This document shows positions 1-64,000 of a stretch of 64,000 bases of DNA, one piece after another. Position 1 is the first letter of the stretch, and each line of letters begins with the position of its first letter. Source of the DNA: Vibrio taketomensis (lineage in GTDB: Bacteria; Pseudomonadota; Gammaproteobacteria; Enterobacterales; Vibrionaceae); contig NZ_AP019649.1 in assembly GCF_009938165.1 (NCBI RefSeq), forward strand, positions 1,054,001 to 1,118,000, given 5' to 3'. The notes beneath the pieces were generated by a model, which saw only the letters and a program-made list of their open reading frames with translations, was not told where the DNA came from and ran no database searches. A program made the translations under genes and the position numbers.

Positions 1-420
1 AAGCCATTCCTTTCAATCAATGACAGCGGGGACACTAAACGCCTTAAAACCGTTCAAGCCGGAGAAATATTCCGTCTCTTCTCAATTACATGACTTATTG
101 ATACCGCTAGTTCAAGGCGGGAAAAATCAGAATTACTATTTAATGATCTGCCATATCGTGAGGTTGGTGGCTATGCTCCAGTTCCTAGTAAATGGTTTAC
201 AGGCATATTCAAAGCAGCATTCAATGATTCTACGATCACTTTTCATTCAATACGGCATTACGTCGTAACGTCGTTATTCAACAATAACTGCCATGAAGAC
301 CTAATTGCAGAGCTTGTCGGGCACAGTATTGGTAAGCGGATGACGGGCAAAGTCTACATGTCTGGATTCAGTTTCGACATAAAGCTAGCTGCAATATCTA
401 CATTGACTATCTGTAACTAG
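1..420 (+). pseudogene. Tyrosine recombinase (phage-type integrase), C-terminal remnant
   Basis: The reading frame starting at base 1 translates to the C-terminal catalytic half of a tyrosine recombinase, with an in-frame TGA at 91-93 and a natural stop at 418-420. Visible motifs are the second catalytic box HSIRHYVVT (H-x-x-R), then ELVGHS (the GH box), then a tyrosine in GKVYMSGF that fits the nucleophile position. The spacing between boxes is normal. The 5' part lies outside the window. The sequence looks phage- or island-type and not like an IntI integron integrase, because the IntI-style LLGHSDVKTTMIYTH segment is absent. It is the probable integration module of the decayed island that follows. 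Confidence 0.75.
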
Positions 421-472
421 AGGATAGTTTCTGATTTTGAAAAATTGGATAAATTTTTCACGCCGATTCATG

Positions 473-513
473 GATGTGGGGAGGTGTTGGCCGTGGTCTC
501 GCCCCCACACATC
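473..513. other. Imperfect inverted repeat downstream of the recombinase
   Basis: GATGTGGGG pairs with CCCCCACACATC across a G-rich loop, about 50 bases after the recombinase stop. There is no clear U-tract. It could be a weak terminator or part of an attachment region. The rest of 421-673 shows no gene; a Shine-Dalgarno-like GAGG lies just before the ATG at 674. Confidence 0.3.
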
Positions 514-673
514 TAAACTTTCATATTAATCATTGTGTTGAACTTTGGAGTTATATAATCAAGCTATGATGAAGTTCACATTTAACAATAGGCACAGTAC
601 TCCCCAAAAAATATTAAGAGGTTAATATTTCACCTATGTGTATCTAGTTTGAATATAATTTCCCGAGGTAAAG

Positions 674-1435
674 ATGATGTATGGGGTCATAAAGTCATAC
701 GACGGAGTGGAGCAATATGGCTACGTGATGGATGTCGATACCAACAAGAGTTATCACTTTTCATTTCGCAACTGTGATTATTCGTTGATCCCTTTCATTA
801 ACGATGGTGTGTATGTCACTTTTGAGCTAAAGCCATCCCCGAAAGGTTATAAAGCAATAAATGTAGAGTTATTGAATGATAGTAACTTCCTTTACGAAAT
901 ACCTAACAAACTCTTGACCTCAAAAGGAACCAGCATAGAAGGCTGGAATTTGCACCAAACACCAGATTGGTATGTTGTAGGGAGTGGTGAATCTCCTGAT
1001 GAAGCGCGACAATCGATGTATTCGCATTGTCGTGAATTGGGAGCAACAGGAGTTCTAGCTGTATCGTACCAGAAGACGACTGGTACGGACGGAAACTATC
1101 AGTTTACCGTTCACAACTATGTTGGAGCCCCCGCGATGCTAACGAGAAAGCACCCTAGAGGGACAATTCACGGTCATGAACTTGGCGACTTGAATGGAGA
1201 ATTAGCGAAGTTAAAAGCTACGTATATAAACAAAACGAGAACTGCATTTATGGTTAGGCTCGGACTTATTATATTAATAGCCATCCTTGGCATCGGTTTT
1301 TTTGGAGAGTTTGGTGGGCTAGTTGCCTTAATACTGGCGATAATTTTCGTTCCACGTAGGACATACGGAGAGTGGCTTCAACGATATACACCAAAGAGAA
1401 AATACTCGACGGGTAAGGAGTGGAAGTCACTGTGA
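674..1435 (+). CDS. Cold-shock-domain-like N-terminus fused to a membrane domain; hypothetical
   Basis: This 253-residue protein is one of the few intact genes in the first 9 kb. Residues 1-65 resemble an OB-fold cold-shock domain: a G-x-I-K start, then a YGYVMDVD stretch and an FELKPSPKG end. Residues about 95-140 (SGESPDEARQSMYSHCRELG) resemble a YbjQ-like or other small alpha/beta domain, but I cannot name it. Residues about 193-226 form one or two hydrophobic helices, followed by a basic tail. The start is chosen at the first of two adjacent ATGs, with GAGG about 6 bases upstream. CSD proteins with C-terminal membrane segments occur in Vibrio and related genera. The function is unknown; nucleic-acid binding at the membrane is an inference. 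Confidence 0.7.
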   Translation: MMYGVIKSYDGVEQYGYVMDVDTNKSYHFSFRNCDYSLIPFINDGVYVTFELKPSPKGYKAINVELLNDSNFLYEIPNKLLTSKGTSIEGWNLHQTPDWYVVGSGESPDEARQSMYSHCRELGATGVLAVSYQKTTGTDGNYQFTVHNYVGAPAMLTRKHPRGTIHGHELGDLNGELAKLKATYINKTRTAFMVRLGLIILIAILGIGFFGEFGGLVALILAIIFVPRRTYGEWLQRYTPKRKYSTGKEWKSL

Positions 1436-1633
1436 ACCCTCATTGGTAAATTGTGTAAAAATCGAGGTTTGAGACAATTTATTGAAGGAATGCATTTATG
1501 CATGTTTTATGCAGTATTTATTCATCTAGTTTTGGCTGGAATACATAAGAAAACGAGCAACTCAACCCAAATCCTCGAGTTACCCACTCTCTGTAGTGCA
1601 GATTAGATACATTATGTTAAATGCGGTTGATTT

Positions 1634-2107
1634 CTAAACAATTTGAGGAATTGCAGAGGCATGCTCCGATTCATTCGCAATGTCTGCAAGGATGAAGGCT
1701 AGTGGGTTCTCTTGATTACCCGATAGTTCGACCTGTTGTTTTGCATTCCAGTTACCACGACTACGGCAACGTAACCAGAATTCCATCGCACGTACGTCAG
1801 GCGGCAATTCTTCACGGTACTGAACTATCTCACCTGAACTCAGAACCTTCTCCTTAAGCAAAGTAATTCCAGTAGCGCGCTTGAAGAGTTGATAGGCGAC
1901 CTCAGCATCTGCCTGTAACTTGCCTCGCTTACGAGCTTCTGCAAATTCAGGGTAGAGGCTAACCCAGTGGAATATCGTATCACGGTGTACGTCGAAGAAG
2001 TCCGCGAGGTCTTGATCGCGTGCGCCCATTAAACAAAGCTTGTAGGTTTGTTTTGCGTATTCGGAACAGTATTTGTTGCTATTCAAGTTCCCCAGAGGTG
2101 CAGCCAT
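1634..2107 (-). CDS. Phage terminase small subunit-like DNA-binding protein
   Basis: About 157 residues beginning MAAPLGN, a start typical of small terminase subunits and related phage HTH proteins. A helix-turn-helix is visible around residues 25-48 (GARDQDLADFFDVHRDTI), followed by a region rich in charged residues and an RCRSRGNWNAKQ motif close to the end of the HTH family domain. AAGGAG is 7 bases before the ATG at 2107, so this start is preferred over the in-frame upstream one at 2131. No large terminase gene or other phage structural gene is next to it, so it is an orphan and consistent with a prophage or satellite remnant. It stands alone on the minus strand. Confidence 0.65.
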   Translation of the reverse strand: MAAPLGNLNSNKYCSEYAKQTYKLCLMGARDQDLADFFDVHRDTIFHWVSLYPEFAEARKRGKLQADAEVAYQLFKRATGITLLKEKVLSSGEIVQYREELPPDVRAMEFWLRCRSRGNWNAKQQVELSGNQENPLAFILADIANESEHASAIPQIV

Positions 2108-2502
2108 ATCCGTACTCCTTGTAGTCAGCAATCTTTATTATACTCCCATTAATTTAGCAAGTGCTAATGTATGTCGGAGTTAATATTAATATCGGTAATA
2201 TTGGGTTTATTAGCTGGTAGGAATATTTCTGCTGGTAGGAGCTTAAGAAGAAAATGCCCATTTCTTGTTCGTGCAAATACTCATTCATATTTTGTTAACG
2301 TGAATTTGTACTACTGCAAGTTATGTGTATTTCGCCCATTCAGGAATTATGCCTCTTAGCAGTGTAATATCTTTATACGGATGGTAAGGTAATGATTTAT
2401 AAATTAATAAATAATTGAAAACGATATTTTATGAAGATTATAAACGGCTATTAGTCGTCTAATCAGCGTTAAGTGTTAAGGGTGAAAATAAAGGTTTAGC
2501 GT
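2108..2502. other. Gene-poor stretch ending in a possible attC 3' arm
   Basis: No convincing gene. A short hydrophobic frame starting at 2171 has no ribosome binding site and no recognisable family. Bases 2454-2474 (CGTCTAATCAG then GTTAAGT) resemble the 3' arm and core of the attC site at 3346-3467, and mark the likely left edge of an integron cassette. Confidence 0.4.
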
Positions 2503-3053
2503 ATGAAAATTCCAGCTCAGTTTATGCATGTCGGATCTTTGACTTGTTGTGTGATGCATTGATACAACATACCCAAGCGCAACATAGTGAAAATAGTAGT
2601 TACAGATGTAACCGTTTTCCTGCTCGTCTATTTGCATCTGTTCTGTCTATCGAAAATTGTGCTAATGCTTTACTTCAGCAAATTGAAGTATCACCGCAAA
2701 CATTGAATGATTTAGACAGGATGCCAGCTTTATCAAAATAGACATGTACTTACGAGTTGAACATCAGATGTCAGGCCTAGACTACGGGAGCAATATAGTT
2801 CAAAAGTTAAAGAGTTACTTCAAATCCGCAATCAGTTTGTACATCAGAAAGGAAGCAAAATCAAAACTGATATTGGTAAACCAGAATATGGTAAGGGAAA
2901 TTGGATCCTCCTATGGACTTGGAAGGCAAATTACATAAACAAGTGAAAATTCCTAAATGTTCAATGTTCTGGAGTCACAATCACGCATATGAAGTGCTTA
3001 AAACAGTTTTCAATTTTACAACTATTTGTTTTCAAAACTCGTTCCCTCAGTGA
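2503..3053 (+). pseudogene. HEPN-like cassette ORF, frameshifted
   Basis: Four reading frames must be joined to recover the protein: MKIPAQF from 2503, then FDLLCDALIQHTQ from 2538, a second break near 2741, KELLQIRNQFVHQK from 2809, and VKIPKCSMFWSHNHAYEVLK from about 2943 to the stop at 3051. The block SVLSIENCANALLQQ followed by DLDRMPALSK is typical of a widespread hypothetical family, and RNQFVH is an R-x4-H motif of the kind found in HEPN RNases. It sits as the payload of an integron cassette, between a GTTAAGT core at 2468 and an attC at 3200. The frameshifts make a functional product unlikely. Assigning it to HEPN rests on this motif plus its overall helical make-up. Confidence 0.55.
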
Positions 3054-3199
3054 GAAGGAGTTAACCCCAATGCTGATGAACCGAATTCAATTCAATTACT
3101 ATGTAATGCCAAATTTGTTTGATGAAATACAGGTTGAATTACAAGAGGCAGAAAGTATTGGTCTTAAGTTAAAGTTTTTGATGCCGCCCTTGGAAACGT

Positions 3200-3333
3200 A
3201 CTTAACAAAGCAACTTAAGACGGATTCACAACGCTTGGCATTTTGTTTCTACTTCAAATTTAGTATTTATGGCACAATGCTTTAGGATTGATGAAACCAT
3301 TGTGGAGAAAAGCTATCTGACGAGATGTTAGTG
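3200..3333 (+). repeat. Integron attC site 1 (VCR/VPR type)
   Basis: This site begins with the inverse core ACTTAAC, followed by AAAGCAACTTAAGACGGATT and a CACAACGCTTGGCATTTTG block typical of Vibrio superintegron attC repeats. It ends near GTTAGTG. The inverse core ACTTAAC is the exact reverse complement of GTTAAGT at 2468-2474, as expected for the two ends of one cassette. The 3' half is diverged. Translation of the site gives the LTKQLKTDSQRLAF tail often seen on cassette-encoded ORFs. Confidence 0.7.
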
Positions 3334-3345
3334 CGCATTCAGTAA

Positions 3346-3467
3346 ACATAACAAACGCTTTAAGACAGATTCGCAACACGTAGCATTTTACCATGCGTTG
3401 ATTTAGTGATTATGGTGGTGTGCAGAAACATTGCATTACGTTGATCGCGTCTAAATCGGTGTTATAT
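3346..3467 (+). repeat. Integron attC site 2 (VCR/VPR type, 122 bp)
   Basis: This site runs from inverse core ACATAAC to core GTTATAT. It contains the 5' arm AACGCTTTAAGACAGATTCG, a GCGTTGATTTAGTGATTATG middle and the 3' arm ATCGCGTCTAAATCGGT, with the arms complementary. The 122-bp length matches Vibrio superintegron repeats. It lies only about 12 bases after attC site 1, so any cassette between them has no ORF. Confidence 0.8.
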
Positions 3468-3561
3468 AGTGTCAGTAGGTAGGTTTATGTCAGAGAAAAA
3501 TGGTCACAAGTAGATAAGGCGTATACATTCTTCCTGAGAGTTTTAAGTCTGACATGAGTTC

Positions 3562-4720
3562 ATGTTAGATGAATTAGCTGAAAAGACAGGTTGGAGTGTA
3601 TCTACAGTAAAACGTATTTACGTAAAAAATGGGTATCATTGCTAGAGCGGACGAACAATGGTTATAAGGTCACAGAAGTTATTACAACTTATAACTCAAC
3701 TACTTTTCGTCAGCACCAAAGCCAAAAAGATGAGGTAGAAAAGTACCTTCACCAGATCATGTTAGAAAAGGCTATCTCGGCGTGTATCTCAGCGATAGAA
3801 ATATATAACAAACCTAATTTTCAGCATCGAGAAGAGACTTTCAATTCTAATGACAAATGCATGGGAACTTCTTCTAAAATCCAAGTTGGTAAAAGATGAT
3901 GGTGATAATCCTGAGTCCATTCATGTTTTTAATAAGGGCGTTGTAATATCCCCAAGCGGTAACCCAAAACGATTCCATTAGGCGCCGCTCTAAATCGTTT
4001 ACTAGCTAATGGGTTATCCCAAAGGTGGTCGGAGATAACATTCGATTGTTAATGAATATCCGAGATGATTCGGTGCATTTTATCTGTGGTGATCTTGAGT
4101 TGAGCACTAGTATCCAAGAAATTGGTACAGCATCACTGAAAACTTCATGACTCTTGCAATGAACTGGTTCAACCATGACTTTAGTCGGTACAACTTCTAC
4201 CTCATGCCTGTATCATTTTCCATCTTTCAGATGTTGCTAGTTTTAGCGTGGATAGTGAGGTTAAATCAAACCTCTTGAAGTATCTGAAAGACATTGAGAA
4301 AGATCATGAGCGACAAAGATGCAAACTATGCTATATCGTTGAAACTTCATACTAAGTTGGTAAAACGACAAATGATGAAGCCTTACAAGTGCGTCTAACT
4401 AATGACCCTGATGCTCCAGAAATTGTTTTTCCGAAGAAGATGCTCTGAAAAATTATCCACACGATTACAACGAGCTGCTAGAAATACTCAAAGCACGTTA
4501 TACGAACTTTAAACAAAATAAGGTCTTTCATGACCAAATGAGGACGTTAAAAGCTGAAGGTGAAAGGTACTGTAAACTGCGCCGATTAGATCCAACCCTA
4601 GAAGTATTAGTAAAACTTTCTATCACAACAGGGTCATCGACCAGTTTGACCAATGGTACGAAAGGGTTCGGGTCAAATAAACATATACAAGATACTATGG
4701 CGTTAATAGCTGACTTTTGA
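3562..4720 (+). pseudogene. DUF3644 family protein (HEPN-like), multiply frameshifted
   Basis: At least seven frames must be joined. The order is: an HTH-like N-terminus (LDELAEKTGWSVSTVKRIYV), EKAISACISAIEIYNKPNF, a shift to TNAWELLLKSKLVKDDGDNP, then NIRDDSVHF near 4050-4085, SIQEIGTASLK, a shift to FMTLAMNWFNHDFSRYNFY, then FHLSDVASFSVDSEV, TNDEALQVRLTNDPDAP, NYPHDYNELLEILKARY and a final block ending at 4720. The order and wording match DUF3644 proteins. IRDDSVHF holds an R-x4-H motif as in HEPN nucleases. The gene would have been about 380 residues, and it is now unable to make a full product. DUF3644 proteins are often found near defence genes (family knowledge), which fits the neighbourhood. 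Confidence 0.7.
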
Positions 4721-4811
4721 CGCCACCGTCACTCCACATCACATAGTCTCTCTGTTTCGATTGGAGTATCACAACCATTTAAGGTTTCAAGATACTTTAT
4801 CAACCTCAGAT

Positions 4812-4844
4812 AAATGCGTTAGAGATCATTAATCTAACGCATTT
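4812..4844. terminator. Perfect 12-bp stem-loop after the DUF3644 relic
   Basis: AAATGCGTTAGA pairs perfectly with TCTAACGCATTT around a 9-base loop. It is A-rich on the left and followed by ATAT on the right, so it could end transcription in both directions. Nothing else is seen in 4721-4925. Confidence 0.55.
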
Positions 4845-4925
4845 ATATCCATTTTCGTGTCTGCACGATCTGTGTTGAATATGTGATCCTTCGAGAATCA
4901 AAAGTGAATCAATCGTCACCTTTTC

Positions 4926-5135
4926 TCAAAAAATGCAAGACTCGATAAACGCGGTGTCCTCGTCGGTGAGGGTGTTGCGCTTTCTCACGTCTTTGGCAGA
5001 GTTACGTTTCGGGTTGTTCCTACGGAGAATCATCTTCCTGATTACGTAAAACAAGCCAAGCGCGACCAAGGCGACTATGATGGCAAAGCTCATGCTGTTA
5101 TCGGCAAAATACGCTTCTATTTGGTTGCTGAACAT
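4926..5135 (-). CDS. Small membrane protein, unknown
   Basis: A 69-residue frame with one hydrophobic segment at about residues 16-33 (FAIIVALVALGLFYVI), followed at once by a basic stretch RKMILRRNNPKR. This predicts a single-pass protein with a cytoplasmic basic tail. There is no strong ribosome binding site before the ATG. It resembles small phage or satellite membrane proteins only in a general way. The coding call rests on the shape of the protein, not on a family match. Confidence 0.4.
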   Translation of the reverse strand: MFSNQIEAYFADNSMSFAIIVALVALGLFYVIRKMILRRNNPKRNSAKDVRKRNTLTDEDTAFIESCIF

Positions 5136-5405
5136 TTAGATACCCAAAGCAAGGTTGAAGAAACTCTGTTCCATGAAGTCTAGGGTGACGTGAATAATCC
5201 TAATATAACTGGTAGTTGCTTGATGTGATGTACTGCTTGTTACTATTCCCCAAATGGCTGCCTGTTAATTTAATACCCATATTACCGACATTAATAACTA
5301 ATAGGTAAATCTCATAAAAATTTGAGGTCGGTATCCGCTATTGTGGCACCGCTGATAGAGTTATCTATACTTAGGTTTCCTTACGATGATATGAGGGAAC
5401 AAGTA

Positions 5406-5631
5406 ATGGGTATGAAGAAGGGTATCAAACAGTTTGGTCAACGTAAGCAGAAGGTCTACATCACTGATGGCTGCGTACCTGAAAAATGGATTTTCAATTG
5501 ATAATGCAAAGAAAGCTACAGACATCGCCGTAGATAATGAAGTGGATAGTTTTGTAGACGAGCAGTTCAAGAATAAGGATGCAGCAGGAATTACAACTCG
5601 AATTGCTGAATTTGGTAAGAAGGATGATTAA
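5406..5631 (+). pseudogene. Small unknown ORF, probably frameshifted
   Basis: An ATG at 5406 opens MGMKKGIKQFGQRKQKVYI, which hits a stop near 5500. An overlapping frame carries on as AAYLKNGFSIDNAKKATDIA to the stop at 5631. The two read as one small charged protein of about 74 residues broken by an indel near 5463-5480. A strong stem-loop follows at 5649. No family is recognised. Confidence 0.35.
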
Positions 5632-5648
5632 ATTTCACGTTTTTAAAG

Positions 5649-5673
5649 CGAAGCTCTCATGCCGAGAGCTTCG
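5649..5673 (+). terminator. Stem-loop terminator
   Basis: CGAAGCTCTC pairs perfectly with GAGAGCTTCG around ATGCC. It is preceded by TTTTAAA and followed by TATTTAG, and lies 18 bases after the stop at 5631. Confidence 0.5.
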
Positions 5674-5819
5674 TATTTAGTTGAATTGTTATACCCGCAA
5701 TAATCAGGGTGTTTGTAATAAAGGATGGTTGGGTGTCTTTTTCTTATCTAAATATTATTAAAATCAATGAGTTACGGTTTTGTGGTGTTCCATAAAGTGT
5801 CGTAAAAGCGCTTGTCTAG

Positions 5820-6003
5820 AGTAATACCTAAAGTAATACCCAGTATTCCTACTTGATGCTAGTATTACTTTGAGCACTAAATCAGGTATTACTTTATCGT
5901 CATTTTCTCTATCAGTTCGATCTTTAACTTTATGTAAGTTAAGCAGTTATCGACTAAAAGTGATACCTAGATTTTCGAAAATCGAGCATTTTTAGGTATT
6001 ACT
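5820..6003. repeat. Cluster of AGTAATACCT repeats with inverted copies
   Basis: Copies or near copies of AGTAATACCT occur at 5820, 5832 (ending CCC) and 5960 (AGTGATACCT) on the plus strand, and as AGGTATTACT at 5884 and 5994, plus AGTATTACT at 5861. Between the last two lies a perfect 14-bp palindrome, GATTTTCGAAAATC (5970-5983). The pattern resembles iterons or a multi-site operator. No replication gene is recognisable nearby. Confidence 0.55.
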
Positions 6004-6038
6004 TGAGAGGTAAAATTGCACCTGTGTTAGTTCCCCAC

Positions 6039-6950
6039 TCACACGAAATACTGTATGTGTTTTTCTTTTGCTGACTTTGCATTGCTGGAGTTACAAGCAT
6101 AACAGCCGATGCGCATTGCTGTGTTAGTCTCACATTGTGGGCAATACACATAATACCCGTATTTGCCATATCTAGGCTCTGTTTCCATGTTTTGGCATTT
6201 CTTACAACAAAAACCATTTTGAATGTTGGTTTGGTAGTTTCTTTGAGCGTTTCGGTAATACCGTATTGATTATGTCGCTCAATTCCTACTGTTTTTGGTT
6301 TAATTACTTTTTGATAACTTGCTGCTGTCGGGGTGTGTTGTTCAACGAGAAAATTAACAATTGAAACAGTTCATCACGGCTGAAGTTAGGGTTAACATTG
6401 AGAACTAATCCAGAACGGCGCCGTTTAATCAGTTTGTCGACTGCGCTACCAATTGATTCAGATTTAACGAGTTTCGTTGAGATATCTTTAGGCATAGAGT
6501 TGCGATCAATTAGTGCATCGTTTGAAGCAGCACATAGCTGATCCCAACAACGACCGCCAAGTATTCCTGAATAAATGCCACTTTTCCCAATAGTGATTTC
6601 GCATTTTCATTTAGTAAAGATTTAAGCAGTTGACTCTGCAATTTCGCTTGTTCGATTGGAGAGGGCATCCCTGTCCATTTCCCCGGACTGTTCGACTCAT
6701 CTGAGTTGCTCATTGATTTTCACTTCCCACGAATGGATTTAGATTCGATAATAATGAATCTTTATTGTAGATAACAAGATGATCAATTTGAGCTGTTTCA
6801 TGTTTAAGCTGGATGCGTAGATCATTAATAACGAATACGTCGTTAACTTCGCCAAACTGTCTACGCAAATAAAAGCAACGTCTTGCTCAACTTTCCTACT
6901 TTTCTTTGAGGTTTTGTATCTGGTTTTCGGTCTCTGTCTTTGGTAATCAT
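6039..6950 (-). pseudogene. NERD-domain nuclease with C-terminal zinc ribbon, frameshifted
   Basis: Reading the minus strand from 6950 gives MITKDRDRKPDTKPQRKVG, then after an indel FGEVNDVFVINDLRI and HETAQIDHLVIYNKDS (NERD core with the QIDHLV motif). Then come GKWTGMPSPIEQAKLQSQLL and NENAKSLLGK, then MPKDISTKLVKSES, a further break near 6300, and finally two Cys-x2-Cys pairs in FCCKKCQ and VYCPQCETNT, with a further CYAC. This order is the known NERD plus zinc-ribbon arrangement. Each segment lies in a different frame, so no functional protein is expected. NERD domains are nuclease-related and often found on plasmids and defence islands (family knowledge). The stop is at 6039-6041. Confidence 0.75.
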
Positions 6951-7169
6951 TTTATTATCCCAAACACTAACGTTCTTATTGAAACAGAGTATCAGGTGCA
7001 ACCTAATTCATACTTTGTTCTTTATAAAATATGTGACATAAGTGGTTCTTAGTAGGAAATTGCTTATAAATATGACGTTGCCAACATAACCCAATACTTT
7101 TGCTCGGCTTTATCGCCATCCATTGTTAATCCGTATACCATCTTGAATATATGATATGCGGGTTGTTGT

Positions 7170-7760
7170 ATGGATTCAACATCTTCTTTACGAAAAAATG
7201 CCGCTGAATTGGCAGAGCAATATAATGCGCTTGATTTTGAGACTGTCCACCAAGGTGGTTAGCGTATTGGCCTTCAAAGGTGCCAGTGTTTTGGATGTTG
7301 GTGCTGCTCTGGTCGTGATGCTAAATGGATGAGCGTAAGTGGCTGCAAAGTGGTGGCCGTCGAACCATCGTATACTGCTGCGAATTGGGATGCGCAATAC
7401 AGGAGCATCCGTCATTTGGCTTGATGACTCCCTGCCAGATTTACTCAAAACTCAAGCGTTGTCCCGACAATATAGTCTCATTCTTATCTCCGCCGTGTGG
7501 ATGCATATTCCAATTAAGTTACGTGCTCACTCCTTGCTACGTTGAGTAGCTTGTTAACTGATGAGTGGTTGGTTGTTACTGCGTCATGGCTCATTTTAGA
7601 TGGACGTGTTTTGGCGTTTCTGTTGCCGAGCTAGAAAGTTTGGCTACTGAGTATGGTTTAAAACTGGTTAACGTAAGTGATTCCGAATGATTCGATGGCA
7701 AGGATGGATGTGACTTGGCAAACCGTTGTGTTGGAAAAAGCTGGTGGCGAGAAGGTAGTA
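7170..7760 (+). pseudogene. Class I SAM-dependent methyltransferase, frameshifted
   Basis: The frame MDSTSSLRKNAAELAEQYNA opens at 7170 and runs into a TAG near 7259. The SAM-binding motif I is split between frames: KGASVLDVGA in one and SGRDAKWMSVSGCKVVAVEP in the next. It continues as WLDDSLPDLLKTQALSRQ and ILISAVWMHI, then decays further. The final part SMARMDVTWQTVVLEK returns in the frame that leads into the next gene. The layout matches a roughly 200-residue methyltransferase commonly found directly upstream of an HNH endonuclease gene. At least four lesions are visible, so it should be inactive. Confidence 0.7.
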
Positions 7761-8925
7761 GTGTCGCTAGATTATTATGTAGATAAGTTTCAAAACTTAA
7801 ATATGAACAGTAGCAACGGCAAGAAAAGCCCGCATAAGGTTTGTATGCTGCTGAGTGTGATGGATCTCATAGCCGCTGGTCATATTTCATCAAATCGTAT
7901 TGAGTTCAATCAGCCACTTAAAGATAGATTTAGCTTTACTTTAATAACCTTGCCCAAGACAACGATCGTAATACGCCAGAAAACCCATATTTCCATTTAA
8001 GGAGTGAAGGTTTTGGCATTTGCACTACAAAGATGGATTTGATCAAGCCAACACGAAACGTTATTCCTCGAAAGCAATTGAATTTGCTTCATTGGATGAT
8101 GATCTGTTTGTGTATATGCAAAGCTCAATTGTTTCAAATGAACTAAAAGATGCCTTGGTTTCGAATCTTGCAGATCTACCCTCATTATTCTCGCGCTGGC
8201 TGTTAGATATTGGTAAATCAGATAAAACAGTCACTAATTATCTCGGCGCAATTCGAGGTTCAATTTCGAATTGGTTGATGGATGACCAGCTTGATCGGTC
8301 TTTGATTGAAATTAAATCGTTTAAGCAGTTTGCTCATTACGAAAAGTTGCTCGTGAGTTGGATGAGTTCAAAATAAAAGACTCAACGAGGAAGGGCATGT
8401 ATAGCGGCTTATCCCACTACCACCAATTCTTGGCTGATCTATCACGAATCGATGTGAACGCTGATGTGCGCAGTGATGAGTGACAAAAAGCTTAGTGAAA
8501 CCGAGAAGTCGATTCTGGTCAATGCAAGAATGGGGCAAGGGCATTTTCGCTCAAATTGATCGATTATTGGGGTGGCTGTGCTGTAACGGGATATCGAAAT
8601 ACTCAGTTATTGGTTGCATCGCATATTAAGCCGTGGAGAGACTCAAATAATGATGAAAGATTGGATAGGTTCAACGGCCTGCTTTTGTTAGCCAACATAG
8701 ATAAGGCTTTTGATTTAGGGATTTATCTCTTTTAACGATGACGGCAAAATATTGATATCAAAATTCTTAGAAAAGCCAAGTGTTCTGGGGTTGGAAGAGG
8801 GGATGTCATTTCATGTCAGAAATGAGCACAAACCTTACCTTGGTTACCACCGAGGATTCTATTTAAGGGACTATAATAACCAAGCCCGCGACAACCAAAC
8901 AGTCATAGCGGGCTTGTTCATTTAA
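7761..8925 (+). pseudogene. HNH endonuclease (HNH_2 type), frameshifted
   Basis: A GTG at 7761 in the same frame as the methyltransferase tail starts SLDYYVDKFQNLN. The segment SPHKVCMLLSVMDLIAAG follows, then after a break an N-terminal domain ending KSDKTVTNYLGAIRGSISNW, which resembles a tyrosine-recombinase core-binding fold. Further breaks come near 8350, 8480, 8545 and 8725. The nuclease core is clear: GGCAVTGYRNTQLLVASHIK, PWRDSNNDERLD, FNGLLLLANIDKAFD, then KPYLGYHRGF. The HIKPWR and NGLLL blocks are the HNH_2 signature. The pair with the upstream methyltransferase suggests a restriction-modification-like unit, now dead. Confidence 0.72.
8882..8920. terminator. Terminator between the HNH relic and the amidohydrolase
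   Basis: AAGCCCGC pairs with GCGGGCTT around an 18-base loop, followed by GTTCATTT. It lies inside the last codons of the HNH frame and just beyond the stop of the convergent amidohydrolase, so it can serve both strands. Confidence 0.5.
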
Positions 8926-8938
8926 AGTGCTAAAGATC

Positions 8939-10369
8939 TTAATCCATCAAGCTTTTTGACTTAATCGCTTTTTTGGCAAGCTCTTTAGCAAAGTCAGCGA
9001 TGTCTGCTTCCATTGCGTCGATGGTAGGGCGAATCTCATCGAGGGTTACCGTTTGCATTTGGCGGTTTTCCATCACCACTTTGCCGTTGACGATGGTGGT
9101 GTCGACGTTGCTTGGGTTCGCTTGGAATACCAACGTCGCGTATGGGTCGTAGTTTGGCATCATGTTGGCGGATTGGGTTTCAACAATGATGATGTCAGCT
9201 TGTTTGCCCACTTCTAATGAGCCGATTTTGTCTTCCATATGCAGAGATTTAGCGCCGCCTAGCGTTGCCATTTCAATCACTTGTTCTGGGATCATAATCG
9301 TGCGGTCATCATGCTTTAGACGTTGCATGGTTGAGGCATAGCTGAGTGTGCGCCATAGATCGACTTGGTTTGAGCTCATTGGGCCGTCAGTGCCTAGGCC
9401 GATGCGCACGTCATCACGGTACATTTCCCATGCAGGTGCCATGCCTGTTGCGCCTTTGGCATTCGCCATCGGGTTGTAGGCTACGCCAGCATCGGCTTGT
9501 TTTACCAACTCAATATCGTTTTCAGAGAAGTGAATACCGTGTGCGAGCACAACGCGCTCATCTAATGCGCCGATTTGTGCTAGGTATTCAACCGGTGATT
9601 TCGCGCTGTGTTCTTCTTTAATACGTCCTTCCTCATTTGGGAATTCGGCAACGTGGATAAGCACAGGCACGTCATGCTGTTTTGATAAGCGGTTGATCTC
9701 TTGCAGTTTATCTTTGCTGACGGTGTATACCGCATGTGGCGCATAGGCTGGCGTGATCAGGGGATCCTGCTTGTATTGCTCAATAAATCCCTCTGCGTAC
9801 TCAATACCGCCATAAGCTTCTTTGCTATCTACTACAGGGAATTTAATCACGGTTTGGCCAAGTACTGCTCGTAGGCCGACTTCTTTGGTCGCTTTGGCCA
9901 TTTCATCCATGTGGTAATACATATCAACGTAAGTAGTTACGCCGCTTTGTGCTAAGTCGATGGCACCCAATTTGGTTGCATTGTAGATAAGCTCACGGCT
10001 TAGCTTTTCACCTTCCAATGGGAAGAAGTAAGCAAAGAGGCGGTTAGCGATGCCTTCTTCACCTAAGCCACGAAAAGCAATCATCGGTAAGTGGTTGTGG
10101 GTGTTGATCATCCCTGGCATCACAATGCCATCGTTGGCATCAATGGTTTTTGGTGCACGGTATTGTGCTGCGATGTCTGCTTCACCAACGGCAATGATTT
10201 TGTCGTCTTTGACAACCACCACACCATCTTCGATCACTTGCATGGTCTGGTTGATAGTTAACACCTCGCCATTGGTGATGATGAGGTCAGCATTATAGTT
10301 AGGTGCGAACTGAGCGCAGCCGCTAACGGTAAGTGCAACAAAGGAAGCAAGCAAAGTAGGCTTAAGCAT
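8939..10369 (-). CDS. Lipoprotein amidohydrolase of the TRZ/ATZ (SAH/MTA deaminase-like) family
   Basis: A 476-residue metal-dependent hydrolase. The N-terminus is a lipoprotein signal with lipobox LTVSGC, so the enzyme should be anchored on the outside of the cytoplasmic membrane or in the outer membrane. Metal-binding motifs are in the right order: NTHNH (about 90), HVAEF (about 240), AHGIHFSE (about 275) and GTDGPMSSN (about 330). The family deaminates S-adenosylhomocysteine, methylthioadenosine, guanine or chlorohydrolase substrates; the exact substrate is not visible here. Export is unusual for a family that is mostly cytoplasmic. The gene is alone on the minus strand, downstream of the Lrp-type regulator. 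Confidence 0.85.
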   Translation of the reverse strand: MLKPTLLASFVALTVSGCAQFAPNYNADLIITNGEVLTINQTMQVIEDGVVVVKDDKIIAVGEADIAAQYRAPKTIDANDGIVMPGMINTHNHLPMIAFRGLGEEGIANRLFAYFFPLEGEKLSRELIYNATKLGAIDLAQSGVTTYVDMYYHMDEMAKATKEVGLRAVLGQTVIKFPVVDSKEAYGGIEYAEGFIEQYKQDPLITPAYAPHAVYTVSKDKLQEINRLSKQHDVPVLIHVAEFPNEEGRIKEEHSAKSPVEYLAQIGALDERVVLAHGIHFSENDIELVKQADAGVAYNPMANAKGATGMAPAWEMYRDDVRIGLGTDGPMSSNQVDLWRTLSYASTMQRLKHDDRTIMIPEQVIEMATLGGAKSLHMEDKIGSLEVGKQADIIIVETQSANMMPNYDPYATLVFQANPSNVDTTIVNGKVVMENRQMQTVTLDEIRPTIDAMEADIADFAKELAKKAIKSKSLMD

Positions 10370-10541
10370 GAAAGATCTCTTCTATGGGAGGTTTTACTGG
10401 AGATAAAAATCGCGCGCATCATAGAAGAGGCGATGAATCAAAGCGACGCAAACGTTTCAAAACAGTGATGTTAAGAGCAAAAATGTTGATAAGGGGAGAG
10501 GAGAAAAGCGTGCTGATATGCAATTGCATCAATGAAATCGG

Positions 10542-10572
10542 CCAATCGCTCAAGAGACGCCAGAGCGATTGG
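10542..10572. other. Perfect 10-bp stem-loop
   Basis: CCAATCGCTC pairs with GAGCGATTGG around an 11-base loop, 16 bases beyond the stop of the Lrp-type gene. There is no U-tract, so it may be a weak or factor-assisted terminator. Confidence 0.45.
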
Positions 10573-10587
10573 AATTTGTATGGATGT

Positions 10588-11064
10588 TTAATTGCCTAGT
10601 GGCAATACGGTCGAGAACTTGAGAGATTCCATCGCAAAGGTTGAAGTCACATTGGTTAGGCCATCGACGCGGTTGACTAAATGTTTGTAGAAGCGGTCGA
10701 ACGATTCCATATCTTCTACCTGTACGCGCATCATATAGTCGTATTCACCCGCCATGCGGTAGAAGTCCATTACTTCTGGCATGTCGAGTACTGCGAGAAC
10801 AAATTTCTCATACCAAGCGTGAGAGTGATCGGAGGTTTTTACCTGAACAAAAGCGGTAAAGTTAACGCCGATTTTTGCAGGGTCGAGTAGGGCGACGCGC
10901 TTGGTTATCACTCCCTCTTCTTCAAGGCGTTTTAATCGTTTCCAGCACGGGGTCGTGGTTAGGTTTACGATTCTCGCCAATTCATTGAGTGGTAGCGTTG
11001 CATCTTCTTGTAACGCCGCCAAAAGCTGACGATCCACTCTGTCTAACTTAACTCGTTCTCCCAC
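10588..11064 (-). CDS. Lrp/AsnC-family regulator, CyuR/DecR-like
   Basis: 158 residues: an N-terminal winged helix (about 8-60, with [20 protein letters not shown] as the recognition region) and a C-terminal RAM effector domain (about 75-145). A GTG start at 11064 is preceded by GAGG at a good distance. It is divergent from a cysteine desulfidase gene 297 bases away. In enterobacteria the Lrp-type CyuR/DecR senses cysteine and activates the desulfidase and transporter genes (established for that family), and the same arrangement here suggests the same role. The A/T-rich intergenic region 11065-11361 is the probable site of regulation. The specific identity is inferred from context. Confidence 0.8.
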
Positions 11065-11361
11065 AATGTCCTCACATTAGATTTTAAGTCATGCCTTAGG
11101 AATATTTACTCTTGTTAAGGCAATTTAAGAAAAAGGTAAAATTTAGTGCTAACTATATAATAGTAATAATTTCAGTAATGTTAGCTCTATATCTAAATGA
11201 ATTATCCCTATTTTATATTATGTTTGGTAGGAAAAAATTCTCTAAATTTACCTTAATGGAGAAAAAATGGAAAAAAAATTCCCCGACTAATGTTTTACAA
11301 TGGCATTAAATCGCGGTCCTCTGACCAAAAGCTATAACTATTACTGGAAGCGAGCCAATAC

Positions 11362-12657
11362 ATGAAACAACACCTATGGCCATTATTTATTGATGTAATT
11401 AACCGTGAAGTGGTACCAGCACTGGGTTGTACAGAACCTGTTTCGGTTGCCCTAGCAACAGCCATCGCCATTGACAAGCTTGGCGTAAAAGCTGACGCAA
11501 GCGCAGTGAACATTGAAGTAAGCGTATCTGCTAACTTGATGAAAAACGGCATGGGTGTAGGTATTCCTGGTACAGGAATGGTCGGCCTACCTATGGCGGC
11601 GACTATCGGTGCAGTGGCAGGTGATCACACTGCAAACCTAGAAGTATTGAAAAACGTAACGGCTGAAGACGTAGCGGTTGCGAAGCAAATGCTAGATAAC
11701 CATCAAGTCTCTGTCGGTGTGGCTGACGTAGCAAATATTCTGTATGCCAAAGTCACAGTATTCTACCAAGACCGCAGCGTAGCAGTGACGATTGCAGATA
11801 GTCACACTCAAGTGATTGCTATTGAAGAAGATGGCATGACCGTGTTTAAAGCAGAGCCTAAAGCGGCAGAAGAGAAATCTCACGACAATCCATTTGCAGA
11901 AGCCACGGCAAAAGATGTGTTTGAGTTTGCGATGAACGCCGATCTAGAAGACATTCGTTTTATCGAACAAGCTAAAGTGTTGAACACTGCGCTATCAGAA
12001 GAAGGCTTGTCGGGTAACTACGGTTTGGAGATCGGCGCAACATTTCGTAAAAATGAATCACGCGGTCTATTGTCTGGTGGATTGTTAACAGAAGTACTAG
12101 CACGTACCTCTGCAGCATCTGACGCTCGTATGGATGGTGCAATGAAGCCAGCTATGAGTAACTCAGGCTCAGGTAACCAAGGTATTGCAGCGACAATGCC
12201 AGTGGTTGCAGCTGCTGAATTCCTAAAAGCGACAGAAGAACAAACCATTCGTGCTTTGATGTTGTCACACCTAATGGCGATTTACGTAAAGAGCTACCAA
12301 AACAAACTATCAGCGCTGTGTGGTGCAACTACAGCATCAATGGGCTCAGCGGCAGGCATTACTTACCTATTGGGCGGTGACTTTGAGCAAGTGAGTGCAT
12401 CGATTTGTAGCATGATTGGTGACGTTGCTGGTGTGATTTGTGATGGTGCGAAAACCTCATGCGCGATGAAAGTCTCTTCTTCTGCAGGTGCTGCAGTGAA
12501 AACAGCACTAATGGCTATCGATGGTATTCGTGTAACAGGTGCTGAAGGTATTGTGGCGAATGATGTCGATCAGTCAATCATCAACCTATCGGTACTGGCT
12601 AATGGCTCGATGACGCAAACTGACGTGCAAATCCTCGATATCATGATGCAAAAATAA
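11362..12657 (+). CDS. cyuA: L-cysteine desulfidase (CyuA/YhaM, UPF0597 family)
   Basis: A 431-residue protein with the family hallmarks. ALGCTEPVSVALATAIA near residue 20 supplies a cysteine, and a cluster further on (LCGATTASMGSAAG, ASICSMIGDVAGVICDGAK, TSCAMKVSSSAGAAV) provides the cysteines expected for an iron-sulfur cluster. The family converts L-cysteine to pyruvate, ammonia and hydrogen sulfide in the cytoplasm, mainly under anaerobic conditions. The length is normal. The gene is divergent from the Lrp-type regulator and upstream, on the same strand, of an amino-acid transporter, though 721 bases separate them, so the two are probably transcribed separately. Confidence 0.9.
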   Translation: MKQHLWPLFIDVINREVVPALGCTEPVSVALATAIAIDKLGVKADASAVNIEVSVSANLMKNGMGVGIPGTGMVGLPMAATIGAVAGDHTANLEVLKNVTAEDVAVAKQMLDNHQVSVGVADVANILYAKVTVFYQDRSVAVTIADSHTQVIAIEEDGMTVFKAEPKAAEEKSHDNPFAEATAKDVFEFAMNADLEDIRFIEQAKVLNTALSEEGLSGNYGLEIGATFRKNESRGLLSGGLLTEVLARTSAASDARMDGAMKPAMSNSGSGNQGIAATMPVVAAAEFLKATEEQTIRALMLSHLMAIYVKSYQNKLSALCGATTASMGSAAGITYLLGGDFEQVSASICSMIGDVAGVICDGAKTSCAMKVSSSAGAAVKTALMAIDGIRVTGAEGIVANDVDQSIINLSVLANGSMTQTDVQILDIMMQK

Positions 12658-12694
12658 CTGCTTAACGCCCCCTATACGTTAAGTTAAACCGCTA

Positions 12695-12722
12695 TCGCAG
12701 CCTCATTAGTCAGGGGCTGCGA
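12695..12722 (+). terminator. Possible terminator after cyuA
   Basis: TCGCAGCC pairs with GGCTGCGA around 12 bases. It has no strong U-tract. It lies 38 bases past the cyuA stop. Confidence 0.4.
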
Positions 12723-13167
12723 CATTCCAATCGAATTTCTCCTTTTCTCCCAATCCTGTTTCTATCCTTCATATTCTTGTTGCACGAAAATTGCGCTGCT
12801 AAGAGAAAATAATTTTTCCTTTTTTGCTCAGACATTCCTTTTTTGAACGCGAAAACTCACGTTACTTACTTATTTCTTATCTCGAATATAGCCAACAGTT
12901 GAGCGAGGAGTTTCTTACAATCTCATTAGTTTAGAATGCTGGCATATTCCAACGAATAGTCATTTATTCTTAAAGTCACAATGGTGAGGTGTTTTGTCGC
13001 TATAAGTGGAGATAAATAAGCCTTTTTGGTGTTATTTTCGCTTTAATTAGTTAGTTAATTAATAGAAGTGTGAACAATCTCCCGAATGAGTTGCGTGGGA
13101 TAATGATGATAATTTTCAACATAAAGTGAAGCGAATCATGCTTTTATGGAGGTATTTTAGATTTCAA

Positions 13168-13181
13168 TTGATGTGGATCAT
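13168..13181. promoter_or_regulatory. FNR-type box upstream of the HAAAP transporter
   Basis: TTGAT-GTGG-ATCAT matches the FNR consensus TTGAT-N4-ATCAA with one mismatch. It is 198 bases before the transporter start, in an otherwise gene-free 721-base A/T-rich interval (12658-13378) where I see no other gene. CRP binding is an alternative. Confidence 0.55.
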
Positions 13182-13378
13182 GACAAAAACAATAACAACA
13201 AAGGTGCATATAAATAGTATAAATTTCTACTATTGTGCTATTTCGCGATATTTTAAAAACTATTTCTCTAAGACCTGCGTATGCTCCGAAACAAGTCAAA
13301 CGCTCCTAGTGAGTGTTTGTATAACAAGATCTCTCAATTAGATAATGGCTTTAGCCATATATAAATGGAATCATACTT

Positions 13379-14698
13379 ATGAGCGAAACAATCCAAAGCG
13401 TCCCTACAAGCGCCACTGATAACAGTTTACCGCACGAACGAGCGAACATGACCAAACAAGAATGGCAACAAGCTATTAAGTTTGACAGTGTCGATATCGG
13501 CTGGGTGGTGATGAGTATCGGTATGGCAATCGGTGCCGGTATCGTATTCTTGCCAGTACAAGTTGGTGTAATGGGTCTATGGGTATTTCTTCTTTCTTCA
13601 GTGATTGGCTATCCAGCCATGTATCTGTTCCAAAAACTTTTTATCAATACTCTAGCCGAATCTAAAAAATGTACTGACTACCCAGGAGTTATCGAAGGTT
13701 ACTTAGGTAAAAACTGGGGCGTTGCGCTTGGCGTGCTTTACTTCCTCATGTTGGTTATCTGGGTGTTGGTGTACTCGCTTGCAGTGACCAATGACAGTGC
13801 ATCATACTTACACTCGTTTGGTGTGACAGAAGGCTACCTAAATGAGAACGTGTTCTACGGTTTAGCGCTTATCTGTGTGCTTGCGTTTATCGGTTCTAAA
13901 GGCGAGAAGTTACTATTTAAGCTTTCTGGCTTTATGGCGGTAACGGTACTGTCTCTGGTTGCAGTGATGGGTATTTTGCTCATGGCTCGTTGGGATATGG
14001 CAAACATTCCTGCTATTGGTGAATTTGGCCCAATGCTGAAAAACGCCATCATCACACTACCATTTACGCTAACGTCTATTCTGTTTATCCAGTCGTTAAG
14101 CCCAATGGTTATCTCATACCGCTCACACGAAAAATCTATCGAAGTGGCTCGCTATAAAGCTGAGCGCGCGATGAAGATTGCGTTCGCAATCCTATTTGTT
14201 GTAGTGTTCTTCTTCGCAGTATCGTTCACATTTGCGATTAGCCAAGAGCAAGCAACAGAAGCGATGAACAAGAACATTTCTGCGCTAGCAATCATTGCAC
14301 ACTACTTCCCAGGTAGCTGGGCAACCGTCGCTGGTATCGTAATCAATATCTTTGCCGTGGTAACTTCATTCTTTGGCGTGTTCCTAGCGTTCCAAGAAGC
14401 ATGTCGTGGCCTAGCGATGAACATTCTACTTCGTTCTCGCAAAGAGTCTGATATCAACAAAGAATTGGTAAATAAGCTTGTAACCGTATTCATTATTCTG
14501 CTTGCTTGGTCTGCGATTGCACTTAATGCTCCAATTCTGTCGTTTACTTCAATTTGTAGCCCAATCTTCGGTATGGTTGGCTGTTTGATCCCGGCTTACC
14601 TTGTTTACAAAGTGCCTGAGCTAAACAAATACAAAGGCATGGCGACAAATCTGATTATCATCACTGGTATTCTACTGTGCATCTCTCTCCACTGCTAG
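13379..14698 (+). CDS. HAAAP-family amino acid permease (cysteine/serine transporter, CyuP/YhaO-like)
   Basis: 439 residues with about 11 hydrophobic helices after a 45-residue cytoplasmic N-terminus. The first helix carries SIGMAIGAGIVFLPVQVG, typical of the hydroxy and aromatic amino acid permease family. Proton-coupled uptake of serine, threonine or cysteine is known for relatives. Placement after cyuA and a CyuR-like regulator argues for cysteine or D/L-serine as substrate (inference). A clear terminator follows at 14733. The coding sequence is intact and of normal length. Confidence 0.8.
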   Translation: MSETIQSVPTSATDNSLPHERANMTKQEWQQAIKFDSVDIGWVVMSIGMAIGAGIVFLPVQVGVMGLWVFLLSSVIGYPAMYLFQKLFINTLAESKKCTDYPGVIEGYLGKNWGVALGVLYFLMLVIWVLVYSLAVTNDSASYLHSFGVTEGYLNENVFYGLALICVLAFIGSKGEKLLFKLSGFMAVTVLSLVAVMGILLMARWDMANIPAIGEFGPMLKNAIITLPFTLTSILFIQSLSPMVISYRSHEKSIEVARYKAERAMKIAFAILFVVVFFFAVSFTFAISQEQATEAMNKNISALAIIAHYFPGSWATVAGIVINIFAVVTSFFGVFLAFQEACRGLAMNILLRSRKESDINKELVNKLVTVFIILLAWSAIALNAPILSFTSICSPIFGMVGCLIPAYLVYKVPELNKYKGMATNLIIITGILLCISLHC

Positions 14699-14732
14699 CG
14701 TTTATGTAATTTCTAGTTAGCATATTGAAATG

Positions 14733-14764
14733 AAAAAGCGGCTCACAAGAGCCGCTTTTTTTGT
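14733..14764 (+). terminator. Rho-independent terminator
   Basis: AAAAAGCGGCTC, loop ACAA, GAGCCGC, then a run of seven T. It is 35 bases after the permease stop and also A-rich on the left. Confidence 0.85.
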
Positions 14765-14873
14765 TGGAGCAAATTGAGAACTTAGAACCACTACGCATAA
14801 GATTACGACATTATTCAACGAGTTTATTATTGTCCGTATAATGTACTAAATAGTGGAATTTGCGAGAGCCGTA

Positions 14874-15188
14874 ATGAGATTGTGGAAAGTTGTATTACTG
14901 TCACTATTGGTTAGCGGTTGCAATGAAAGTGAAGAGCAGCAGTGTGTAAAAACATTGGTCGCTTTTCATGACTACACAGGTATTGAAGCGCGCTCTTTTT
15001 GTGTTGGTTACTACAAGGAACTGCAGCAACTAACGAAGACGCGTGGGCCTAATTCAGAGAATCAAGATCGTTTTGTTGCTCTAGATTTTACTGAGCAATC
15101 GGCAATCGATTCGGAGCAAGTTCGTATTAATCAGCAGAAAAATCTGGCGAGGTCAGACGACAATTTTCTCTATTGGTTAAAGATGTAG
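14874..15188 (+). CDS. Small lipoprotein, unknown (paralogue 1)
   Basis: About 104 residues with a signal peptide ending in lipobox LLVSGC. ATG at 14874 is preferred because the signal peptide then begins MRLWK; the further upstream in-frame start adds an unneeded tail. The mature part begins with an acidic stretch, then C-x6-AFHDYTGIEA-x3-C. The next gene has the same spacing of cysteines, so the two are tandem paralogues. No family is recognised. It probably faces the periplasm. Confidence 0.6.
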   Translation: MRLWKVVLLSLLVSGCNESEEQQCVKTLVAFHDYTGIEARSFCVGYYKELQQLTKTRGPNSENQDRFVALDFTEQSAIDSEQVRINQQKNLARSDDNFLYWLKM

Positions 15189-15236
15189 TTTTGCATCTGG
15201 AGTGACTTGAGTATCAGCGTACATAAGGAAGTGTTC

Positions 15237-15449
15237 GTGAGAGGATTATTAACAGCTGTGTTAATTCAGGCTTTATTGGGTTGCTCGGAATCAACAGAAC
15301 AACTGTGTATCGATAATGTGATGACATTCCATCACTTATCTATTCTTGAAGCCCATGATCATTGTGGGCAGACGATCAGGATCAGCAAACAAGAGACCGT
15401 AAGAGAAGCATTTAGACTCGGTATGTCGCAAGGCTTTAATGACTTTTAG
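15237..15449 (+). CDS. Small lipoprotein, unknown (paralogue 2)
   Basis: About 70 residues from a GTG at 15237 with AAGGAAG upstream. Lipobox ALLGC, then STEQLC, TFHHLSILEAHDHC: the same C...FH...EA...C pattern as the preceding gene, 48 bases upstream. It ends earlier than its neighbour. It is likely co-transcribed with it and arose by duplication. Function unknown. Confidence 0.6.
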   Translation: MRGLLTAVLIQALLGCSESTEQLCIDNVMTFHHLSILEAHDHCGQTIRISKQETVREAFRLGMSQGFNDF

Positions 15450-15491
15450 AATGTTATTTCAACCACTCTAACGGTGACTATAGCAATCCAC

Positions 15492-16865
15492 TTAACCGTC
15501 AATATTGTTCGCTCTAAAAATAGGAAATATAAAAAAAGGTGCCGTTTGGCACCTTTTTTTAATTGAACAACAGATTTGATCTAAGCGTTCTGCGAGCACG
15601 TCTTCTAGACGCGCTTTCCAGATCGCCATCGCTAGTGCTGGAGTGCGCAGCACTTGTGGTGTTGGGATCCATTTGTGTTTGATTTTTGAGAACACATCAA
15701 AGCGCTCGGCGTTGCCAGCCATAGCTTCGGCAACTACTTTACCTGCGATGTTGGTTAGACCAACGCCGTGGCCAGTGTAACCGTGTGCCACGTACACATC
15801 ATCACCTAGGTGATCGATCTGTGGCATGTATTCACGTGTTACGGTAAATAGACCGCCCCAATGGTATTCCATTTTCACATCAGACAGTTGTGGGAATACT
15901 TTCACCATACGTTGACGCAGGCGCTCCATTGAGTCTTTGTATTCCAAGTTAAATGGATGGTTAACACCACCAAACAGAATGCGACCATCAGGGGTTGGGC
16001 GCATGTAGTCTAGGCTGTTCTTAATGTCAGAAATCGCCATCATGTTGGTGATTGGTTGACGATCGCCTAGTGGTTCAGTTACCGCGATGTAAGAAGCGAC
16101 AGGTAGCACCACACTCTGCGCTTTGCGGTTTAAACCATCAAGGTATGCGTTACACGCAAGGAGAATAAACTTCGATTTAACACGGCCTTTAGGTGTTACC
16201 ACAGTGTGTGGTTTGCCTTTGTTCAGCTTTACTGCTGGCGTGTTTTCAAAGACTTGAGCGCCAAGATCAATCGCCGCTTTAGCAAGGCCAAGCGTGTAGT
16301 TTAGTGGGTGCATGTGAGCACTGTTAGTGTCATGCAAGCCACCAAGGTAGCGCTCTGTGTTTGCGACTTGGTTGATTTTCTCTTTATCCCACCAAGATGC
16401 GCTAGGGTAGTTGTAATGGCCTTGCTTTAGGTCATACCAAGATTTCAGTTCTTTCTCATGGTTTTTAGTCAGCGCGACTTCGATGTAACCTTGTTGGAAG
16501 CCACAATCGATGTTGAATTCTTTTACGCGGTCACGTGCGATGTCGATAGCTTCAACAGAAAGATCCCAAAGCTGTTTACCCCAAGTCTCGCCGTACGTTT
16601 CATGAACTTCACGCAAGCCTAGGCAGTAACCTACCAAACATTGACCACCGTTACGGCCAGAACCACCCCACGCAAGGCGCTTTGACTCAAGTACTGCAAC
16701 AGTGTAACCGCGTTGGCGCAGTTCAATCGCTGCGTTCAAGCCAGTCATACCACCGCCGATGATACAAACATCAACATCAATATCTTGAGTGAGCTCAGGT
16801 TGAAGGGGAAGAGGGTTAATTGTTGCTTGATGGTAACTATCGATATATTCGCTTTGAATCGACAT
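15492..16865 (-). CDS. Gamma-glutamylputrescine oxidase-like FAD oxidoreductase (PuuB type)
   Basis: A DAO-fold oxidoreductase with the Rossmann motif VCIIGGGMTGLNAAIELRQRG near the N-terminus and a GYTGHGVGLTNIAGKVVAE block near residue 395. GWGSGRNGGQ-like chemistry is seen in LAWGGSGRNGGQC. The family oxidises gamma-glutamylputrescine in putrescine breakdown. The start is set at MSIQSEY (16865), because the longer in-frame start adds 28 residues unlike the family; neither has a clear ribosome binding site. Oddity: the last 30 or so codons read through a strong terminator at 15531-15560, so the true stop was probably near 15565 and an indel extends the frame. The gene is divergent from a PotD-like gene. 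Confidence 0.75.
   Translation of the reverse strand: MSIQSEYIDSYHQATINPLPLQPELTQDIDVDVCIIGGGMTGLNAAIELRQRGYTVAVLESKRLAWGGSGRNGGQCLVGYCLGLREVHETYGETWGKQLWDLSVEAIDIARDRVKEFNIDCGFQQGYIEVALTKNHEKELKSWYDLKQGHYNYPSASWWDKEKINQVANTERYLGGLHDTNSAHMHPLNYTLGLAKAAIDLGAQVFENTPAVKLNKGKPHTVVTPKGRVKSKFILLACNAYLDGLNRKAQSVVLPVASYIAVTEPLGDRQPITNMMAISDIKNSLDYMRPTPDGRILFGGVNHPFNLEYKDSMERLRQRMVKVFPQLSDVKMEYHWGGLFTVTREYMPQIDHLGDDVYVAHGYTGHGVGLTNIAGKVVAEAMAGNAERFDVFSKIKHKWIPTPQVLRTPALAMAIWKARLEDVLAERLDQICCSIKKRCQTAPFFIFPIFRANNIDG
15531..15560. terminator. Bidirectional terminator inside the oxidase 3' end
   Basis: GGTGCC and GGCACC around CGTTT, flanked by seven A and seven T. It works in both directions, but it lies inside the annotated 3' end of the oxidase frame, which is why a frameshift there is suspected. 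Confidence 0.8.
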
Positions 16866-17061
16866 GGAAATTGAATCCGCTAGGTATTGAAATAAAAATT
16901 CACAAAAACCAGTAAAAACTGATGAAAAAATATTGTCCCATGTTTTCATATGCGCGACAAGCTATTGATAATGTTGCCAAAACATTAAAATAACTTGTTT
17001 ATCGTGACGACAATAAATTATTTGTCGTTTTTTATATTTTATTTTCTTAGAGTTTATCGAA

Positions 17062-18100
17062 ATGAAAACAACAGTTTATTACTGGTTTAATGATCGCTTC
17101 TTGCAGTGTTTCTGCGTTCAGTGTGGCCGCTGGTGAGCGCATGCTGAACGTATACAACTGGGCTGAATATATGCCAGTGGACGTGATTAAGGCGTTTGAG
17201 AAGGAATATGATGTAGCAGTGAACTACTCAACCTTTGAAAACAATGAAGCGATGTACACCAAACTTAAGCTGCTCGATAGCAAGGGGTACGATGTCGCAT
17301 TTGCCTCGACTTATATTATTGCCAAGATGGGCAAAGAGGGCATGTTAGCCCCAATCGATAAAGCTCAGCTTTCTCACCTAAAAGATATTACCCCAAGTCT
17401 TCTTAACCAATCTTTTGACCCTAATAACCAATATTCCGTGCCTTATGTATGGGGCGTAACGGGTATTTCCTACAATGGCGATTACTACCAAGCAAGTGAC
17501 GTTCAAAGCTGGCAAGATCTGTGGAATGACAAATTCCAACAACAGGTGATGCTGCTAGATGACGTGCGTGACGTATTTGGTATGGCGCTAAAATCTTTGG
17601 GTTACAGCATCAACTCCACTAACGAAAATGAAATCAAACAAGCTTATGAACGCTTGCGCGAACTAAAACCAAACGTCGTGGTGTATAACTCTGATGCGCC
17701 TCAAGTCCCATTTGTGACTGGCGAAGTAACGGCTGGTATGCAATGGAACGGCAACGCTTATTTAGGCCGTGAAGAACTTCCAGAACTTGGTTTTGTGTAT
17801 CCAAAAGAGGGTGCCATCTTGTGGATGGACAACTTTGTGATTCCGAAAGGTTCGGCAAACAAAGAATTGGCTCATCAATTCATTAATTTTATTTTGCGCC
17901 CAGAAAACCAAGCTCAAATTGTGAAAACATTAGGCTACCAACCACCAAGTCGTGCAGCGAAACAGCACCTACCGGTTGAAATGCAAAATGATCCACTGAT
18001 CTTCCCTGATGATACCTTGATTTCAAACGGTGAATTCACCAATGACATCGGCAGCTTTGCTGAGGTATATCAGAAATACTGGCAAATGCTAAAAAGCTAA
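17062..18100 (+). pseudogene. Polyamine ABC substrate-binding protein (PotD/PotF), signal peptide frameshifted by one base
   Basis: The mature protein is intact from the ATG at 17090: AGERMLNVYNWAEYMP, then PVDVIKAFEKEYDVAVNYST and a normal PotD layout ending FAEVYQKYWQML. The natural start is the ATG at 17062: removing one A from the AAAA run at 17065-17068 gives MKQQFITGLMIASCSVSAFS, a textbook signal peptide. As written, the signal peptide is out of frame. The gene is divergent from the polyamine oxidase and has no permease or ATPase genes beside it. A one-base homopolymer error or a recent mutation would explain it; the rest of the gene shows no decay. Confidence 0.75.
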
Positions 18101-18185
18101 TTTGCTCGCGCTGCCTTAACTTTACGATTAGGGTGGGGTGACAACCGAACAGCAATACTAGCTGTTAATACTGATTTGTATATTG

Positions 18186-18214
18186 AACCCCGGCACTGTG
18201 TGTTGGGGTTTTTT
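18186..18214 (+). terminator. Terminator after the PotD-like gene
   Basis: AACCCC pairs with GGGGTT, followed by TTTTTT, about 85 bases after the stop. Confidence 0.7.
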
Positions 18215-18354
18215 AGTTACGCCTAAACCACACAAAAGTACTTGTTTTCGCGTGAATACTTTGGGTGTCTGTTTGATAAATATTTTTAGTGATGCAGAGA
18301 AGAAAAGATTGTGTAGAATGCGCCACCTTTTATAAAATCACCATAAAAACATTC

Positions 18355-18672
18355 ATGAAATTCAAATTGCTTATTTCTTTTGTCGTAGCTTTGACTTTAA
18401 CGGCATGCGCAAACCCAGTGCCTAAAAACTGGTTTGTTGTAGATGGCAGCAAACACCACGCGACGATTAAACTTGCTTATGATGAAGGCCTGTTACAACA
18501 AGCGGTTGTTGATGAACAAGAGGCACTGTTTACGGCGCAAAATGGTTGTAAAGCTTGGGGCTACAAAAATGCGCAAAGCTTAGGTGCACCGCTAGCACAA
18601 TGTGCGCGTAAAGATAAGCTATTGGGTTGTATCTCTACTCGTTATACTCAAATTTATCAGTGCACTAACTAA
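18355..18672 (+). CDS. YecR-like lipoprotein
   Basis: About 105 residues: signal peptide MKFKLLISFVVALTLTAC with a lipobox ending in that cysteine, then a YecR-family body. Conserved features are IKLAYDEGLLQ, a cysteine in NGCKAWGY, QSLGAPLAQC and LGCISTRYTQIYQC, four cysteines that may pair. In enterobacteria YecR is a flagellar-regulon lipoprotein of unknown function. The start at 18355 is selected for the signal peptide. No flagellar genes are near. Confidence 0.75.
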   Translation: MKFKLLISFVVALTLTACANPVPKNWFVVDGSKHHATIKLAYDEGLLQQAVVDEQEALFTAQNGCKAWGYKNAQSLGAPLAQCARKDKLLGCISTRYTQIYQCTN

Positions 18673-18674
18673 AA

Positions 18675-18746
18675 TATACGCATGTAACCTCGCTCTTAGG
18701 GAGTCAGTTACTTTCTGATGTCAGCATATTGAAGTTACATTGCATA
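18675..18746. repeat. Diverged short copy of the TIR element
   Basis: Starts TATACGCATGTAACCTC and ends with the reverse complement of TATGCAATGTAACTTC. These ends resemble the 24-base ends of the element at 19383-19649, but the middle is only about 30 bases. It is a probable internally deleted copy. Confidence 0.4.
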
Positions 18747-18748
18747 CA

Positions 18749-18770
18749 AAGGGGCTTATTGGCCCCTTTA
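18749..18770. terminator. Short stem-loop
   Basis: GGGGC pairs with GCCCC around six bases, followed by TTTATATT. A possible terminator for the yecR-like gene. Confidence 0.4.
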
Positions 18771-18959
18771 TATTACCGCTCGAACCACTTCCTCAAATTT
18801 TCTACGGTCATTTACGTTGAAAGAAAGATTGAGACACGCCTTATCATTTCGGTTTATTGTGTTGTTGAGTGTTTTTTAATCAAATCGAGATCTCGAATAC
18901 AAAATTTTTAGCAAACAAGGACTATGCTCGTAGGTAACAAAGTCGCTGAGGGCATAGGT

Positions 18960-19382
18960 ATGAAGTACAACCATATTCTTGTTGCATTAGAACTATCCGA
19001 AGACAGCAAGGTGCTGATTGATAAGGCAGTTTCTTTAGCCGAAATGATAGGTGCTGAAGTCTCTTTAATTCACATAGATGGTAACATCGGTGAGGTTTAT
19101 CCGGAGCTTATCGATATTCAAGCTGAGCCAGAGCAGCGTCCTTTGAATTTGCATGCCATGGAGCAGTTACATCAACTGCAAAACTATACAACGTTTCCGT
19201 TGCGACACTTTTTTGTTGGGACGGGCGATTTAGCTGCAAAACTAAAAAGTGTGGTTGAAGATCATGGTGTTGATATGATCGTCTGCGGCCATCATCATGA
19301 TTTTATCAGTCATATTATCTCTTACTCACGTCGCCTAATAAATAAATCAACCGTTGATATGTTAGTTGTACCGGTTGATTAA
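18960..19382 (+). CDS. Universal stress protein (UspA family)
   Basis: 140 residues with the Usp fold. It begins MKYNHILVALELSEDS, has an acidic middle, and ends with GVDMIVCGHHHDFISHI and STVDMLVVPVD. The ATG at 18960 is chosen because the family start is MxYxHILVA and a GAGGGC lies upstream; an in-frame start at 18924 would add an untypical tail. The usual G-x2-G-x9-G(S/T) ATP-binding motif is only partly kept, so it may be of the non-ATP-binding UspA kind. A repeat element starts at the base after its stop codon. Confidence 0.85.
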   Translation: MKYNHILVALELSEDSKVLIDKAVSLAEMIGAEVSLIHIDGNIGEVYPELIDIQAEPEQRPLNLHAMEQLHQLQNYTTFPLRHFFVGTGDLAAKLKSVVEDHGVDMIVCGHHHDFISHIISYSRRLINKSTVDMLVVPVD

Positions 19383-19649
19383 TATACTCAAGTAACCTCA
19401 AGGTGCGGAGTTCAGCGAGAATGACTTGGATTGCAGACAAGGCAATGATTTGAAGATCTAGTGGTTCTAAATCAAAAATCGTTAACGACGTATGCGAGCC
19501 AAGTCATCTCGCCCTTTGGGAGCAAGTTACTGCCTCGATTTTTGCGTCAAACTACTCGAAAATAGATGGCTATTTCGCTTCGTAGTTTTCCTTAAACTCA
19601 AAGCAGTAACAATGCTCTGAATCCTGCATCTTGAAGTCACTTGAGTATA
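19383..19649. mobile_element. Non-coding element with terminal inverted repeats (MITE-like)
   Basis: The 267-bp element starts TATACTCAAGTAACCTCAAG and ends with the reverse complement of TATACTCAAGTGACTTCAAG; the 24-base ends agree at about 20 positions. Inside, GCGAGAATGACTTGG recurs inverted as CCAAGTCATCTCGC, so the element can fold back on itself. It has no ORF. It resembles repeated intergenic elements known in Vibrio, and two shorter relatives lie at 18675 and 42564. Confidence 0.7.
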
Positions 19650-19680
19650 AACCCATTACTTCGCCTTACTCGAGGTAATT

Positions 19681-19711
19681 AAAAGCCCTTTCAATATTAA
19701 GAGGGCTTTTC
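19681..19711. terminator. Terminator
   Basis: AAAAGCCCT pairs with AGGGCTTTT around 12 bases. It sits between the repeat element and the DUF3316 gene and may serve the latter. Confidence 0.65.
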
Positions 19712-19738
19712 ATTAATATCATTATTTAAATATATTAT

Positions 19739-20096
19739 TTAGCGGCTACCAAGTTCGCGTTTTCTATATTCATATTCAACATTTAAAATAGGTTGATAGG
19801 CAATTTGCCCATTGTCTTGTAGAAACTCGTCCACAGTGACCGTTGCTTCCGTTACTGCAAATGATTGGCGATCCACGTTATCGAAACTCGATGTAAATTC
19901 TTTACGTAGTTCCAACGAGCTCTTGCTTTGGTAATCATTAATCATCGCTAAGCCCATATCGTAAGCCGCTTGCTTCGAATTCACCACATCACCTTCGATG
20001 CTTTGGACTTTGCTTTGCCATTGATATCCGCCTGCAAAAGCTGCAGAAGATGCGCCGAGAGCTAGGATGCTTACAAAGAGATAATAGTCGTTTCAT
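19739..20096 (-). pseudogene. DUF3316-type small exported protein, frameshifted in the signal peptide
   Basis: The downstream frame reads GGYQWQSKVQSIEGDVVNSK and on to the stop at 19739, matching small Vibrio DUF3316 proteins. The ATG at 20096, with AGGGA upstream, starts MKRLLSL. The signal peptide continues as FVSILALGASSAAFA only if two bases are added (or one removed) in TCTCTTT near 20073-20079. As written it is broken. About 118 residues when repaired. The lesion is in a short TC/T run, so sequencing error is possible. Confidence 0.65.
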
Positions 20097-20520
20097 AATA
20101 TATTCCCTTTAGGTGACAACGCTTGATAAACGCTTTATTTGTCGGTGGTAATAGTTTTATTTAGTATCACTATTACTTGCTGTGTAACTTGCTTTGAACA
20201 AGTGTATTGCTCAAGAAGACCTCCAGGTTTGCCAGGTAATTTCAAATTAATTTCAGTTTATTTTGTTTTACAGATTGAACTTTTTCCGGTCTGAAATTTG
20301 CTCTGAAAAAATTGGATGATTAATCTGATGTTTATGATTTATTCGTCTTAGTTTGAGTACAGCAATGGCGGTTGTTTCGATCGCTTTTTATGCGGTTTGG
20401 GAATAGCGAATTACTCAAAGGAATAAAGAAAGGGCATTTTTGTTTTGCGACAGAACGGCAAAAGTAAAGCGAGCATTTTAGTGCCGCACTAAGAGATTAC
20501 GCTTAAATATCACTCAGTTA
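20097..20520. other. Gene-free interval
   Basis: No gene and no convincing stem-loop. A/T-rich upstream region for the DUF3316 gene on one side and the katG control region on the other. Confidence 0.4.
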
Positions 20521-20557
20521 ATCAATTTTCTCTATCAATGAAATAGGTAGTAACTGT
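20521..20557 (+). promoter_or_regulatory. OxyR binding site upstream of katG
   Basis: The OxyR pattern is four tetramers spaced by seven bases: ATAG-N7-CTAT-N7-ATAG-N7-CTAT. Here the two central tetramers CTAT (20532-20535) and ATAG (20543-20546) are exact, the last is CTGT (20554-20557) and the first is ATCA (20521-20524), all with exact N7 spacing. This predicts induction by hydrogen peroxide. The promoter should overlap or lie just downstream. Confidence 0.7.
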
Positions 20558-20583
20558 TTTAGTCTTACACAAGGAGGAGTATT

Positions 20584-22871
<2,288 letters not shown>

Positions 22872-22885
22872 TCGCTTAGCGAATG

Positions 22886-22921
22886 AACCCCGTAATGGCA
22901 ATGCTGTTACGGGGTTTGTTT
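22886..22921 (+). terminator. katG terminator
   Basis: AACCCCGTAA pairs with TTACGGGGTT around an 11-base loop, followed by TGTTTT. Confidence 0.85.
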
Positions 22922-25839
22922 TATCGAATATCCAATGTGCCTAAAAGCGATGGATAGCCCCAACCATTTTGGTTCACCGTGACGCTTTCTTGAGTGAGGT
23001 ATTCATATAGCGTTGGCGCTAAAGAGCCATTTTCTTCACTAATCAGCGTTTTGGCATTGTCACCAATGGGGTCACCCCAAAAGCCGATAAACGCGTCTTT
23101 TTCTAAATAGCTTTCACCCGCATGTCGACCGGGCACTTTCGTGTTATAGCCGATACCATCACGTGGAAATAGGTTGATCGTTCCAGCCCGAGATTCGGCA
23201 TAAATATTGGCTAATTGCACCACAGAATCTGGACGAGGGGTGTAGCTGGTGAGCATTTGCCACTGTTTTTTATCACACCAAGTGGTGCTATCTGCGATAT
23301 CTGCGTTAATGACACATTGTTGATACAGTCCGAGATAGCGGTTGAACTCATTTTGATTTGGTACGGATAAGTAAGGGTTAAAGGTGGTTAGGCCAAGTAG
23401 GCTAGCATCATTCGACTGACTCGATGGCATGGTGTTCGATTGCATGGTGTAATAGTAACGTTCACCACGCTTATAGATCAGCTCGTCACTACGCTGGCCA
23501 TCTCGCAGACCAATGACGCGCACGTCGCAGTTCTGTTCATTGCATTGTGATTCACGCACCACCAAATAATCGAGTGTTTCATCTAAGTAGTGCAGGGTTT
23601 TATCGATGATATCGACACTTTGCTCTGGCTGCGCATGAATAGGTTTCCACACCACCAGTTCGTTATACAGAGGTTGAGTTGTCCAACCTTGCTTAGAGTT
23701 AAACAGATCCAGCATAAAGTTGCCGCCAGCGGTTGAAGCAACTACAACGTCGATACCTTTATTACTCGGTGAGTTTAGAGCATTGGTGATTTTAGGGCCT
23801 TCACCTTCATCAGATGAGATCTTCACTATGTTCAATGGATAGCCAAGTTCTTGTTCTAACGGAGAGAAGATCGCTTTTTCAGGGTTTAGGGTATAGTAAA
23901 CCGGAGCAAGCCCATGATCGCCCGCCATTCCCCACAAGGTGCGTTGATAGACGCCAGCATCGCGATAAGTTTGCTCAATTTGCCCAATCCAATAATCCAA
24001 GCGGTTAAGTTCACCAGTCGGCATAATGATCTCATCACTAAACGGGCCCACAAAGTGCGCAAAGTGATCTGGCCAAGGGTTGTAGATCAAGGTGTAATCA
24101 GGCATGCCTTTGCCATCGAGTGCAGCGTATTGTTCGAGTTGTTGCTCAATCTTCCATTTTAAAGAGAGCTTGGTGTAGAGTTTCCAACTTGATGTCGATT
24201 GATAGCGTTCGATCTCTGCAATTAGGTCGGTGCGCATTTGATTTAATCGTTGTTCATTGCTGGCTCTTTCTTGCAATTCCCGCACGCAACGTTTTTCTCC
24301 GAAATCACGTAACGCTTCTCCCGCGCCCAAATTGACCAGAGCGTCATAACTGGTGTGAGCATTCCAATCATATTGGGCATTGCAATTGAGCGTTTTGAGA
24401 TAATTGAGTCGATCAAACATGGTTTCGACTTGGTTGGCCTGCATCAGACGGTCAAGTTGTAGAGCATCATTACCAAAGAAATAGTAAGCGCGGTCTTGTT
24501 CTCGATCGACAAAGTGAAAGTTAGGGATCCCTGTTCCTTGTGCACCCGCAACCTTAGCTCCCGTCTTAATAATGGGGAGATTTCGAACACTGATTGTCGG
24601 CGTGGAAGATATGCCCACCCGAGCAATACTGGTTTGATGTTGCTGATAAAGACGTTTAAAGAATGGTAGATAATAAGGGTCTTTGTACGTCTGCTCGGCG
24701 AGGGTTTGTAAAAAGCGTGTATCTTGTTGATGCTCAGGGCTCGATGTGGCTTGAGACGCGCGATAGCTTTGATGTTGCAAATGATTGTTATAGGCATGCT
24801 TAATAAAGGGTTTATTTGGGTCAACTAAGCCTTCCATCAGGCCTTGCTGCAAACCATCGACCGTAATTTGAACTGCGATGCGACGCTGTTGCTGAGATTG
24901 AAGAAACCCTTTGGTCTGATTTGGATCTTGTTCAAAGCTATCCTGTAGCCATTGATTGAGGGCGATGGAGCGCTCATCTTGGTAGACAAATTGGCGATAG
25001 GCTTTGAGAACATTTAAACGCACAAAATCAATCAAAGTAATGGTTAATGCTTGTGCTTTGTTGTTCGGTTTATTGGCATTTTCAGCTTTACCGTCATCAA
25101 TGATGGCAAGGAGCGCGTTTTTCATGTCTCCTTCATCCATACCCGATGAGGCTTGGATTAGGATGTGAATCACAATCGGTTGAATGCGATTGATCAGCGC
25201 TAAATCCTCGTCACTATCGGTAAGATAAGTGTACTGTGCCGGCAGTGTCTCCATCTTTTGCCATTCGCCAATTTGTACCAGTGCGTCATAAACGGTGACC
25301 ATGGCAGCCATAAAATCACGGTTGATCTTTATGCCTTCTTGATGGGCTTGATCCTTTTTGTGTTCTTGAACTGTCGCATCCGTTGTTTCATCGAGTTGGA
25401 AAAGTGAATGCTCAAACCCTTTTAGGGCTCGGTCGTCATAAACCGTTTTCAAATACGCTTTAAATGTGTCTTCGCTGCCGATGCCGGTGTAGCGATCGTA
25501 AAACTGATACAGAAAATATCCGAGTGGAATAGAGTAGGTTGGATCGGCGATTTGACCCATGACTCGAGTTTTGGTTTTTACATCCAACGGTAGGCTAAGT
25601 AAGTAGCTCTCTAAGGTGACGCCACCAATGGTAAACAGCGTCATATCGCGTGAGACACGAGTGGAGTAGGAGATAGCGGATACAATCTTGTTTTGCAGTA
25701 TGTCCGCAGAATTCACCAAGCCACCGAGAACCGGAGCATCACTGACATTTGCCCAGCTGATTGCCGGCATAAGTAAGCAGATTGGTGTCAGTTTCCACAT
25801 TTGCTTGTGTGAAGTTGCGTCGAGATTCTTCCTTGACAT
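22921..25839 (-). CDS. Large secreted alkaline phosphatase-superfamily protein
   Basis: 972 residues, with an N-terminal signal (WKLTPICLLMPAISWA). The middle carries GTGIPNFHFVDREQDRAYYF and the C-terminal half carries the metal sites: PDYTLIYNPWPDHFAHF, WGMAGDHGLAPV and PGRHAGES. These fit nucleotide pyrophosphatase/phosphodiesterase relatives of the alkaline phosphatase fold. It is much longer than typical members; residues about 50-400 form an extra helical region I do not recognise. It is likely periplasmic or exported. The substrate is unknown. It is alone between convergent katG and the divergent small gene at 26173. Confidence 0.75.
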   Translation of the reverse strand: MSRKNLDATSHKQMWKLTPICLLMPAISWANVSDAPVLGGLVNSADILQNKIVSAISYSTRVSRDMTLFTIGGVTLESYLLSLPLDVKTKTRVMGQIADPTYSIPLGYFLYQFYDRYTGIGSEDTFKAYLKTVYDDRALKGFEHSLFQLDETTDATVQEHKKDQAHQEGIKINRDFMAAMVTVYDALVQIGEWQKMETLPAQYTYLTDSDEDLALINRIQPIVIHILIQASSGMDEGDMKNALLAIIDDGKAENANKPNNKAQALTITLIDFVRLNVLKAYRQFVYQDERSIALNQWLQDSFEQDPNQTKGFLQSQQQRRIAVQITVDGLQQGLMEGLVDPNKPFIKHAYNNHLQHQSYRASQATSSPEHQQDTRFLQTLAEQTYKDPYYLPFFKRLYQQHQTSIARVGISSTPTISVRNLPIIKTGAKVAGAQGTGIPNFHFVDREQDRAYYFFGNDALQLDRLMQANQVETMFDRLNYLKTLNCNAQYDWNAHTSYDALVNLGAGEALRDFGEKRCVRELQERASNEQRLNQMRTDLIAEIERYQSTSSWKLYTKLSLKWKIEQQLEQYAALDGKGMPDYTLIYNPWPDHFAHFVGPFSDEIIMPTGELNRLDYWIGQIEQTYRDAGVYQRTLWGMAGDHGLAPVYYTLNPEKAIFSPLEQELGYPLNIVKISSDEGEGPKITNALNSPSNKGIDVVVASTAGGNFMLDLFNSKQGWTTQPLYNELVVWKPIHAQPEQSVDIIDKTLHYLDETLDYLVVRESQCNEQNCDVRVIGLRDGQRSDELIYKRGERYYYTMQSNTMPSSQSNDASLLGLTTFNPYLSVPNQNEFNRYLGLYQQCVINADIADSTTWCDKKQWQMLTSYTPRPDSVVQLANIYAESRAGTINLFPRDGIGYNTKVPGRHAGESYLEKDAFIGFWGDPIGDNAKTLISEENGSLAPTLYEYLTQESVTVNQNGWGYPSLLGTLDIR

Positions 25840-26172
25840 AAAGCCGTCCCACTAAATTCCGTTTATTGAGGTTGCTTGAATATGTTGGCTATATTGGCAG
25901 CAAACAGAAATTGTGCAACTACTCGAGGCTAACTCGAAGTTCAAGTGATCTAGCGTTGAGTGTATGTATGATTAGTCACCGTGACTAATGCAAAGCGGCA
26001 TCACTCTACAACACGTAATATCAAATAGTGCGATCGGCATCATCTTGTTGTTTTCTCGTCATTCATAACCTTTTGCTAAAGTGGTGTTGCAAGCCATGTT
26101 TTGCCGCTTGGTTTACTCAAAACCAAACAGGGAAACGCAGTATTAATGACGGACGAATGAATAGAGGGAACG
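25840..26172. other. Divergent promoter interval
   Basis: 333 bases between two divergent genes with no gene of its own. GTCACCGTGAC near 25977-25987 is a short palindrome that could be an operator. Confidence 0.35.
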
Positions 26173-26610
26173 ATGAAAAAAGGATTGATTGCGCTGATGG
26201 CAACCATGGGAGCATTAATGGTTATGCCAGTAAAAGCCGATACGATGGCATTAACGACCTGTTTTGTTGATTCTTTAAATGGCAAAGAGCGAAAACAGTT
26301 GGCAACTTGGATCTATTTTGCGGTTGCTGCCCATCCTGAGATGAAGCCATTTTCAAATATTTCACCGCAGCAAAGAGAAGCGATCGATAAAAAGGTCGGT
26401 GCATTGGTGACTCGCTTATTAGTTGAAGATTGTGAGCAAGAGTTTATCGTGGCACAAAAACGCGATCCGCTAGCGGTTGAAGCGGCATTTGAGATGGTCG
26501 GGAAGGTCGCGATGCAGGAGCTTATGAATAGCGAAGATGTCACACAATCGATCACCAATTACGTTAAATATACCGATCAAAAGGCAATATCGAAGTTGTT
26601 TAATCAGTGA
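26173..26610 (+). CDS. Periplasmic hypothetical protein
   Basis: 145 residues with signal peptide MKKGLIALMATMGALMVMPVKA. The mature part has two cysteines (TTCFVDS, EDCEQEF) and a helical body with KQLATWIYFAVAAHPEM. AGGGAACG sits before the ATG. Family not recognised. It is followed by a stem-loop and a decayed small gene. Confidence 0.7.
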   Translation: MKKGLIALMATMGALMVMPVKADTMALTTCFVDSLNGKERKQLATWIYFAVAAHPEMKPFSNISPQQREAIDKKVGALVTRLLVEDCEQEFIVAQKRDPLAVEAAFEMVGKVAMQELMNSEDVTQSITNYVKYTDQKAISKLFNQ

Positions 26611-26625
26611 TAAACATGCTGTAGT

Positions 26626-26657
26626 TGCGGATACGAGCAAGCGAACAGGTATCCGCA
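26626..26657 (+). terminator. Stem-loop after the 26173 gene
   Basis: TGCGGATAC pairs with GTATCCGCA around 14 bases, 16 bases past the stop. No U-tract. Confidence 0.45.
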
Positions 26658-26702
26658 GCTAAGATGCTATTTAAATTTTGGCCTTTCAAAAAGCGGTAAA
26701 AA

Positions 26703-27069
26703 ATGCGAAAGATAATCATCATAGCGCTGATGGTAATCGTTGTTCGAGCTGCATATGTGAGCTGGGATAGCGGTGGTAACGATTTATACGCCAGACTGGT
26801 CGCTCAATTGGATGAAAAACACGTTATTCATTAAAGGGCGGAAAAACGCTCAAGATGTCACTATAGCGTCGGGCTTTTGAGCAAGCAGCACATTGACTGT
26901 TTGGCCAGTGCAAAACCTCATTGGGGCGAAACCCAATCATGCTGGTGGTCAGTATAATCTGTTGCCGAGCATTGAATTGGACCAAATCAATTATTACCTA
27001 ATGGTCACTTTCGATGATAAGCAAAAACGAATAATGTCATGCTTGTATCCAAGAGGAGGATCGCTTTGA
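26703..27069 (+). pseudogene. Small exported protein, broken
   Basis: An ATG at 26703 begins with a hydrophobic signal-like stretch MRKIIIIALMVIVVRAAY, then runs to an in-frame TAA at 26832. The same frame continues with RCHYSVGLLSKQHIDCLASA, then a frame change near 26935 leads to GQYNLLPSIELDQINYYLMV and CLYPRGGSL to the stop at 27067. It is one small exported protein of about 120 residues with a stop and a shift. Family unknown. Confidence 0.5.
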
Positions 27070-27225
27070 GACTTATCACACTAGCCCATTATTTCTGTTT
27101 TGTTCACTGGAAAACAAGACTGGTTAGCTTCGCGTTAAATCTATTTTAGCCAACCAACTGATACTATTTAAGAGCTTGCTCGTATTGATTAGGAGTGCAA
27201 TGTCAGAGTAAGGATACTGGGTTCG

Positions 27226-27696
27226 ATGAATATTTTCGTATTAGACAACAACATCAATAAGTGCGCGCAATACCACTGCGATCAACACGTGGTCAAAATG
27301 ATTCTCGAGAGCGTGCAATTACTTTGCACGGCGCTAAACAAAAAAGGCTTTACGACACCGTATAAATCAACCCACGTTAAGCACCCGTGTGTCTACTGGG
27401 TGGAAGAGTCGTACGACAACTTTCTCTGGCTCAAAGATCTCACCTTAGCGCTGAACAAGGAATACAAATATCGCTATCGCAAAGAGCAAGATCATAAGTC
27501 GATCGCGGTGCTAGAACAGATCAGCCATATTCAATTCCCTGCCAAGGGTCTAACGCCATTTCCACAAGCAATGCCAGATGAATACAAAGTCGAGAATGAT
27601 CCGATTCAGGCTTATCGAAACTTTTACTTGGGTGATAAAGCGAAGTTTGCTAAGTGGACTCGTCGTTCCGTACCTGAGTGGTTTGCAGCCTCGTGA
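27226..27696 (+). CDS. Pyrimidine dimer DNA glycosylase-like / hypothetical protein
   Basis: 156 residues beginning MNIFVLDNNINKCAQYHCDQ, rich in His and Trp, with HVVKMILESVQLL and WTRRSVPEWF near the end. The beginning resembles a small family sometimes annotated as pyrimidine-dimer DNA glycosylase (Pyr_excise), but I could not confirm catalytic residues. The start at 27226 is clean; no close neighbours share an operon. Confidence 0.6.
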   Translation: MNIFVLDNNINKCAQYHCDQHVVKMILESVQLLCTALNKKGFTTPYKSTHVKHPCVYWVEESYDNFLWLKDLTLALNKEYKYRYRKEQDHKSIAVLEQISHIQFPAKGLTPFPQAMPDEYKVENDPIQAYRNFYLGDKAKFAKWTRRSVPEWFAAS

Positions 27697-27772
27697 AATA
27701 AGCTGGATGTGTTGTTGCACCCTCTAAAACAATACGTTGTAATGTCCTCGTTTAAATCTAAGGAGCGACGTT

Positions 27773-28159
27773 GTGATTTTAGAGGGCATTCATCATGTGG
27801 CCATCATTTGTTCAGATTATGCAGAGTCAAAACGATTTTACACCCAAGTTCTGGGCTTAAAAGTGATTGCTGAGACTTACCGAGAGCAAAGACAATCTTA
27901 CAAGCTGGATCTTGCCATGCCCAATGGTAATCAAATTGAGTTGTTTTCCTTCCCGAATGCTCCCAAAAGAGTGAGCGGACCTGAAGCGCAAGGATTGAGG
28001 CATCTTGCTTTTGTGGTGCAATCTGTTGAGGAGTCCGTCAAATATCTGCAGTCGCAGGGCGTTGAGGTTGAACCCATTCGTATTGATGAACTCACCGGAA
28101 AACCATTTACTTTTTTCAAAGACCCAGATGATCTGCCGCTGGAGCTGTATCAGGCTTAG
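27773..28159 (+). CDS. VOC-fold glyoxalase-like protein (YaeR type)
   Basis: 128 residues from a GTG at 27773 with AAGGAGCG upstream. Begins GIHHVAIICSDYAESKRFYT, a vicinal-oxygen-chelate metalloprotein signature, and ends KPFTFFKDPDDLPLELYQA with the second metal-binding glutamate. Conserved His at the start, GNQIELFSFP, and LRHLAFVV complete the fold. Reaction unknown; relatives include methylglyoxal and dioxygenase types. Confidence 0.85.
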   Translation: MILEGIHHVAIICSDYAESKRFYTQVLGLKVIAETYREQRQSYKLDLAMPNGNQIELFSFPNAPKRVSGPEAQGLRHLAFVVQSVEESVKYLQSQGVEVEPIRIDELTGKPFTFFKDPDDLPLELYQA

Positions 28160-28181
28160 CGAATTAACCGTGAATAGTCGG

Positions 28182-28532
28182 TTACAGTAAGCTGACCCCA
28201 AAGTGTTTCGCAACAAGGTTGGTAATGGCAAAGCAGGTTATGGAGACGACACAGCTAATCAGCAGTGTCAGCCAAAAGGAATACTTGCTCAGCAAATAAG
28301 GAAACAGCAGAAACATGGGCAGGGTTGGTACCACAAACCAAAAGGTATAAAACGCATGGTTGGCGAGTTTCTCGTGACCTTGCCCTTCAATGTACATCCA
28401 GATCAACGCTAATATGGTGACCGTTGGCAAGGCAGCAACTAATGCGCCTAATCGGTCACTGCGTTTAGCCACTTCTGAAATCAGCACTACGAGCGCGGCT
28501 GTCACCCCATATTTAAACAAGATCCATAACAC
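28182..28532 (-). CDS. DUF3147-like small membrane protein
   Basis: 116 residues with four hydrophobic helices (about 8-23, 30-48, 62-82, 86-108), starting MLWILFKYGVTAALVVLISE. Matches the DUF3147 family in size and in the SEVAKRSDRLGALVAALP motif. The role is unknown. It is convergent with the VOC gene, 22 bases from its stop. Confidence 0.75.
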   Translation of the reverse strand: MLWILFKYGVTAALVVLISEVAKRSDRLGALVAALPTVTILALIWMYIEGQGHEKLANHAFYTFWFVVPTLPMFLLFPYLLSKYSFWLTLLISCVVSITCFAITNLVAKHFGVSLL

Positions 28533-28586
28533 GGCTAAATTCCTTTCAATCCAATATCCAATACTGTAACCACCTGAGTATATAGC

Positions 28587-28988
28587 TTAATTGAGTAGGA
28601 CTGTGGCGGAAACACTAATTTCAATTGTTGGTGATAGCATGAGGCATACGTGGCAGTATTTTTCGATGGCTTGATTCGCCGCCTCAATAATGACCGCTTC
28701 TGTCATATTTGGCGCCTTAACTGAAAAATGCAGGTTCGCGGTTTTGTACAAACGTGGTTCTTCATCGGTCAGAGTATAGCTGACTTCATTTTGCAAGCTT
28801 TGAATGGCATAACCTTGCTGTTGTAATTGCAATACCACATCCGTCGCGCTGCACGAACCTAGTGCAGACAATAACAGTTCGGTTGGGCAAGGCGCTGCTT
28901 GATTGTTGGCATCGACATTGAGTTCAAATCCTTTATTCGTCGTGATCTTGAATTGGCACTCAGTGTTCCATTTGACGTTAATTGTCAT
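28587..28988 (-). CDS. OsmC-family peroxiredoxin-like protein
   Basis: 133 residues. The OsmC family uses two cysteines to reduce hydroperoxides: here GSCSATD near residue 45 and KYCHVCLMLSP near residue 110. The second pair position has two cysteines, so a redox role is plausible. A short hydrophobic core and normal length support the call. The minus-strand start at 28988 is clean. It is 211 bases from the divergent IclR regulator and may be controlled together with it. Confidence 0.8.
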   Translation of the reverse strand: MTINVKWNTECQFKITTNKGFELNVDANNQAAPCPTELLLSALGSCSATDVVLQLQQQGYAIQSLQNEVSYTLTDEEPRLYKTANLHFSVKAPNMTEAVIIEAANQAIEKYCHVCLMLSPTIEISVSATVLLN

Positions 28989-29198
28989 TATTGCGTTCTC
29001 TTCTGCTCGTTATATGGTCAGATCGAATCAAGTCGCCTTTCCATTTTGTGGATTTACCCACGGATTCAATTGTTTCAGAAAAAGTTTTCTTGCTTGGTGA
29101 GAATTGGTGACTATTTGCGCGTTGACCGAACAAATCGTATTCGATTAATTATTCGTTATAGAAATGGAACAGGGAGTTCCATATAACGGAACAACGGT

Positions 29199-29933
29199 AT
29201 GTTAGACAAGGTCGCCCTCGTTATTGCTCAGTATCAAATTCCTGGAAGCTATAACGGATTCTCATATTCTGAGTTGCTCACTTACACCAAGTTACCAAAG
29301 AGTACTTTGTCACGTTTGTTGGCAAATCTTGTTGCGTCGGGTTTTCTGGAACGCGATAAGCAAGGCAAGTTTGTGCTAGGCAATTTAATCATCGCATCGG
29401 CGACCAATGTCCTCTCCAGTAATTTAATTGACATCGCATCGGAATTAATGGGCAACTTGTCACGTGAGACGGGTTTAGCGGGATACATTTCGGTGTTATC
29501 AGGTCACAGCGTGATTGTGACTCGCTCTTATTCTGGCAATCGTCTTCAACCTCAATTTGTCTCTCCTGTTGGTTGCCGCGTTTGTGCCGCGCAAACCGCG
29601 GTAGGCCGTGCCATTTTGTCACGAATGGACAAAGCCGTCGTACTTGACGTATTGACCGAGCATTATGCCGAGTACGACGCATTTCAAATTGCCGCGCAAA
29701 TCAAAATGGCGGATTCCAGCCGATGTATCAAAACAGAGGGTGAATTTATCACTGGCGTGGGCACGTTGGCGACGAACGTTCGCCACCCTATGACAGGCGA
29801 TGTGGTGGGACTTTGTTTGTCCTATCCACAAGATCAGTTAGAAACAGATGTATTAGTGAGTGCAGAGCAGGCACTGCTTGGTGTTGCACGTAGAGTTGGT
29901 GTCCAAGTCAAAGACACGTATTGGGTTGAGTAA
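29199..29933 (+). CDS. IclR-family transcriptional regulator
   Basis: 244 residues: a winged-helix region at about 1-65 (YSELLTYTKLPKSTLSRLLA) and a C-terminal effector domain at about 90-240. IclR regulators usually control the adjacent catabolic operon in response to its substrate. Here the next gene starts five bases after the stop, so the regulator is probably in the same transcript as the enzymes. Confidence 0.85.
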   Translation: MLDKVALVIAQYQIPGSYNGFSYSELLTYTKLPKSTLSRLLANLVASGFLERDKQGKFVLGNLIIASATNVLSSNLIDIASELMGNLSRETGLAGYISVLSGHSVIVTRSYSGNRLQPQFVSPVGCRVCAAQTAVGRAILSRMDKAVVLDVLTEHYAEYDAFQIAAQIKMADSSRCIKTEGEFITGVGTLATNVRHPMTGDVVGLCLSYPQDQLETDVLVSAEQALLGVARRVGVQVKDTYWVE

Positions 29934-29938
29934 TCATT

Positions 29939-30862
29939 ATGATTTTAAAACAAACATTAACCACATTGGACTTGTTAGATTGTCCAAATGTAGACGGCAC
30001 AGTCATTAAGAATTACTTCGCTCAATATGAAGGAGTGGACTGCACGGTAAGCACGATTCATGGCAAAAAAGGTAAAACGGATTTCGTTCGCATCGTTATT
30101 CCAGGGCTTAATGGCAAGTTAAGCGGTGGTCAATCACCGACGTTAGGTGTGATTGGTCGCTTAGGTGGTATTGGTGCAAGACCGACTCATGTTGGATTGG
30201 TATCTGATGCAGATGGCGCAGTTGCTGCCATTGCGACAGCAATGAAGTTGGCGGAAATGTTCCAACGTGGTGATCGCATTCAGTCAGATGTGATCATTAC
30301 CACGCATATTTGCCCTGATGCACCGACATTCCCTCACAAACCGGTCGACTTTATGGACTCTCCAGTGTCAATGGTCGAAATGAATCAACATGAGGTCGAT
30401 CCGGCATGCGATGCGATTATCTCTGTTGATACAACCAAGGGGAACCGCATTATCAACCATAAAGGTATCGCGATTTCACCAACGGTTATGCAGGGTGTGA
30501 TTTTGCATGTGGCAGAGGACATGGTGCGTATCGTCGAGACTTGTACCGGTCAACCTGCGGTGACATTTCCACTCTCAATGCTAGACATTACGCCATACGG
30601 CAATGGTTTGTATCACATTAACAGTATTTTACAGCCAGCCGTCGCTGCGCAATGTCCGGTTGTTGGCTTGGCGATTACCGCAGCGGTTGCTGTTCCGGGA
30701 TGCGCAACGGGTGCAAGCCATGCGACCGATATTGCTCTGGCCGCTTCAGTATGTGTTGAAACTGCGAAACAGATGAGCGCTGGTAATTGTAAGTTCTTCT
30801 GTACTGAGCAAGTCGAAATCTTCCGTAATTTATACGGCAGTATGCAGCATCTTCAAAGTTGA
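29939..30862 (+). CDS. DUF1177 family protein
   Basis: 307 residues. I recognise DUF1177 by the overall sequence: KLSGGQSPTLGVIGRLGGIG, TTHICPDAPTFPHKPVDFMD, VDTTKGNRIINHKG and LDITPYGNGLYHIN. His/Asp-rich stretches (HICPDAP, HKPVD) could bind metal. It is the first enzyme-like gene of the operon, just behind the IclR regulator. The biochemical activity is not established to my knowledge. Genome context here, with permease, nitrilase and racemase, suggests catabolism of a cyclic amide or ureide (inference). Confidence 0.75.
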   Translation: MILKQTLTTLDLLDCPNVDGTVIKNYFAQYEGVDCTVSTIHGKKGKTDFVRIVIPGLNGKLSGGQSPTLGVIGRLGGIGARPTHVGLVSDADGAVAAIATAMKLAEMFQRGDRIQSDVIITTHICPDAPTFPHKPVDFMDSPVSMVEMNQHEVDPACDAIISVDTTKGNRIINHKGIAISPTVMQGVILHVAEDMVRIVETCTGQPAVTFPLSMLDITPYGNGLYHINSILQPAVAAQCPVVGLAITAAVAVPGCATGASHATDIALAASVCVETAKQMSAGNCKFFCTEQVEIFRNLYGSMQHLQS

Positions 30863-30908
30863 TGTGTGCGGCTTAGATGAATTCAAATCTAGTTAAAAGG
30901 AATAAACT

Positions 30909-32156
30909 ATGAAAGAGAATGAAAATCTCATTAACAACCCGGTCCCCATGGACCAACGTATCGGCTGGAAAGCGCCATTAATTAACTTCTTGGGCTGTAA
31001 TATTGCGCTAAGTGAGTTGATGGTTGGCGGCGCACTTATCGCAGGTATGAGTGTTTCTGGGTTAGTGACTGCGGCGATTATTGGTAACCTTATTTTGATC
31101 GTGGTTGCCACTATTCAAGGCAATATTGCGGCTCGTGAAGGTCTGAACACTTACGTATTAGCAACGGGTGCTTTTGGTAAAAAAGGCGGCGTGTGGATGA
31201 TTTCCTTGCTGCTTGGTTTTACCAGTTTTGGTTGGTTTGGTATTCAAGCCGGGGTTGCGGGCCTCTCTATTCAACAAATTTTCCCATCCGTAAACCTGAC
31301 TTTTGCCACTATTGTACTTGGCCTGTTGATGATGGTTGTGGCTGTATACGGCTTCTCGCTAATGGCAAAATTTAACGCTTTTGCATTACCACCTTTGATT
31401 TTGCTGATGATCTACGGTTTGTACAAAGCGATGTCCGTAGACAACAGCATTGCCATTAGTGATTACCAACCATTGGCTGAAAATGCGATTTCGATGTTAG
31501 ACGGTATCAATTTAGTGGTGGGTGTGGTGATCGTTGGTGCGGTTATTTCACCAGATTATTTACGCTATACCCGTAACGTGAAAGATGTGGCGATCATCGC
31601 GATTGTTGGCATTGGTTTTATCTCATTTATTCAACAGCTTTCTGCCGGCATTATGGCGATAAACTCACCAACCTGGGACATCACCGCTGTAATGGCTGAT
31701 TTAGGCATGGGGTGGGGGGCATTCTTAGTTCTACTCCTAGCGGCTTGGTCGACTAACTTGAGCAATGCCTATTCTGGTGGTTTGGCGCTGAAAAATATCT
31801 TCCCAGATGTGAATCGCTCAACGCTTACCTTGGTTGCAGGTTTAATTGGTACCGCTTTAGCAGCATCAGGTTTGATCTTTAAGTTCCAAATGTTCTTGTC
31901 GGTACTGAGTATCGCCGTGCCTGCAGTCGCTGGGGTTATGTGGGCAGAATATTACCTGATCCAAGGTAAGAAGTTTGTTCAACGTGAAGGCTTCAACTGG
32001 TTTGCAGTCGGCGCTTGGGTGTTGGGCTTTGCAGTATCGATGCTTTCCAATAAATACGGTTTTGGTTTACCGCCAGTGAATGCGATCTTGGTTTCGGGTA
32101 TCGCTTATTGGTTGGTGATGTCACGTCTTGAAGTCGCAAAAGTACAGCCTCAGTAA
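30909..32156 (+). CDS. NCS1-family permease (cytosine/purine/hydantoin type)
   Basis: 415 residues with 12 predicted helices, beginning after a short polar tail with GWKAPLINFLGCNIALSELM. NCS1 permeases take up nucleobases, allantoin or hydantoins. Its place between DUF1177 and a nitrilase/racemase pair points to uptake of the substrate those enzymes degrade. AAAGGAA is eight bases before the ATG. Substrate cannot be read from the sequence. Confidence 0.85.
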   Translation: MKENENLINNPVPMDQRIGWKAPLINFLGCNIALSELMVGGALIAGMSVSGLVTAAIIGNLILIVVATIQGNIAAREGLNTYVLATGAFGKKGGVWMISLLLGFTSFGWFGIQAGVAGLSIQQIFPSVNLTFATIVLGLLMMVVAVYGFSLMAKFNAFALPPLILLMIYGLYKAMSVDNSIAISDYQPLAENAISMLDGINLVVGVVIVGAVISPDYLRYTRNVKDVAIIAIVGIGFISFIQQLSAGIMAINSPTWDITAVMADLGMGWGAFLVLLLAAWSTNLSNAYSGGLALKNIFPDVNRSTLTLVAGLIGTALAASGLIFKFQMFLSVLSIAVPAVAGVMWAEYYLIQGKKFVQREGFNWFAVGAWVLGFAVSMLSNKYGFGLPPVNAILVSGIAYWLVMSRLEVAKVQPQ

Positions 32157-32180
32157 TAAGAGCATGACTTGGAGTATAGA

Positions 32181-32981
32181 ATGACGACAAAACTTCAGTT
32201 AGCCATGATCCAGCCGGGCGGTAAGCCTGGCGAGGTCGAGCAAAACATTGAATTGGCTATCGCACAATGCCGTGCCGCGGCTGAGAAAGGCGCGAACTTT
32301 TTGTGCCTTCCTGAGCTTTTCAATACTGGCTACCACTTACAGTATTTAGCACATGACACGATTACCTTAGGCGAGCAGTGGTACAAATCTACGGTTGAGC
32401 GATTTTCAGCGTTAGCGAAAGAGCTCGAAGCTTATATTGTTTGCCCGATAGTCGAGCCAACGTCAATGCCAGGTGTGGCATTAAACAGTGCATTGTTATT
32501 TGACGATCAAGGTGTGTTAGTGACTAGCTACGCTAAGTCACATCTTTGGGCACTTGAAGCCTCATATTTTTGTGCGGGTAACCGTATTGAAGCGATTGAT
32601 ACCAAGTTCGGCCGCATTGGCTTATTAATTTGCTATGACATTGGCTTCCCTGAAGCGGCTCGTACGCTATGCAAAGATGGTGTGGAGCTCCTCATCGTGC
32701 CAGCGGCTTGGCGTATTCAAGATAAAGATATGTGGGATTTAAATCTTCGTCAGCGCGCGTTGGAAAACAACTTTTTTGTGGTGGGTATCAACGCAGCAAT
32801 GGATTTTGAAGGTTTAAACCTATTTGGTCATAGCTACGCTTGTGATCCTCGTGGAACGGTCATCGCGCAAATGGATCAGCAAGTAGGGCATCAATTAGTC
32901 GAGTTGGATTTAACGCAAGTTAAAGCCTTTCGCCAAGAGATCCCTTACTTAAAAGATCGCCGTCCAGATTTATATCGATAG
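32181..32981 (+). CDS. Nitrilase-superfamily amidohydrolase (N-carbamoylase-like)
   Basis: 266 residues with the catalytic triad clear: Glu in FLCLPELFNTGY, Lys in YAKSHLWALE, Cys in LLICYDIGFPEAARTL. Members hydrolyse nitriles, amides or N-carbamoyl amino acids. ATG at 32181 is preferred because GGAG sits seven bases upstream, while the 12-base-longer alternative begins with TTG. It forms an operon with the permease upstream; a terminator-like stem (32991) lies between it and the racemase gene. Confidence 0.85.
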   Translation: MTTKLQLAMIQPGGKPGEVEQNIELAIAQCRAAAEKGANFLCLPELFNTGYHLQYLAHDTITLGEQWYKSTVERFSALAKELEAYIVCPIVEPTSMPGVALNSALLFDDQGVLVTSYAKSHLWALEASYFCAGNRIEAIDTKFGRIGLLICYDIGFPEAARTLCKDGVELLIVPAAWRIQDKDMWDLNLRQRALENNFFVVGINAAMDFEGLNLFGHSYACDPRGTVIAQMDQQVGHQLVELDLTQVKAFRQEIPYLKDRRPDLYR

Positions 32982-32990
32982 TCATCCCTC

Positions 32991-33024
32991 AATAAGGCAC
33001 CAAATGGACTTGGTGTCTTATTTT
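32991..33024 (+). terminator. Stem-loop between nitrilase and racemase genes
   Basis: AATAAGGCACCAA pairs with TTGGTGTCTTATT around six bases, with TT following. Probably an intra-operon terminator or attenuator that lowers downstream expression. Confidence 0.6.
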
Positions 33025-33051
33025 CTCACACTGGCTTTCTAAGAGGCAGCA

Positions 33052-33690
33052 ATGAAGAATAAAACCATTGGTTTGATTCGCGTCCTTTCGGGACAGTCTA
33101 AAGAATTTCTAGCGATTCAAGAGCAGCTTGTCAGTTCATACACTGGATGTCGAGTGGTGAGCTTTTGTATTGATGATCAACCACAAGGGATCAATAGCGC
33201 AGAAACCCTCGCTTGTGCCGTGCCTAAAGTGGTGGCATTGGCTCATGCCAATCAAGATAAAGTGGATGGCATGATTATTAGCTGCACTTCAGACCCAGCA
33301 GTAAGAGAGCTAAAGCGTTCGTTAGATATTCCTGTCGTTGGTGCTGGGGAGTCTTGTTTTACGCAAGCATTTAGTATTGGTGAGCATCTCGGTGGCATTG
33401 GTATAGAGCCATATCAACCAGAAAGTATTAGCGACTTAGCAAAATCCTATCAATGTGAAGTCACGTATCGACAACCGACGGACGTGATAGATACCAATAC
33501 TCTGGAAGATAACCTAGATAAGGTTACTGACAACATTCTTCGCCTGCAAAGAGAAGGGTGTGATGCAGTGATGCTACTTTGCACTGGATTATCTAGCCTA
33601 GAGTACAGTCGTTACTATGCGCACCACTTTCGCATCGCGATTGTTGACCCACTTGAGGCAGCATCAGAAGCCATTATGCAGTTACTTTAA
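33052..33690 (+). CDS. Asp/Glu/hydantoin racemase family protein
   Basis: 212 residues with the two catalytic cysteines of this family in IISCTSDPAVRE and MLLCTGLSSLE. Related proteins include aspartate, glutamate and hydantoin racemases. A role in interconverting enantiomers of the operon's substrate is likely (inference). It lies 70 bases after the nitrilase stop and ends the operon. Confidence 0.8.
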   Translation: MKNKTIGLIRVLSGQSKEFLAIQEQLVSSYTGCRVVSFCIDDQPQGINSAETLACAVPKVVALAHANQDKVDGMIISCTSDPAVRELKRSLDIPVVGAGESCFTQAFSIGEHLGGIGIEPYQPESISDLAKSYQCEVTYRQPTDVIDTNTLEDNLDKVTDNILRLQREGCDAVMLLCTGLSSLEYSRYYAHHFRIAIVDPLEAASEAIMQLL

Positions 33691-33710
33691 CTGGAATAAA
33701 CTCAACTCAC

Positions 33711-34406
33711 CTATGGTAACTCAAAAATTAGGGCAGTACTGTTTGTAGTGCTCGGGTTATGGAGTTTCAGTTGGGTTTGATGCTCTACTTTTGCACCATC
33801 TCCTGCACTTATGGTGATGCCATCGACAAGCAACTCACTTTGAACTTGTTGTACATACATGTTCCGATTGAGTGGAATGTCAAACTCAAGGCTTTGGTTG
33901 GGAGCAAGGATCAATTGACGTAACGTGGCATCTTGTTTGATCTGCAGAGCGCCATTTTCACCGTCTGGTGTAGCAATGGTGGTTAACCCAAATTCTTGGC
34001 CAAAGTTTTTCTGTTGGTAGCTCGGCTTACCACCACGGGTGTTCGGTTCAATCCAGATTTGCAGTAACTGTAGCGGCTCACTATCTGATGCGTTGTATTC
34101 GCTATGATAAATCCCTTTTCCGGCAGACATTAACTGAAATTCGCCAGCGGGTAAGATCTCCACGTTACCTTCGCTATCTTGATGTCGAATCGCACCTTGA
34201 ATAATGTAGGTAATGATTTCCATATCGCGATGACCATGCGTATCAAAACCGGTATTTGGTTGAATAATATCATCGTTAATGACGCGCAAAGCGGAGAACC
34301 CCATATGCTCTGGGTCATAGTAACTACCAAACGAGAAACTGTGCTTGGTATTGAGCCAGCCAAAATCCAAATGCCCTCGATGTTCTGCTTTACGTAATGT
34401 GATCAT
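33711..34406 (-). CDS. Pirin family protein (YhaK-like)
   Basis: 231 residues, two cupin domains. Metal-binding residues of pirin are visible: HGHRDMEIITYI near residue 60 and then YHSEYNAS. AGGAG is seven bases before the ATG at 34406, which is therefore chosen over the in-frame start at 34490. Relatives include quercetinase-like enzymes and redox-sensitive pirins. No specific function can be read. Confidence 0.85.
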   Translation of the reverse strand: MITLRKAEHRGHLDFGWLNTKHSFSFGSYYDPEHMGFSALRVINDDIIQPNTGFDTHGHRDMEIITYIIQGAIRHQDSEGNVEILPAGEFQLMSAGKGIYHSEYNASDSEPLQLLQIWIEPNTRGGKPSYQQKNFGQEFGLTTIATPDGENGALQIKQDATLRQLILAPNQSLEFDIPLNRNMYVQQVQSELLVDGITISAGDGAKVEHQTQLKLHNPSTTNSTALIFELP

Positions 34407-34612
34407 AACCGTTCTCCTTTCATTGATTGCGATCAGTCTAAGCTGTGCAATCATCGAAAATAACGACGCAATTTCGTTCAACACCATCAAATAATTCGAA
34501 GGTCTATTGCCAAATTTCGTATCGGTGACGAGTTTGAGTAATAACCGCTAAGCACACTTTACTTTTGTATCTAAGGCAGACTAACTTATTGAGTAGTAAC
34601 AGGAGTGAATTT

Positions 34613-35173
34613 ATGGCTGAAATAATAATTAAAACTGACCGACCTAGGGTAGAGATGTTGTTTGCGAAATATCGTGATGTGATTGGCAATGATTACATGG
34701 GCTATCGCAATCATGTCTATCGCAACATTACGTATGCGATGTATTTTCTAGACAATGATGAGCAGTACGAACAATTGGTTGAAACCGCGTTTGTTTATCA
34801 CGATTTGGGATTATGGACGGATAAAGAGCTCGCTTATCTTGAACCTTCAGAAGCCATTGCTCTGGCGGATAACCAAACCCATCAATGGGGATTGGATCCC
34901 GATGCACTACGCGGTGCGATTCATTGGCATCATAAGATCTCGCCATACAAAGGGCCGCATCAAAAAGTGATCGAAGCGTGCCGTAAGGCGGATTGGATCG
35001 ATGCTTCAATGGGTAATGTGCGTAAAGGGCTAAGTAAAGAGCAAATTCGTCGAGTGGAAGCCGCATTCCCTAATGAAGGTTTTCACAAAACGCTGTTGCG
35101 TCTGACCAAAGATTTAGGCGGCTCGACGGTCGTCGGTAGCATTAAAGTCACACTCGGTATTGTTAAGCTCTAG
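34613..35173 (+). CDS. HD-domain phosphohydrolase-like protein
   Basis: 186 residues with HD-domain residues: YRNHVYRN, FVYHDLGLW (the HD pair) and AIHWHHKISP. AGGAG at a good distance from the ATG at 34613 fixes the start. HD proteins act as metal-dependent phosphohydrolases on nucleotides. The gene is divergent from the pirin gene. Confidence 0.75.
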   Translation: MAEIIIKTDRPRVEMLFAKYRDVIGNDYMGYRNHVYRNITYAMYFLDNDEQYEQLVETAFVYHDLGLWTDKELAYLEPSEAIALADNQTHQWGLDPDALRGAIHWHHKISPYKGPHQKVIEACRKADWIDASMGNVRKGLSKEQIRRVEAAFPNEGFHKTLLRLTKDLGGSTVVGSIKVTLGIVKL

Positions 35174-35190
35174 TTCTTTTGCTTTCCTTC

Positions 35191-35241
35191 TCCACACTCT
35201 TCACTGATACAAACAATGCAATTTAGCATGAAGGGTGTGGA
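35191..35241. other. Long inverted repeat in the pre-dms interval
   Basis: TCCACACTCTTCA pairs with TGAAGGGTGTGGA around 25 bases, 18 bases after the HD gene stop. No U-tract. The interval 35174-35691 holds this, the FNR box and no gene. Confidence 0.45.
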
Positions 35242-35467
35242 ACATTTTGCTTACGCTATCCTTTCATTTGTTCACAACTCGTCACAAAAATAATGATGAG
35301 TTGTCCGTTTTAACGACAATATCGCGCTCCCATAGCAAGCTTTATTTCACTGTTAACATTTTTAGCTCTTCCATCCTTAAAGCTTCTCAAAATGCCCCAA
35401 ACCACTGACACATTGGTTTCAAATTGCTCATAAATCACCAAATCAACGCGAAAACTCAGTGTGTATT

Positions 35468-35481
35468 TTGATTTAAATCAT
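35468..35481. promoter_or_regulatory. FNR box upstream of dmsA
   Basis: TTGAT-TTAA-ATCAT, one mismatch from the FNR consensus, at 211 bases upstream of dmsA. The operon encodes an anaerobic terminal reductase, so FNR activation is expected. Confidence 0.75.
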
Positions 35482-35691
35482 GAAAACTTAGATTCTGGTT
35501 TTTGTGGCACCACTTTTCCCCATAAATTTCTATTTCATTGGTTCACATTCATTTATATTTCTTCACCTCAAAAGTGGCTAGCACGTAAATAACGTCATTT
35601 ATTGTCACAAAACACGCTGATTTTCCTTACGAGGATATTCAACGTGAAACATAAAAATAAGCAATGAATCGCACAAGCGATGTGAGAAAAA

Positions 35692-38116
35692 ATGAAAAAC
35701 TGGATTGATAAAGCGGTACTAACACCGATGAAGCGTCGTAGCTTCATGAAGTGGGGTGCAGCCGTTAGCGGTGGTAGTGCCCTAACAGCAGCGTTACCAT
35801 TAAAAGCAGTGGCTAAATCGGCAGCTGAAGAAACAGCGCAAACCAACACGGTTTGGTCGGCATGTATGGTGAACTGTGGTAGCCGCTGTGCGCTGCAAGT
35901 ACACACTAAAAATGGTGTGATCACACAAATTGAGTCAGACAACCGTGGTGATGACCAAGGTTTTGGTAACCACCAAATCCGTGCTTGTTTGCGTGGCCGT
36001 TCAATTAAGCACCGTGTTTACAATCCAGATCGTTTGAAATACCCAATGAAGCGTGTTGGCAAACGTGGCGAAGGTCAGTTTGAACGTATTAGCTGGGATG
36101 AAGCACTTGATTTGATGGCAGAGAAACTGCAATACACCATCAAAGAGTACGGCAACGATGCGATTTTCATTACCTACGGTTCTGGTACTCAGGGCTACCG
36201 CACCGATGGTAAAGATTGCTTTAAGCGTCTATTCAACCTTGTAGGTGGTTTCCTAGATTACTACGGTAACTACAGCTGGGGCCAAATTCAGTTTGCACTG
36301 CCATTTACTTACGGCTCAACAAAACCATCTGCTTACGGTAGTTACACCACTGAGATTGAAAACTCAGATTTATTGGTGATGTTCGGTTACAACCCAGCGG
36401 AAACTCGTATGAGTGGCGGCGGTGAAATTCACGAGCATATCAACGCACAACGTAAGAACAACGTACGCACTATCATTATCGACCCGCGTTACACCGATAC
36501 CATGCTAGGCAAAGAAGATTTGTGGCTGCCTATTCGCCCAGGTACGGATGCGGCATTAGTGGAAGGTATTGCACACGTATTGATCAAAGAAAACTTGGTT
36601 GACCAAGCGTTCCTGGATAAATACTGCCAAGGCTATGATGAAAAAACGCTGCCAGCGTCTGCACCAAAGAACGGCCACTACAAAGCGCATATTCTAGGCC
36701 AAGGTCCGGATGGTATTGAGAAGACTCCTGCGTGGGCTTCACAAATCACTGGCATTCCTGTGGATCAAATTGAACAACTTGCGCGTGAAATCGGTACGGC
36801 GAAAGCGTGTTTCATCACTCAAGGTACAGGTATTCAGCGTCAAGCTAACGGTGAGCAAACTTCTCGTGCGATCGTTATGTTACCAATCCTAACGGGTCAC
36901 ATTGGTCGTAAAGGCACGAACACCGGTGATATGCCTGCGAACTGGAGCTACCCATCGCCACGTATTCCAGTGGGTACTAACCCGATTGCGGTAAAAGTTC
37001 CGTTCTTTAAGTGGAGCGATGCGATTTTCCGTCACCATGAAATGACTGACAAAACAGACGGTATTCAAGGTGGTGAACGTCTACGTACGCCGATCAAGTT
37101 CCTGTTGAGCTACTCAGGCAACATGATCATGAACCAGCATGCTGACATCAACAAACACCGTAAATTGATTGAAGATGAGAGCAAAGCAGAGTTCATCGTA
37201 GTGTGCGATAACCACATGACGGCATCGGCTCGTTTTGCGGATCTTCTGCTACCTGACGTGACGACAATCGAAAACAACGAAGTCAGCTCAGATGGTTACT
37301 CTTCAGGCTCACTAGGCGGCGTATTCCCTCTAGTGCGTGCAATTGAACCGCTATACGAAACGCGTTGTGCTTACGATATGTGTGTGGGTCTGTCTGAGCG
37401 TCTTGGCGTGAAAGAGGCGTTTACAGAAGGTCGTACTCGTGATCAATGGCTTGAGTTCCTATACAACGGCGCGCGTGCAAAAGATCCAAAACTGCCAACG
37501 CTAGAAGATCTACGTAAAAATGGTCCTTACACATTGGCGGCGCCAATGGAGGGACGTGTGGCACTGGAAGATTTCCGTAACGATCCAGAAAAACATGCGC
37601 TAGGCACACCATCAGGCAAGATTGAGATCTACTCAACTAAGCTAGAAACCATCGCAAAAGAGTGGGTTTTGGCAGAAGACGAAGTGATCACCCCAATCCC
37701 ACAATACGTGACGACTTGGGAAAGCCATCTAGACCCGAAAACTGAGCAGTTCCCACTACAGCTATTTGGTTACCACACCAAAGGCCGCACACTCAACCTA
37801 CCACAACATTCCATGGCTACGTGAAGTAGTGTTTGACGGTATTTGGATGAACCCAATTGATGCGAAAAAACGTGGTCTGCAAAGTGGCGATTACGTGCGC
37901 GTATTCAACGACCGTGGTGAAATCCGTGTGGCGATCAAAGTGACTCCTCGCATCATGCCAGGCGTAACTGCACTAGGCCAAGGCGCTTGGTATAACCCAG
38001 ACAAAAACGGTATCGACTTGGGTGGTTGTGTGAACACACTAACCTCGCAAAAGAATACCCCATTGTCGAAGGGTAACCCTCAACACACCATTCTGGTTGA
38101 AGTAGCTAAGGCTTAA
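35692..38116 (+). pseudogene. dmsA: DMSO reductase catalytic subunit DmsA, frameshifted near the C-terminus
   Basis: Molybdopterin oxidoreductase. It opens with a twin-arginine signal (KRRSFMKWGAAVSGG), then the 4Fe-4S site CMVNCGSRC, then the molybdopterin domains ending PQLFGYH-like text. The frame from 35692 ends at 37824, but the true C-terminus (STYHNIPWLREVVFDG, ending HTILVEVAKA) continues in another frame to 38116. Adding back one CA in the CGCACAC run near 37786-37793 restores RTHSTYHNIPW. The rest of the gene shows no decay. It is the first gene of dmsABC and lies behind an FNR box. Either a real loss of anaerobic sulfoxide respiration or a sequence error. Confidence 0.85.
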
Positions 38117-38130
38117 GCGAGAGATAGAAA

Positions 38131-38757
38131 ATGACTCAATACGGATTTCACGTAGATACCAGTAAGTGTACTGGTTGTAAAACATGCCAAGTTTCATGTA
38201 AAGACCGCAGCGATCTTCCAGTGGGTGTTAACTGGCGTCGCGTATACGAATACGCTGGTGGTGACTGGGTAGAAAATGAAGACGGCACAGTAAGCCAAAA
38301 CGTATTTGCTTACTACATGTCAATCTCATGTAACCACTGTTCAAACCCTGCGTGTGTGAAAGCATGTCCAACAGGTGCGATGCATAAGCGCAGCGAAGAT
38401 GGTTTGGTTGTGGTTGATAAAGATGTGTGTGTAGGCTGCCAATACTGTGGTATGGCTTGTCCTTACGGCGCACCTCAATACCACCCAGAGAAAAAACACA
38501 TGACTAAGTGTGACGGCTGTTACGAGCGCGTGGCAGAAGGTCGCAAGCCAGTGTGTGTAGAATCTTGCCCACTGCGTGCATTGGATTTTGGTCCAATTGA
38601 TGAACTACGTAAGCAATACGGCACCAAGAACGATGTGGCACCACTGCCAGACCCACGTTTAACGTCGCCAAACGTGATCATCACTACTTGTCGTAACTCT
38701 CGTCCTTCAGGCGATACAACAGGTAGCATCCAAAACCCAACGGAGGTGTCGCTATGA
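38131..38757 (+). CDS. dmsB: DMSO reductase iron-sulfur subunit DmsB
   Basis: 208 residues with four 4Fe-4S binding motifs: CTGCKTCQVSC, CNHCSNPACVKAC, CVGCQYCGMACPYGAP and CDGCYERVAEGRKPVC. It transfers electrons from DmsC to DmsA. The gene starts 15 bases after dmsA's C-terminal frame, and its stop overlaps the dmsC start by four bases. Intact. Confidence 0.9.
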   Translation: MTQYGFHVDTSKCTGCKTCQVSCKDRSDLPVGVNWRRVYEYAGGDWVENEDGTVSQNVFAYYMSISCNHCSNPACVKACPTGAMHKRSEDGLVVVDKDVCVGCQYCGMACPYGAPQYHPEKKHMTKCDGCYERVAEGRKPVCVESCPLRALDFGPIDELRKQYGTKNDVAPLPDPRLTSPNVIITTCRNSRPSGDTTGSIQNPTEVSL

Positions 38758-39596
38758 GCGAGTTATCACTGGTTTTCTTTACCGTACTAGCACAATCAGC
38801 AGTCGGTATGTTTATCGCATTGGGTTTGGTGGAGCTATGCTTCAAGCCTGAACGTAAAGCGATGAATATTGCGTTTATGGCAAGCCTTGCGTTACTTGGT
38901 CTTGGTGCTCTTGCATCAGTGACTCACCTTGGTCAGCCACTGCGTATGTTTAACGTTATGTTCGGTCTTGCGCACCTATCACCGCTAAGTATGGAAATTG
39001 TTGCGCTATCACTATTTGGTGGTGCGGCGTTTACTTACACGGCGATGCGCGTACTTAACATTCAACCAATGCTACAAAAATTGGTGTTGCCAGTGGCAAT
39101 GGTGCTCGGTGTGGTATTTGTGTTGGCGATTGTTAACGTTTACCGCCTACCAACAGTTCTAAGCTGGAACTCTCATTGGACTACGTTCCAATTTTTGATG
39201 ACAGCGGGTGTGGTTGGCCCTGTTGCGGCAGCGTTAGTACTGCGAGTATTAGCACCGCAACTTGGCACGACTCAAGTGCATGCAGACCGCAGCTTGGCGC
39301 TACTTGCGCTAATGACGATGACGCTATCACTAGTTGGTTTTGCTGCCTACGCAGTGTGGCTAGGTCAGTTGAACGCTTACCTTAATCCATTTGCGATCGC
39401 ACACGGTGAGTTATTCACAGTGGCACGTATTGGTTTGATGGTGATGGGTGTTCTATTGCTGGCGATTCAAGCGCTACGTGGTGAAAGCCTAAACAAAGGC
39501 AGTGCATTGTTCGCATTTATCTTTGTTGTTCTGGCTGAACTTGCTGGTCGCGCGTTCTTCTACGATTCATACATTAGCGCTAGCGCAGGTATGTAA
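38754..39596 (+). CDS. dmsC: DMSO reductase membrane anchor DmsC
   Basis: 280 residues with eight hydrophobic helices and no large soluble part, as usual for DmsC. It anchors DmsAB to the cytoplasmic membrane and oxidises menaquinol. The start ATG overlaps the dmsB stop (ATGA). A strong terminator follows at 39603. Confidence 0.9.
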   Translation: MSELSLVFFTVLAQSAVGMFIALGLVELCFKPERKAMNIAFMASLALLGLGALASVTHLGQPLRMFNVMFGLAHLSPLSMEIVALSLFGGAAFTYTAMRVLNIQPMLQKLVLPVAMVLGVVFVLAIVNVYRLPTVLSWNSHWTTFQFLMTAGVVGPVAAALVLRVLAPQLGTTQVHADRSLALLALMTMTLSLVGFAAYAVWLGQLNAYLNPFAIAHGELFTVARIGLMVMGVLLLAIQALRGESLNKGSALFAFIFVVLAELAGRAFFYDSYISASAGM

Positions 39597-39602
39597 TCTC
39601 GC

Positions 39603-39638
39603 AATCTGGGGTTAATCACTTAACCCCAGATTCTTTTT
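39603..39638 (+). terminator. Terminator after dmsC
   Basis: AATCTGGGGTTAA pairs with TTAACCCCAGATT around four bases, then TTTTT. The next two genes may need readthrough or their own promoter. Confidence 0.85.
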
Positions 39639-39662
39639 GTTTATTTACATGATTTAAGTCCT

Positions 39663-40316
39663 ATGAACGAAACACATTATTCCAATCTTGCAGGCCTAAC
39701 GATTGCGAGTCACTTTCTATACCGTGCCTTGCATCAAGCTGCGAACTCAGAGTTTATCGACGCGCTATATCAAGATGCGTTGTTTGATGAATGGCCGGTT
39801 GAATTGAGTAATGACAAAGTCAATCGAGGACTAGAACTCTTAAAGGCTGAGCCTGAGTTAGCGGCACTAGGTCGTGATTATGCTCAATTGTTTGTTGGTC
39901 CAAATGCACTAACGGCTGCTCCTTGGGGCTCGGTGTATCTGACGGAAGAGCAAATCACTTGTGGTGAATCAACGTTAGCCATTCGTGACTTTTATCAAGC
40001 ACATGGCATTGCCATTGACACGGGTGAGCGCGAGCCAGAAGACCATATTGGTATTATTTTTTCTTTTATCGCTTACCTTACGGATACGGCATTAGATGCA
40101 CAAGTGGTAGAAGTGAGTCACAACGATAGCTTGCAGGCATTACAAACGTTTCTGACCGAGCATGTATTGCCATGGGCACCACGCTTTTGCCTGACGATGC
40201 GTGAAGCGGCGCAAACACCATTTTATCAAGGTATCAGCTATTTAGCAGAAGGTACCCTCGAGCAGTTAGCTCAATTGGTGGATGCAAAATATAAGTTGGT
40301 GAAGTTGTACCGATAA
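39663..40316 (+). CDS. dmsD: TorD/DmsD-family redox enzyme maturation chaperone
   Basis: 217 residues, helical, with the TorD-family features RDYAQLFVGPN and EREPEDHIGIIFSF. These chaperones bind the twin-arginine signal of molybdoenzymes and help cofactor insertion. Placement just after dmsABC points to DmsA as client. TorD and DmsD cannot be told apart from sequence alone. Confidence 0.8.
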   Translation: MNETHYSNLAGLTIASHFLYRALHQAANSEFIDALYQDALFDEWPVELSNDKVNRGLELLKAEPELAALGRDYAQLFVGPNALTAAPWGSVYLTEEQITCGESTLAIRDFYQAHGIAIDTGEREPEDHIGIIFSFIAYLTDTALDAQVVEVSHNDSLQALQTFLTEHVLPWAPRFCLTMREAAQTPFYQGISYLAEGTLEQLAQLVDAKYKLVKLYR

Positions 40317-40337
40317 TCGAGTAGGGCAAGACCTTGT

Positions 40338-40880
40338 ATGCGAGATAAAGATCAGCGTTATTACCAAGCTCAACTCAACATGCAGCAATGCAGTCGTCGA
40401 GGTCTGTTTCGTGGCTTTTGGTCTGGCGTGAATAAATCGATGCAACAAAGTGAGCGCATGGTTTGTCGACCGGTGCCACGCCCACCCACCGCGGCGGATG
40501 AAGCAACGTTAAAAAGGCTGTGCAATCAATGCGGTCTGTGCGTTTCAGCTTGCCCGCAACGTGTAATCACACTCGTGAGCGGATTGCCTGAGCTGGCGCT
40601 AGATTCCAATAGCTGCACCGAGTGTGGGGAATGTCAGCGAGCGTGTTCAACGTTAGCGTTAGCGGCTTCGACCCAGCATACCGGGGCGCTGGCGACGATG
40701 TCGGGCATGTGCATTCGTCAAATGGGTGCCAGTTGCCAAGAATGTGTAGAAAGTTGTCCTCATCAAGCCATTGTCTTGAGCCCGAGAGGGATAACGATTG
40801 ATAAAGAGAGTTGTAGTGGTTGTGGACAATGCAAAGTCGCTTGTCCTTCAAGTGCCATTCAGATGGGTATGAAGAGCTAA
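40338..40880 (+). CDS. NapF-like ferredoxin-type protein
   Basis: 180 residues. Four 4Fe-4S clusters are suggested by CNQCGLCVSACP, CTECGECQRACS, CQECVESCP and CSGCGQCKVACP. The N-terminal RRGLFRG motif is typical of NapF, a cytoplasmic accessory protein for molybdoenzyme maturation. Here it accompanies dms genes, not nap. It starts 21 bases after the chaperone stop. Confidence 0.8.
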   Translation: MRDKDQRYYQAQLNMQQCSRRGLFRGFWSGVNKSMQQSERMVCRPVPRPPTAADEATLKRLCNQCGLCVSACPQRVITLVSGLPELALDSNSCTECGECQRACSTLALAASTQHTGALATMSGMCIRQMGASCQECVESCPHQAIVLSPRGITIDKESCSGCGQCKVACPSSAIQMGMKS

Positions 40881-40901
40881 TTGTGCAACAGTAGATGTAG
40901 A

Positions 40902-40936
40902 AACCGACCGAGGGGCATCCCTAAACGGTCGGTTTT
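40902..40936. terminator. Terminator between napF-like and phospholipase D genes
   Basis: AACCGACCG pairs with CGGTCGGTT around 15 bases, then TTGATT. It lies between two convergent genes. Confidence 0.7.
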
Positions 40937-40941
40937 GATTG

Positions 40942-42444
40942 TTATAGAAAACTCTCAATAGGCAATAGGCCGCTTAGCCACGCACCACTGCGTAGCAGCC
41001 ATCCAGCATCCGGTTCACTATCCAGCACTTGATTGTTTTGGTAGTCATGCCAAATCAGATCACCATCTTTGATTTCAAGTTTGTAGGCACTGGTTTTTAG
41101 CAGTTCCAATAAGCCCTGCTCAGCTTCTGCGACATACTCTGGATGCTCAAATATCACTGCCATTTCAGTATTGAGCTCAGCTGAACGTGGGTCCATATTC
41201 ATCGAGCCAACAAACATCTTGCGGCTATCCAATAGCATCACTTTAGCGTGCAAACTTGAGCGACTGCTGCCCGTGACACTCCATTGATGCTCAATCTTGG
41301 CTTTGGCTTTCATTTCCCATAATTCGACGCCACCCTCGAGAAGTTCTTCACGGTATTTCGCGTACCAGCCATGCACAGCAAATACATCATTTGAAGCGAG
41401 AGAGTTGGTCAATATGATGATTTTTTTGCCACTTTTTGCGGCTTTGGTGAGTGCTTGGGTACCTGTTTCAGTGGGTACAAAATACGGCGAAACGATGATG
41501 GCAGTATTTTGAACATCAGCCAGAAGTTGCGCCAAGCCATCAATCAACTGACTTTGCCCATTGTCGATTTTTTCCGGTAAATCGTAGAGTAAGACGCCTT
41601 CGCCCCAATTGAGTGCCAATTGGTTATCAATGATGTGTTGATAGAGTGGTAATGACTCAAAGCTGTATTGATCACTGGTAAACTTGTGCTCAATTTTTGA
41701 TTCTTTGCGCCACTTTTCAATATCTTGTTGGTTTAAGGCGCGCTCGCTTTGGTGGATTTGTGCCATGGGGATGGCAAAATCGCTATTCCAATAATGGTCA
41801 AACTGAACTTGAGTTTGTTCAACGACGGGACCATGGATCAGCAAATCAAAGTCACCAAACTCAACATCAGATTGAAATGAAAAATATTCGTTACCGATAT
41901 TTCGCCCGCCAACGATAGTGGCGACACCATCGGCTGTCAGCGACTTATTGTGCATACGACGATTCAGTCGGTCGCCATCGGTAATCCAAGAGAGCATACG
42001 TAGATAACGATGTTGATGTGGGTTAAAGAGACGGATTTCGATATTAGGATGGCCATTTAGATAGGCAATGGTACTGTCTTTACGACTTTGCATATCATCT
42101 AACAACAAGCGTACTTTGACGCCTCGTTCTGCTGCCTCAAAAATACGCCAAATGATTAGCTGGCTGGTTTCATCATCACGAAAGATGTAGTACTGCAAAT
42201 CCAGAGACGTGGATGCTGATTCAATCAAAGCCAAGCGTGTTAGCAGCGCATCATGTCCTGTTCCAAGTGGGTAAAAACCGGAATAATGGGTCGGCGTGTT
42301 TGCTGGTGGTTGGAAAAACTCCGCCAGTGGTGAGGAGGCATCAAGTCCTGAATGATAACTTGCTACTTTTGGAGCAAGCGCTGCATTTGATTCACAGCCA
42401 ATTAATAGTAAGGCGCTAAGCACCAGCGCAGAGCATCTTTTCAA
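40942..42444 (-). CDS. Phospholipase D-family lipoprotein (ClsC/cardiolipin synthase-like)
   Basis: 500 residues with lipobox LLIGC near the N-terminus. Two HKD motifs are present: MHNKSLTADG at about 165 and LHAKVMLLDSRKMFVGS at about 400, each followed by a G-rich or D-rich turn. The family makes cardiolipin or hydrolyses phospholipids. A periplasm-facing lipid modification enzyme is likely. Confidence 0.85.
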   Translation of the reverse strand: MKRCSALVLSALLLIGCESNAALAPKVASYHSGLDASSPLAEFFQPPANTPTHYSGFYPLGTGHDALLTRLALIESASTSLDLQYYIFRDDETSQLIIWRIFEAAERGVKVRLLLDDMQSRKDSTIAYLNGHPNIEIRLFNPHQHRYLRMLSWITDGDRLNRRMHNKSLTADGVATIVGGRNIGNEYFSFQSDVEFGDFDLLIHGPVVEQTQVQFDHYWNSDFAIPMAQIHQSERALNQQDIEKWRKESKIEHKFTSDQYSFESLPLYQHIIDNQLALNWGEGVLLYDLPEKIDNGQSQLIDGLAQLLADVQNTAIIVSPYFVPTETGTQALTKAAKSGKKIIILTNSLASNDVFAVHGWYAKYREELLEGGVELWEMKAKAKIEHQWSVTGSSRSSLHAKVMLLDSRKMFVGSMNMDPRSAELNTEMAVIFEHPEYVAEAEQGLLELLKTSAYKLEIKDGDLIWHDYQNNQVLDSEPDAGWLLRSGAWLSGLLPIESFL

Positions 42445-42563
42445 GCCAAATCATCCTTTGAATAGCGTAAATCGATACGGTAACACATTTGTGTTTTTAT
42501 TGGAGAGAGTAAAACAGGGGTTTTTGAACTGGATAGAAAAGTCGCAGTGATACAGTAACCACC

Positions 42564-42638
42564 TATACCCAAGTTGTTCCCACATCTTCAAACGATGACA
42601 GGGATCGAAATTCCATTGCTTGAAATCACTTGGGTATA
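42564..42638. repeat. Short copy of the TIR element
   Basis: Starts TATACCCAAGTTG and ends with the reverse complement of TATACCCAAGTGA; 11 bases of the two ends are identical. The 75-base size suggests an internally deleted copy of the 267-bp element. Confidence 0.5.
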
Positions 42639-42662
42639 TTGTTTAGCGGTTACATTTGAAGA

Positions 42663-42911
42663 TTAATGCGTGGTATTTGGGCCTTTGCGCACAAGGTCTT
42701 GGCCGTTTTTAAATACTTCTTCAGAGACCCAACGACCCAGTACAAGTTGGTGCTTGTCATCAAGTACGGCAACAAAGTGGCGACCGGTTGAGTTTTGTGT
42801 CGCCAGCGCTACGCCAGCAACATTTTGTAGGCCTAGAATACCGCTATCAATCGCGTGCAAAAATGCTTCTAATTCTTCTAGGGTATCGATAATTCTTTCG
42901 TCTTTAATCAT
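42663..42911 (-). CDS. Small hypothetical protein
   Basis: 82 residues, acidic, no signal or membrane segment, beginning MIKDERIIDTLEELEAFLHA. The family is not recognised. It is 98 bases from the sensor kinase gene on the same strand and may be its last operon member. Confidence 0.55.
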   Translation of the reverse strand: MIKDERIIDTLEELEAFLHAIDSGILGLQNVAGVALATQNSTGRHFVAVLDDKHQLVLGRWVSEEVFKNGQDLVRKGPNTTH

Positions 42912-43009
42912 GACTGAAATCTCAAGTATTACTTTGGGCGCTACTTTACCTATCCCACACTATAAAATCTATAGTTGTGCACCTTTAGAGGGTGGTAAGG
43001 CATCGTGCA

Positions 43010-45367
43010 TCAGGCTTTGCGAGTCAAAGACTGTTCATTCGTTGGTTGATCCAGCAACCGATTTGCTTGATGGACATTGACGGTAAGTAGGTTGACCAGT
43101 TGTTGAAATTGCTCGACGTCAGGAATATTACCCGCTCGAACTTCATGTTCGATTTTTTGTGTTAGGTTGCCAAGATTGTCCAACTGTAAGTTGAACGCGA
43201 CGCCTTTTAATGCGTGGAGGGTTTCGTGTAGTTCTTGTTTATTTCTGACACTAAAGGCCGCAATCAGTTGGTCAATGTAGCTTTCAAAATCATTGATCAG
43301 CGAAGTGACTAACTCGCTGTAGACGCTAGGGTCAATTTTGAGCTCTTCCAGCATCGCACTGTTCGTCAATTCTTCTTCTGTTAGACGTAGTTTCTCTAAG
43401 TTTTCCCGATGCAGTTGCACCACATTACTGGGTTGATGATGTTGCTCGATGCGATGATTGAAGTTGACTAAGGCATCATGAAAACTCTCTTTTTGCAGCG
43501 GCTTAGTGAGTACGTGGTCTGCGCCTGCAGCAATAAAATCATCATGCGCTTCTCGGAATACATCCGCAGTGTAAGCGAAGATCAGCGTTTTTAGTTTCAA
43601 CTTCTCTCTGAGATAGCGAGTTGCCTCGATGCCATTCATCTCCGGCATATGGTTGTCCATCAAAATCAGGTCATAATTGTTTCGCTCTGCCATTTCGATC
43701 GCGATACGCCCATTTTCCGCAGTATCAACGTGGTGGCCTAGTTTAGAACAAAATCCTTTGGCAACAATGGCGTTCACTCGATTGTCATCCGCCAACAAAA
43801 TTTTGAGTGATTTCTGATTTACCGCTACTTGATTGACTTGCACGCACTCTTGTTGACGTTGGCTATGCTGTTGGGTGCGTTGCTGGTCGATGGCTAATGG
43901 CAGAGTAATTTGAAAGCGGCTACCTTGGCCTAGGCGGCTGGTTAGTGTGAGCTCACCGTGCATGAGTTCAGTCATCTTTTTCACGATCGCGAGACCAAGG
44001 CCGCTACCACCAAACTGGCGAGTCGTTGAAGAATCGGCCTGTTCAAACGATAGAAAGATGGTTTCGTGTTTATGTTCATCAATACCAATACCGGTATCAA
44101 TGACCGCGATCTGTAACTGTTGAGGTTCCTCAGAGGTTAAGGAAAATTCCAATGTGACATGGCCTTTTTCAGTAAATTTGATCGCATTACCGGCAAGATT
44201 AAATAGGATTTGTCTCAAGCGGGCACAATCGCCAATAAAGTGCGTGTGCGCAGGGATACGATTGTCGATATTTAGCGGGAGGTTTTTTTCTTCTGCAAGT
44301 GGAGAAATAGCGCTGACCACCGGATCGATCACTTGGTTTAATCCAAAACTGGCAGACTCAAGCACGAGTTTATTTTCTTCAATTTTTGAGTAATCGAGAA
44401 TGTCATTCAAAATCGTCAACAGGTGCTGACCTGATTCGAGGATCACCTTGATATTGTTTTTGGTTGCAGCTTCTTGGGTTTCTCCATTAATGATTTGTGC
44501 AATACCGAGTACGCCATTCATTGGCGTTCTGAGCTCATGACTCATCGTGGCAAGAAATTGCGATTTGGCTTTGGCTGCTTTGAGCGCTTTCTCAGAAGCC
44601 ATCTTCATTTCTTGGTTGATTTTTTGTAGGTGGATAAAGCGTTGATAGCCTTGAAAGGCAATTAAACCAATTAAAACCCCGACAGCGGCAACACAATAGT
44701 ACAAAGCATGGCTGAGTTTGAGGTTAGCTAAGTTTCTTAGGGTAATTTCCGACTCTTCAATAAAGTGGTGATTATGTTCACTCAGTAGATCCCGATACAG
44801 AGCCTCTTGGCGACCGTCGATAAGCTTTAATTGCTGAGTAAACTGCTGAATTTGGGGGTGAGCAATATGCTCCCCAGAGAGGTTATTGTTTACAAAATCA
44901 AGAAAGTACCAATGATTGTCACGGTGTGTTTGGGCAGCAATGGTTTTTTTGAACAAAGCGTCTAACGATATCAGGGCGTATTTTCTGGCGACTTGCACGC
45001 CTATCAGCATGTCGAGCATACCGGTTGTATGATAGAGCTGTTGTTCGAACGCGTTGATATTTTCCTGAGTCGTCTCAAATGAGGCGTCGATAGGGAACCA
45101 AAGCATGGCCTTGAGGGTTTGTGGTAATAATTGGGCTTCTTTTTCTATGTCGATAATGCGGTCGGTAAAGGTGTAATGTAAGCGGTCTTGCTCAGGTTGA
45201 TAATTGAGGATTTGATCTCTCAGGCCAAGTAATTCATGCCCAATATCCGTAGTATCAATAGAGATTTGTTCGATGTTGCGACTATTTTGAAAGCTCATGT
45301 AAGCGAGGGCAAATAGGGTGGTTGAACCAATCGCGAGTAGTAGGCTGAAAATTTTGACTCTATTCAT
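43010..45367 (-). CDS. Hybrid sensor histidine kinase with receiver and HPt domains
   Basis: 785 residues. TM1 at about 8-26 and TM2 near 220-240 enclose a periplasmic helical sensor domain. HisKA has MSHELRTPMNG, HATPase has GIGIDEHK and GGSGLGLAIVKK. A receiver domain carries KILLADDNR and LILMDNHMPEMNG (phospho-Asp), and a C-terminal HPt domain carries LHALKGVAFN. It is a full TorS/LuxQ-style phosphorelay. The ATG at 45367 follows AGGAG, so it is chosen over the in-frame TTG at 45373. It overlaps the stop of the di-haem peroxidase gene by eight bases, so the two are translationally coupled. Confidence 0.85.
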   Translation of the reverse strand: MNRVKIFSLLLAIGSTTLFALAYMSFQNSRNIEQISIDTTDIGHELLGLRDQILNYQPEQDRLHYTFTDRIIDIEKEAQLLPQTLKAMLWFPIDASFETTQENINAFEQQLYHTTGMLDMLIGVQVARKYALISLDALFKKTIAAQTHRDNHWYFLDFVNNNLSGEHIAHPQIQQFTQQLKLIDGRQEALYRDLLSEHNHHFIEESEITLRNLANLKLSHALYYCVAAVGVLIGLIAFQGYQRFIHLQKINQEMKMASEKALKAAKAKSQFLATMSHELRTPMNGVLGIAQIINGETQEAATKNNIKVILESGQHLLTILNDILDYSKIEENKLVLESASFGLNQVIDPVVSAISPLAEEKNLPLNIDNRIPAHTHFIGDCARLRQILFNLAGNAIKFTEKGHVTLEFSLTSEEPQQLQIAVIDTGIGIDEHKHETIFLSFEQADSSTTRQFGGSGLGLAIVKKMTELMHGELTLTSRLGQGSRFQITLPLAIDQQRTQQHSQRQQECVQVNQVAVNQKSLKILLADDNRVNAIVAKGFCSKLGHHVDTAENGRIAIEMAERNNYDLILMDNHMPEMNGIEATRYLREKLKLKTLIFAYTADVFREAHDDFIAAGADHVLTKPLQKESFHDALVNFNHRIEQHHQPSNVVQLHRENLEKLRLTEEELTNSAMLEELKIDPSVYSELVTSLINDFESYIDQLIAAFSVRNKQELHETLHALKGVAFNLQLDNLGNLTQKIEHEVRAGNIPDVEQFQQLVNLLTVNVHQANRLLDQPTNEQSLTRKA

Positions 45368-46343
45368 TTTCAAACTCCTGCAAAATCTTTGGCCTTGGTG
45401 CGCTGAGTGTTTTGAGGAAGGCTTCTATTTCAGTGATTGATTGCGCATCCATGGTGATGCCGAGCTGTCCTTGGGCCATAATCTGAATCGCTTGAGCAAG
45501 GGTTGGTGTCCGTCCGTCGTGAAAGTAGGGGGGAGTATTGGCGACATTGCGTAAACTGGCGACGCGAAAGTAATACTTATCGAGCGTATTTTCGGTGACT
45601 AAATGTCTGCCGGTGTCCTCAGAGTGATTGAGGTTGGTGAAGTAGCCAAATTTTTGAATCATGTTGCCACCAATATTTTGCCCTTGATGACATTGAACAC
45701 AGCCTACTTGTTGAAAGGTTTGCCATCCGCGTTTTTCCATGTTAGTTAGCGCAGATTCATCTCCATGTAAGTATTGATCAAAGCGAGCATTGGGCGTTTG
45801 TAAGCCGCGCATGAACTCAGCGAGAGCGAAACGTATGTTTTCTTGGTTAATGTCAAAATCTTGAACATCGGCAAATAGAGTCTGATACCGCGTAGAGCGC
45901 TGTACATAGTCCTCAATTTTTGTCCAGCTAGAGTCCATTTCAACTGGATTGGTGACAGGTCCATTCACTTGTTCCTCTAAACTATTGGCACTGCCATCCC
46001 ATAAAAAGCGATAGTTAAAAGACGAGTTAAATACCGTAATGGAGTTGCGAATTCCTTTACCATTTACGCCGGTTGAGACTGGAGTGTATTGTGCGCCATT
46101 GGTTTGCAGATCATGGCAACTCTCGCAACTGATGGCGCGGTTAGAAGAAAGATTAGGGTCACGGAATAGCGTCCAGCCAATTTTGGCAATATCACGGTTA
46201 AATTGAGTTTGTTCTGGGATGGGTTCAACCAATCTCATCGCTTGATAAGACTGCTGTTTATGATCTGAATGGTGATGGTCTTCGCCGCTGTGGACGAACA
46301 GCGGCAACAGGATCACTAAAGTTAGTATTTGCCAACGTGTCAT
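45360..46343 (-). CDS. Di-haem cytochrome c peroxidase-like (MauG family)
   Basis: 327 residues with two haem-binding CxxCH sites: SCESCHDL near 76 and GCVQCHQG near 222, plus PYFHDGRTPTLAQAI near the end. An N-terminal signal sends it to the periplasm, followed by a short His-rich stretch. It reduces hydrogen peroxide or modifies another protein. Directly upstream of, and overlapping, a hybrid sensor kinase. Confidence 0.85.
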   Translation of the reverse strand: MTRWQILTLVILLPLFVHSGEDHHHSDHKQQSYQAMRLVEPIPEQTQFNRDIAKIGWTLFRDPNLSSNRAISCESCHDLQTNGAQYTPVSTGVNGKGIRNSITVFNSSFNYRFLWDGSANSLEEQVNGPVTNPVEMDSSWTKIEDYVQRSTRYQTLFADVQDFDINQENIRFALAEFMRGLQTPNARFDQYLHGDESALTNMEKRGWQTFQQVGCVQCHQGQNIGGNMIQKFGYFTNLNHSEDTGRHLVTENTLDKYYFRVASLRNVANTPPYFHDGRTPTLAQAIQIMAQGQLGITMDAQSITEIEAFLKTLSAPRPKILQEFENE

Positions 46344-46451
46344 AGATAAAATTATTTTGTATATTTATCTATAAATTTAGTTGCATATGAAAATTTGCAA
46401 TCTAACCGCTGATGTTGGCGTCATCGGTATGCAAAACAGGTGCGTTAGGTT

Positions 46452-47384
46452 TTACGCCTCTCTTTGGGGTAAAAGCTTTTTACCAAAGACATTAACCAGC
46501 GCACCAAACATAATCATTGCGCCGCCCATATAAGTCCACATCGAAGGAATCTCACTAAATATCACAATACCAATTAAAGTAGAGAAGATGATTTGCACGT
46601 AAGAATACGCCGAAGCCGTGCCAGCAGCCTGTGTTTGCATTGCTTTGGTTAGACCAAATTGGCCAATTTGAGTAAAGACGCCAACCAACACTAACATCGC
46701 AATTAAGGATGGATTGGGTAAAACAAACTCATCCCACATTAAAAAGGTCGAGATGGGTAGTGCGACCAAAGGAAAATAGAAAATGATCACCGAACTGTCC
46801 TCGGTGCGACTGAGCTTGCGAACTACCACATAAGCAATTGAACTGGCAAATGCGCCTAGCAGGGCAACCATAACCCAGAATAATGGAAGTTCAGGAGCAT
46901 TGTTCACGTGGGATAAATTAGGTTGAACCATTAACCCTACGCCGACTAAGCATAGAAAAATACATAATGCAGTTGAGCGTTGAATACGCTCTTTAAGAAA
47001 CAGCAGACCCAGTAGAGCGGTAAAAATTGGGTGACAGTATTGAAGGATTGTTGCTTCTGCAAGTGGCAAATGAACCACAGCATGGTAGACGCACATTAGC
47101 GCTACGGTACCAACAGCACCTCGCAATAGCAGAAGTTTTCGATTATTGCCCCAAATCGAGATACCTTTACGCTTTACATCAAGATAGCTAAGGATAAGAG
47201 AAACTAACGCGCGTGCGGCGACAATTTCAAACACCGGAATGCCGTATTGGCTCACGTATTTGACGCAAGCAGACATAAGGGCAAAACCCAAGGCGGAAAG
47301 CAGCATAAATCTCACCCCAACAGGGATAAGATTGTTGAGAGTATTTGGCATGATGGTCGCAGTGGATGGGTTTTCAGTCATCAT
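46452..47384 (-). CDS. EamA/DMT-family transporter
   Basis: 310 residues with ten hydrophobic helices in two EamA repeats: LLSALGFALMSACVKYVSQY and later VMVALLGAFASSIAYVVVRK. These export amino acids, nucleosides or other small metabolites. Minus strand, alone. Confidence 0.8.
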   Translation of the reverse strand: MMTENPSTATIMPNTLNNLIPVGVRFMLLSALGFALMSACVKYVSQYGIPVFEIVAARALVSLILSYLDVKRKGISIWGNNRKLLLLRGAVGTVALMCVYHAVVHLPLAEATILQYCHPIFTALLGLLFLKERIQRSTALCIFLCLVGVGLMVQPNLSHVNNAPELPLFWVMVALLGAFASSIAYVVVRKLSRTEDSSVIIFYFPLVALPISTFLMWDEFVLPNPSLIAMLVLVGVFTQIGQFGLTKAMQTQAAGTASAYSYVQIIFSTLIGIVIFSEIPSMWTYMGGAMIMFGALVNVFGKKLLPQREA

Positions 47385-47462
47385 ATACCTAAGTCACCCA
47401 AAGGTGCTAGTTATCTTCGGTATGACTTGGCGTATCAGTGCTCAAGGGAGAGAGTTGAGCGC

Positions 47463-47753
47463 TTAACGATTCGTTTTGCGTGACTCTTCAGGCGAGTAGC
47501 TTTGCCACTTTAGACGACCATTGGTTTCAAAGTCAGTTGCGTTCTCACAACGCAATAGAAAGCCGCCAACCTCAAGCAGTGAGCCTTCGGAGTAGGCTTG
47601 TCCTTGGTAGTAGCAGAGTCGTTGGTTTGTGTTATCGCCATCGACGATAACGGCGGTGCGGTTGGGCGTTGAATAACTTTTCTCGCTCGCGACACTGACA
47701 CTCGCAATAACACTCAATCCCAAGCTCAATAAGACAAATAAACATTGTTTCAT
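47463..47753 (-). CDS. DUF1496-like small exported protein
   Basis: 96 residues with signal peptide MKQCLFVLLSLGLSVIASVS. The core LCYYQGQAYSEGSLLEVGGF and a later cysteine fit DUF1496. Its start overlaps the stop of the PLP enzyme gene by four bases (ATGA), so it is co-transcribed with it. Role unknown. Confidence 0.65.
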   Translation of the reverse strand: MKQCLFVLLSLGLSVIASVSVASEKSYSTPNRTAVIVDGDNTNQRLCYYQGQAYSEGSLLEVGGFLLRCENATDFETNGRLKWQSYSPEESRKTNR

Positions 47754-48667
47754 ACTGACTCTCCAAATTTGCGTTGGTAGCGTGGCAACATACTCTCATT
47801 GCCTAGTAATCCACCTTGGTGAATATAGAGCAAGGTTTTATCTCGATTATTGGGATACCAATCGAGTAGACACTGCCACATCATTGGGTCATAAAGTAAT
47901 TCAAATTCTACGCCAGTTTGTTGCTGTAGTTGCTGCCAAATTCGATAATCTTGCAGGTAGAGCTTGCCAAAATGATGTTTGCTCGCCGGTTCGATAATGG
48001 TTGGGTGGTCTGTTTCACCTAGCTGTTTAAATTGTAGACGCAGATAAGCACTGCCACCTACGCAGGCACACGTAATCACCTCAATCGCATGCTCATTAAG
48101 TTGATCATGATGTTTGAGTGCCTTATGAAGAAAGAGTGCGGTAGTCCCCGTTCCTGAGGGCAACGCAATGGCCCATTTTTGTTTTGGCTGAGTTAAAATC
48201 CACTCAGCAATTTCATTGGCAAGTTGCGTAACACCATATTCCGCCAGTTCGCAGCGTCCTCCTTCCGGTACAAATAAACAGTGTTCATCCGGTTGACGAA
48301 TTTGTTCAATGTAGTCAACTGGATGCGAGTTGCTCTCGGCAACAGGAATCACTTGTGCACCTAGGGCTAATGCTGCGCGGTAGTTGCCGGTTGGTGTCTC
48401 CTTCAGCCATTGAGGAATACGATCAACGTAAAACTCTAATTGCCAACCTTTGAGGTGTGCGAGTGCCGCCATGGAATACAAGGAGTTGGCTTGAGCACTG
48501 CCGTAACCAATCAATGTTGTTACTGCCGGAAAGTCATCTTCTAACAACGCCATAAACTTACGCGCCTTATTCCCCGAGAACTGCGGGTGTAGCTGATCGT
48601 CTCGCTTTAGGTAAAAAGGAATATTGCTAAATTGGTGCTGGGTGACGGGCGTGTCGGCGAGTTTCAT
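47750..48667 (-). CDS. ACC deaminase/D-cysteine desulfhydrase-family PLP enzyme
   Basis: 305 residues. PLP fold type II with the lysine in GNKARKF, then a SGTGTTALFLHKALK phosphate-binding loop and HQGGLLGNESM near the end. Enzymes of this family degrade D-cysteine or 1-aminocyclopropane-1-carboxylate; the substrate here is undetermined. The start at 48667 drops an unneeded eight-residue extension. Confidence 0.8.
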   Translation of the reverse strand: MKLADTPVTQHQFSNIPFYLKRDDQLHPQFSGNKARKFMALLEDDFPAVTTLIGYGSAQANSLYSMAALAHLKGWQLEFYVDRIPQWLKETPTGNYRAALALGAQVIPVAESNSHPVDYIEQIRQPDEHCLFVPEGGRCELAEYGVTQLANEIAEWILTQPKQKWAIALPSGTGTTALFLHKALKHHDQLNEHAIEVITCACVGGSAYLRLQFKQLGETDHPTIIEPASKHHFGKLYLQDYRIWQQLQQQTGVEFELLYDPMMWQCLLDWYPNNRDKTLLYIHQGGLLGNESMLPRYQRKFGESV

Positions 48668-48727
48668 TCTTAATCTGCAGTGATAAAACAACTAGGTCCC
48701 AATCATAACGGAAGGGGACCTTGAGTG

Positions 48728-49996
48728 TTATTGAAAAGTGATGCTTGCCATGCATCCGCGTGGTGCATGATTTTTCAAACTAAACTGCCAATGATAGCGA
48801 TGGCAGAGATCTTCAACAATTAACAGCCCCAATCCGTGGCCTTGTGTACTTGGGTTGTCACTTAGCCCCGGACCATCATCAATAATACGGATTTGATGTT
48901 GATCCACTTCTATCGTGATTTCGCCCTGCGGGGTTGCTGCAATCGCATTGCGAATAAGGTTGCCAACCACCATATTCAGTACCGGTTGGGAAGCGCGTAA
49001 GATTGGTGCAGAGGTATAACTCAACGTAATCTCAATCGCTTTGTCTTTGGCTTGGTTTGAGTTGTCTGCGACGATGGTTTCAAATTCGGTGAGTTCGATT
49101 TCTCTCAGCGGAGCATCGTCAACATTTCTCTCATATCTGACGATACTCAATAGCGCATCAACCATCGTAATCATTTGTGTTGTGGCGGTATCAATGCGGT
49201 CAATTTGGCGTTGATTGAACGGCTCCTGCTGACGTTTAGCCAGCAACTTGTTCGCGCCTTTAACCACTGTCAGTGGTGTGCGCAGTTCATGGCTGGCATA
49301 ACGAGCAAAGGCTTGTTCTCGTTTCAGCGCTAAGTTGAGATCTGAGCGATATTGGTTGAGGCGTTCGGTCAGGATCTGAAATTCTTCCGCTGCTTCTGAA
49401 GAGATGCTAAATGCGTTTTCAGCGTTACCAGAATGGTTTTGCAATTGATCCGCGATATTATTGAGAGGCTCGATCAAGCGAATTGAGAGTCGATATAAAA
49501 CGGTACCAAAAATGAACATCAACGTTGAGACGATCAAAACCACTATAAGGCTAGAATAAACGATCTCGTCTAAATCAAACTCGACATTATCGATTTTTGA
49601 CATCAGGACGATATCGTAACTCTGCCCATTTTTGGTGTAAGTGCCTTTGTATATCATGCGCGAAATTTCGCTTTGATTACTCTCCTCAAGCTCCACTTCA
49701 CCTAAGTAGTCTTCGTGTAACATTAAGTATTGGCGGTAGTCTTCAGGCACCAGTGACATATCATTGTAGGCATCAGTGAGCATGTCGATTTGGATTTCGC
49801 CATTTTCACCGGCAGTAAATCGCTGAATCGCGATGTCGCGATCGAGTAAAATTCGACGCTCACCCATGCGATCTTCCGACCAATGAATGGCCAAAGAAAA
49901 AACACTAAAGCTGATCAAACCAATGAGAAGTGACATACCGATAAAGAATATCGCCAATCGATTGGTTAAAGATTTGGTGCTGCCTAACAGTTGCAT
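48728..49996 (-). CDS. Sensor histidine kinase, CarS/VprB-like
   Basis: 422 residues. Two hydrophobic segments (about 13-35, about 144-166) flank a roughly 110-residue periplasmic domain. HisKA has ASHELRTPLTVVKGANK and HATPase has IIDDGPGLSDNPSTQGHGLG. Adjacent to its response regulator with a one-base overlap of stop and start. In V. cholerae the related CarRS/VprAB system controls lipid A modification and polymyxin resistance; the assignment here rests on similarity of the regulator and on the divergent glycosylation operon. Confidence 0.8.
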   Translation of the reverse strand: MQLLGSTKSLTNRLAIFFIGMSLLIGLISFSVFSLAIHWSEDRMGERRILLDRDIAIQRFTAGENGEIQIDMLTDAYNDMSLVPEDYRQYLMLHEDYLGEVELEESNQSEISRMIYKGTYTKNGQSYDIVLMSKIDNVEFDLDEIVYSSLIVVLIVSTLMFIFGTVLYRLSIRLIEPLNNIADQLQNHSGNAENAFSISSEAAEEFQILTERLNQYRSDLNLALKREQAFARYASHELRTPLTVVKGANKLLAKRQQEPFNQRQIDRIDTATTQMITMVDALLSIVRYERNVDDAPLREIELTEFETIVADNSNQAKDKAIEITLSYTSAPILRASQPVLNMVVGNLIRNAIAATPQGEITIEVDQHQIRIIDDGPGLSDNPSTQGHGLGLLIVEDLCHRYHWQFSLKNHAPRGCMASITFQ

Positions 49997-50673
49997 TATT
50001 CACTCATCTCTAAACGAAAGCCAATTTTCGGAATAGTCACCAGCAGCGGTTTTTCAAATGGTTTATCGAGCTGGTTTCGCAATTGGTAGATATGGCTGCG
50101 TAGCACGTCGTTGTTGGGTTCGCTCTCATCCCATAGTTTTTCTGAGATCTCTTGGCGAGTGACGATTTCTGGAGCTCGAGCACACAGCATTTCTAGGATA
50201 GTGTAGGTTGTCGGATTGAGTGCCAGAAGTTTTTCTTCTCGATAAGCCTTGCGTGTTTTTTGGTTGATGGTGACAGGGCCAAAAATAAGCTGAGTTGGCG
50301 CAATTTTTCCTCGATAACGTTTAATCAAAGCATTCATGCGAGCTTCGAGGATTTCAAGATCAAATGGTTTAGTTAAGTAGTCGTCGGCACCATGTTGAAA
50401 GCCTGTCAGCATGTCATCTCGACTATCTAAGGCAGTAAGCATCAGTACTGGTGTAGTATTACCTGCGTCACGGAGTTTATTGCATACGGTTAATCCATCC
50501 ATACGTGGCAACATCAGGTCGAGAATGATCATGTCAAAGTTACCGTTTAGCGCCAGTTGTAATCCCAATTCGCCATTGTCTGCGTAATCCAGTTCCATTT
50601 CTAAGCTCTCGAAGTAATCGAATAAGATTCCTGCGACTTCACGGTTATCTTCAACAAGTAATATTTTGTTCAT
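49996..50673 (-). CDS. OmpR-family response regulator, CarR/VprA-like
   Basis: 225 residues: receiver domain with the phosphorylatable Asp in MIILDLMLPRMDGL and a Lys in DYLTKPFDLE, then a winged helix ending with VLRSHIYQLRNQL and IPKIGFRLE. It is immediately upstream of the kinase gene and is divergent, by 161 bases, from a GT2/ArnT-like operon that it may control (inference). Confidence 0.85.
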   Translation of the reverse strand: MNKILLVEDNREVAGILFDYFESLEMELDYADNGELGLQLALNGNFDMIILDLMLPRMDGLTVCNKLRDAGNTTPVLMLTALDSRDDMLTGFQHGADDYLTKPFDLEILEARMNALIKRYRGKIAPTQLIFGPVTINQKTRKAYREEKLLALNPTTYTILEMLCARAPEIVTRQEISEKLWDESEPNNDVLRSHIYQLRNQLDKPFEKPLLVTIPKIGFRLEMSE

Positions 50674-50833
50674 AGGTCTTCTGATTGTCTTATATGGCCA
50701 TATTGAATCAACAATAGCGTGAAAAAAACGTCAATAACATTCTTTTCACACCTTCCCCCGTAGATTAGCCGCAGAACATCTCAAAGTTCCCACTTTGTCC
50801 TCTAACGTTGAAGTTAAACATTATGGCGGTTGT

Positions 50834-51838
50834 ATGGATTTAATATCTATTACTCAAAAACGTTTTGAATCGGCGATTACTCTCTCGGTTATCGTTCCTT
50901 ATTTTAATGAGTCTGCAGTGCTTCCTGCGTTGCATGCTCGTCTTACTGCGACGTTGGATCAGATCCCGGAGCGGTGTGAAATTATTTATGTCGATGATGG
51001 TAGCAATGATGACAGTCTACAGCTCGTTGAGCATTTTCAATCAACCAGCAGCATTGTGCGTAGTGTTTCGTTAAGCCGTAACTTTGGCAAAGAGTCGGCG
51101 ATGAGTGCAGGCCTTGAGTACAGCCGTGGTGAGGCGGTGATTCTTATTGATGCAGATTTGCAAGATCCACCTGAATTAATACCTCAAATGTTGGCAAAGT
51201 GGCGCGAAGGTTATGACGTGGTCAATATGCAACGCAAAGAGCGTCACGGTGAAACTTGGTTAAAGCGTCGTTCAGCGGCTGCTTTTTATCGTTTACTCAA
51301 TAGTTTAGCCAAAGCTTCTATTCCGGAAAATGTTGGCGACTTTCGCTTGTTGAGCCGCCGAGTGGTTAATCATATCAACCAAATGCCAGAGCGTAATCGC
51401 TATATGAAAGGGATTTTTTCTTGGCCTGGTTTTTCTCAGTACACCATGCAATTTGATCGCGACCCTCGTTTTTGTGGTGAGACAAAATGGAACTACTTTA
51501 AGTTATTTGGCCTAGCTGTTGATGGCATTACATCATTTTCTATTCGTCCTCTTCGATTGGCCACCTTGTTCGGTAGCCTTATCGCTTTAGGTGCATTTTT
51601 CTATGGTATGGTGATTGTCACGCAAACATTATTGTGGGGCAGTGATGTGTCGGGCTATCCATCGTTGATGGTAGCGCAACTGGCAATTGGCGGTATTCAA
51701 TTGCTTTCTATAGGCATTTTGGGTGAGTACATCGGACGTATTTTTATTGAATCGAAACAGCGCCCGCTGTTTTTGGTGCGCTCGGTAAAAGAGAAGCCGG
51801 CTGTGATGGTGTTTGAACCTATGGAGAAACGCGCATGA
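50834..51838 (+). CDS. GT2 glycosyltransferase, polyprenyl-phosphate type (ArnC/GtrB-like)
   Basis: 334 residues. GT-A domain with IVPYFNESAVLPALHARL, YVDDGSNDDSL, then ILIDADLQDPPEL, followed by two C-terminal membrane helices (about 237-262, 273-300). It transfers a sugar to undecaprenyl phosphate. ATG at 50834 is preferred over an upstream in-frame TTG. Overlaps the next gene by four bases. With the ArnT-like and GtrA genes it forms an envelope glycosylation set. Confidence 0.85.
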   Translation: MDLISITQKRFESAITLSVIVPYFNESAVLPALHARLTATLDQIPERCEIIYVDDGSNDDSLQLVEHFQSTSSIVRSVSLSRNFGKESAMSAGLEYSRGEAVILIDADLQDPPELIPQMLAKWREGYDVVNMQRKERHGETWLKRRSAAAFYRLLNSLAKASIPENVGDFRLLSRRVVNHINQMPERNRYMKGIFSWPGFSQYTMQFDRDPRFCGETKWNYFKLFGLAVDGITSFSIRPLRLATLFGSLIALGAFFYGMVIVTQTLLWGSDVSGYPSLMVAQLAIGGIQLLSIGILGEYIGRIFIESKQRPLFLVRSVKEKPAVMVFEPMEKRA

Positions 51839-53238
51839 GTTTTAACCGAGTTCATTTGTGGGCGATCTTAGGCACGGTATTGCTGGTTCGATTGATTTCT
51901 CTTGGTGCGTATCCGCTGATGGATACGACAGAAGCACGGTATGGCGAAATGGCGCGCTTAATGATCGAAACCGGAAACTGGCTCACTCCGCAGTTTGATT
52001 ATGGTGTGCCGTTTTGGGGGAAACCACCACTTTTTACGTGGATGAGTGCCACCGGGATTGAAGCATTTGGCATTAATGAATTTGCCGTGCGTTTTCCTCA
52101 TTGGTTGGCAGGCATTGCTGTACTGGCATTGATGGCGCATTTTGCACGCAAACAATACGTGAGTGGGTTAGTCACGACAGTCGTGTTAGCCACATGTGCG
52201 ATTTTTGCTGTTGCTGCGGGAGCGGTGATGACCGATATGGCGCTGACCTTTGGTCTCAGCCTTGCCATGGTTGGTTTCTATCAATGTTGGCAAGGGAGTA
52301 AGCGTTGGGGCTATGTGGGCTTTGTTGGATTGGCGATAGGATTGCTGGCTAAAGGACCATTAGTGATTGTATTGATGGGTATCGCGATTGTGCCATGGTT
52401 AGTATTACAACACGGTGTTAAAGGTGCGTTGGTTACACTATGGCAACGTATTCCGCTGTTATCGGGCGCCGCATTAATGCTGCTCATTGCGGTGCCTTGG
52501 TATGTTTTAGCTGAGCGCGCAACGCCCGGGTTTATTGATTACTTCATTGTGGGTGAGCATTTTAAACGATTCTTAGTCAGTGGCTGGGAAGGGGATCTAT
52601 ACGGCTCTGCACATGATGAACCGCGTGGCACGATTTGGCTGTTTTGGTTATATGCCGCCGCACCATGGTCAGTGGTTCTGCCGGTGTTGCTGTGGAAGAA
52701 GCGTCGCCTATTCATGCTACGTGAAGCTAAACATTTTCCTTTAGTGAGCTTTTTATTGTGTTGGATGTTGTCACCATTGCTGCTGTTCACCCTGTCTGGA
52801 AATATTTTGCCAGCGTACGTGTTACCGGGTATTCCGGCTTTGGGTATGCTCGTGGCGATGTTGCTGGCAGACGTTAAGCACGATCCTAAGTGGTTTAAAA
52901 TCACAGCCGGTTTAATGCCAGTATTGTTAATCGTTGCCGTAGTAGTGATCAACTTTGGCGTTGATGACAAGAAGAGCGACAAGATGATCTTTGCGAAAGT
53001 GAGTTCTGCGATACCGACGTTTTATGTTGGTGACCGTCCGTTCTCGGGGCAGTTTTATAGTCACGGTAAAGCACTTAAGTGGGATCCATCGGTGCAACTA
53101 CAAGCGATGCCTGGTTTTCAGTTGATTGGCAAGAAGCATGACGTGCAACAGCTAGTGCACGAACAAGCTCTGAATTGTGTTGTGGAATATACCGCTAAAA
53201 GCAAGCGTATTCTGTATCGCTGCACTCCTTCGAGTTAG
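51835..53238 (+). CDS. ArnT-like GT39 glycosyltransferase
   Basis: 467 residues. The first periplasmic loop has YPLMDTTEARYGEMARLM with the acidic residues expected in PMT/ArnT enzymes, then PPLFTWMSATG. It has 11-13 membrane helices and a C-terminal periplasmic domain. These enzymes move a sugar from a lipid carrier to lipid A or a protein. The acceptor and sugar are unknown here. Confidence 0.8.
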   Translation: MSFNRVHLWAILGTVLLVRLISLGAYPLMDTTEARYGEMARLMIETGNWLTPQFDYGVPFWGKPPLFTWMSATGIEAFGINEFAVRFPHWLAGIAVLALMAHFARKQYVSGLVTTVVLATCAIFAVAAGAVMTDMALTFGLSLAMVGFYQCWQGSKRWGYVGFVGLAIGLLAKGPLVIVLMGIAIVPWLVLQHGVKGALVTLWQRIPLLSGAALMLLIAVPWYVLAERATPGFIDYFIVGEHFKRFLVSGWEGDLYGSAHDEPRGTIWLFWLYAAAPWSVVLPVLLWKKRRLFMLREAKHFPLVSFLLCWMLSPLLLFTLSGNILPAYVLPGIPALGMLVAMLLADVKHDPKWFKITAGLMPVLLIVAVVVINFGVDDKKSDKMIFAKVSSAIPTFYVGDRPFSGQFYSHGKALKWDPSVQLQAMPGFQLIGKKHDVQQLVHEQALNCVVEYTAKSKRILYRCTPSS

Positions 53239-53240
53239 CG

Positions 53241-53675
53241 ATGAAGGTTTTGTTGAACTTGTTGCAGCGACCTTTTATTCGGTTCTGTGTTGTCGGTGGG
53301 GTTGGATTTATTGCTGACGCGTTGGTATTTGCGCTTTGCGTTGAGTTATTTGGTTTTCCTTTACTGTGGGCGCGTGCAATCTCTTTTGTGATCGCGGCGA
53401 GTGTGACTTGGTTTGGCAATCGTTGTTTTACATTCATGGATGTCGTTAACGGTGGAGTATCTTCGCTCGTACAATGGGGTAAATTTATGCTGGTGGCATG
53501 TTTTGCTGCGATACCTAACTTCGCTATGTTTCAGAGCGTGTTATGGTTATTCGATGATCAGGAATGGGTTCCATATCTGGCACTGCTTCTGGGTATTGTC
53601 GCGGGTATGTTGGTGAATTATTGCTTGAGTCGCCGCTGGGTGTTTTCTTCACAATCAGCTGCTCATCACCATTAA
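53241..53675 (+). CDS. GtrA-family membrane protein
   Basis: 144 residues with four helices: FIRFCVVGGVGFIADALVFA, then SFVIAASVTWFGNRCFTF and further down GIVAGMLVNYCLSRRWVF. GtrA proteins flip or move sugar-linked lipid carriers. It begins two bases after the ArnT-like gene and is followed by a strong terminator. Confidence 0.85.
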   Translation: MKVLLNLLQRPFIRFCVVGGVGFIADALVFALCVELFGFPLLWARAISFVIAASVTWFGNRCFTFMDVVNGGVSSLVQWGKFMLVACFAAIPNFAMFQSVLWLFDDQEWVPYLALLLGIVAGMLVNYCLSRRWVFSSQSAAHHH

Positions 53676-53690
53676 AACAGAACAATATAG

Positions 53691-53717
53691 ACGGCGCTTA
53701 ATCGCGCCGTTTTTTTG
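53691..53717 (+). terminator. Terminator after the gtrA-like gene
   Basis: ACGGCGC pairs with GCGCCGT around TTAATC, then seven T. Confidence 0.9.
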
Positions 53718-53730
53718 CTCGAAAGAGAAT

Positions 53731-53762
53731 AAAAAAAGCCCAGTGCAAGTGTGCGCTGGGCT
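53731..53762 (-). terminator. Minus-strand terminator with no gene upstream
   Basis: AGCCCAG pairs with CTGGGCT and the U-tract lies on the minus strand (A-run at 53731-53736). No protein gene is read from this strand for at least 300 bases; the interval 53763-54056 shows none on either strand. Confidence 0.65.
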
Positions 53763-54056
53763 GATACAAACTAATTTAGGAGTTAATTAGGAAAAAGCAG
53801 TGTAAATAAATACTGTCAGTAAGGGAGAGAGTTTGCGGCCTGTAAACTCGTCATATCCTCTTACACTTATTCAGACCCACCGATCGTCGAACAGTTCCCA
53901 AAAATCACTTTTTTTATTTATTTTTAATTATCAGCTAATTAGGAGAGCTTGGTTCTCTCTGAGGTCAGAACTTGCTCAAAATGTGATGTTAATTGGTTGT
54001 TAATGATGTTTTGTGCCTGTATATTTTCAAACAGGTGTTTAATACAGACGATTAAA

Positions 54057-54683
54057 ATGACTGCAAAGCTGAAGACAAAAGATAAGATTTTAGATGTCGC
54101 AGAATCCTTGTTTGCAGAGCATGGTTTCAATGACACCTCTTTGCGCACGATTACCAGTAAAGCCGGGGTGAACTTGGCTTCAGTGAACTATCATTTTGGT
54201 GACAAAAAAACGTTAGTGAGAGCTGTGCTTAATCGCTATCTAGAGGCGCTAATGCCTGCCGTATCCGATGCTTTGATCACTCTCAACTGCAATGAAACGT
54301 TTTCGATGAAGCACGTGTTTGAAGCGTTACGCGGTCCTTTGATGGCGCTGAATCATGTTCGTCCTAATGGAACCAGCCGTTTTATGTTGTTAATCGGGCG
54401 AGGATATACCGATGTTCAAGGCCACTTACGTTGGTTTATCACGACGCGTTACCAAGAATCGCTGACGCTGTTTGTCGATTCGGTACTGAAAGCCAATCCT
54501 AACCTCAGCCGTGAAGAAGTCTTTTGGCGTTTGCATTTCACACTCGGTACTTGTGTCTTCACCATGGCATCCAGTAAAGCTCTGGCTGAAATTGCCCACA
54601 ACGATTATGGGCAAAAAGTCGATGCCCAAGATGTATTAGACCAATTGATTCCCTATCTTGCTGCTGGTGTATCAGCAGAGTAA
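54057..54683 (+). CDS. TetR-family regulator (possible fatty-acid regulator, PsrA/FadR-like)
   Basis: 208 residues from the ATG at 54057: TetR DNA-binding domain KDKILDVAESLFAEHGFNDT with TITSKAGVNLASVNYHFGDK. The 36-residue upstream extension is dropped because it lacks any family match. It is 68 bases upstream of fadE on the same strand, so it is likely to control fatty-acid degradation, as PsrA does in related bacteria (inference). Confidence 0.75.
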   Translation: MTAKLKTKDKILDVAESLFAEHGFNDTSLRTITSKAGVNLASVNYHFGDKKTLVRAVLNRYLEALMPAVSDALITLNCNETFSMKHVFEALRGPLMALNHVRPNGTSRFMLLIGRGYTDVQGHLRWFITTRYQESLTLFVDSVLKANPNLSREEVFWRLHFTLGTCVFTMASSKALAEIAHNDYGQKVDAQDVLDQLIPYLAAGVSAE

Positions 54684-54751
54684 CCATCAAAAATAATAAC
54701 TATTTATAAGTACGCAAATACGTATAGAAACGTGAACAAAAGGAACTGGTT

Positions 54752-57067
54752 ATGAGCTCTTTACGAAGAAAATGGATCAGCGATCCAGCTTTTAAATTGT
54801 TTAAACAAGTACTTCCACCGCTGTCTGATACTGAGAAAGAAGCGATGGAAGCGGGCAGTGTGTGGTGGGATGGTGAGCTGTTCTCAGGTAAGCCAGATTT
54901 TACCACGTTGCACCAATACCCTAAGCCGACTCTAAATGCTGAAGAGCAATCCTTTATGGATAACGAGTTGGAGACGCTACTTTCGATGCTCGATGATCAA
55001 ACCATCAATAAGCACGATCGAGACTTGCCAGAGGAAGTGTGGCAATACCTACGTAAAGAGCGCTTCTTCTCTTTGATCATTTCTAAGCATTATGGTGGTA
55101 GAGAGTTCTCAGCTCTTGCGAACTCAACCATCGTATCGCGCATCGCAACGAAGAGTATCAGTGCTGCTGTTACCGTTATGGTGCCTAACTCGCTTGGTCC
55201 AGGTGAGTTGTTATCTCATTATGGTACTCAAGAACAAAAAGATTACTGGTTGCCGCGCCTAGCCGATGGAACCGATATTCCTTGTTTTGCACTGACCGGC
55301 CCAGAAGCGGGTTCCGATGCCGGCGGTATTCCTGATGAAGGCGTGGTTTGCATGGGGCAATATCAAGGTGAGGAAGTACTTGGTATTCGTGTTTCATGGA
55401 ATAAGCGTTACATCACGTTAGCCCCTGTCGCGACGGTACTTGGTTTAGCGTTTAAGATGAAAGATCCAGACGGGTTGCTTGGCGATAAAACCGATATTGG
55501 TATTAGCTGTGCGCTGATCCCTGCTGATCATGAAGGCGTTGAGATTGGTGAGCGTCACGATCCACTGGGTTCAGCCTTTATGAATGGTCCGACTCGCGGT
55601 AAAGACGTGTTCATTCCTATGGATTGGCTTATCGGCGGCCAAGAATATGCAGGTAAAGGCTGGCGTATGCTGGTGGAATGTTTATCCGCAGGACGAGGTA
55701 TTTCACTGCCGGCACTCGGCACGGCAATTGGCCACTTAACGGCGCGTACAACCGGCGCTTACGCCTATGTACGCAAACAATTTGGCATGTCGATCGGTAA
55801 GTTTGAAGGGGTAGCAGAGGCCTTGGGTCGAATTGGTGGCTATACCTACTTACTTGAAGCGACACGTACGCTGACCACAACCTCTTTGGATATGAATGAA
55901 AAACCGGGGATTGTTACTGCGATTGCTAAATATCACATGACAGAAATGGCGCGCACCATTTTGAATGACTCTATGGATATTCATGCAGGCCGAGCAATCC
56001 AAGATGGCCCAATGAATTATTTGGCTAAGCACTACATTGGTATTCCGGTGGCAATTACGGTGGAAGGCGCGAACATCCTGACGCGTAATCTAATGATCTT
56101 CGGTCAAGGTGCAACGCGTTGTCATCCATATGTACTCAAAGAAATGGAAGTAGCGGCAAACCCTGATCAAGAAGAAGCAGCACGAGAATTTGATAAGTTA
56201 CTGTTCAAACATATCGCACATGCAACCAAAAATACCCTTGGAGCATTTGGCGCGGCGTTAACGGGTTCTCAGTTTATTTCTGCCAAAATGAGTGGCCCAA
56301 CCAAACGATACTACCGCGACATTACACGCATGAGTCGAGCGCTTGCGGTGAGCGCAGACTTCGCGATGTTGACGTTAGGCGGCGAACTGAAACGTAAAGA
56401 GATGATTTCGGCACGTTTGGGTGATGTGCTAGCGTATTTGTATATGGCGTCAGCGACATTGAAAAAATATGAAGACGATGGCCGTCAGCAAGAAGATTTG
56501 AACTATGTGCATTATGCTGTTCAACACTGTTTGTATCATGCTGCGCAATCACTTCAGCAAGCGTTTATTAACTATCCGCAAGCGGCAATAGGACGCTTGA
56601 TGAAGGTGTTGGTATTCCCATTTGGGAATCATTTCCATAAACCAAGTGATGAACTGTCGGTGAAATTAGCGCAAAGCCTAATGATTCCGGGTGCACACCG
56701 AGATCGTCTCACTCATTTGTGCTACATCGGTGAGCGTGAGGATGACAATATTGGCTTGATGGAAAATGCCTTTATTGCCATGTATGACGTACAAGGCATT
56801 GAGCGCAAACTCATGGAGGCCGCTAAACAAGGTAAGGTGGCACGTAAAGGTTTATTAAGCGAGCGATTGGAGCAGGCGAAACAAGCGGGTGTGTTAACGG
56901 ATAAAGAGATTGAGCAAGTGTTGGCAGCAGATAAACTGCGTTACCATGCGATTCAAGTTGACCACTTTAGCCATGATTTCTCAGAGGTAAGAACACCACC
57001 TCTTAATCCAGAGCCAAAGGCCAAAAAAGCGAAGCAGAGCAAACCTAAGCTCAATAGTGTTGCTTAG
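54752..57067 (+). CDS. fadE: Acyl-CoA dehydrogenase FadE
   Basis: 771 residues. N-terminal domain with KHYGGREFSALANSTIV, then the FAD region CFALTGPEAGSDAGG, then GRGISLPALGTAIGHL. It catalyses the first oxidation step of beta-oxidation. Somewhat shorter than E. coli FadE (814), mainly at the N-terminus. AAGGAACTGG precedes the ATG. It follows the TetR gene in the same orientation. Confidence 0.92.
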   Translation: MSSLRRKWISDPAFKLFKQVLPPLSDTEKEAMEAGSVWWDGELFSGKPDFTTLHQYPKPTLNAEEQSFMDNELETLLSMLDDQTINKHDRDLPEEVWQYLRKERFFSLIISKHYGGREFSALANSTIVSRIATKSISAAVTVMVPNSLGPGELLSHYGTQEQKDYWLPRLADGTDIPCFALTGPEAGSDAGGIPDEGVVCMGQYQGEEVLGIRVSWNKRYITLAPVATVLGLAFKMKDPDGLLGDKTDIGISCALIPADHEGVEIGERHDPLGSAFMNGPTRGKDVFIPMDWLIGGQEYAGKGWRMLVECLSAGRGISLPALGTAIGHLTARTTGAYAYVRKQFGMSIGKFEGVAEALGRIGGYTYLLEATRTLTTTSLDMNEKPGIVTAIAKYHMTEMARTILNDSMDIHAGRAIQDGPMNYLAKHYIGIPVAITVEGANILTRNLMIFGQGATRCHPYVLKEMEVAANPDQEEAAREFDKLLFKHIAHATKNTLGAFGAALTGSQFISAKMSGPTKRYYRDITRMSRALAVSADFAMLTLGGELKRKEMISARLGDVLAYLYMASATLKKYEDDGRQQEDLNYVHYAVQHCLYHAAQSLQQAFINYPQAAIGRLMKVLVFPFGNHFHKPSDELSVKLAQSLMIPGAHRDRLTHLCYIGEREDDNIGLMENAFIAMYDVQGIERKLMEAAKQGKVARKGLLSERLEQAKQAGVLTDKEIEQVLAADKLRYHAIQVDHFSHDFSEVRTPPLNPEPKAKKAKQSKPKLNSVA

Positions 57068-57087
57068 TACGTAGCGAAAACAGAGTG

Positions 57088-57110
57088 AAAGGCACCTTCG
57101 GGTGCCTTTT
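57088..57110 (+). terminator. fadE terminator
   Basis: AAAGGCACC, loop TTCG, GGTGCCTTTT. A classic tetraloop terminator, 20 bases past the stop. Confidence 0.9.
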
Positions 57111-57251
57111 GTGTATTTTTGGCAATAAAATGGATGGAATTTGTTTGAAAGTGCTCCAACCACTTGCATTTTCACTGCAATTTTTCAGAAATTAGATGCG
57201 ATTTCCCGACGAACCTTTTATCCTAGCGAAGATTTTTAAAGGAAGTTGAAT

Positions 57252-58457
57252 ATGATCATCAAACCTAGAATTCGTGGATTTATCTGTACCACAACACACC
57301 CAGTGGGTTGTGAAGCTAACGTAAAAGAACAAATTGCTTACACTAAAGCGCAAGGTCCAATCAAAAATGCACCTAAGCGTGTACTTGTGATTGGTTCTTC
57401 AAGTGGCTACGGTCTATCTTCTCGTATCGCTGCAGCATTTGGTGGCGGCGCATCAACGATTGGTGTGTTCTTTGAAAAAGAAGGTTCAGAGAAAAAGCCG
57501 GGTACAGCTGGTTTCTACAACGCAGCAGCTTTTGACAAGCTTGCGGGCGAAGCAGGTCTGTATGCAAAAAGCCTAAACGGTGATGCTTTCTCTAACCAAG
57601 CAAAACAACAAGCAATCGATCTGATCAAACAAGACCTTGGTCAGGTTGATATGGTGGTTTACTCATTGGCATCGCCAGTACGTAAAATGCCAGAAACAGG
57701 CGAAGTGATTCGTTCTGCGCTAAAACCAATCGGCCAAACTTACACTTCAACTGCGGTAGACACTAATAAAGACGTGATTATCGAAGCAAGTGTTGAGCCT
57801 GCAACAGAACAAGAGATCAACGATACTGTTACTGTTATGGGCGGTGAAGATTGGGAACTTTGGATCAATGCACTTGCTGAAGCAGGTGTACTTGCCGACG
57901 GTTGTAAAACCGTTGCATACAGCTACATCGGTACTGAGCTAACTTGGCCAATCTACTGGGATGGTGCGCTAGGTAAAGCGAAGATGGACCTAGACCGCGC
58001 TGCTGCTGCACTAAATGCAAAACTGTCTGCAACTGGCGGTACGGCGAACGTAGCTGTTCTTAAGTCAGTAGTGACTCAAGCAAGTTCAGCAATTCCAGTA
58101 ATGCCTTTGTACATTGCAATGGTATTTAAGAAAATGCGTGAAGAAGGCGTACACGAAGGTTGTATGGAGCAAATCTTCCGCATGTTTAGCCAACGTCTAT
58201 ACAAAGAAGATGGCAGTGCGCCTGAAGTGGACGAGCAAAACCGTCTACGTCTAGATGACTGGGAACTGCGTGAAGACATTCAGCAACACTGCCGTGAGCT
58301 ATGGCCACAAATCACGACTGAAAACCTAAAAGAACTGACTGACTACGTTGAGTACAAAGAAGAGTTCTTGAAGCTATTTGGTTTTGGTGTTGAAGGCGTA
58401 GACTACGAAGCGGATGTGAATCCAGCGGTAGATGCGGGCTTTATCACTATCGAATAA
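57252..58457 (+). CDS. fabV: Enoyl-ACP reductase / trans-2-enoyl-CoA reductase FabV
   Basis: 401 residues. Rossmann motif [20 protein letters not shown] and catalytic region [20 protein letters not shown] with Tyr and Lys in the FabV arrangement (Y-x8-K). FabV replaces FabI in Vibrio and gives triclosan tolerance. AGGAAG precedes the ATG at 57252. Confidence 0.95.
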
Positions 58458-58498
58458 GCCTATTGATTGCCCACTTAATGCTAAGTAGGCTAAAAATT

Positions 58499-58541
58499 CA
58501 AAAGCCACCTGATATTACAATGGTAATCAGGTGGCTTTTTT
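58499..58541. terminator. Bidirectional terminator between fabV and xthA
   Basis: AAAAGCCACCTGAT pairs with ATCAGGTGGCTTTT around 12 bases, with T-runs on both strands. The genes converge here. Confidence 0.9.
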
Positions 58542-58592
58542 ATTGTCTGAAGGCTTTGCATGTAGCGCCTAGAAAGCTAGGCACTAATTTGC

Positions 58593-59402
58593 TTAGAAGC
58601 TAAACGTTGACCAAATAGGTGCGTGATCAGAAGGTTTGTCGATACCGCGTAGCTCGTAATCGATGTCTGATTCAACGCACTTTGCAGCAAGGCTTGGCGT
58701 GGCCAGGATTACATCAATTCGCAGACCACGGTTATCATCAAAGCCACGCGAGCGGTAATCAAACCATGAGTACTTATCTTCTACTTGTGGATGTAGTGTA
58801 CGGAAGGTATCTACCATGCCCCAATTAAGTAGAGTTTGCAGCCATTGGCGCTCTTCTGGTTGGAATGAACATTTACCAGTTTTCAACCAACGTTTACGGT
58901 TTGCTTCACCGATACCAATGTCGAGATCAATCGGGCTGATATTGATGTCACCCATCACAATGATGTTTTCACTATTGGTGTGGTACTGATTCAAATAACC
59001 CATGAGGTCGGTGTAAAACTGACGCTTGTATGGGAATTTGGTTTCGTGGTTAATGTTGTCGCCTTGCGGGAAGTAACCGTTAAGAATCGTGATTTTTTCA
59101 CCTTCGCTATTCTCGAAGGTCGCCATAATCATGCGCTTTTGATGATCTTCATTATCGCTTGGAAAGCCTTTTTGAATCGCGATTGGCTCTTGTTTACATA
59201 GCATCGCGACACCGTAATGGGCTTTTTGACCATGGAAATAAACTTTATAACCCATAGCTTCCACATCTTCGATTGGAAAAGCTTCATCATGTACTTTGAT
59301 CTCTTGTAGCCCAATCACATCGGGTTGATGCTTGTCGATAATGGCTTGTAATTGATGAAGACGGGCTCTAAGGCCATTGATATTAAATGAAATAACCTTC
59401 AT
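58593..59402 (-). CDS. xthA: Exodeoxyribonuclease III
   Basis: 269 residues beginning [18 protein letters not shown]. Catalytic residues visible: [12 protein letters not shown] (Glu), [13 protein letters not shown] (Asp, Asn), and PSDHAPIW at the end (Asp-His). It is the class II AP endonuclease that repairs abasic sites. AAGGATGAG precedes the ATG. Confidence 0.92.
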
Positions 59403-59435
59403 TTCTCATCCTTATATGGTCAATTGGCGATGGCG

Positions 59436-59597
59436 TTATTGGTTTTTTAGCTTCGCTTCTAGATCGTTTTGTACGATTTTAAGCGCGGCCAAGGCAATGT
59501 GTGGGTCTACTTCGCTGCTCTCAAGTAAGTAGATCAGATCAACAGCCAGTTTTATTTCATCAGGCGCTTGCTCAAGACTGCTCTTGGGTGTGGACAT
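59436..59597 (-). CDS. rsmS: RsmS/YbaM-like small regulatory protein (DUF2496)
   Basis: A 53-residue protein with QAPDEIKLAVDLIYLLES and VDPHIALAALKIVQNDLEAK, matching the YbaM/DUF2496 family, whose Erwinia-type member RsmS is a pleiotropic regulator. It starts one base after the priC stop, so it is co-transcribed and probably coupled. It is below the usual minimum size for automatic calls. Confidence 0.85.
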   Translation of the reverse strand: MSTPKSSLEQAPDEIKLAVDLIYLLESSEVDPHIALAALKIVQNDLEAKLKNQ

Positions 59598-59598
59598 A

Positions 59599-60147
59599 TT
59601 ACTGATTTCTCTCTCGATAGGTGATCTGGTTTTCCAGTTTTATCTTCGCTGCGCGACAGCGCTCTAATCGTTGCTCGGTGACTAACAGTGCTTGCTGCGC
59701 TTGTTGTTGAGCAAACGGCGGAGCGGAGTTAAGCGCGTTTTGTTTATCGATCACCATTTCCATCAATCTGCGTTCCCAATCTTGGTGTTGCGCTAACTCT
59801 TGGTAGAGAACATTGATTGGTTTTTGATAGAAACTATGGTGTTGAGGCGCTTTTTTGCGTATCGCTTGAGTGGCTAACTCTCGTTGAATCGCGCTCATTT
59901 GGGCAAATAATCGCTCACTTAGGTATTCCGCTCGCAGCGTGGTTAACTTGTCCGTCTCTTGTTCTCGAATTAAGGTTTCGAGTGTGCTCTTTGTTTCTTT
60001 AACGCAAGGAACTAGTAGCTTAGCGCTACCATGAAATAAGCGGTCATCAAACAGAGCTTGAGGTTGCTCACCTCGGCGTCTATCGATATCAGCAGCTTGA
60101 ATTGCCAACTGATCAAGTGTAGAGATAAGTTGTTTTAGTTGAGTCAT
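59599..60147 (-). CDS. priC: Primosomal replication protein PriC
   Basis: 182 residues: helical, with DRRRGEQPQALFDDRLFHGS, and CRAAKIKLENQITYRER at the C-terminus. PriC helps restart stalled forks by loading DnaB. The start at 60147 is MTQLKQL; the five-residue upstream extension is dropped because this ATG overlaps the TSUP stop as ATGA. Confidence 0.8.
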   Translation of the reverse strand: MTQLKQLISTLDQLAIQAADIDRRRGEQPQALFDDRLFHGSAKLLVPCVKETKSTLETLIREQETDKLTTLRAEYLSERLFAQMSAIQRELATQAIRKKAPQHHSFYQKPINVLYQELAQHQDWERRLMEMVIDKQNALNSAPPFAQQQAQQALLVTEQRLERCRAAKIKLENQITYRERNQ

Positions 60148-60923
60148 ACTGCGACAAACCACGCATCGTAAGCCAATTTCACCGCGAGAATACTCACCAC
60201 GGTAACGAAAATGGGGCGAATAAAGTTAGCACCAAAGCGAATTGCTGAGTGCGCACCAACAAAAGCGCCTGCCATAAGGCATATTCCCATGGTTAAACCT
60301 AAAAGCCAATCAATATGGCCTAAGATGGCAAAGGTAATGAGCGAGGTGAAATTACTAGTGAAATTCATTGCCTTTGCCACGCCGGAGGCAATCAGAATAT
60401 TGAGGCGATAAAGCGCCATGGTGCTCACAGTCCAAAAAGCGCCGGTGCCCGGTCCCGCGACACCATCATAGAAGCCAAGCAACGATCCTTGAATAATTTG
60501 TTTTTTATGGAAAATAGGGCACGGTGGTGGAGTTTCATTGCCGCTGTTTTTTGGAGTTTTGTGCCAGACAGAGTAGATTGCAGCGATGAGAATGACGAGA
60601 GGTAGTGCTTTTTCTAACCATTCGTTACTGATCCAGTCAACGAAAAGCGTGCCAAGAATCGCACCAATAAAAGTGGTGATAAAGGCTCGCTTCCAACTTC
60701 GAGGACGGAATAAACGTTTGCGATAATAAGTGAATGCTGCTGTTGATGATGCGAACGTCGCCGCCAGCTTATTGGTTCCTAACGCCATATGAGGCGGTAA
60801 CCCTAAAGAGAGTAGGGCTGGCACGGTGAGCATACCGCCGCCACCGGCAACGGCATCGATAAATCCAGCAATAAAAGCGACTAACGCCAACACCAACAGC
60901 ATGGTCGGCTCAAACATTTCCAT
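60144..60923 (-). CDS. TSUP-family sulfite/organosulfur exporter-like protein (TauE/SafE)
   Basis: 259 residues with eight hydrophobic helices and the two repeats AGFIDAVAGGGGMLTVPALL and GFYDGVAGPGTGAFWTV. It is a TauE/SafE-type exporter. Substrate unknown. The stop overlaps the priC start. Confidence 0.85.
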   Translation of the reverse strand: MEMFEPTMLLVLALVAFIAGFIDAVAGGGGMLTVPALLSLGLPPHMALGTNKLAATFASSTAAFTYYRKRLFRPRSWKRAFITTFIGAILGTLFVDWISNEWLEKALPLVILIAAIYSVWHKTPKNSGNETPPPCPIFHKKQIIQGSLLGFYDGVAGPGTGAFWTVSTMALYRLNILIASGVAKAMNFTSNFTSLITFAILGHIDWLLGLTMGICLMAGAFVGAHSAIRFGANFIRPIFVTVVSILAVKLAYDAWFVAV

Positions 60924-60944
60924 TAATTATTCTTCTTATAGTCT

Positions 60945-63023
60945 TTATTCAATAACTCGTTTAAAAGGCGGTAATGAATCAAGTAACGCTGTGCCGTATC
61001 GTTTTGTTACTAGTCGTCGATCAAGAATAGTAACGGTACCACAATCACGTTCTTTTCGAAGTAGTCGGCCGACTGACTGAATCAATTTTTTACTCGCTTC
61101 TGGAACCGTGATCTGCATAAATGCATTGCCGCCTTTGTGCTCAACATATTCGGCGTGAGCTTGTTCAACTGGTGAAGTTGGCACTCCAAAAGGAATTTTA
61201 GTAATGACTAGGTTTTCTAGTAATTCACCTGGTAAATCAAGACCTTCAGAGAAACTTCCGGTGCCAAAAAGGATACTGGTTTTACCGCATTGCACTAAGG
61301 TTTTATGTTTTTTTAGAATTTCACCGCGTGATTCTTTACCTTGAATTTGCAGTGCCCAGCCATTTTTGATGAACTTTGACTCTAACGCTTCCGCGACCTG
61401 ATTCATTTGCCAATAAGAAGAGAATAAAACTAAATTAGCCTGTTTGTCTTTGATTTGATTAGGCAGAATTTCAATAAGATATTCCGTAAATTCTTTGGCT
61501 TGCGGTTCATATTTCATTTTAGGGATGCGTAGCTCAGCCTGATTTTGATAATCAAAAGGTGAGGCGAGGGCTAAAAAGCGCGTGCCATCTTCTGCTCGAT
61601 CACTGACGCCTGATTGACGGCAGAAAAAGCTGAATGAGTTTAGGGCACGCAGCGTCGCAGACACCAATACTGCACCTAAGCAGCGGCTCCAAAGCTGCTG
61701 ATCGAGCTGCCAACCAACTTCTAAAGGGGACACGTTGACAATAAAGTCCCCTTCGCGTTCTGGACTCACTTCTAACCAGCGAGCAAGAGGCGCGCCCTTG
61801 TCTCGTTGTGGCTCAGCCATAAGTTGCCAAACTTGCGCTAAGTTATCCATACGTTGAATATAGAAACCCAACTCAGCAAGGACAGGCTCTGCGAGGCGAG
61901 CTGCAAGCTCACCATCTTTGACTCTTTCCGCGATTAAATCGGCGATTTTAGCCGTTGCTTGCGCGCCTTTTTGCGAGAGCTGTTTAAGCTCTTTAGATTC
62001 TTCGCTCAACCAATCTGGCAGTTCACCATGTTCAAAGCGATAGATGTTTTCGCTGAAATGCGCGGGGTCAAATCGAGAGGCGAGTTGAGTCAATGAAGGG
62101 ATTAACTGCTGAACCGAGTTCTGTAACTCGTTTCTAAAACGCCCGACACGCTTTTCATCCGCCATGCTCGCATATTTGGTCATCGATTGGTTGAGTCTTT
62201 CAAGCCAAGTTGCCGCCCCTTTGAGGCTTGCCGCTGCCGCTGAGTGATCTCGCGCTACGTGTGGTAAATGGTGCGCTTCATCAAACACGTAAATTGTGTT
62301 CTCTGGTTCAGGTAAAATTACGCCGCCACCCAAATCCGCATCCGCCATTACTAGGCTGTGGTTAGCGATAATTACATCGGCTTTATCGAGTTCGGCGCGC
62401 GCTTTTTGGAATGGACAGCCACGGTGTGCTGGCATGCTGTTGTTGCAGCTATGCTTATCACTTGCGATCAGTTGCCAAATTTCATCAGGGATGGTTTTAG
62501 GCCATGAGTCTCGGTCACCATCCCATTTACCTTGAGAGAGTGAGCGATACATAGTTTCTAATAGCTCAATGTCTTTGCGCTTAGGCTTTGTTTCAAACAG
62601 GGCTGTTTGTTGTCCTTCCGCTTCTGTACCACAAGCCACTGCCAACTTTTCTGCACAGCAGTAACGTTGACGCCCTTTTGCGAGCAAAAAAGAAAAACTG
62701 AGGTCGGTAATGCGTCTAAATAAAGGTAAATCTTTATTAATGAGCTGCTCTTGCAGCGCAACCGTTGCTGTCGATATCACTACCTTACGTTGGTTCAATA
62801 CTGCAACGGGAATGGTCGCCATTAAGTAAGAAAGCGATTTACCGATACCAGTGCCAGCTTCTGCAACAATGATGCGATTTTTGGCGTGATATTCACCACA
62901 CAATGTTTTGGTTATTTCTGCAACAAGATAGTTTTGTGCTCTGCGCGGTACAAAGTTATCCAGCTGAGCTTGTAGGTTTTGGTAACTTTTTCGAATCGAT
63001 TGTTGGATTTTATTGTTGGTCAT
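60945..63023 (-). CDS. DinG-family ATP-dependent DNA helicase
   Basis: 692 residues. Walker A EAGTGIGKSLSYLM, DEAH box YVFDEAHHLPH, and four cysteines for an iron-sulfur cluster (RYCCAEKLAVAC, CNNS, GCPF). C-terminal helicase motif SVGRLLRKERDCG. It resolves R-loops and unusual structures. Length is near DinG (716) and above YoaA (636). Clean start at 63023. Confidence 0.85.
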   Translation of the reverse strand: MTNNKIQQSIRKSYQNLQAQLDNFVPRRAQNYLVAEITKTLCGEYHAKNRIIVAEAGTGIGKSLSYLMATIPVAVLNQRKVVISTATVALQEQLINKDLPLFRRITDLSFSFLLAKGRQRYCCAEKLAVACGTEAEGQQTALFETKPKRKDIELLETMYRSLSQGKWDGDRDSWPKTIPDEIWQLIASDKHSCNNSMPAHRGCPFQKARAELDKADVIIANHSLVMADADLGGGVILPEPENTIYVFDEAHHLPHVARDHSAAAASLKGAATWLERLNQSMTKYASMADEKRVGRFRNELQNSVQQLIPSLTQLASRFDPAHFSENIYRFEHGELPDWLSEESKELKQLSQKGAQATAKIADLIAERVKDGELAARLAEPVLAELGFYIQRMDNLAQVWQLMAEPQRDKGAPLARWLEVSPEREGDFIVNVSPLEVGWQLDQQLWSRCLGAVLVSATLRALNSFSFFCRQSGVSDRAEDGTRFLALASPFDYQNQAELRIPKMKYEPQAKEFTEYLIEILPNQIKDKQANLVLFSSYWQMNQVAEALESKFIKNGWALQIQGKESRGEILKKHKTLVQCGKTSILFGTGSFSEGLDLPGELLENLVITKIPFGVPTSPVEQAHAEYVEHKGGNAFMQITVPEASKKLIQSVGRLLRKERDCGTVTILDRRLVTKRYGTALLDSLPPFKRVIE

Positions 63024-63527
63024 ATCAGCGCCTTACTTACGGACGGTGAGTCTAACACACTTCCAGGACTGTTACGTAGTTCACGAAATTAAACGTGAGT
63101 GAAAAAATTGTCGATCAGCTTCACAAAAAAATAATGAACTATTCAAAACTCGTAAATTGCTACAAACAGACAGTATAAGATTCTGCTTTGGGTTTGGTTA
63201 ATGGTTTTATGTTTTGCGTAGTGGGTGTTTTTATACCTTGTATGGATTTAATGCTTGTGAGGTGCATTTCCTTGACCGGTTATGCTGGGCATCTCCCAGA
63301 TTAGAAGTTAGTCGCAAAAATGAGTTTTATTACTGTAACTATATGATATTTATGGATTTGATGTTTTTATCTTGATTTTTATAAGATTTGACAGGTTTCG
63401 GATTCTTCTGCACTCTAGCGTCGAAATTTGAAAACAGCGTTGTTATGCCAAGGCTGACGGCGCTAAAAAATATAAAAGGGAACCGGATATGGAATTCCCT
63501 AATCTAAGAAAAGGCAGTGGATTAACT
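63024..63527. other. Long 5' interval of the porin gene
   Basis: 504 bases without a gene. TTGACA near 63388 could be a -35 element of the porin promoter. AGGGAA and TTCCCT around 63477-63500 form a short hairpin just before the start. Confidence 0.35.
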
Positions 63528-64000
63528 ATGAAAAGACTCTAGTAGCTCTTTCGATTCTTGCAGCAGCAACTTCTGCTCAAGCTATCGAACTATACAACCA
63601 AGACGGCGTAACTGTTGACATTCACGGCGACATCGAAGTTACTTACCAAAACTCTTTCTCTGATAGCTCAATGAGCCAACAAATCGAAGACGCTGACTTC
63701 GGTTTCGACGTTCGTTACGCTCTAAATGACGACCTACAATTTGGCGGCTACTGGGCATTTGACGGTTCAGAAAGCAACAACGCTGAAGTAACTCGTAGCG
63801 GTGACGTTTACGTTGCTCTTTACTCAAAAACTTACGGTTCAATCAAATTCGGTCGTCTATGTACTGCAGTCGATGACCTAGGTGGCATCACTACTGATTA
63901 CCAATTTGACGTAAACAAACTTTACACAGCTGGTGCAAACGACGTTACATGTGCTGACGAAGCAATCCGTTACGACTACGACAACGGTTCTTTCTACACA
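63528..64000 (+). pseudogene. Outer-membrane porin (OmpU/OmpC-type), frameshifted after the start; runs past the window
   Basis: From 63536 the frame gives TLVALSILAAATSAQAIEL, then YNQDGVTVDIHGDIEV and a Gram-negative general porin: SGDVYVALYSK, GSIKFGRLCTAVDDLG. The ATG at 63528 is followed by AAAAG where AAAAAG is needed: one more A gives MKKTLVALS, a perfect signal peptide. As written it hits a stop at once. Likely a base-calling error in a poly-A run, or a recent lesion. The C-terminus is outside the window. Confidence 0.8.

Follow-up and report, generated by a model that had tools for sequence, protein, structure and literature searches.

A five-gene DUF1177 operon of Vibrio taketomensis as a candidate importer-linked pathway for a small amide-bond compound

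The five-gene set around a DUF1177 gene in the 64-kb stretch of Vibrio taketomensis DNA analysed here (the window; Table 1) quite possibly encodes an importer-linked pathway for a small amide-bond compound, with the DUF1177 protein tentatively placed as the first hydrolase to act inside the cell. In the pathway as we infer it, including catalysis, substrate, order of steps and co-transcription of the operon, the NCS1 permease would import the compound and the DUF1177 protein, with its predicted zinc-exopeptidase fold and altered metal site, would begin the intracellular steps by cutting an amide (peptide-type) bond. The nitrilase-type amidase would then take off another amide or carbamoyl group, conversion of the wrong-handed form would fall to the two-cysteine racemase, and the IclR protein would control the gene set. 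A small substrate is suggested for the window variant because its importer belongs to the NCS1 family; the likely substrate class would be cyclic dipeptides (2,5-diketopiperazines) or hydantoin-like derivatives. The predicted fold, the invariant residues and the steady importer-linked context make the function of DUF1177 testable with a short substrate list. In 2013 little was understood of how bacteria open cyclic dipeptides, and the peptidases tested failed to cleave them (PMC3852281, abstract), and thus DUF1177, if it is indeed a cyclic dipeptide hydrolase, would fill a real gap.

Table 1. Genes of the DUF1177 operon, with positions in the 64-kb window.
Feature	Position	Strand	Remarks
IclR-family regulator, first gene	29199..29933	+	PF01614 and PF09339 above cut-off
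DUF1177 protein, predicted zinc-exopeptidase-like fold, candidate amide/peptide-bond hydrolase	29939..30862	+	
NCS1-type permease (nucleobase/hydantoin transporter family)	30909..32156	+	PF02133, 83 bits
Nitrilase-superfamily amidase	32169 (TTG) or 32181 (ATG)..32981	+	PF00795, 168 bits; ATG start assumed
Asp/Glu/hydantoin-racemase-family protein, two cysteines	33052..33690	+	PF01177, 70 bits

An open reading frame check of the 64-kb window recovered all five genes on one strand, separated in gene order by 5, 46, 12 (TTG) or 24 (ATG) and 70 bases, and flanked by OsmC-like and pirin genes on the opposite strand. Pfam scores above cut-off (IclR_C 31 bits, HTH_IclR 31, DUF1177 410, Transp_cyt_pur 83, CN_hydrolase 168, Asp_Glu_race 70) bear out all five family assignments of the initial annotation, and a content of importer and hydrolase genes agrees with its view of the set as catabolic. 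PADLOC returned no match, and promoter and terminator scans did not rise above chance level (4 found against 8.4 expected, and 6 against 5.1).

The DUF1177 protein belongs to PF06675 over residues 39-306, at 410 bits against a gathering score of 25 bits. At least 7413 of 8000 scored candidates were relatives at E 0.001, and the family occurs in both bacteria and archaea (two archaeal control genomes). Residues D90, D92, H123, D216, N228, Q232 and D264 are invariant in all 56 aligned sequences, and D164 and H226 are present in 55, so the conserved His/Asp stretches pointed out in the initial annotation are real. No published function was found in the literature searched by DUF1177 or PF06675. 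A DUF1177 has been named as part of Arabidopsis E3 ligases, which we take to be another family or a misprint. This mention is made in passing in a paper on fungal DUF1996 proteins (PMC4738358).

Structure prediction, which the initial annotation had proposed, gives the catalytic domain of DUF1177 a hydrolase-type fold, that of the zinc exopeptidases (clan MH/MF). Structural matches of the model include M20 aminoacylase-type proteins (1xmb, DapE), and the VIA matches also contain the transferrin receptor, which has this fold but is not an enzyme. DUF1177 shares 8-17% identity with the established members of the clan (M28, M42, M20, M17), and no profile similarity was found: DUF1177 was the sole Pfam model listed at E 0.001, with no M28 or M42 match, and hhalign against shallow, home-made alignments of M28 (13 sequences) and M42 (9 sequences), built on genomes of relatives, yielded probabilities between 0.03 and 0.14 out of 100. 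Sequence matches to solved structures (one phmmer match, E 0.91) and profile matches to RNase P protein (E 0.04) and AF1917 (E 0.2) were judged to be due to chance. The M28 metal ligand set is His-Asp-Glu(Glu)-Asp/Glu-His, and the corresponding positions in DUF1177, placed by spacing only, would be R74, D90, H123, D164 and H261. On this mapping the first metal-binding His would be Arg in 56 of 56 sequences and the Glu pair, including the Glu general base, would be replaced; because of these changes, and since H261 gives way to Asn in 13 of the 56 sequences, catalysis by a standard two-zinc site appears doubtful from the alignment.

The gene company of DUF1177 was compared across 80 loci, the best 80 of at least 585 confirmed relatives, a set rich in Paenibacillus and Enterobacterales that includes two V. 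xiamenensis contigs with identical proteins. Twenty-nine gene families were tracked by home-made profiles from single-linkage clusters, Pfam-named on one or few members. Of these 80 best loci, 78 carry a gene for an importer of the OPT, Opp or NCS1 type in the same orientation as DUF1177 and no more than 8 kb away; the two loci without one (L009 and L036) are on contigs of 6.7 and 3.3 kb. A small control comprised 12 stretches of 17-20 kb: 8 surrounded a different gene in genomes of the same genus and 4 came from elsewhere in the window, two of the latter overlapping. Such an importer gene was present in one of these stretches, or in five if ABC ATPases are also counted. AroM is found in 72 of the 80 loci, OPT in 47, an M29-like peptidase in 42, a racemase in 39, DUF917 in 28, Opp permease B in 28, a PepE-type S51 peptidase in 10 and HyuA in 7. 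On the DUF1177 strand itself, an M29, S51 or M20 peptidase gene is present in 54 loci, and HyuA, HyuB or DUF917 in 29. Three loci (L049, L050 and L067) hold OPT as the sole partner of DUF1177 on its strand among the tracked families, so that DUF1177 looks like the step that the loci have in common. This context is seen across bacteria and on one archaeal plasmid. Home-made profiles detected no AroM, OPT, DUF917 or CDO genes in the 64-kb window, and AroM is absent from the genome.

Cyclodipeptide oxidase clusters that lack a synthase show an enrichment of PF01177, DUF917, AroM, and ABC peptide and OPT transporters, and also contain peptidases, according to a study whose main text does not name DUF1177 (PMC11055893). 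AroM, DUF917, PF01177, OPT, EamA and peptidases also occur in relatives of the operon, and 4 of 37 DUF1177 genomes hand-picked from the 80 loci have CDOA/CDOB genes within the DUF1177 locus. By comparison, 2 of 396 further genomes from one Bacillota order contained CDOB, and in one of these two it again adjoins DUF1177 (L152). Because 32 of the 37 DUF1177 genomes have no CDOB, cyclic dipeptides as substrate are a lead from a minority of genomes. Home-made profiles gave no CDOA/CDOB match in the 64-kb window, and among tracked families the window variant has the racemase alone in common with these clusters. NCBIfam names its DUF917 models thiohydantoin desulfurases; the DUF917 protein of DUF1177 locus L034 matches NF058529 below cut-off (266 against 440 bits), and the window has no DUF917. 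The literature matches listed for thiohydantoin/ergothioneine breakdown were mostly synthetic chemistry, and a search for S-methyl thiohydantoin desulfurase found none. A wider proposal is unlikely on present evidence: here DUF1177 would form a novel class of cyclic-amide hydrolases, with a zinc-exopeptidase fold and a rearranged metal or acid-base site, and would catalyse the initial step common to all variants of a widespread pathway acting on cyclic dipeptides and related rings, with importer (OPT, Opp, NCS1) and finishing enzymes exchanged by substrate size.

Among PDB entries the NCS1 permease is nearest CodB (E 2.7e-35), with Mhp1 at E 4.4e-9, and at 171 bits it lies below the cut-off of 326 for the CodB equivalog NF008241. 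The amidase carries the Glu, Lys and Cys motifs of the nitrilase superfamily (PELF 44, KSHL 119 and CYD 151, in the ATG form) and is nearest Nit2 (E 4.8e-29). In the PDB search it matched N-carbamoylputrescine amidase fairly (E 1.3e-22) and N-carbamoyl-D-amino-acid hydrolase at best with E 1.6e-9; its best NCBIfam match, TIGR03381 (N-carbamoylputrescine amidase), scored 120 bits, under the cut-off of 410. The racemase is nearest 2eq5, a 'hypothetical hydantoin racemase' (E 1e-29), with whose cysteines C78 and C177 align, as befits a two-cysteine PF01177 member. It may be an addition of the window operon's own, judging by sequence comparison, because the V. sinensis DUF1177 locus has no racemase within reach and racemases of other DUF1177 loci are about 30-33% identical to it. 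The IclR gene is 79% identical to the gene preceding DUF1177 in that Vibrio sinensis locus (L002).

Hyu operons comprise a permease, a racemase, a hydantoinase and an N-carbamoylase. Here too, an NCS1 permease, a PF01177 racemase, a nitrilase-superfamily amidase and a further candidate hydrolase are adjacent, and the parallel with hydantoin catabolism first proposed for this operon holds for the permease, racemase and amidase families; however, the permease and amidase are not nearest the hydantoin-specific members, and the further protein is zinc-exopeptidase-like. Pfam shows no hydantoinase among the five genes, in agreement with the initial annotation, and DUF1177 has no PF01979 (cyclic amidohydrolase) match at E 0.001; the whole genome has no match to the HyuA N-domain (PF05378), and D-hydantoinase (TIGR02033) gave four weak matches genome-wide, the best of which scored 32 bits where the cut-off is 393. 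That the operon degrades hydantoins with DUF1177 as the hydantoinase is nevertheless improbable. The racemase relationship, the presence of NCS1 and nitrilase families and the absence of another hydantoinase in these two genome-wide searches fit this model, but DUF1177 stands alongside HyuA in 7 of 80 loci rather than in its place, its usual neighbours are peptide importers, AroM and peptidases, the permease is nearer CodB than Mhp1, and the amidase is not nearest N-carbamoyl-D-amino-acid hydrolase. The hydrolase-type fold, the conserved polar residues and the ring-acting families in 29 of 80 loci are consistent with part of the original suggestion, while the sequence is compatible with opening of a ring and with cutting of a linear amide alike; substitution for a hydantoinase is not supported.

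It is also possible, if somewhat unlikely, that DUF1177 acts on unusual (D-, iso- or N-modified) peptides as a linear dipeptidase or an enzyme of aminoacylase type, with DUF917 or HyuA/HyuB opening rings where needed and the window variant acting on a small linear amide. The M20 aminoacylase-type structural matches, the same-strand peptidase genes, the frequency of OPT and Opp permease B and the 29 loci with HyuA, HyuB or DUF917 would all accord with such a role, whereas the NCS1 importer of the window, from a family known for ring compounds rather than peptides, the peptidase already present in 54 of 80 loci and the putatively altered ligand set speak against it. The replaced ligand and general-base positions, as mapped by spacing, together with the transferrin receptor match, could instead indicate a protein that has lost hydrolase chemistry and serves AroM or the racemase as a partner in binding, sensing or isomerisation; this is improbable, given that seven invariant polar residues look catalytic and that the three OPT and DUF1177 loci hold no other tracked enzyme. 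Hydrolysis of an amide bond by DUF1177 after NCS1 import remains the preferred, if tentative, reading.

The DUF1177 family was found in none of 36 other same-genus genomes, and this rarity is a sign of foreign origin, even if the family does occur in Vibrio sinensis and V. xiamenensis. Base composition does not clearly indicate such an origin, the operon genes having 44.7-47.5% GC against 43.8% for the window. The flanking pirin has a match at E 0.001 in 53 of 61 same-genus genomes (V. taketomensis included), and full-length copies, 57-69% identical, in just 16 of the 60 others. An empty insertion site is not demonstrable because none of 12 other window genes tried adjoins pirin in the 8 full-length-pirin loci examined of those 16. 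At E 1e-60 no NCS1 orthologue was found on plasmids or in 396 other genomes of the Bacillota order to which L053 and L068 belong. These two loci, near-copies of each other, hold orthologous NCS1 (59 and 58% identity) and amidase (49 and 48%) genes beside DUF1177. Loci with NCS1 turn up in separate parts of the DUF1177 tree, a pattern that takes six gains or losses, at least five of which are forced by well-supported branches.

The five genes of the initial annotation exist at the positions it gave, as confirmed by ORF reading and Pfam, and lie head to tail, separated by 5, 46, 12 or 24, and 70 bases, flanked on both sides by opposite-strand genes. DUF1177 is present as one copy in the Vibrio taketomensis genome (4.3 Mb, two contigs). 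It was missing from 36/36 other same-genus genomes and 24/24 others of the order tested, and was found in three of 398 genomes sampled across the phylum, including V. taketomensis itself. The closest relative of the operon among the loci fetched (the best 80 of at least 585) is in Vibrio sinensis (DUF1177 84% identity, NCS1 92%, amidase 79%, IclR 79%), where the racemase was not found within the 8-kb flank of the DUF1177 locus. In Vibrio xiamenensis, two contigs (L043 and L046) each have a DUF1177 locus, and the proteins of the two are identical; these loci (Opp, HyuA, DUF917, DUF1177) are of a different type from the operon described here.

Features of the operon and its surroundings (window positions)
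Feature	Position	Strand	Observation
Amidohydrolase	8939-10369	-	PF01979, 237 bits; TRZ/ATZ or deoxyadenosine-deaminase type; 19 kb from operon
IclR	29199-29933	+
DUF1177	29939-30862	+
NCS1 permease	30909-32156	+
Nitrilase-type amidase	32169/32181-32981	+
PF01177 racemase	33052-33690	+
Pirin/quercetinase-like protein	33711-34490	-
202-residue protein	34565-35173	+	HD-domain-like by eye only
Molybdo-oxidoreductase	35692-38130		DMSO-reductase-like, named by eye; ORF stops early at 37824
Three ORFs	38131-40316		reading frames open

A reference-genome scan yielded at least 585 confirmed DUF1177 relatives, the best 80 of which were used as loci, and neighbours were counted on either strand within 8 kb each side of DUF1177 using home-made profiles. 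AroM was the most frequent (72/80), followed by OPT (47), an M29-like peptidase (42), the PF01177 racemase (39), IclR (38), PucR (35), DUF917 and Opp permease B (28 each), S51 (10), HyuA and NCS1 (7 each), the nitrilase-type amidase (5), the cyclodipeptide oxidase subunits CDOA and CDOB (4) and HyuB (3). Counted per genus label within the same best 80 of at least 585 loci, AroM occurred in 33/38 and OPT in 26/38. A same-strand OPT, Opp-permease/binding-protein or NCS1 gene was found in 78/80 loci, the remaining two being short contigs; the same profiles found such an importer gene in 1/12 control stretches of similar length (5/12 with ABC ATPases included). In three loci OPT was the sole tracked family on the DUF1177 strand; one of these contigs stops 3.5 kb downstream. 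Opp-type genes, DUF917, DUF1177 (48% identical), AroM, an aminopeptidase and a racemase stand in series on a haloarchaeal plasmid, and Klebsiella and Sodalis plasmids carry IclR, OPT, DUF1177, AroM, PepE and a racemase. Thus, the core is an importer with DUF1177, usually with AroM, to which peptidases or ring enzymes are added. Of the loci read, that of Alicyclobacillus suci (L040:1-16921) was the richest in ring enzymes, with several DUF917, HyuA and HyuB pieces beside NCS1 and DUF1177.

The V. taketomensis operon has no peptide importer, AroM or peptidase, and NCS1 and the amidase stand in their place. Two Bacillota loci (L053 and L068) hold the same NCS1 (59 and 58% identity) and amidase (49 and 48%), together with HyuA, racemase, OPT, DUF917, DUF1177, AroM and M29, and count as about one case because they are near-copies of each other. 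A search of 396 other genomes of that order at E 1e-60 gave no further orthologue of this NCS1. In a phylogeny of 84 DUF1177 proteins, for which the tool warned of long branches meeting, including the Vibrio pair, the NCS1 label needs six gains or losses, at least five of them forced by well-supported branches; a number this low arose in 6/500 label shuffles, and the label thus shows some clustering too. The NCS1 proteins of four other loci (L037, L040, L065, L080) are only 24-30% identical to that of the operon, and different NCS1 carriers therefore arrived near DUF1177 more than once, which we infer to be a sign of shared substrate logic.

The proposal that the operon parallels hydantoin catabolism, with DUF1177 in the place of the hydantoinase, is half right. 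The operon does have the accessory families known from hydantoin use, but DUF1177 is not a plain hydantoinase stand-in. Its predicted fold is a peptidase fold, and since it occurs beside both HyuA and DUF917 it is no simple replacement for either. As a candidate idea, the operon may encode a pathway for a small amide compound, in which NCS1 would provide uptake, DUF1177 the first amide cleavage, the nitrilase-type amidase the second, and the racemase stereo-conversion.

CDOA (PF00881) and CDOB (PF19585) occur in some Bacillota DUF1177 loci. PF19585 was present in 5/37 DUF1177 genomes tested, in four within the DUF1177 locus and in the fifth near AroM, away from it (L154). It was present in 2/396 other genomes of one Bacillota order, where one locus adjoins DUF1177 (L152) and the other has none in 19.9 kb (L153). 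According to PMC11055893, PF01177, DUF917, AroM and transporters (ABC peptide, OPT, EamA) are enriched in oxidase clusters that lack a cyclodipeptide synthase, and peptidases are frequent in them; purine metabolism or secondary metabolites, not peptide breakdown, are proposed there, and the term DUF1177 does not occur in the main text. PMC6061476 adds that cyclic dipeptide hydrolases may be found among the HyuA/HyuB-type genes. Cyclic dipeptides or their products are a reasonable candidate substrate class, though 32/37 genomes are without the oxidase.

Residues R74, G76, D90, D92, H123, D216, N228, Q232 and D264 do not vary across 56 aligned DUF1177 sequences; D164 and H226 are each kept in 55, and H261 is kept in 38, with Asn (13), Ser (3) or Gln (2) in the others. 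Order and spacing suggest that His97, Asp117, Glu151, Asp179 and His256 of the Aeromonas aminopeptidase correspond to R74, D90, H123, D164 and H261, respectively. This mapping would mean that DUF1177 has lost one His ligand and carries His in the catalytic Glu place. A His at this site is not absurd, since the title of 2anp, among the matched structure entries, describes a functional mutant of the Aeromonas enzyme with Glu151 changed to His. H261 is replaced in a divergent branch from Cupriavidus and relatives (L084 and further proteins), and one conserved His is therefore dispensable there. The predicted fold, the list of invariant residues and the genomic context are new for this large unnamed family.

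Among other nearby genes, the amidohydrolase fell under the cut-off of every one of the 25 NCBIfam models shown, and the 202-residue protein matched neither Pfam nor NCBIfam models at E 0.001. The apparent C-terminal part of the molybdo-oxidoreductase continues in another frame to about 38115, and the break is either a true pseudogene or a sequencing error. Pirin copies (57-69% identity) occur in 16/60 other same-genus genomes, and in-frame stops interrupt three of these (G022, G028, G898).
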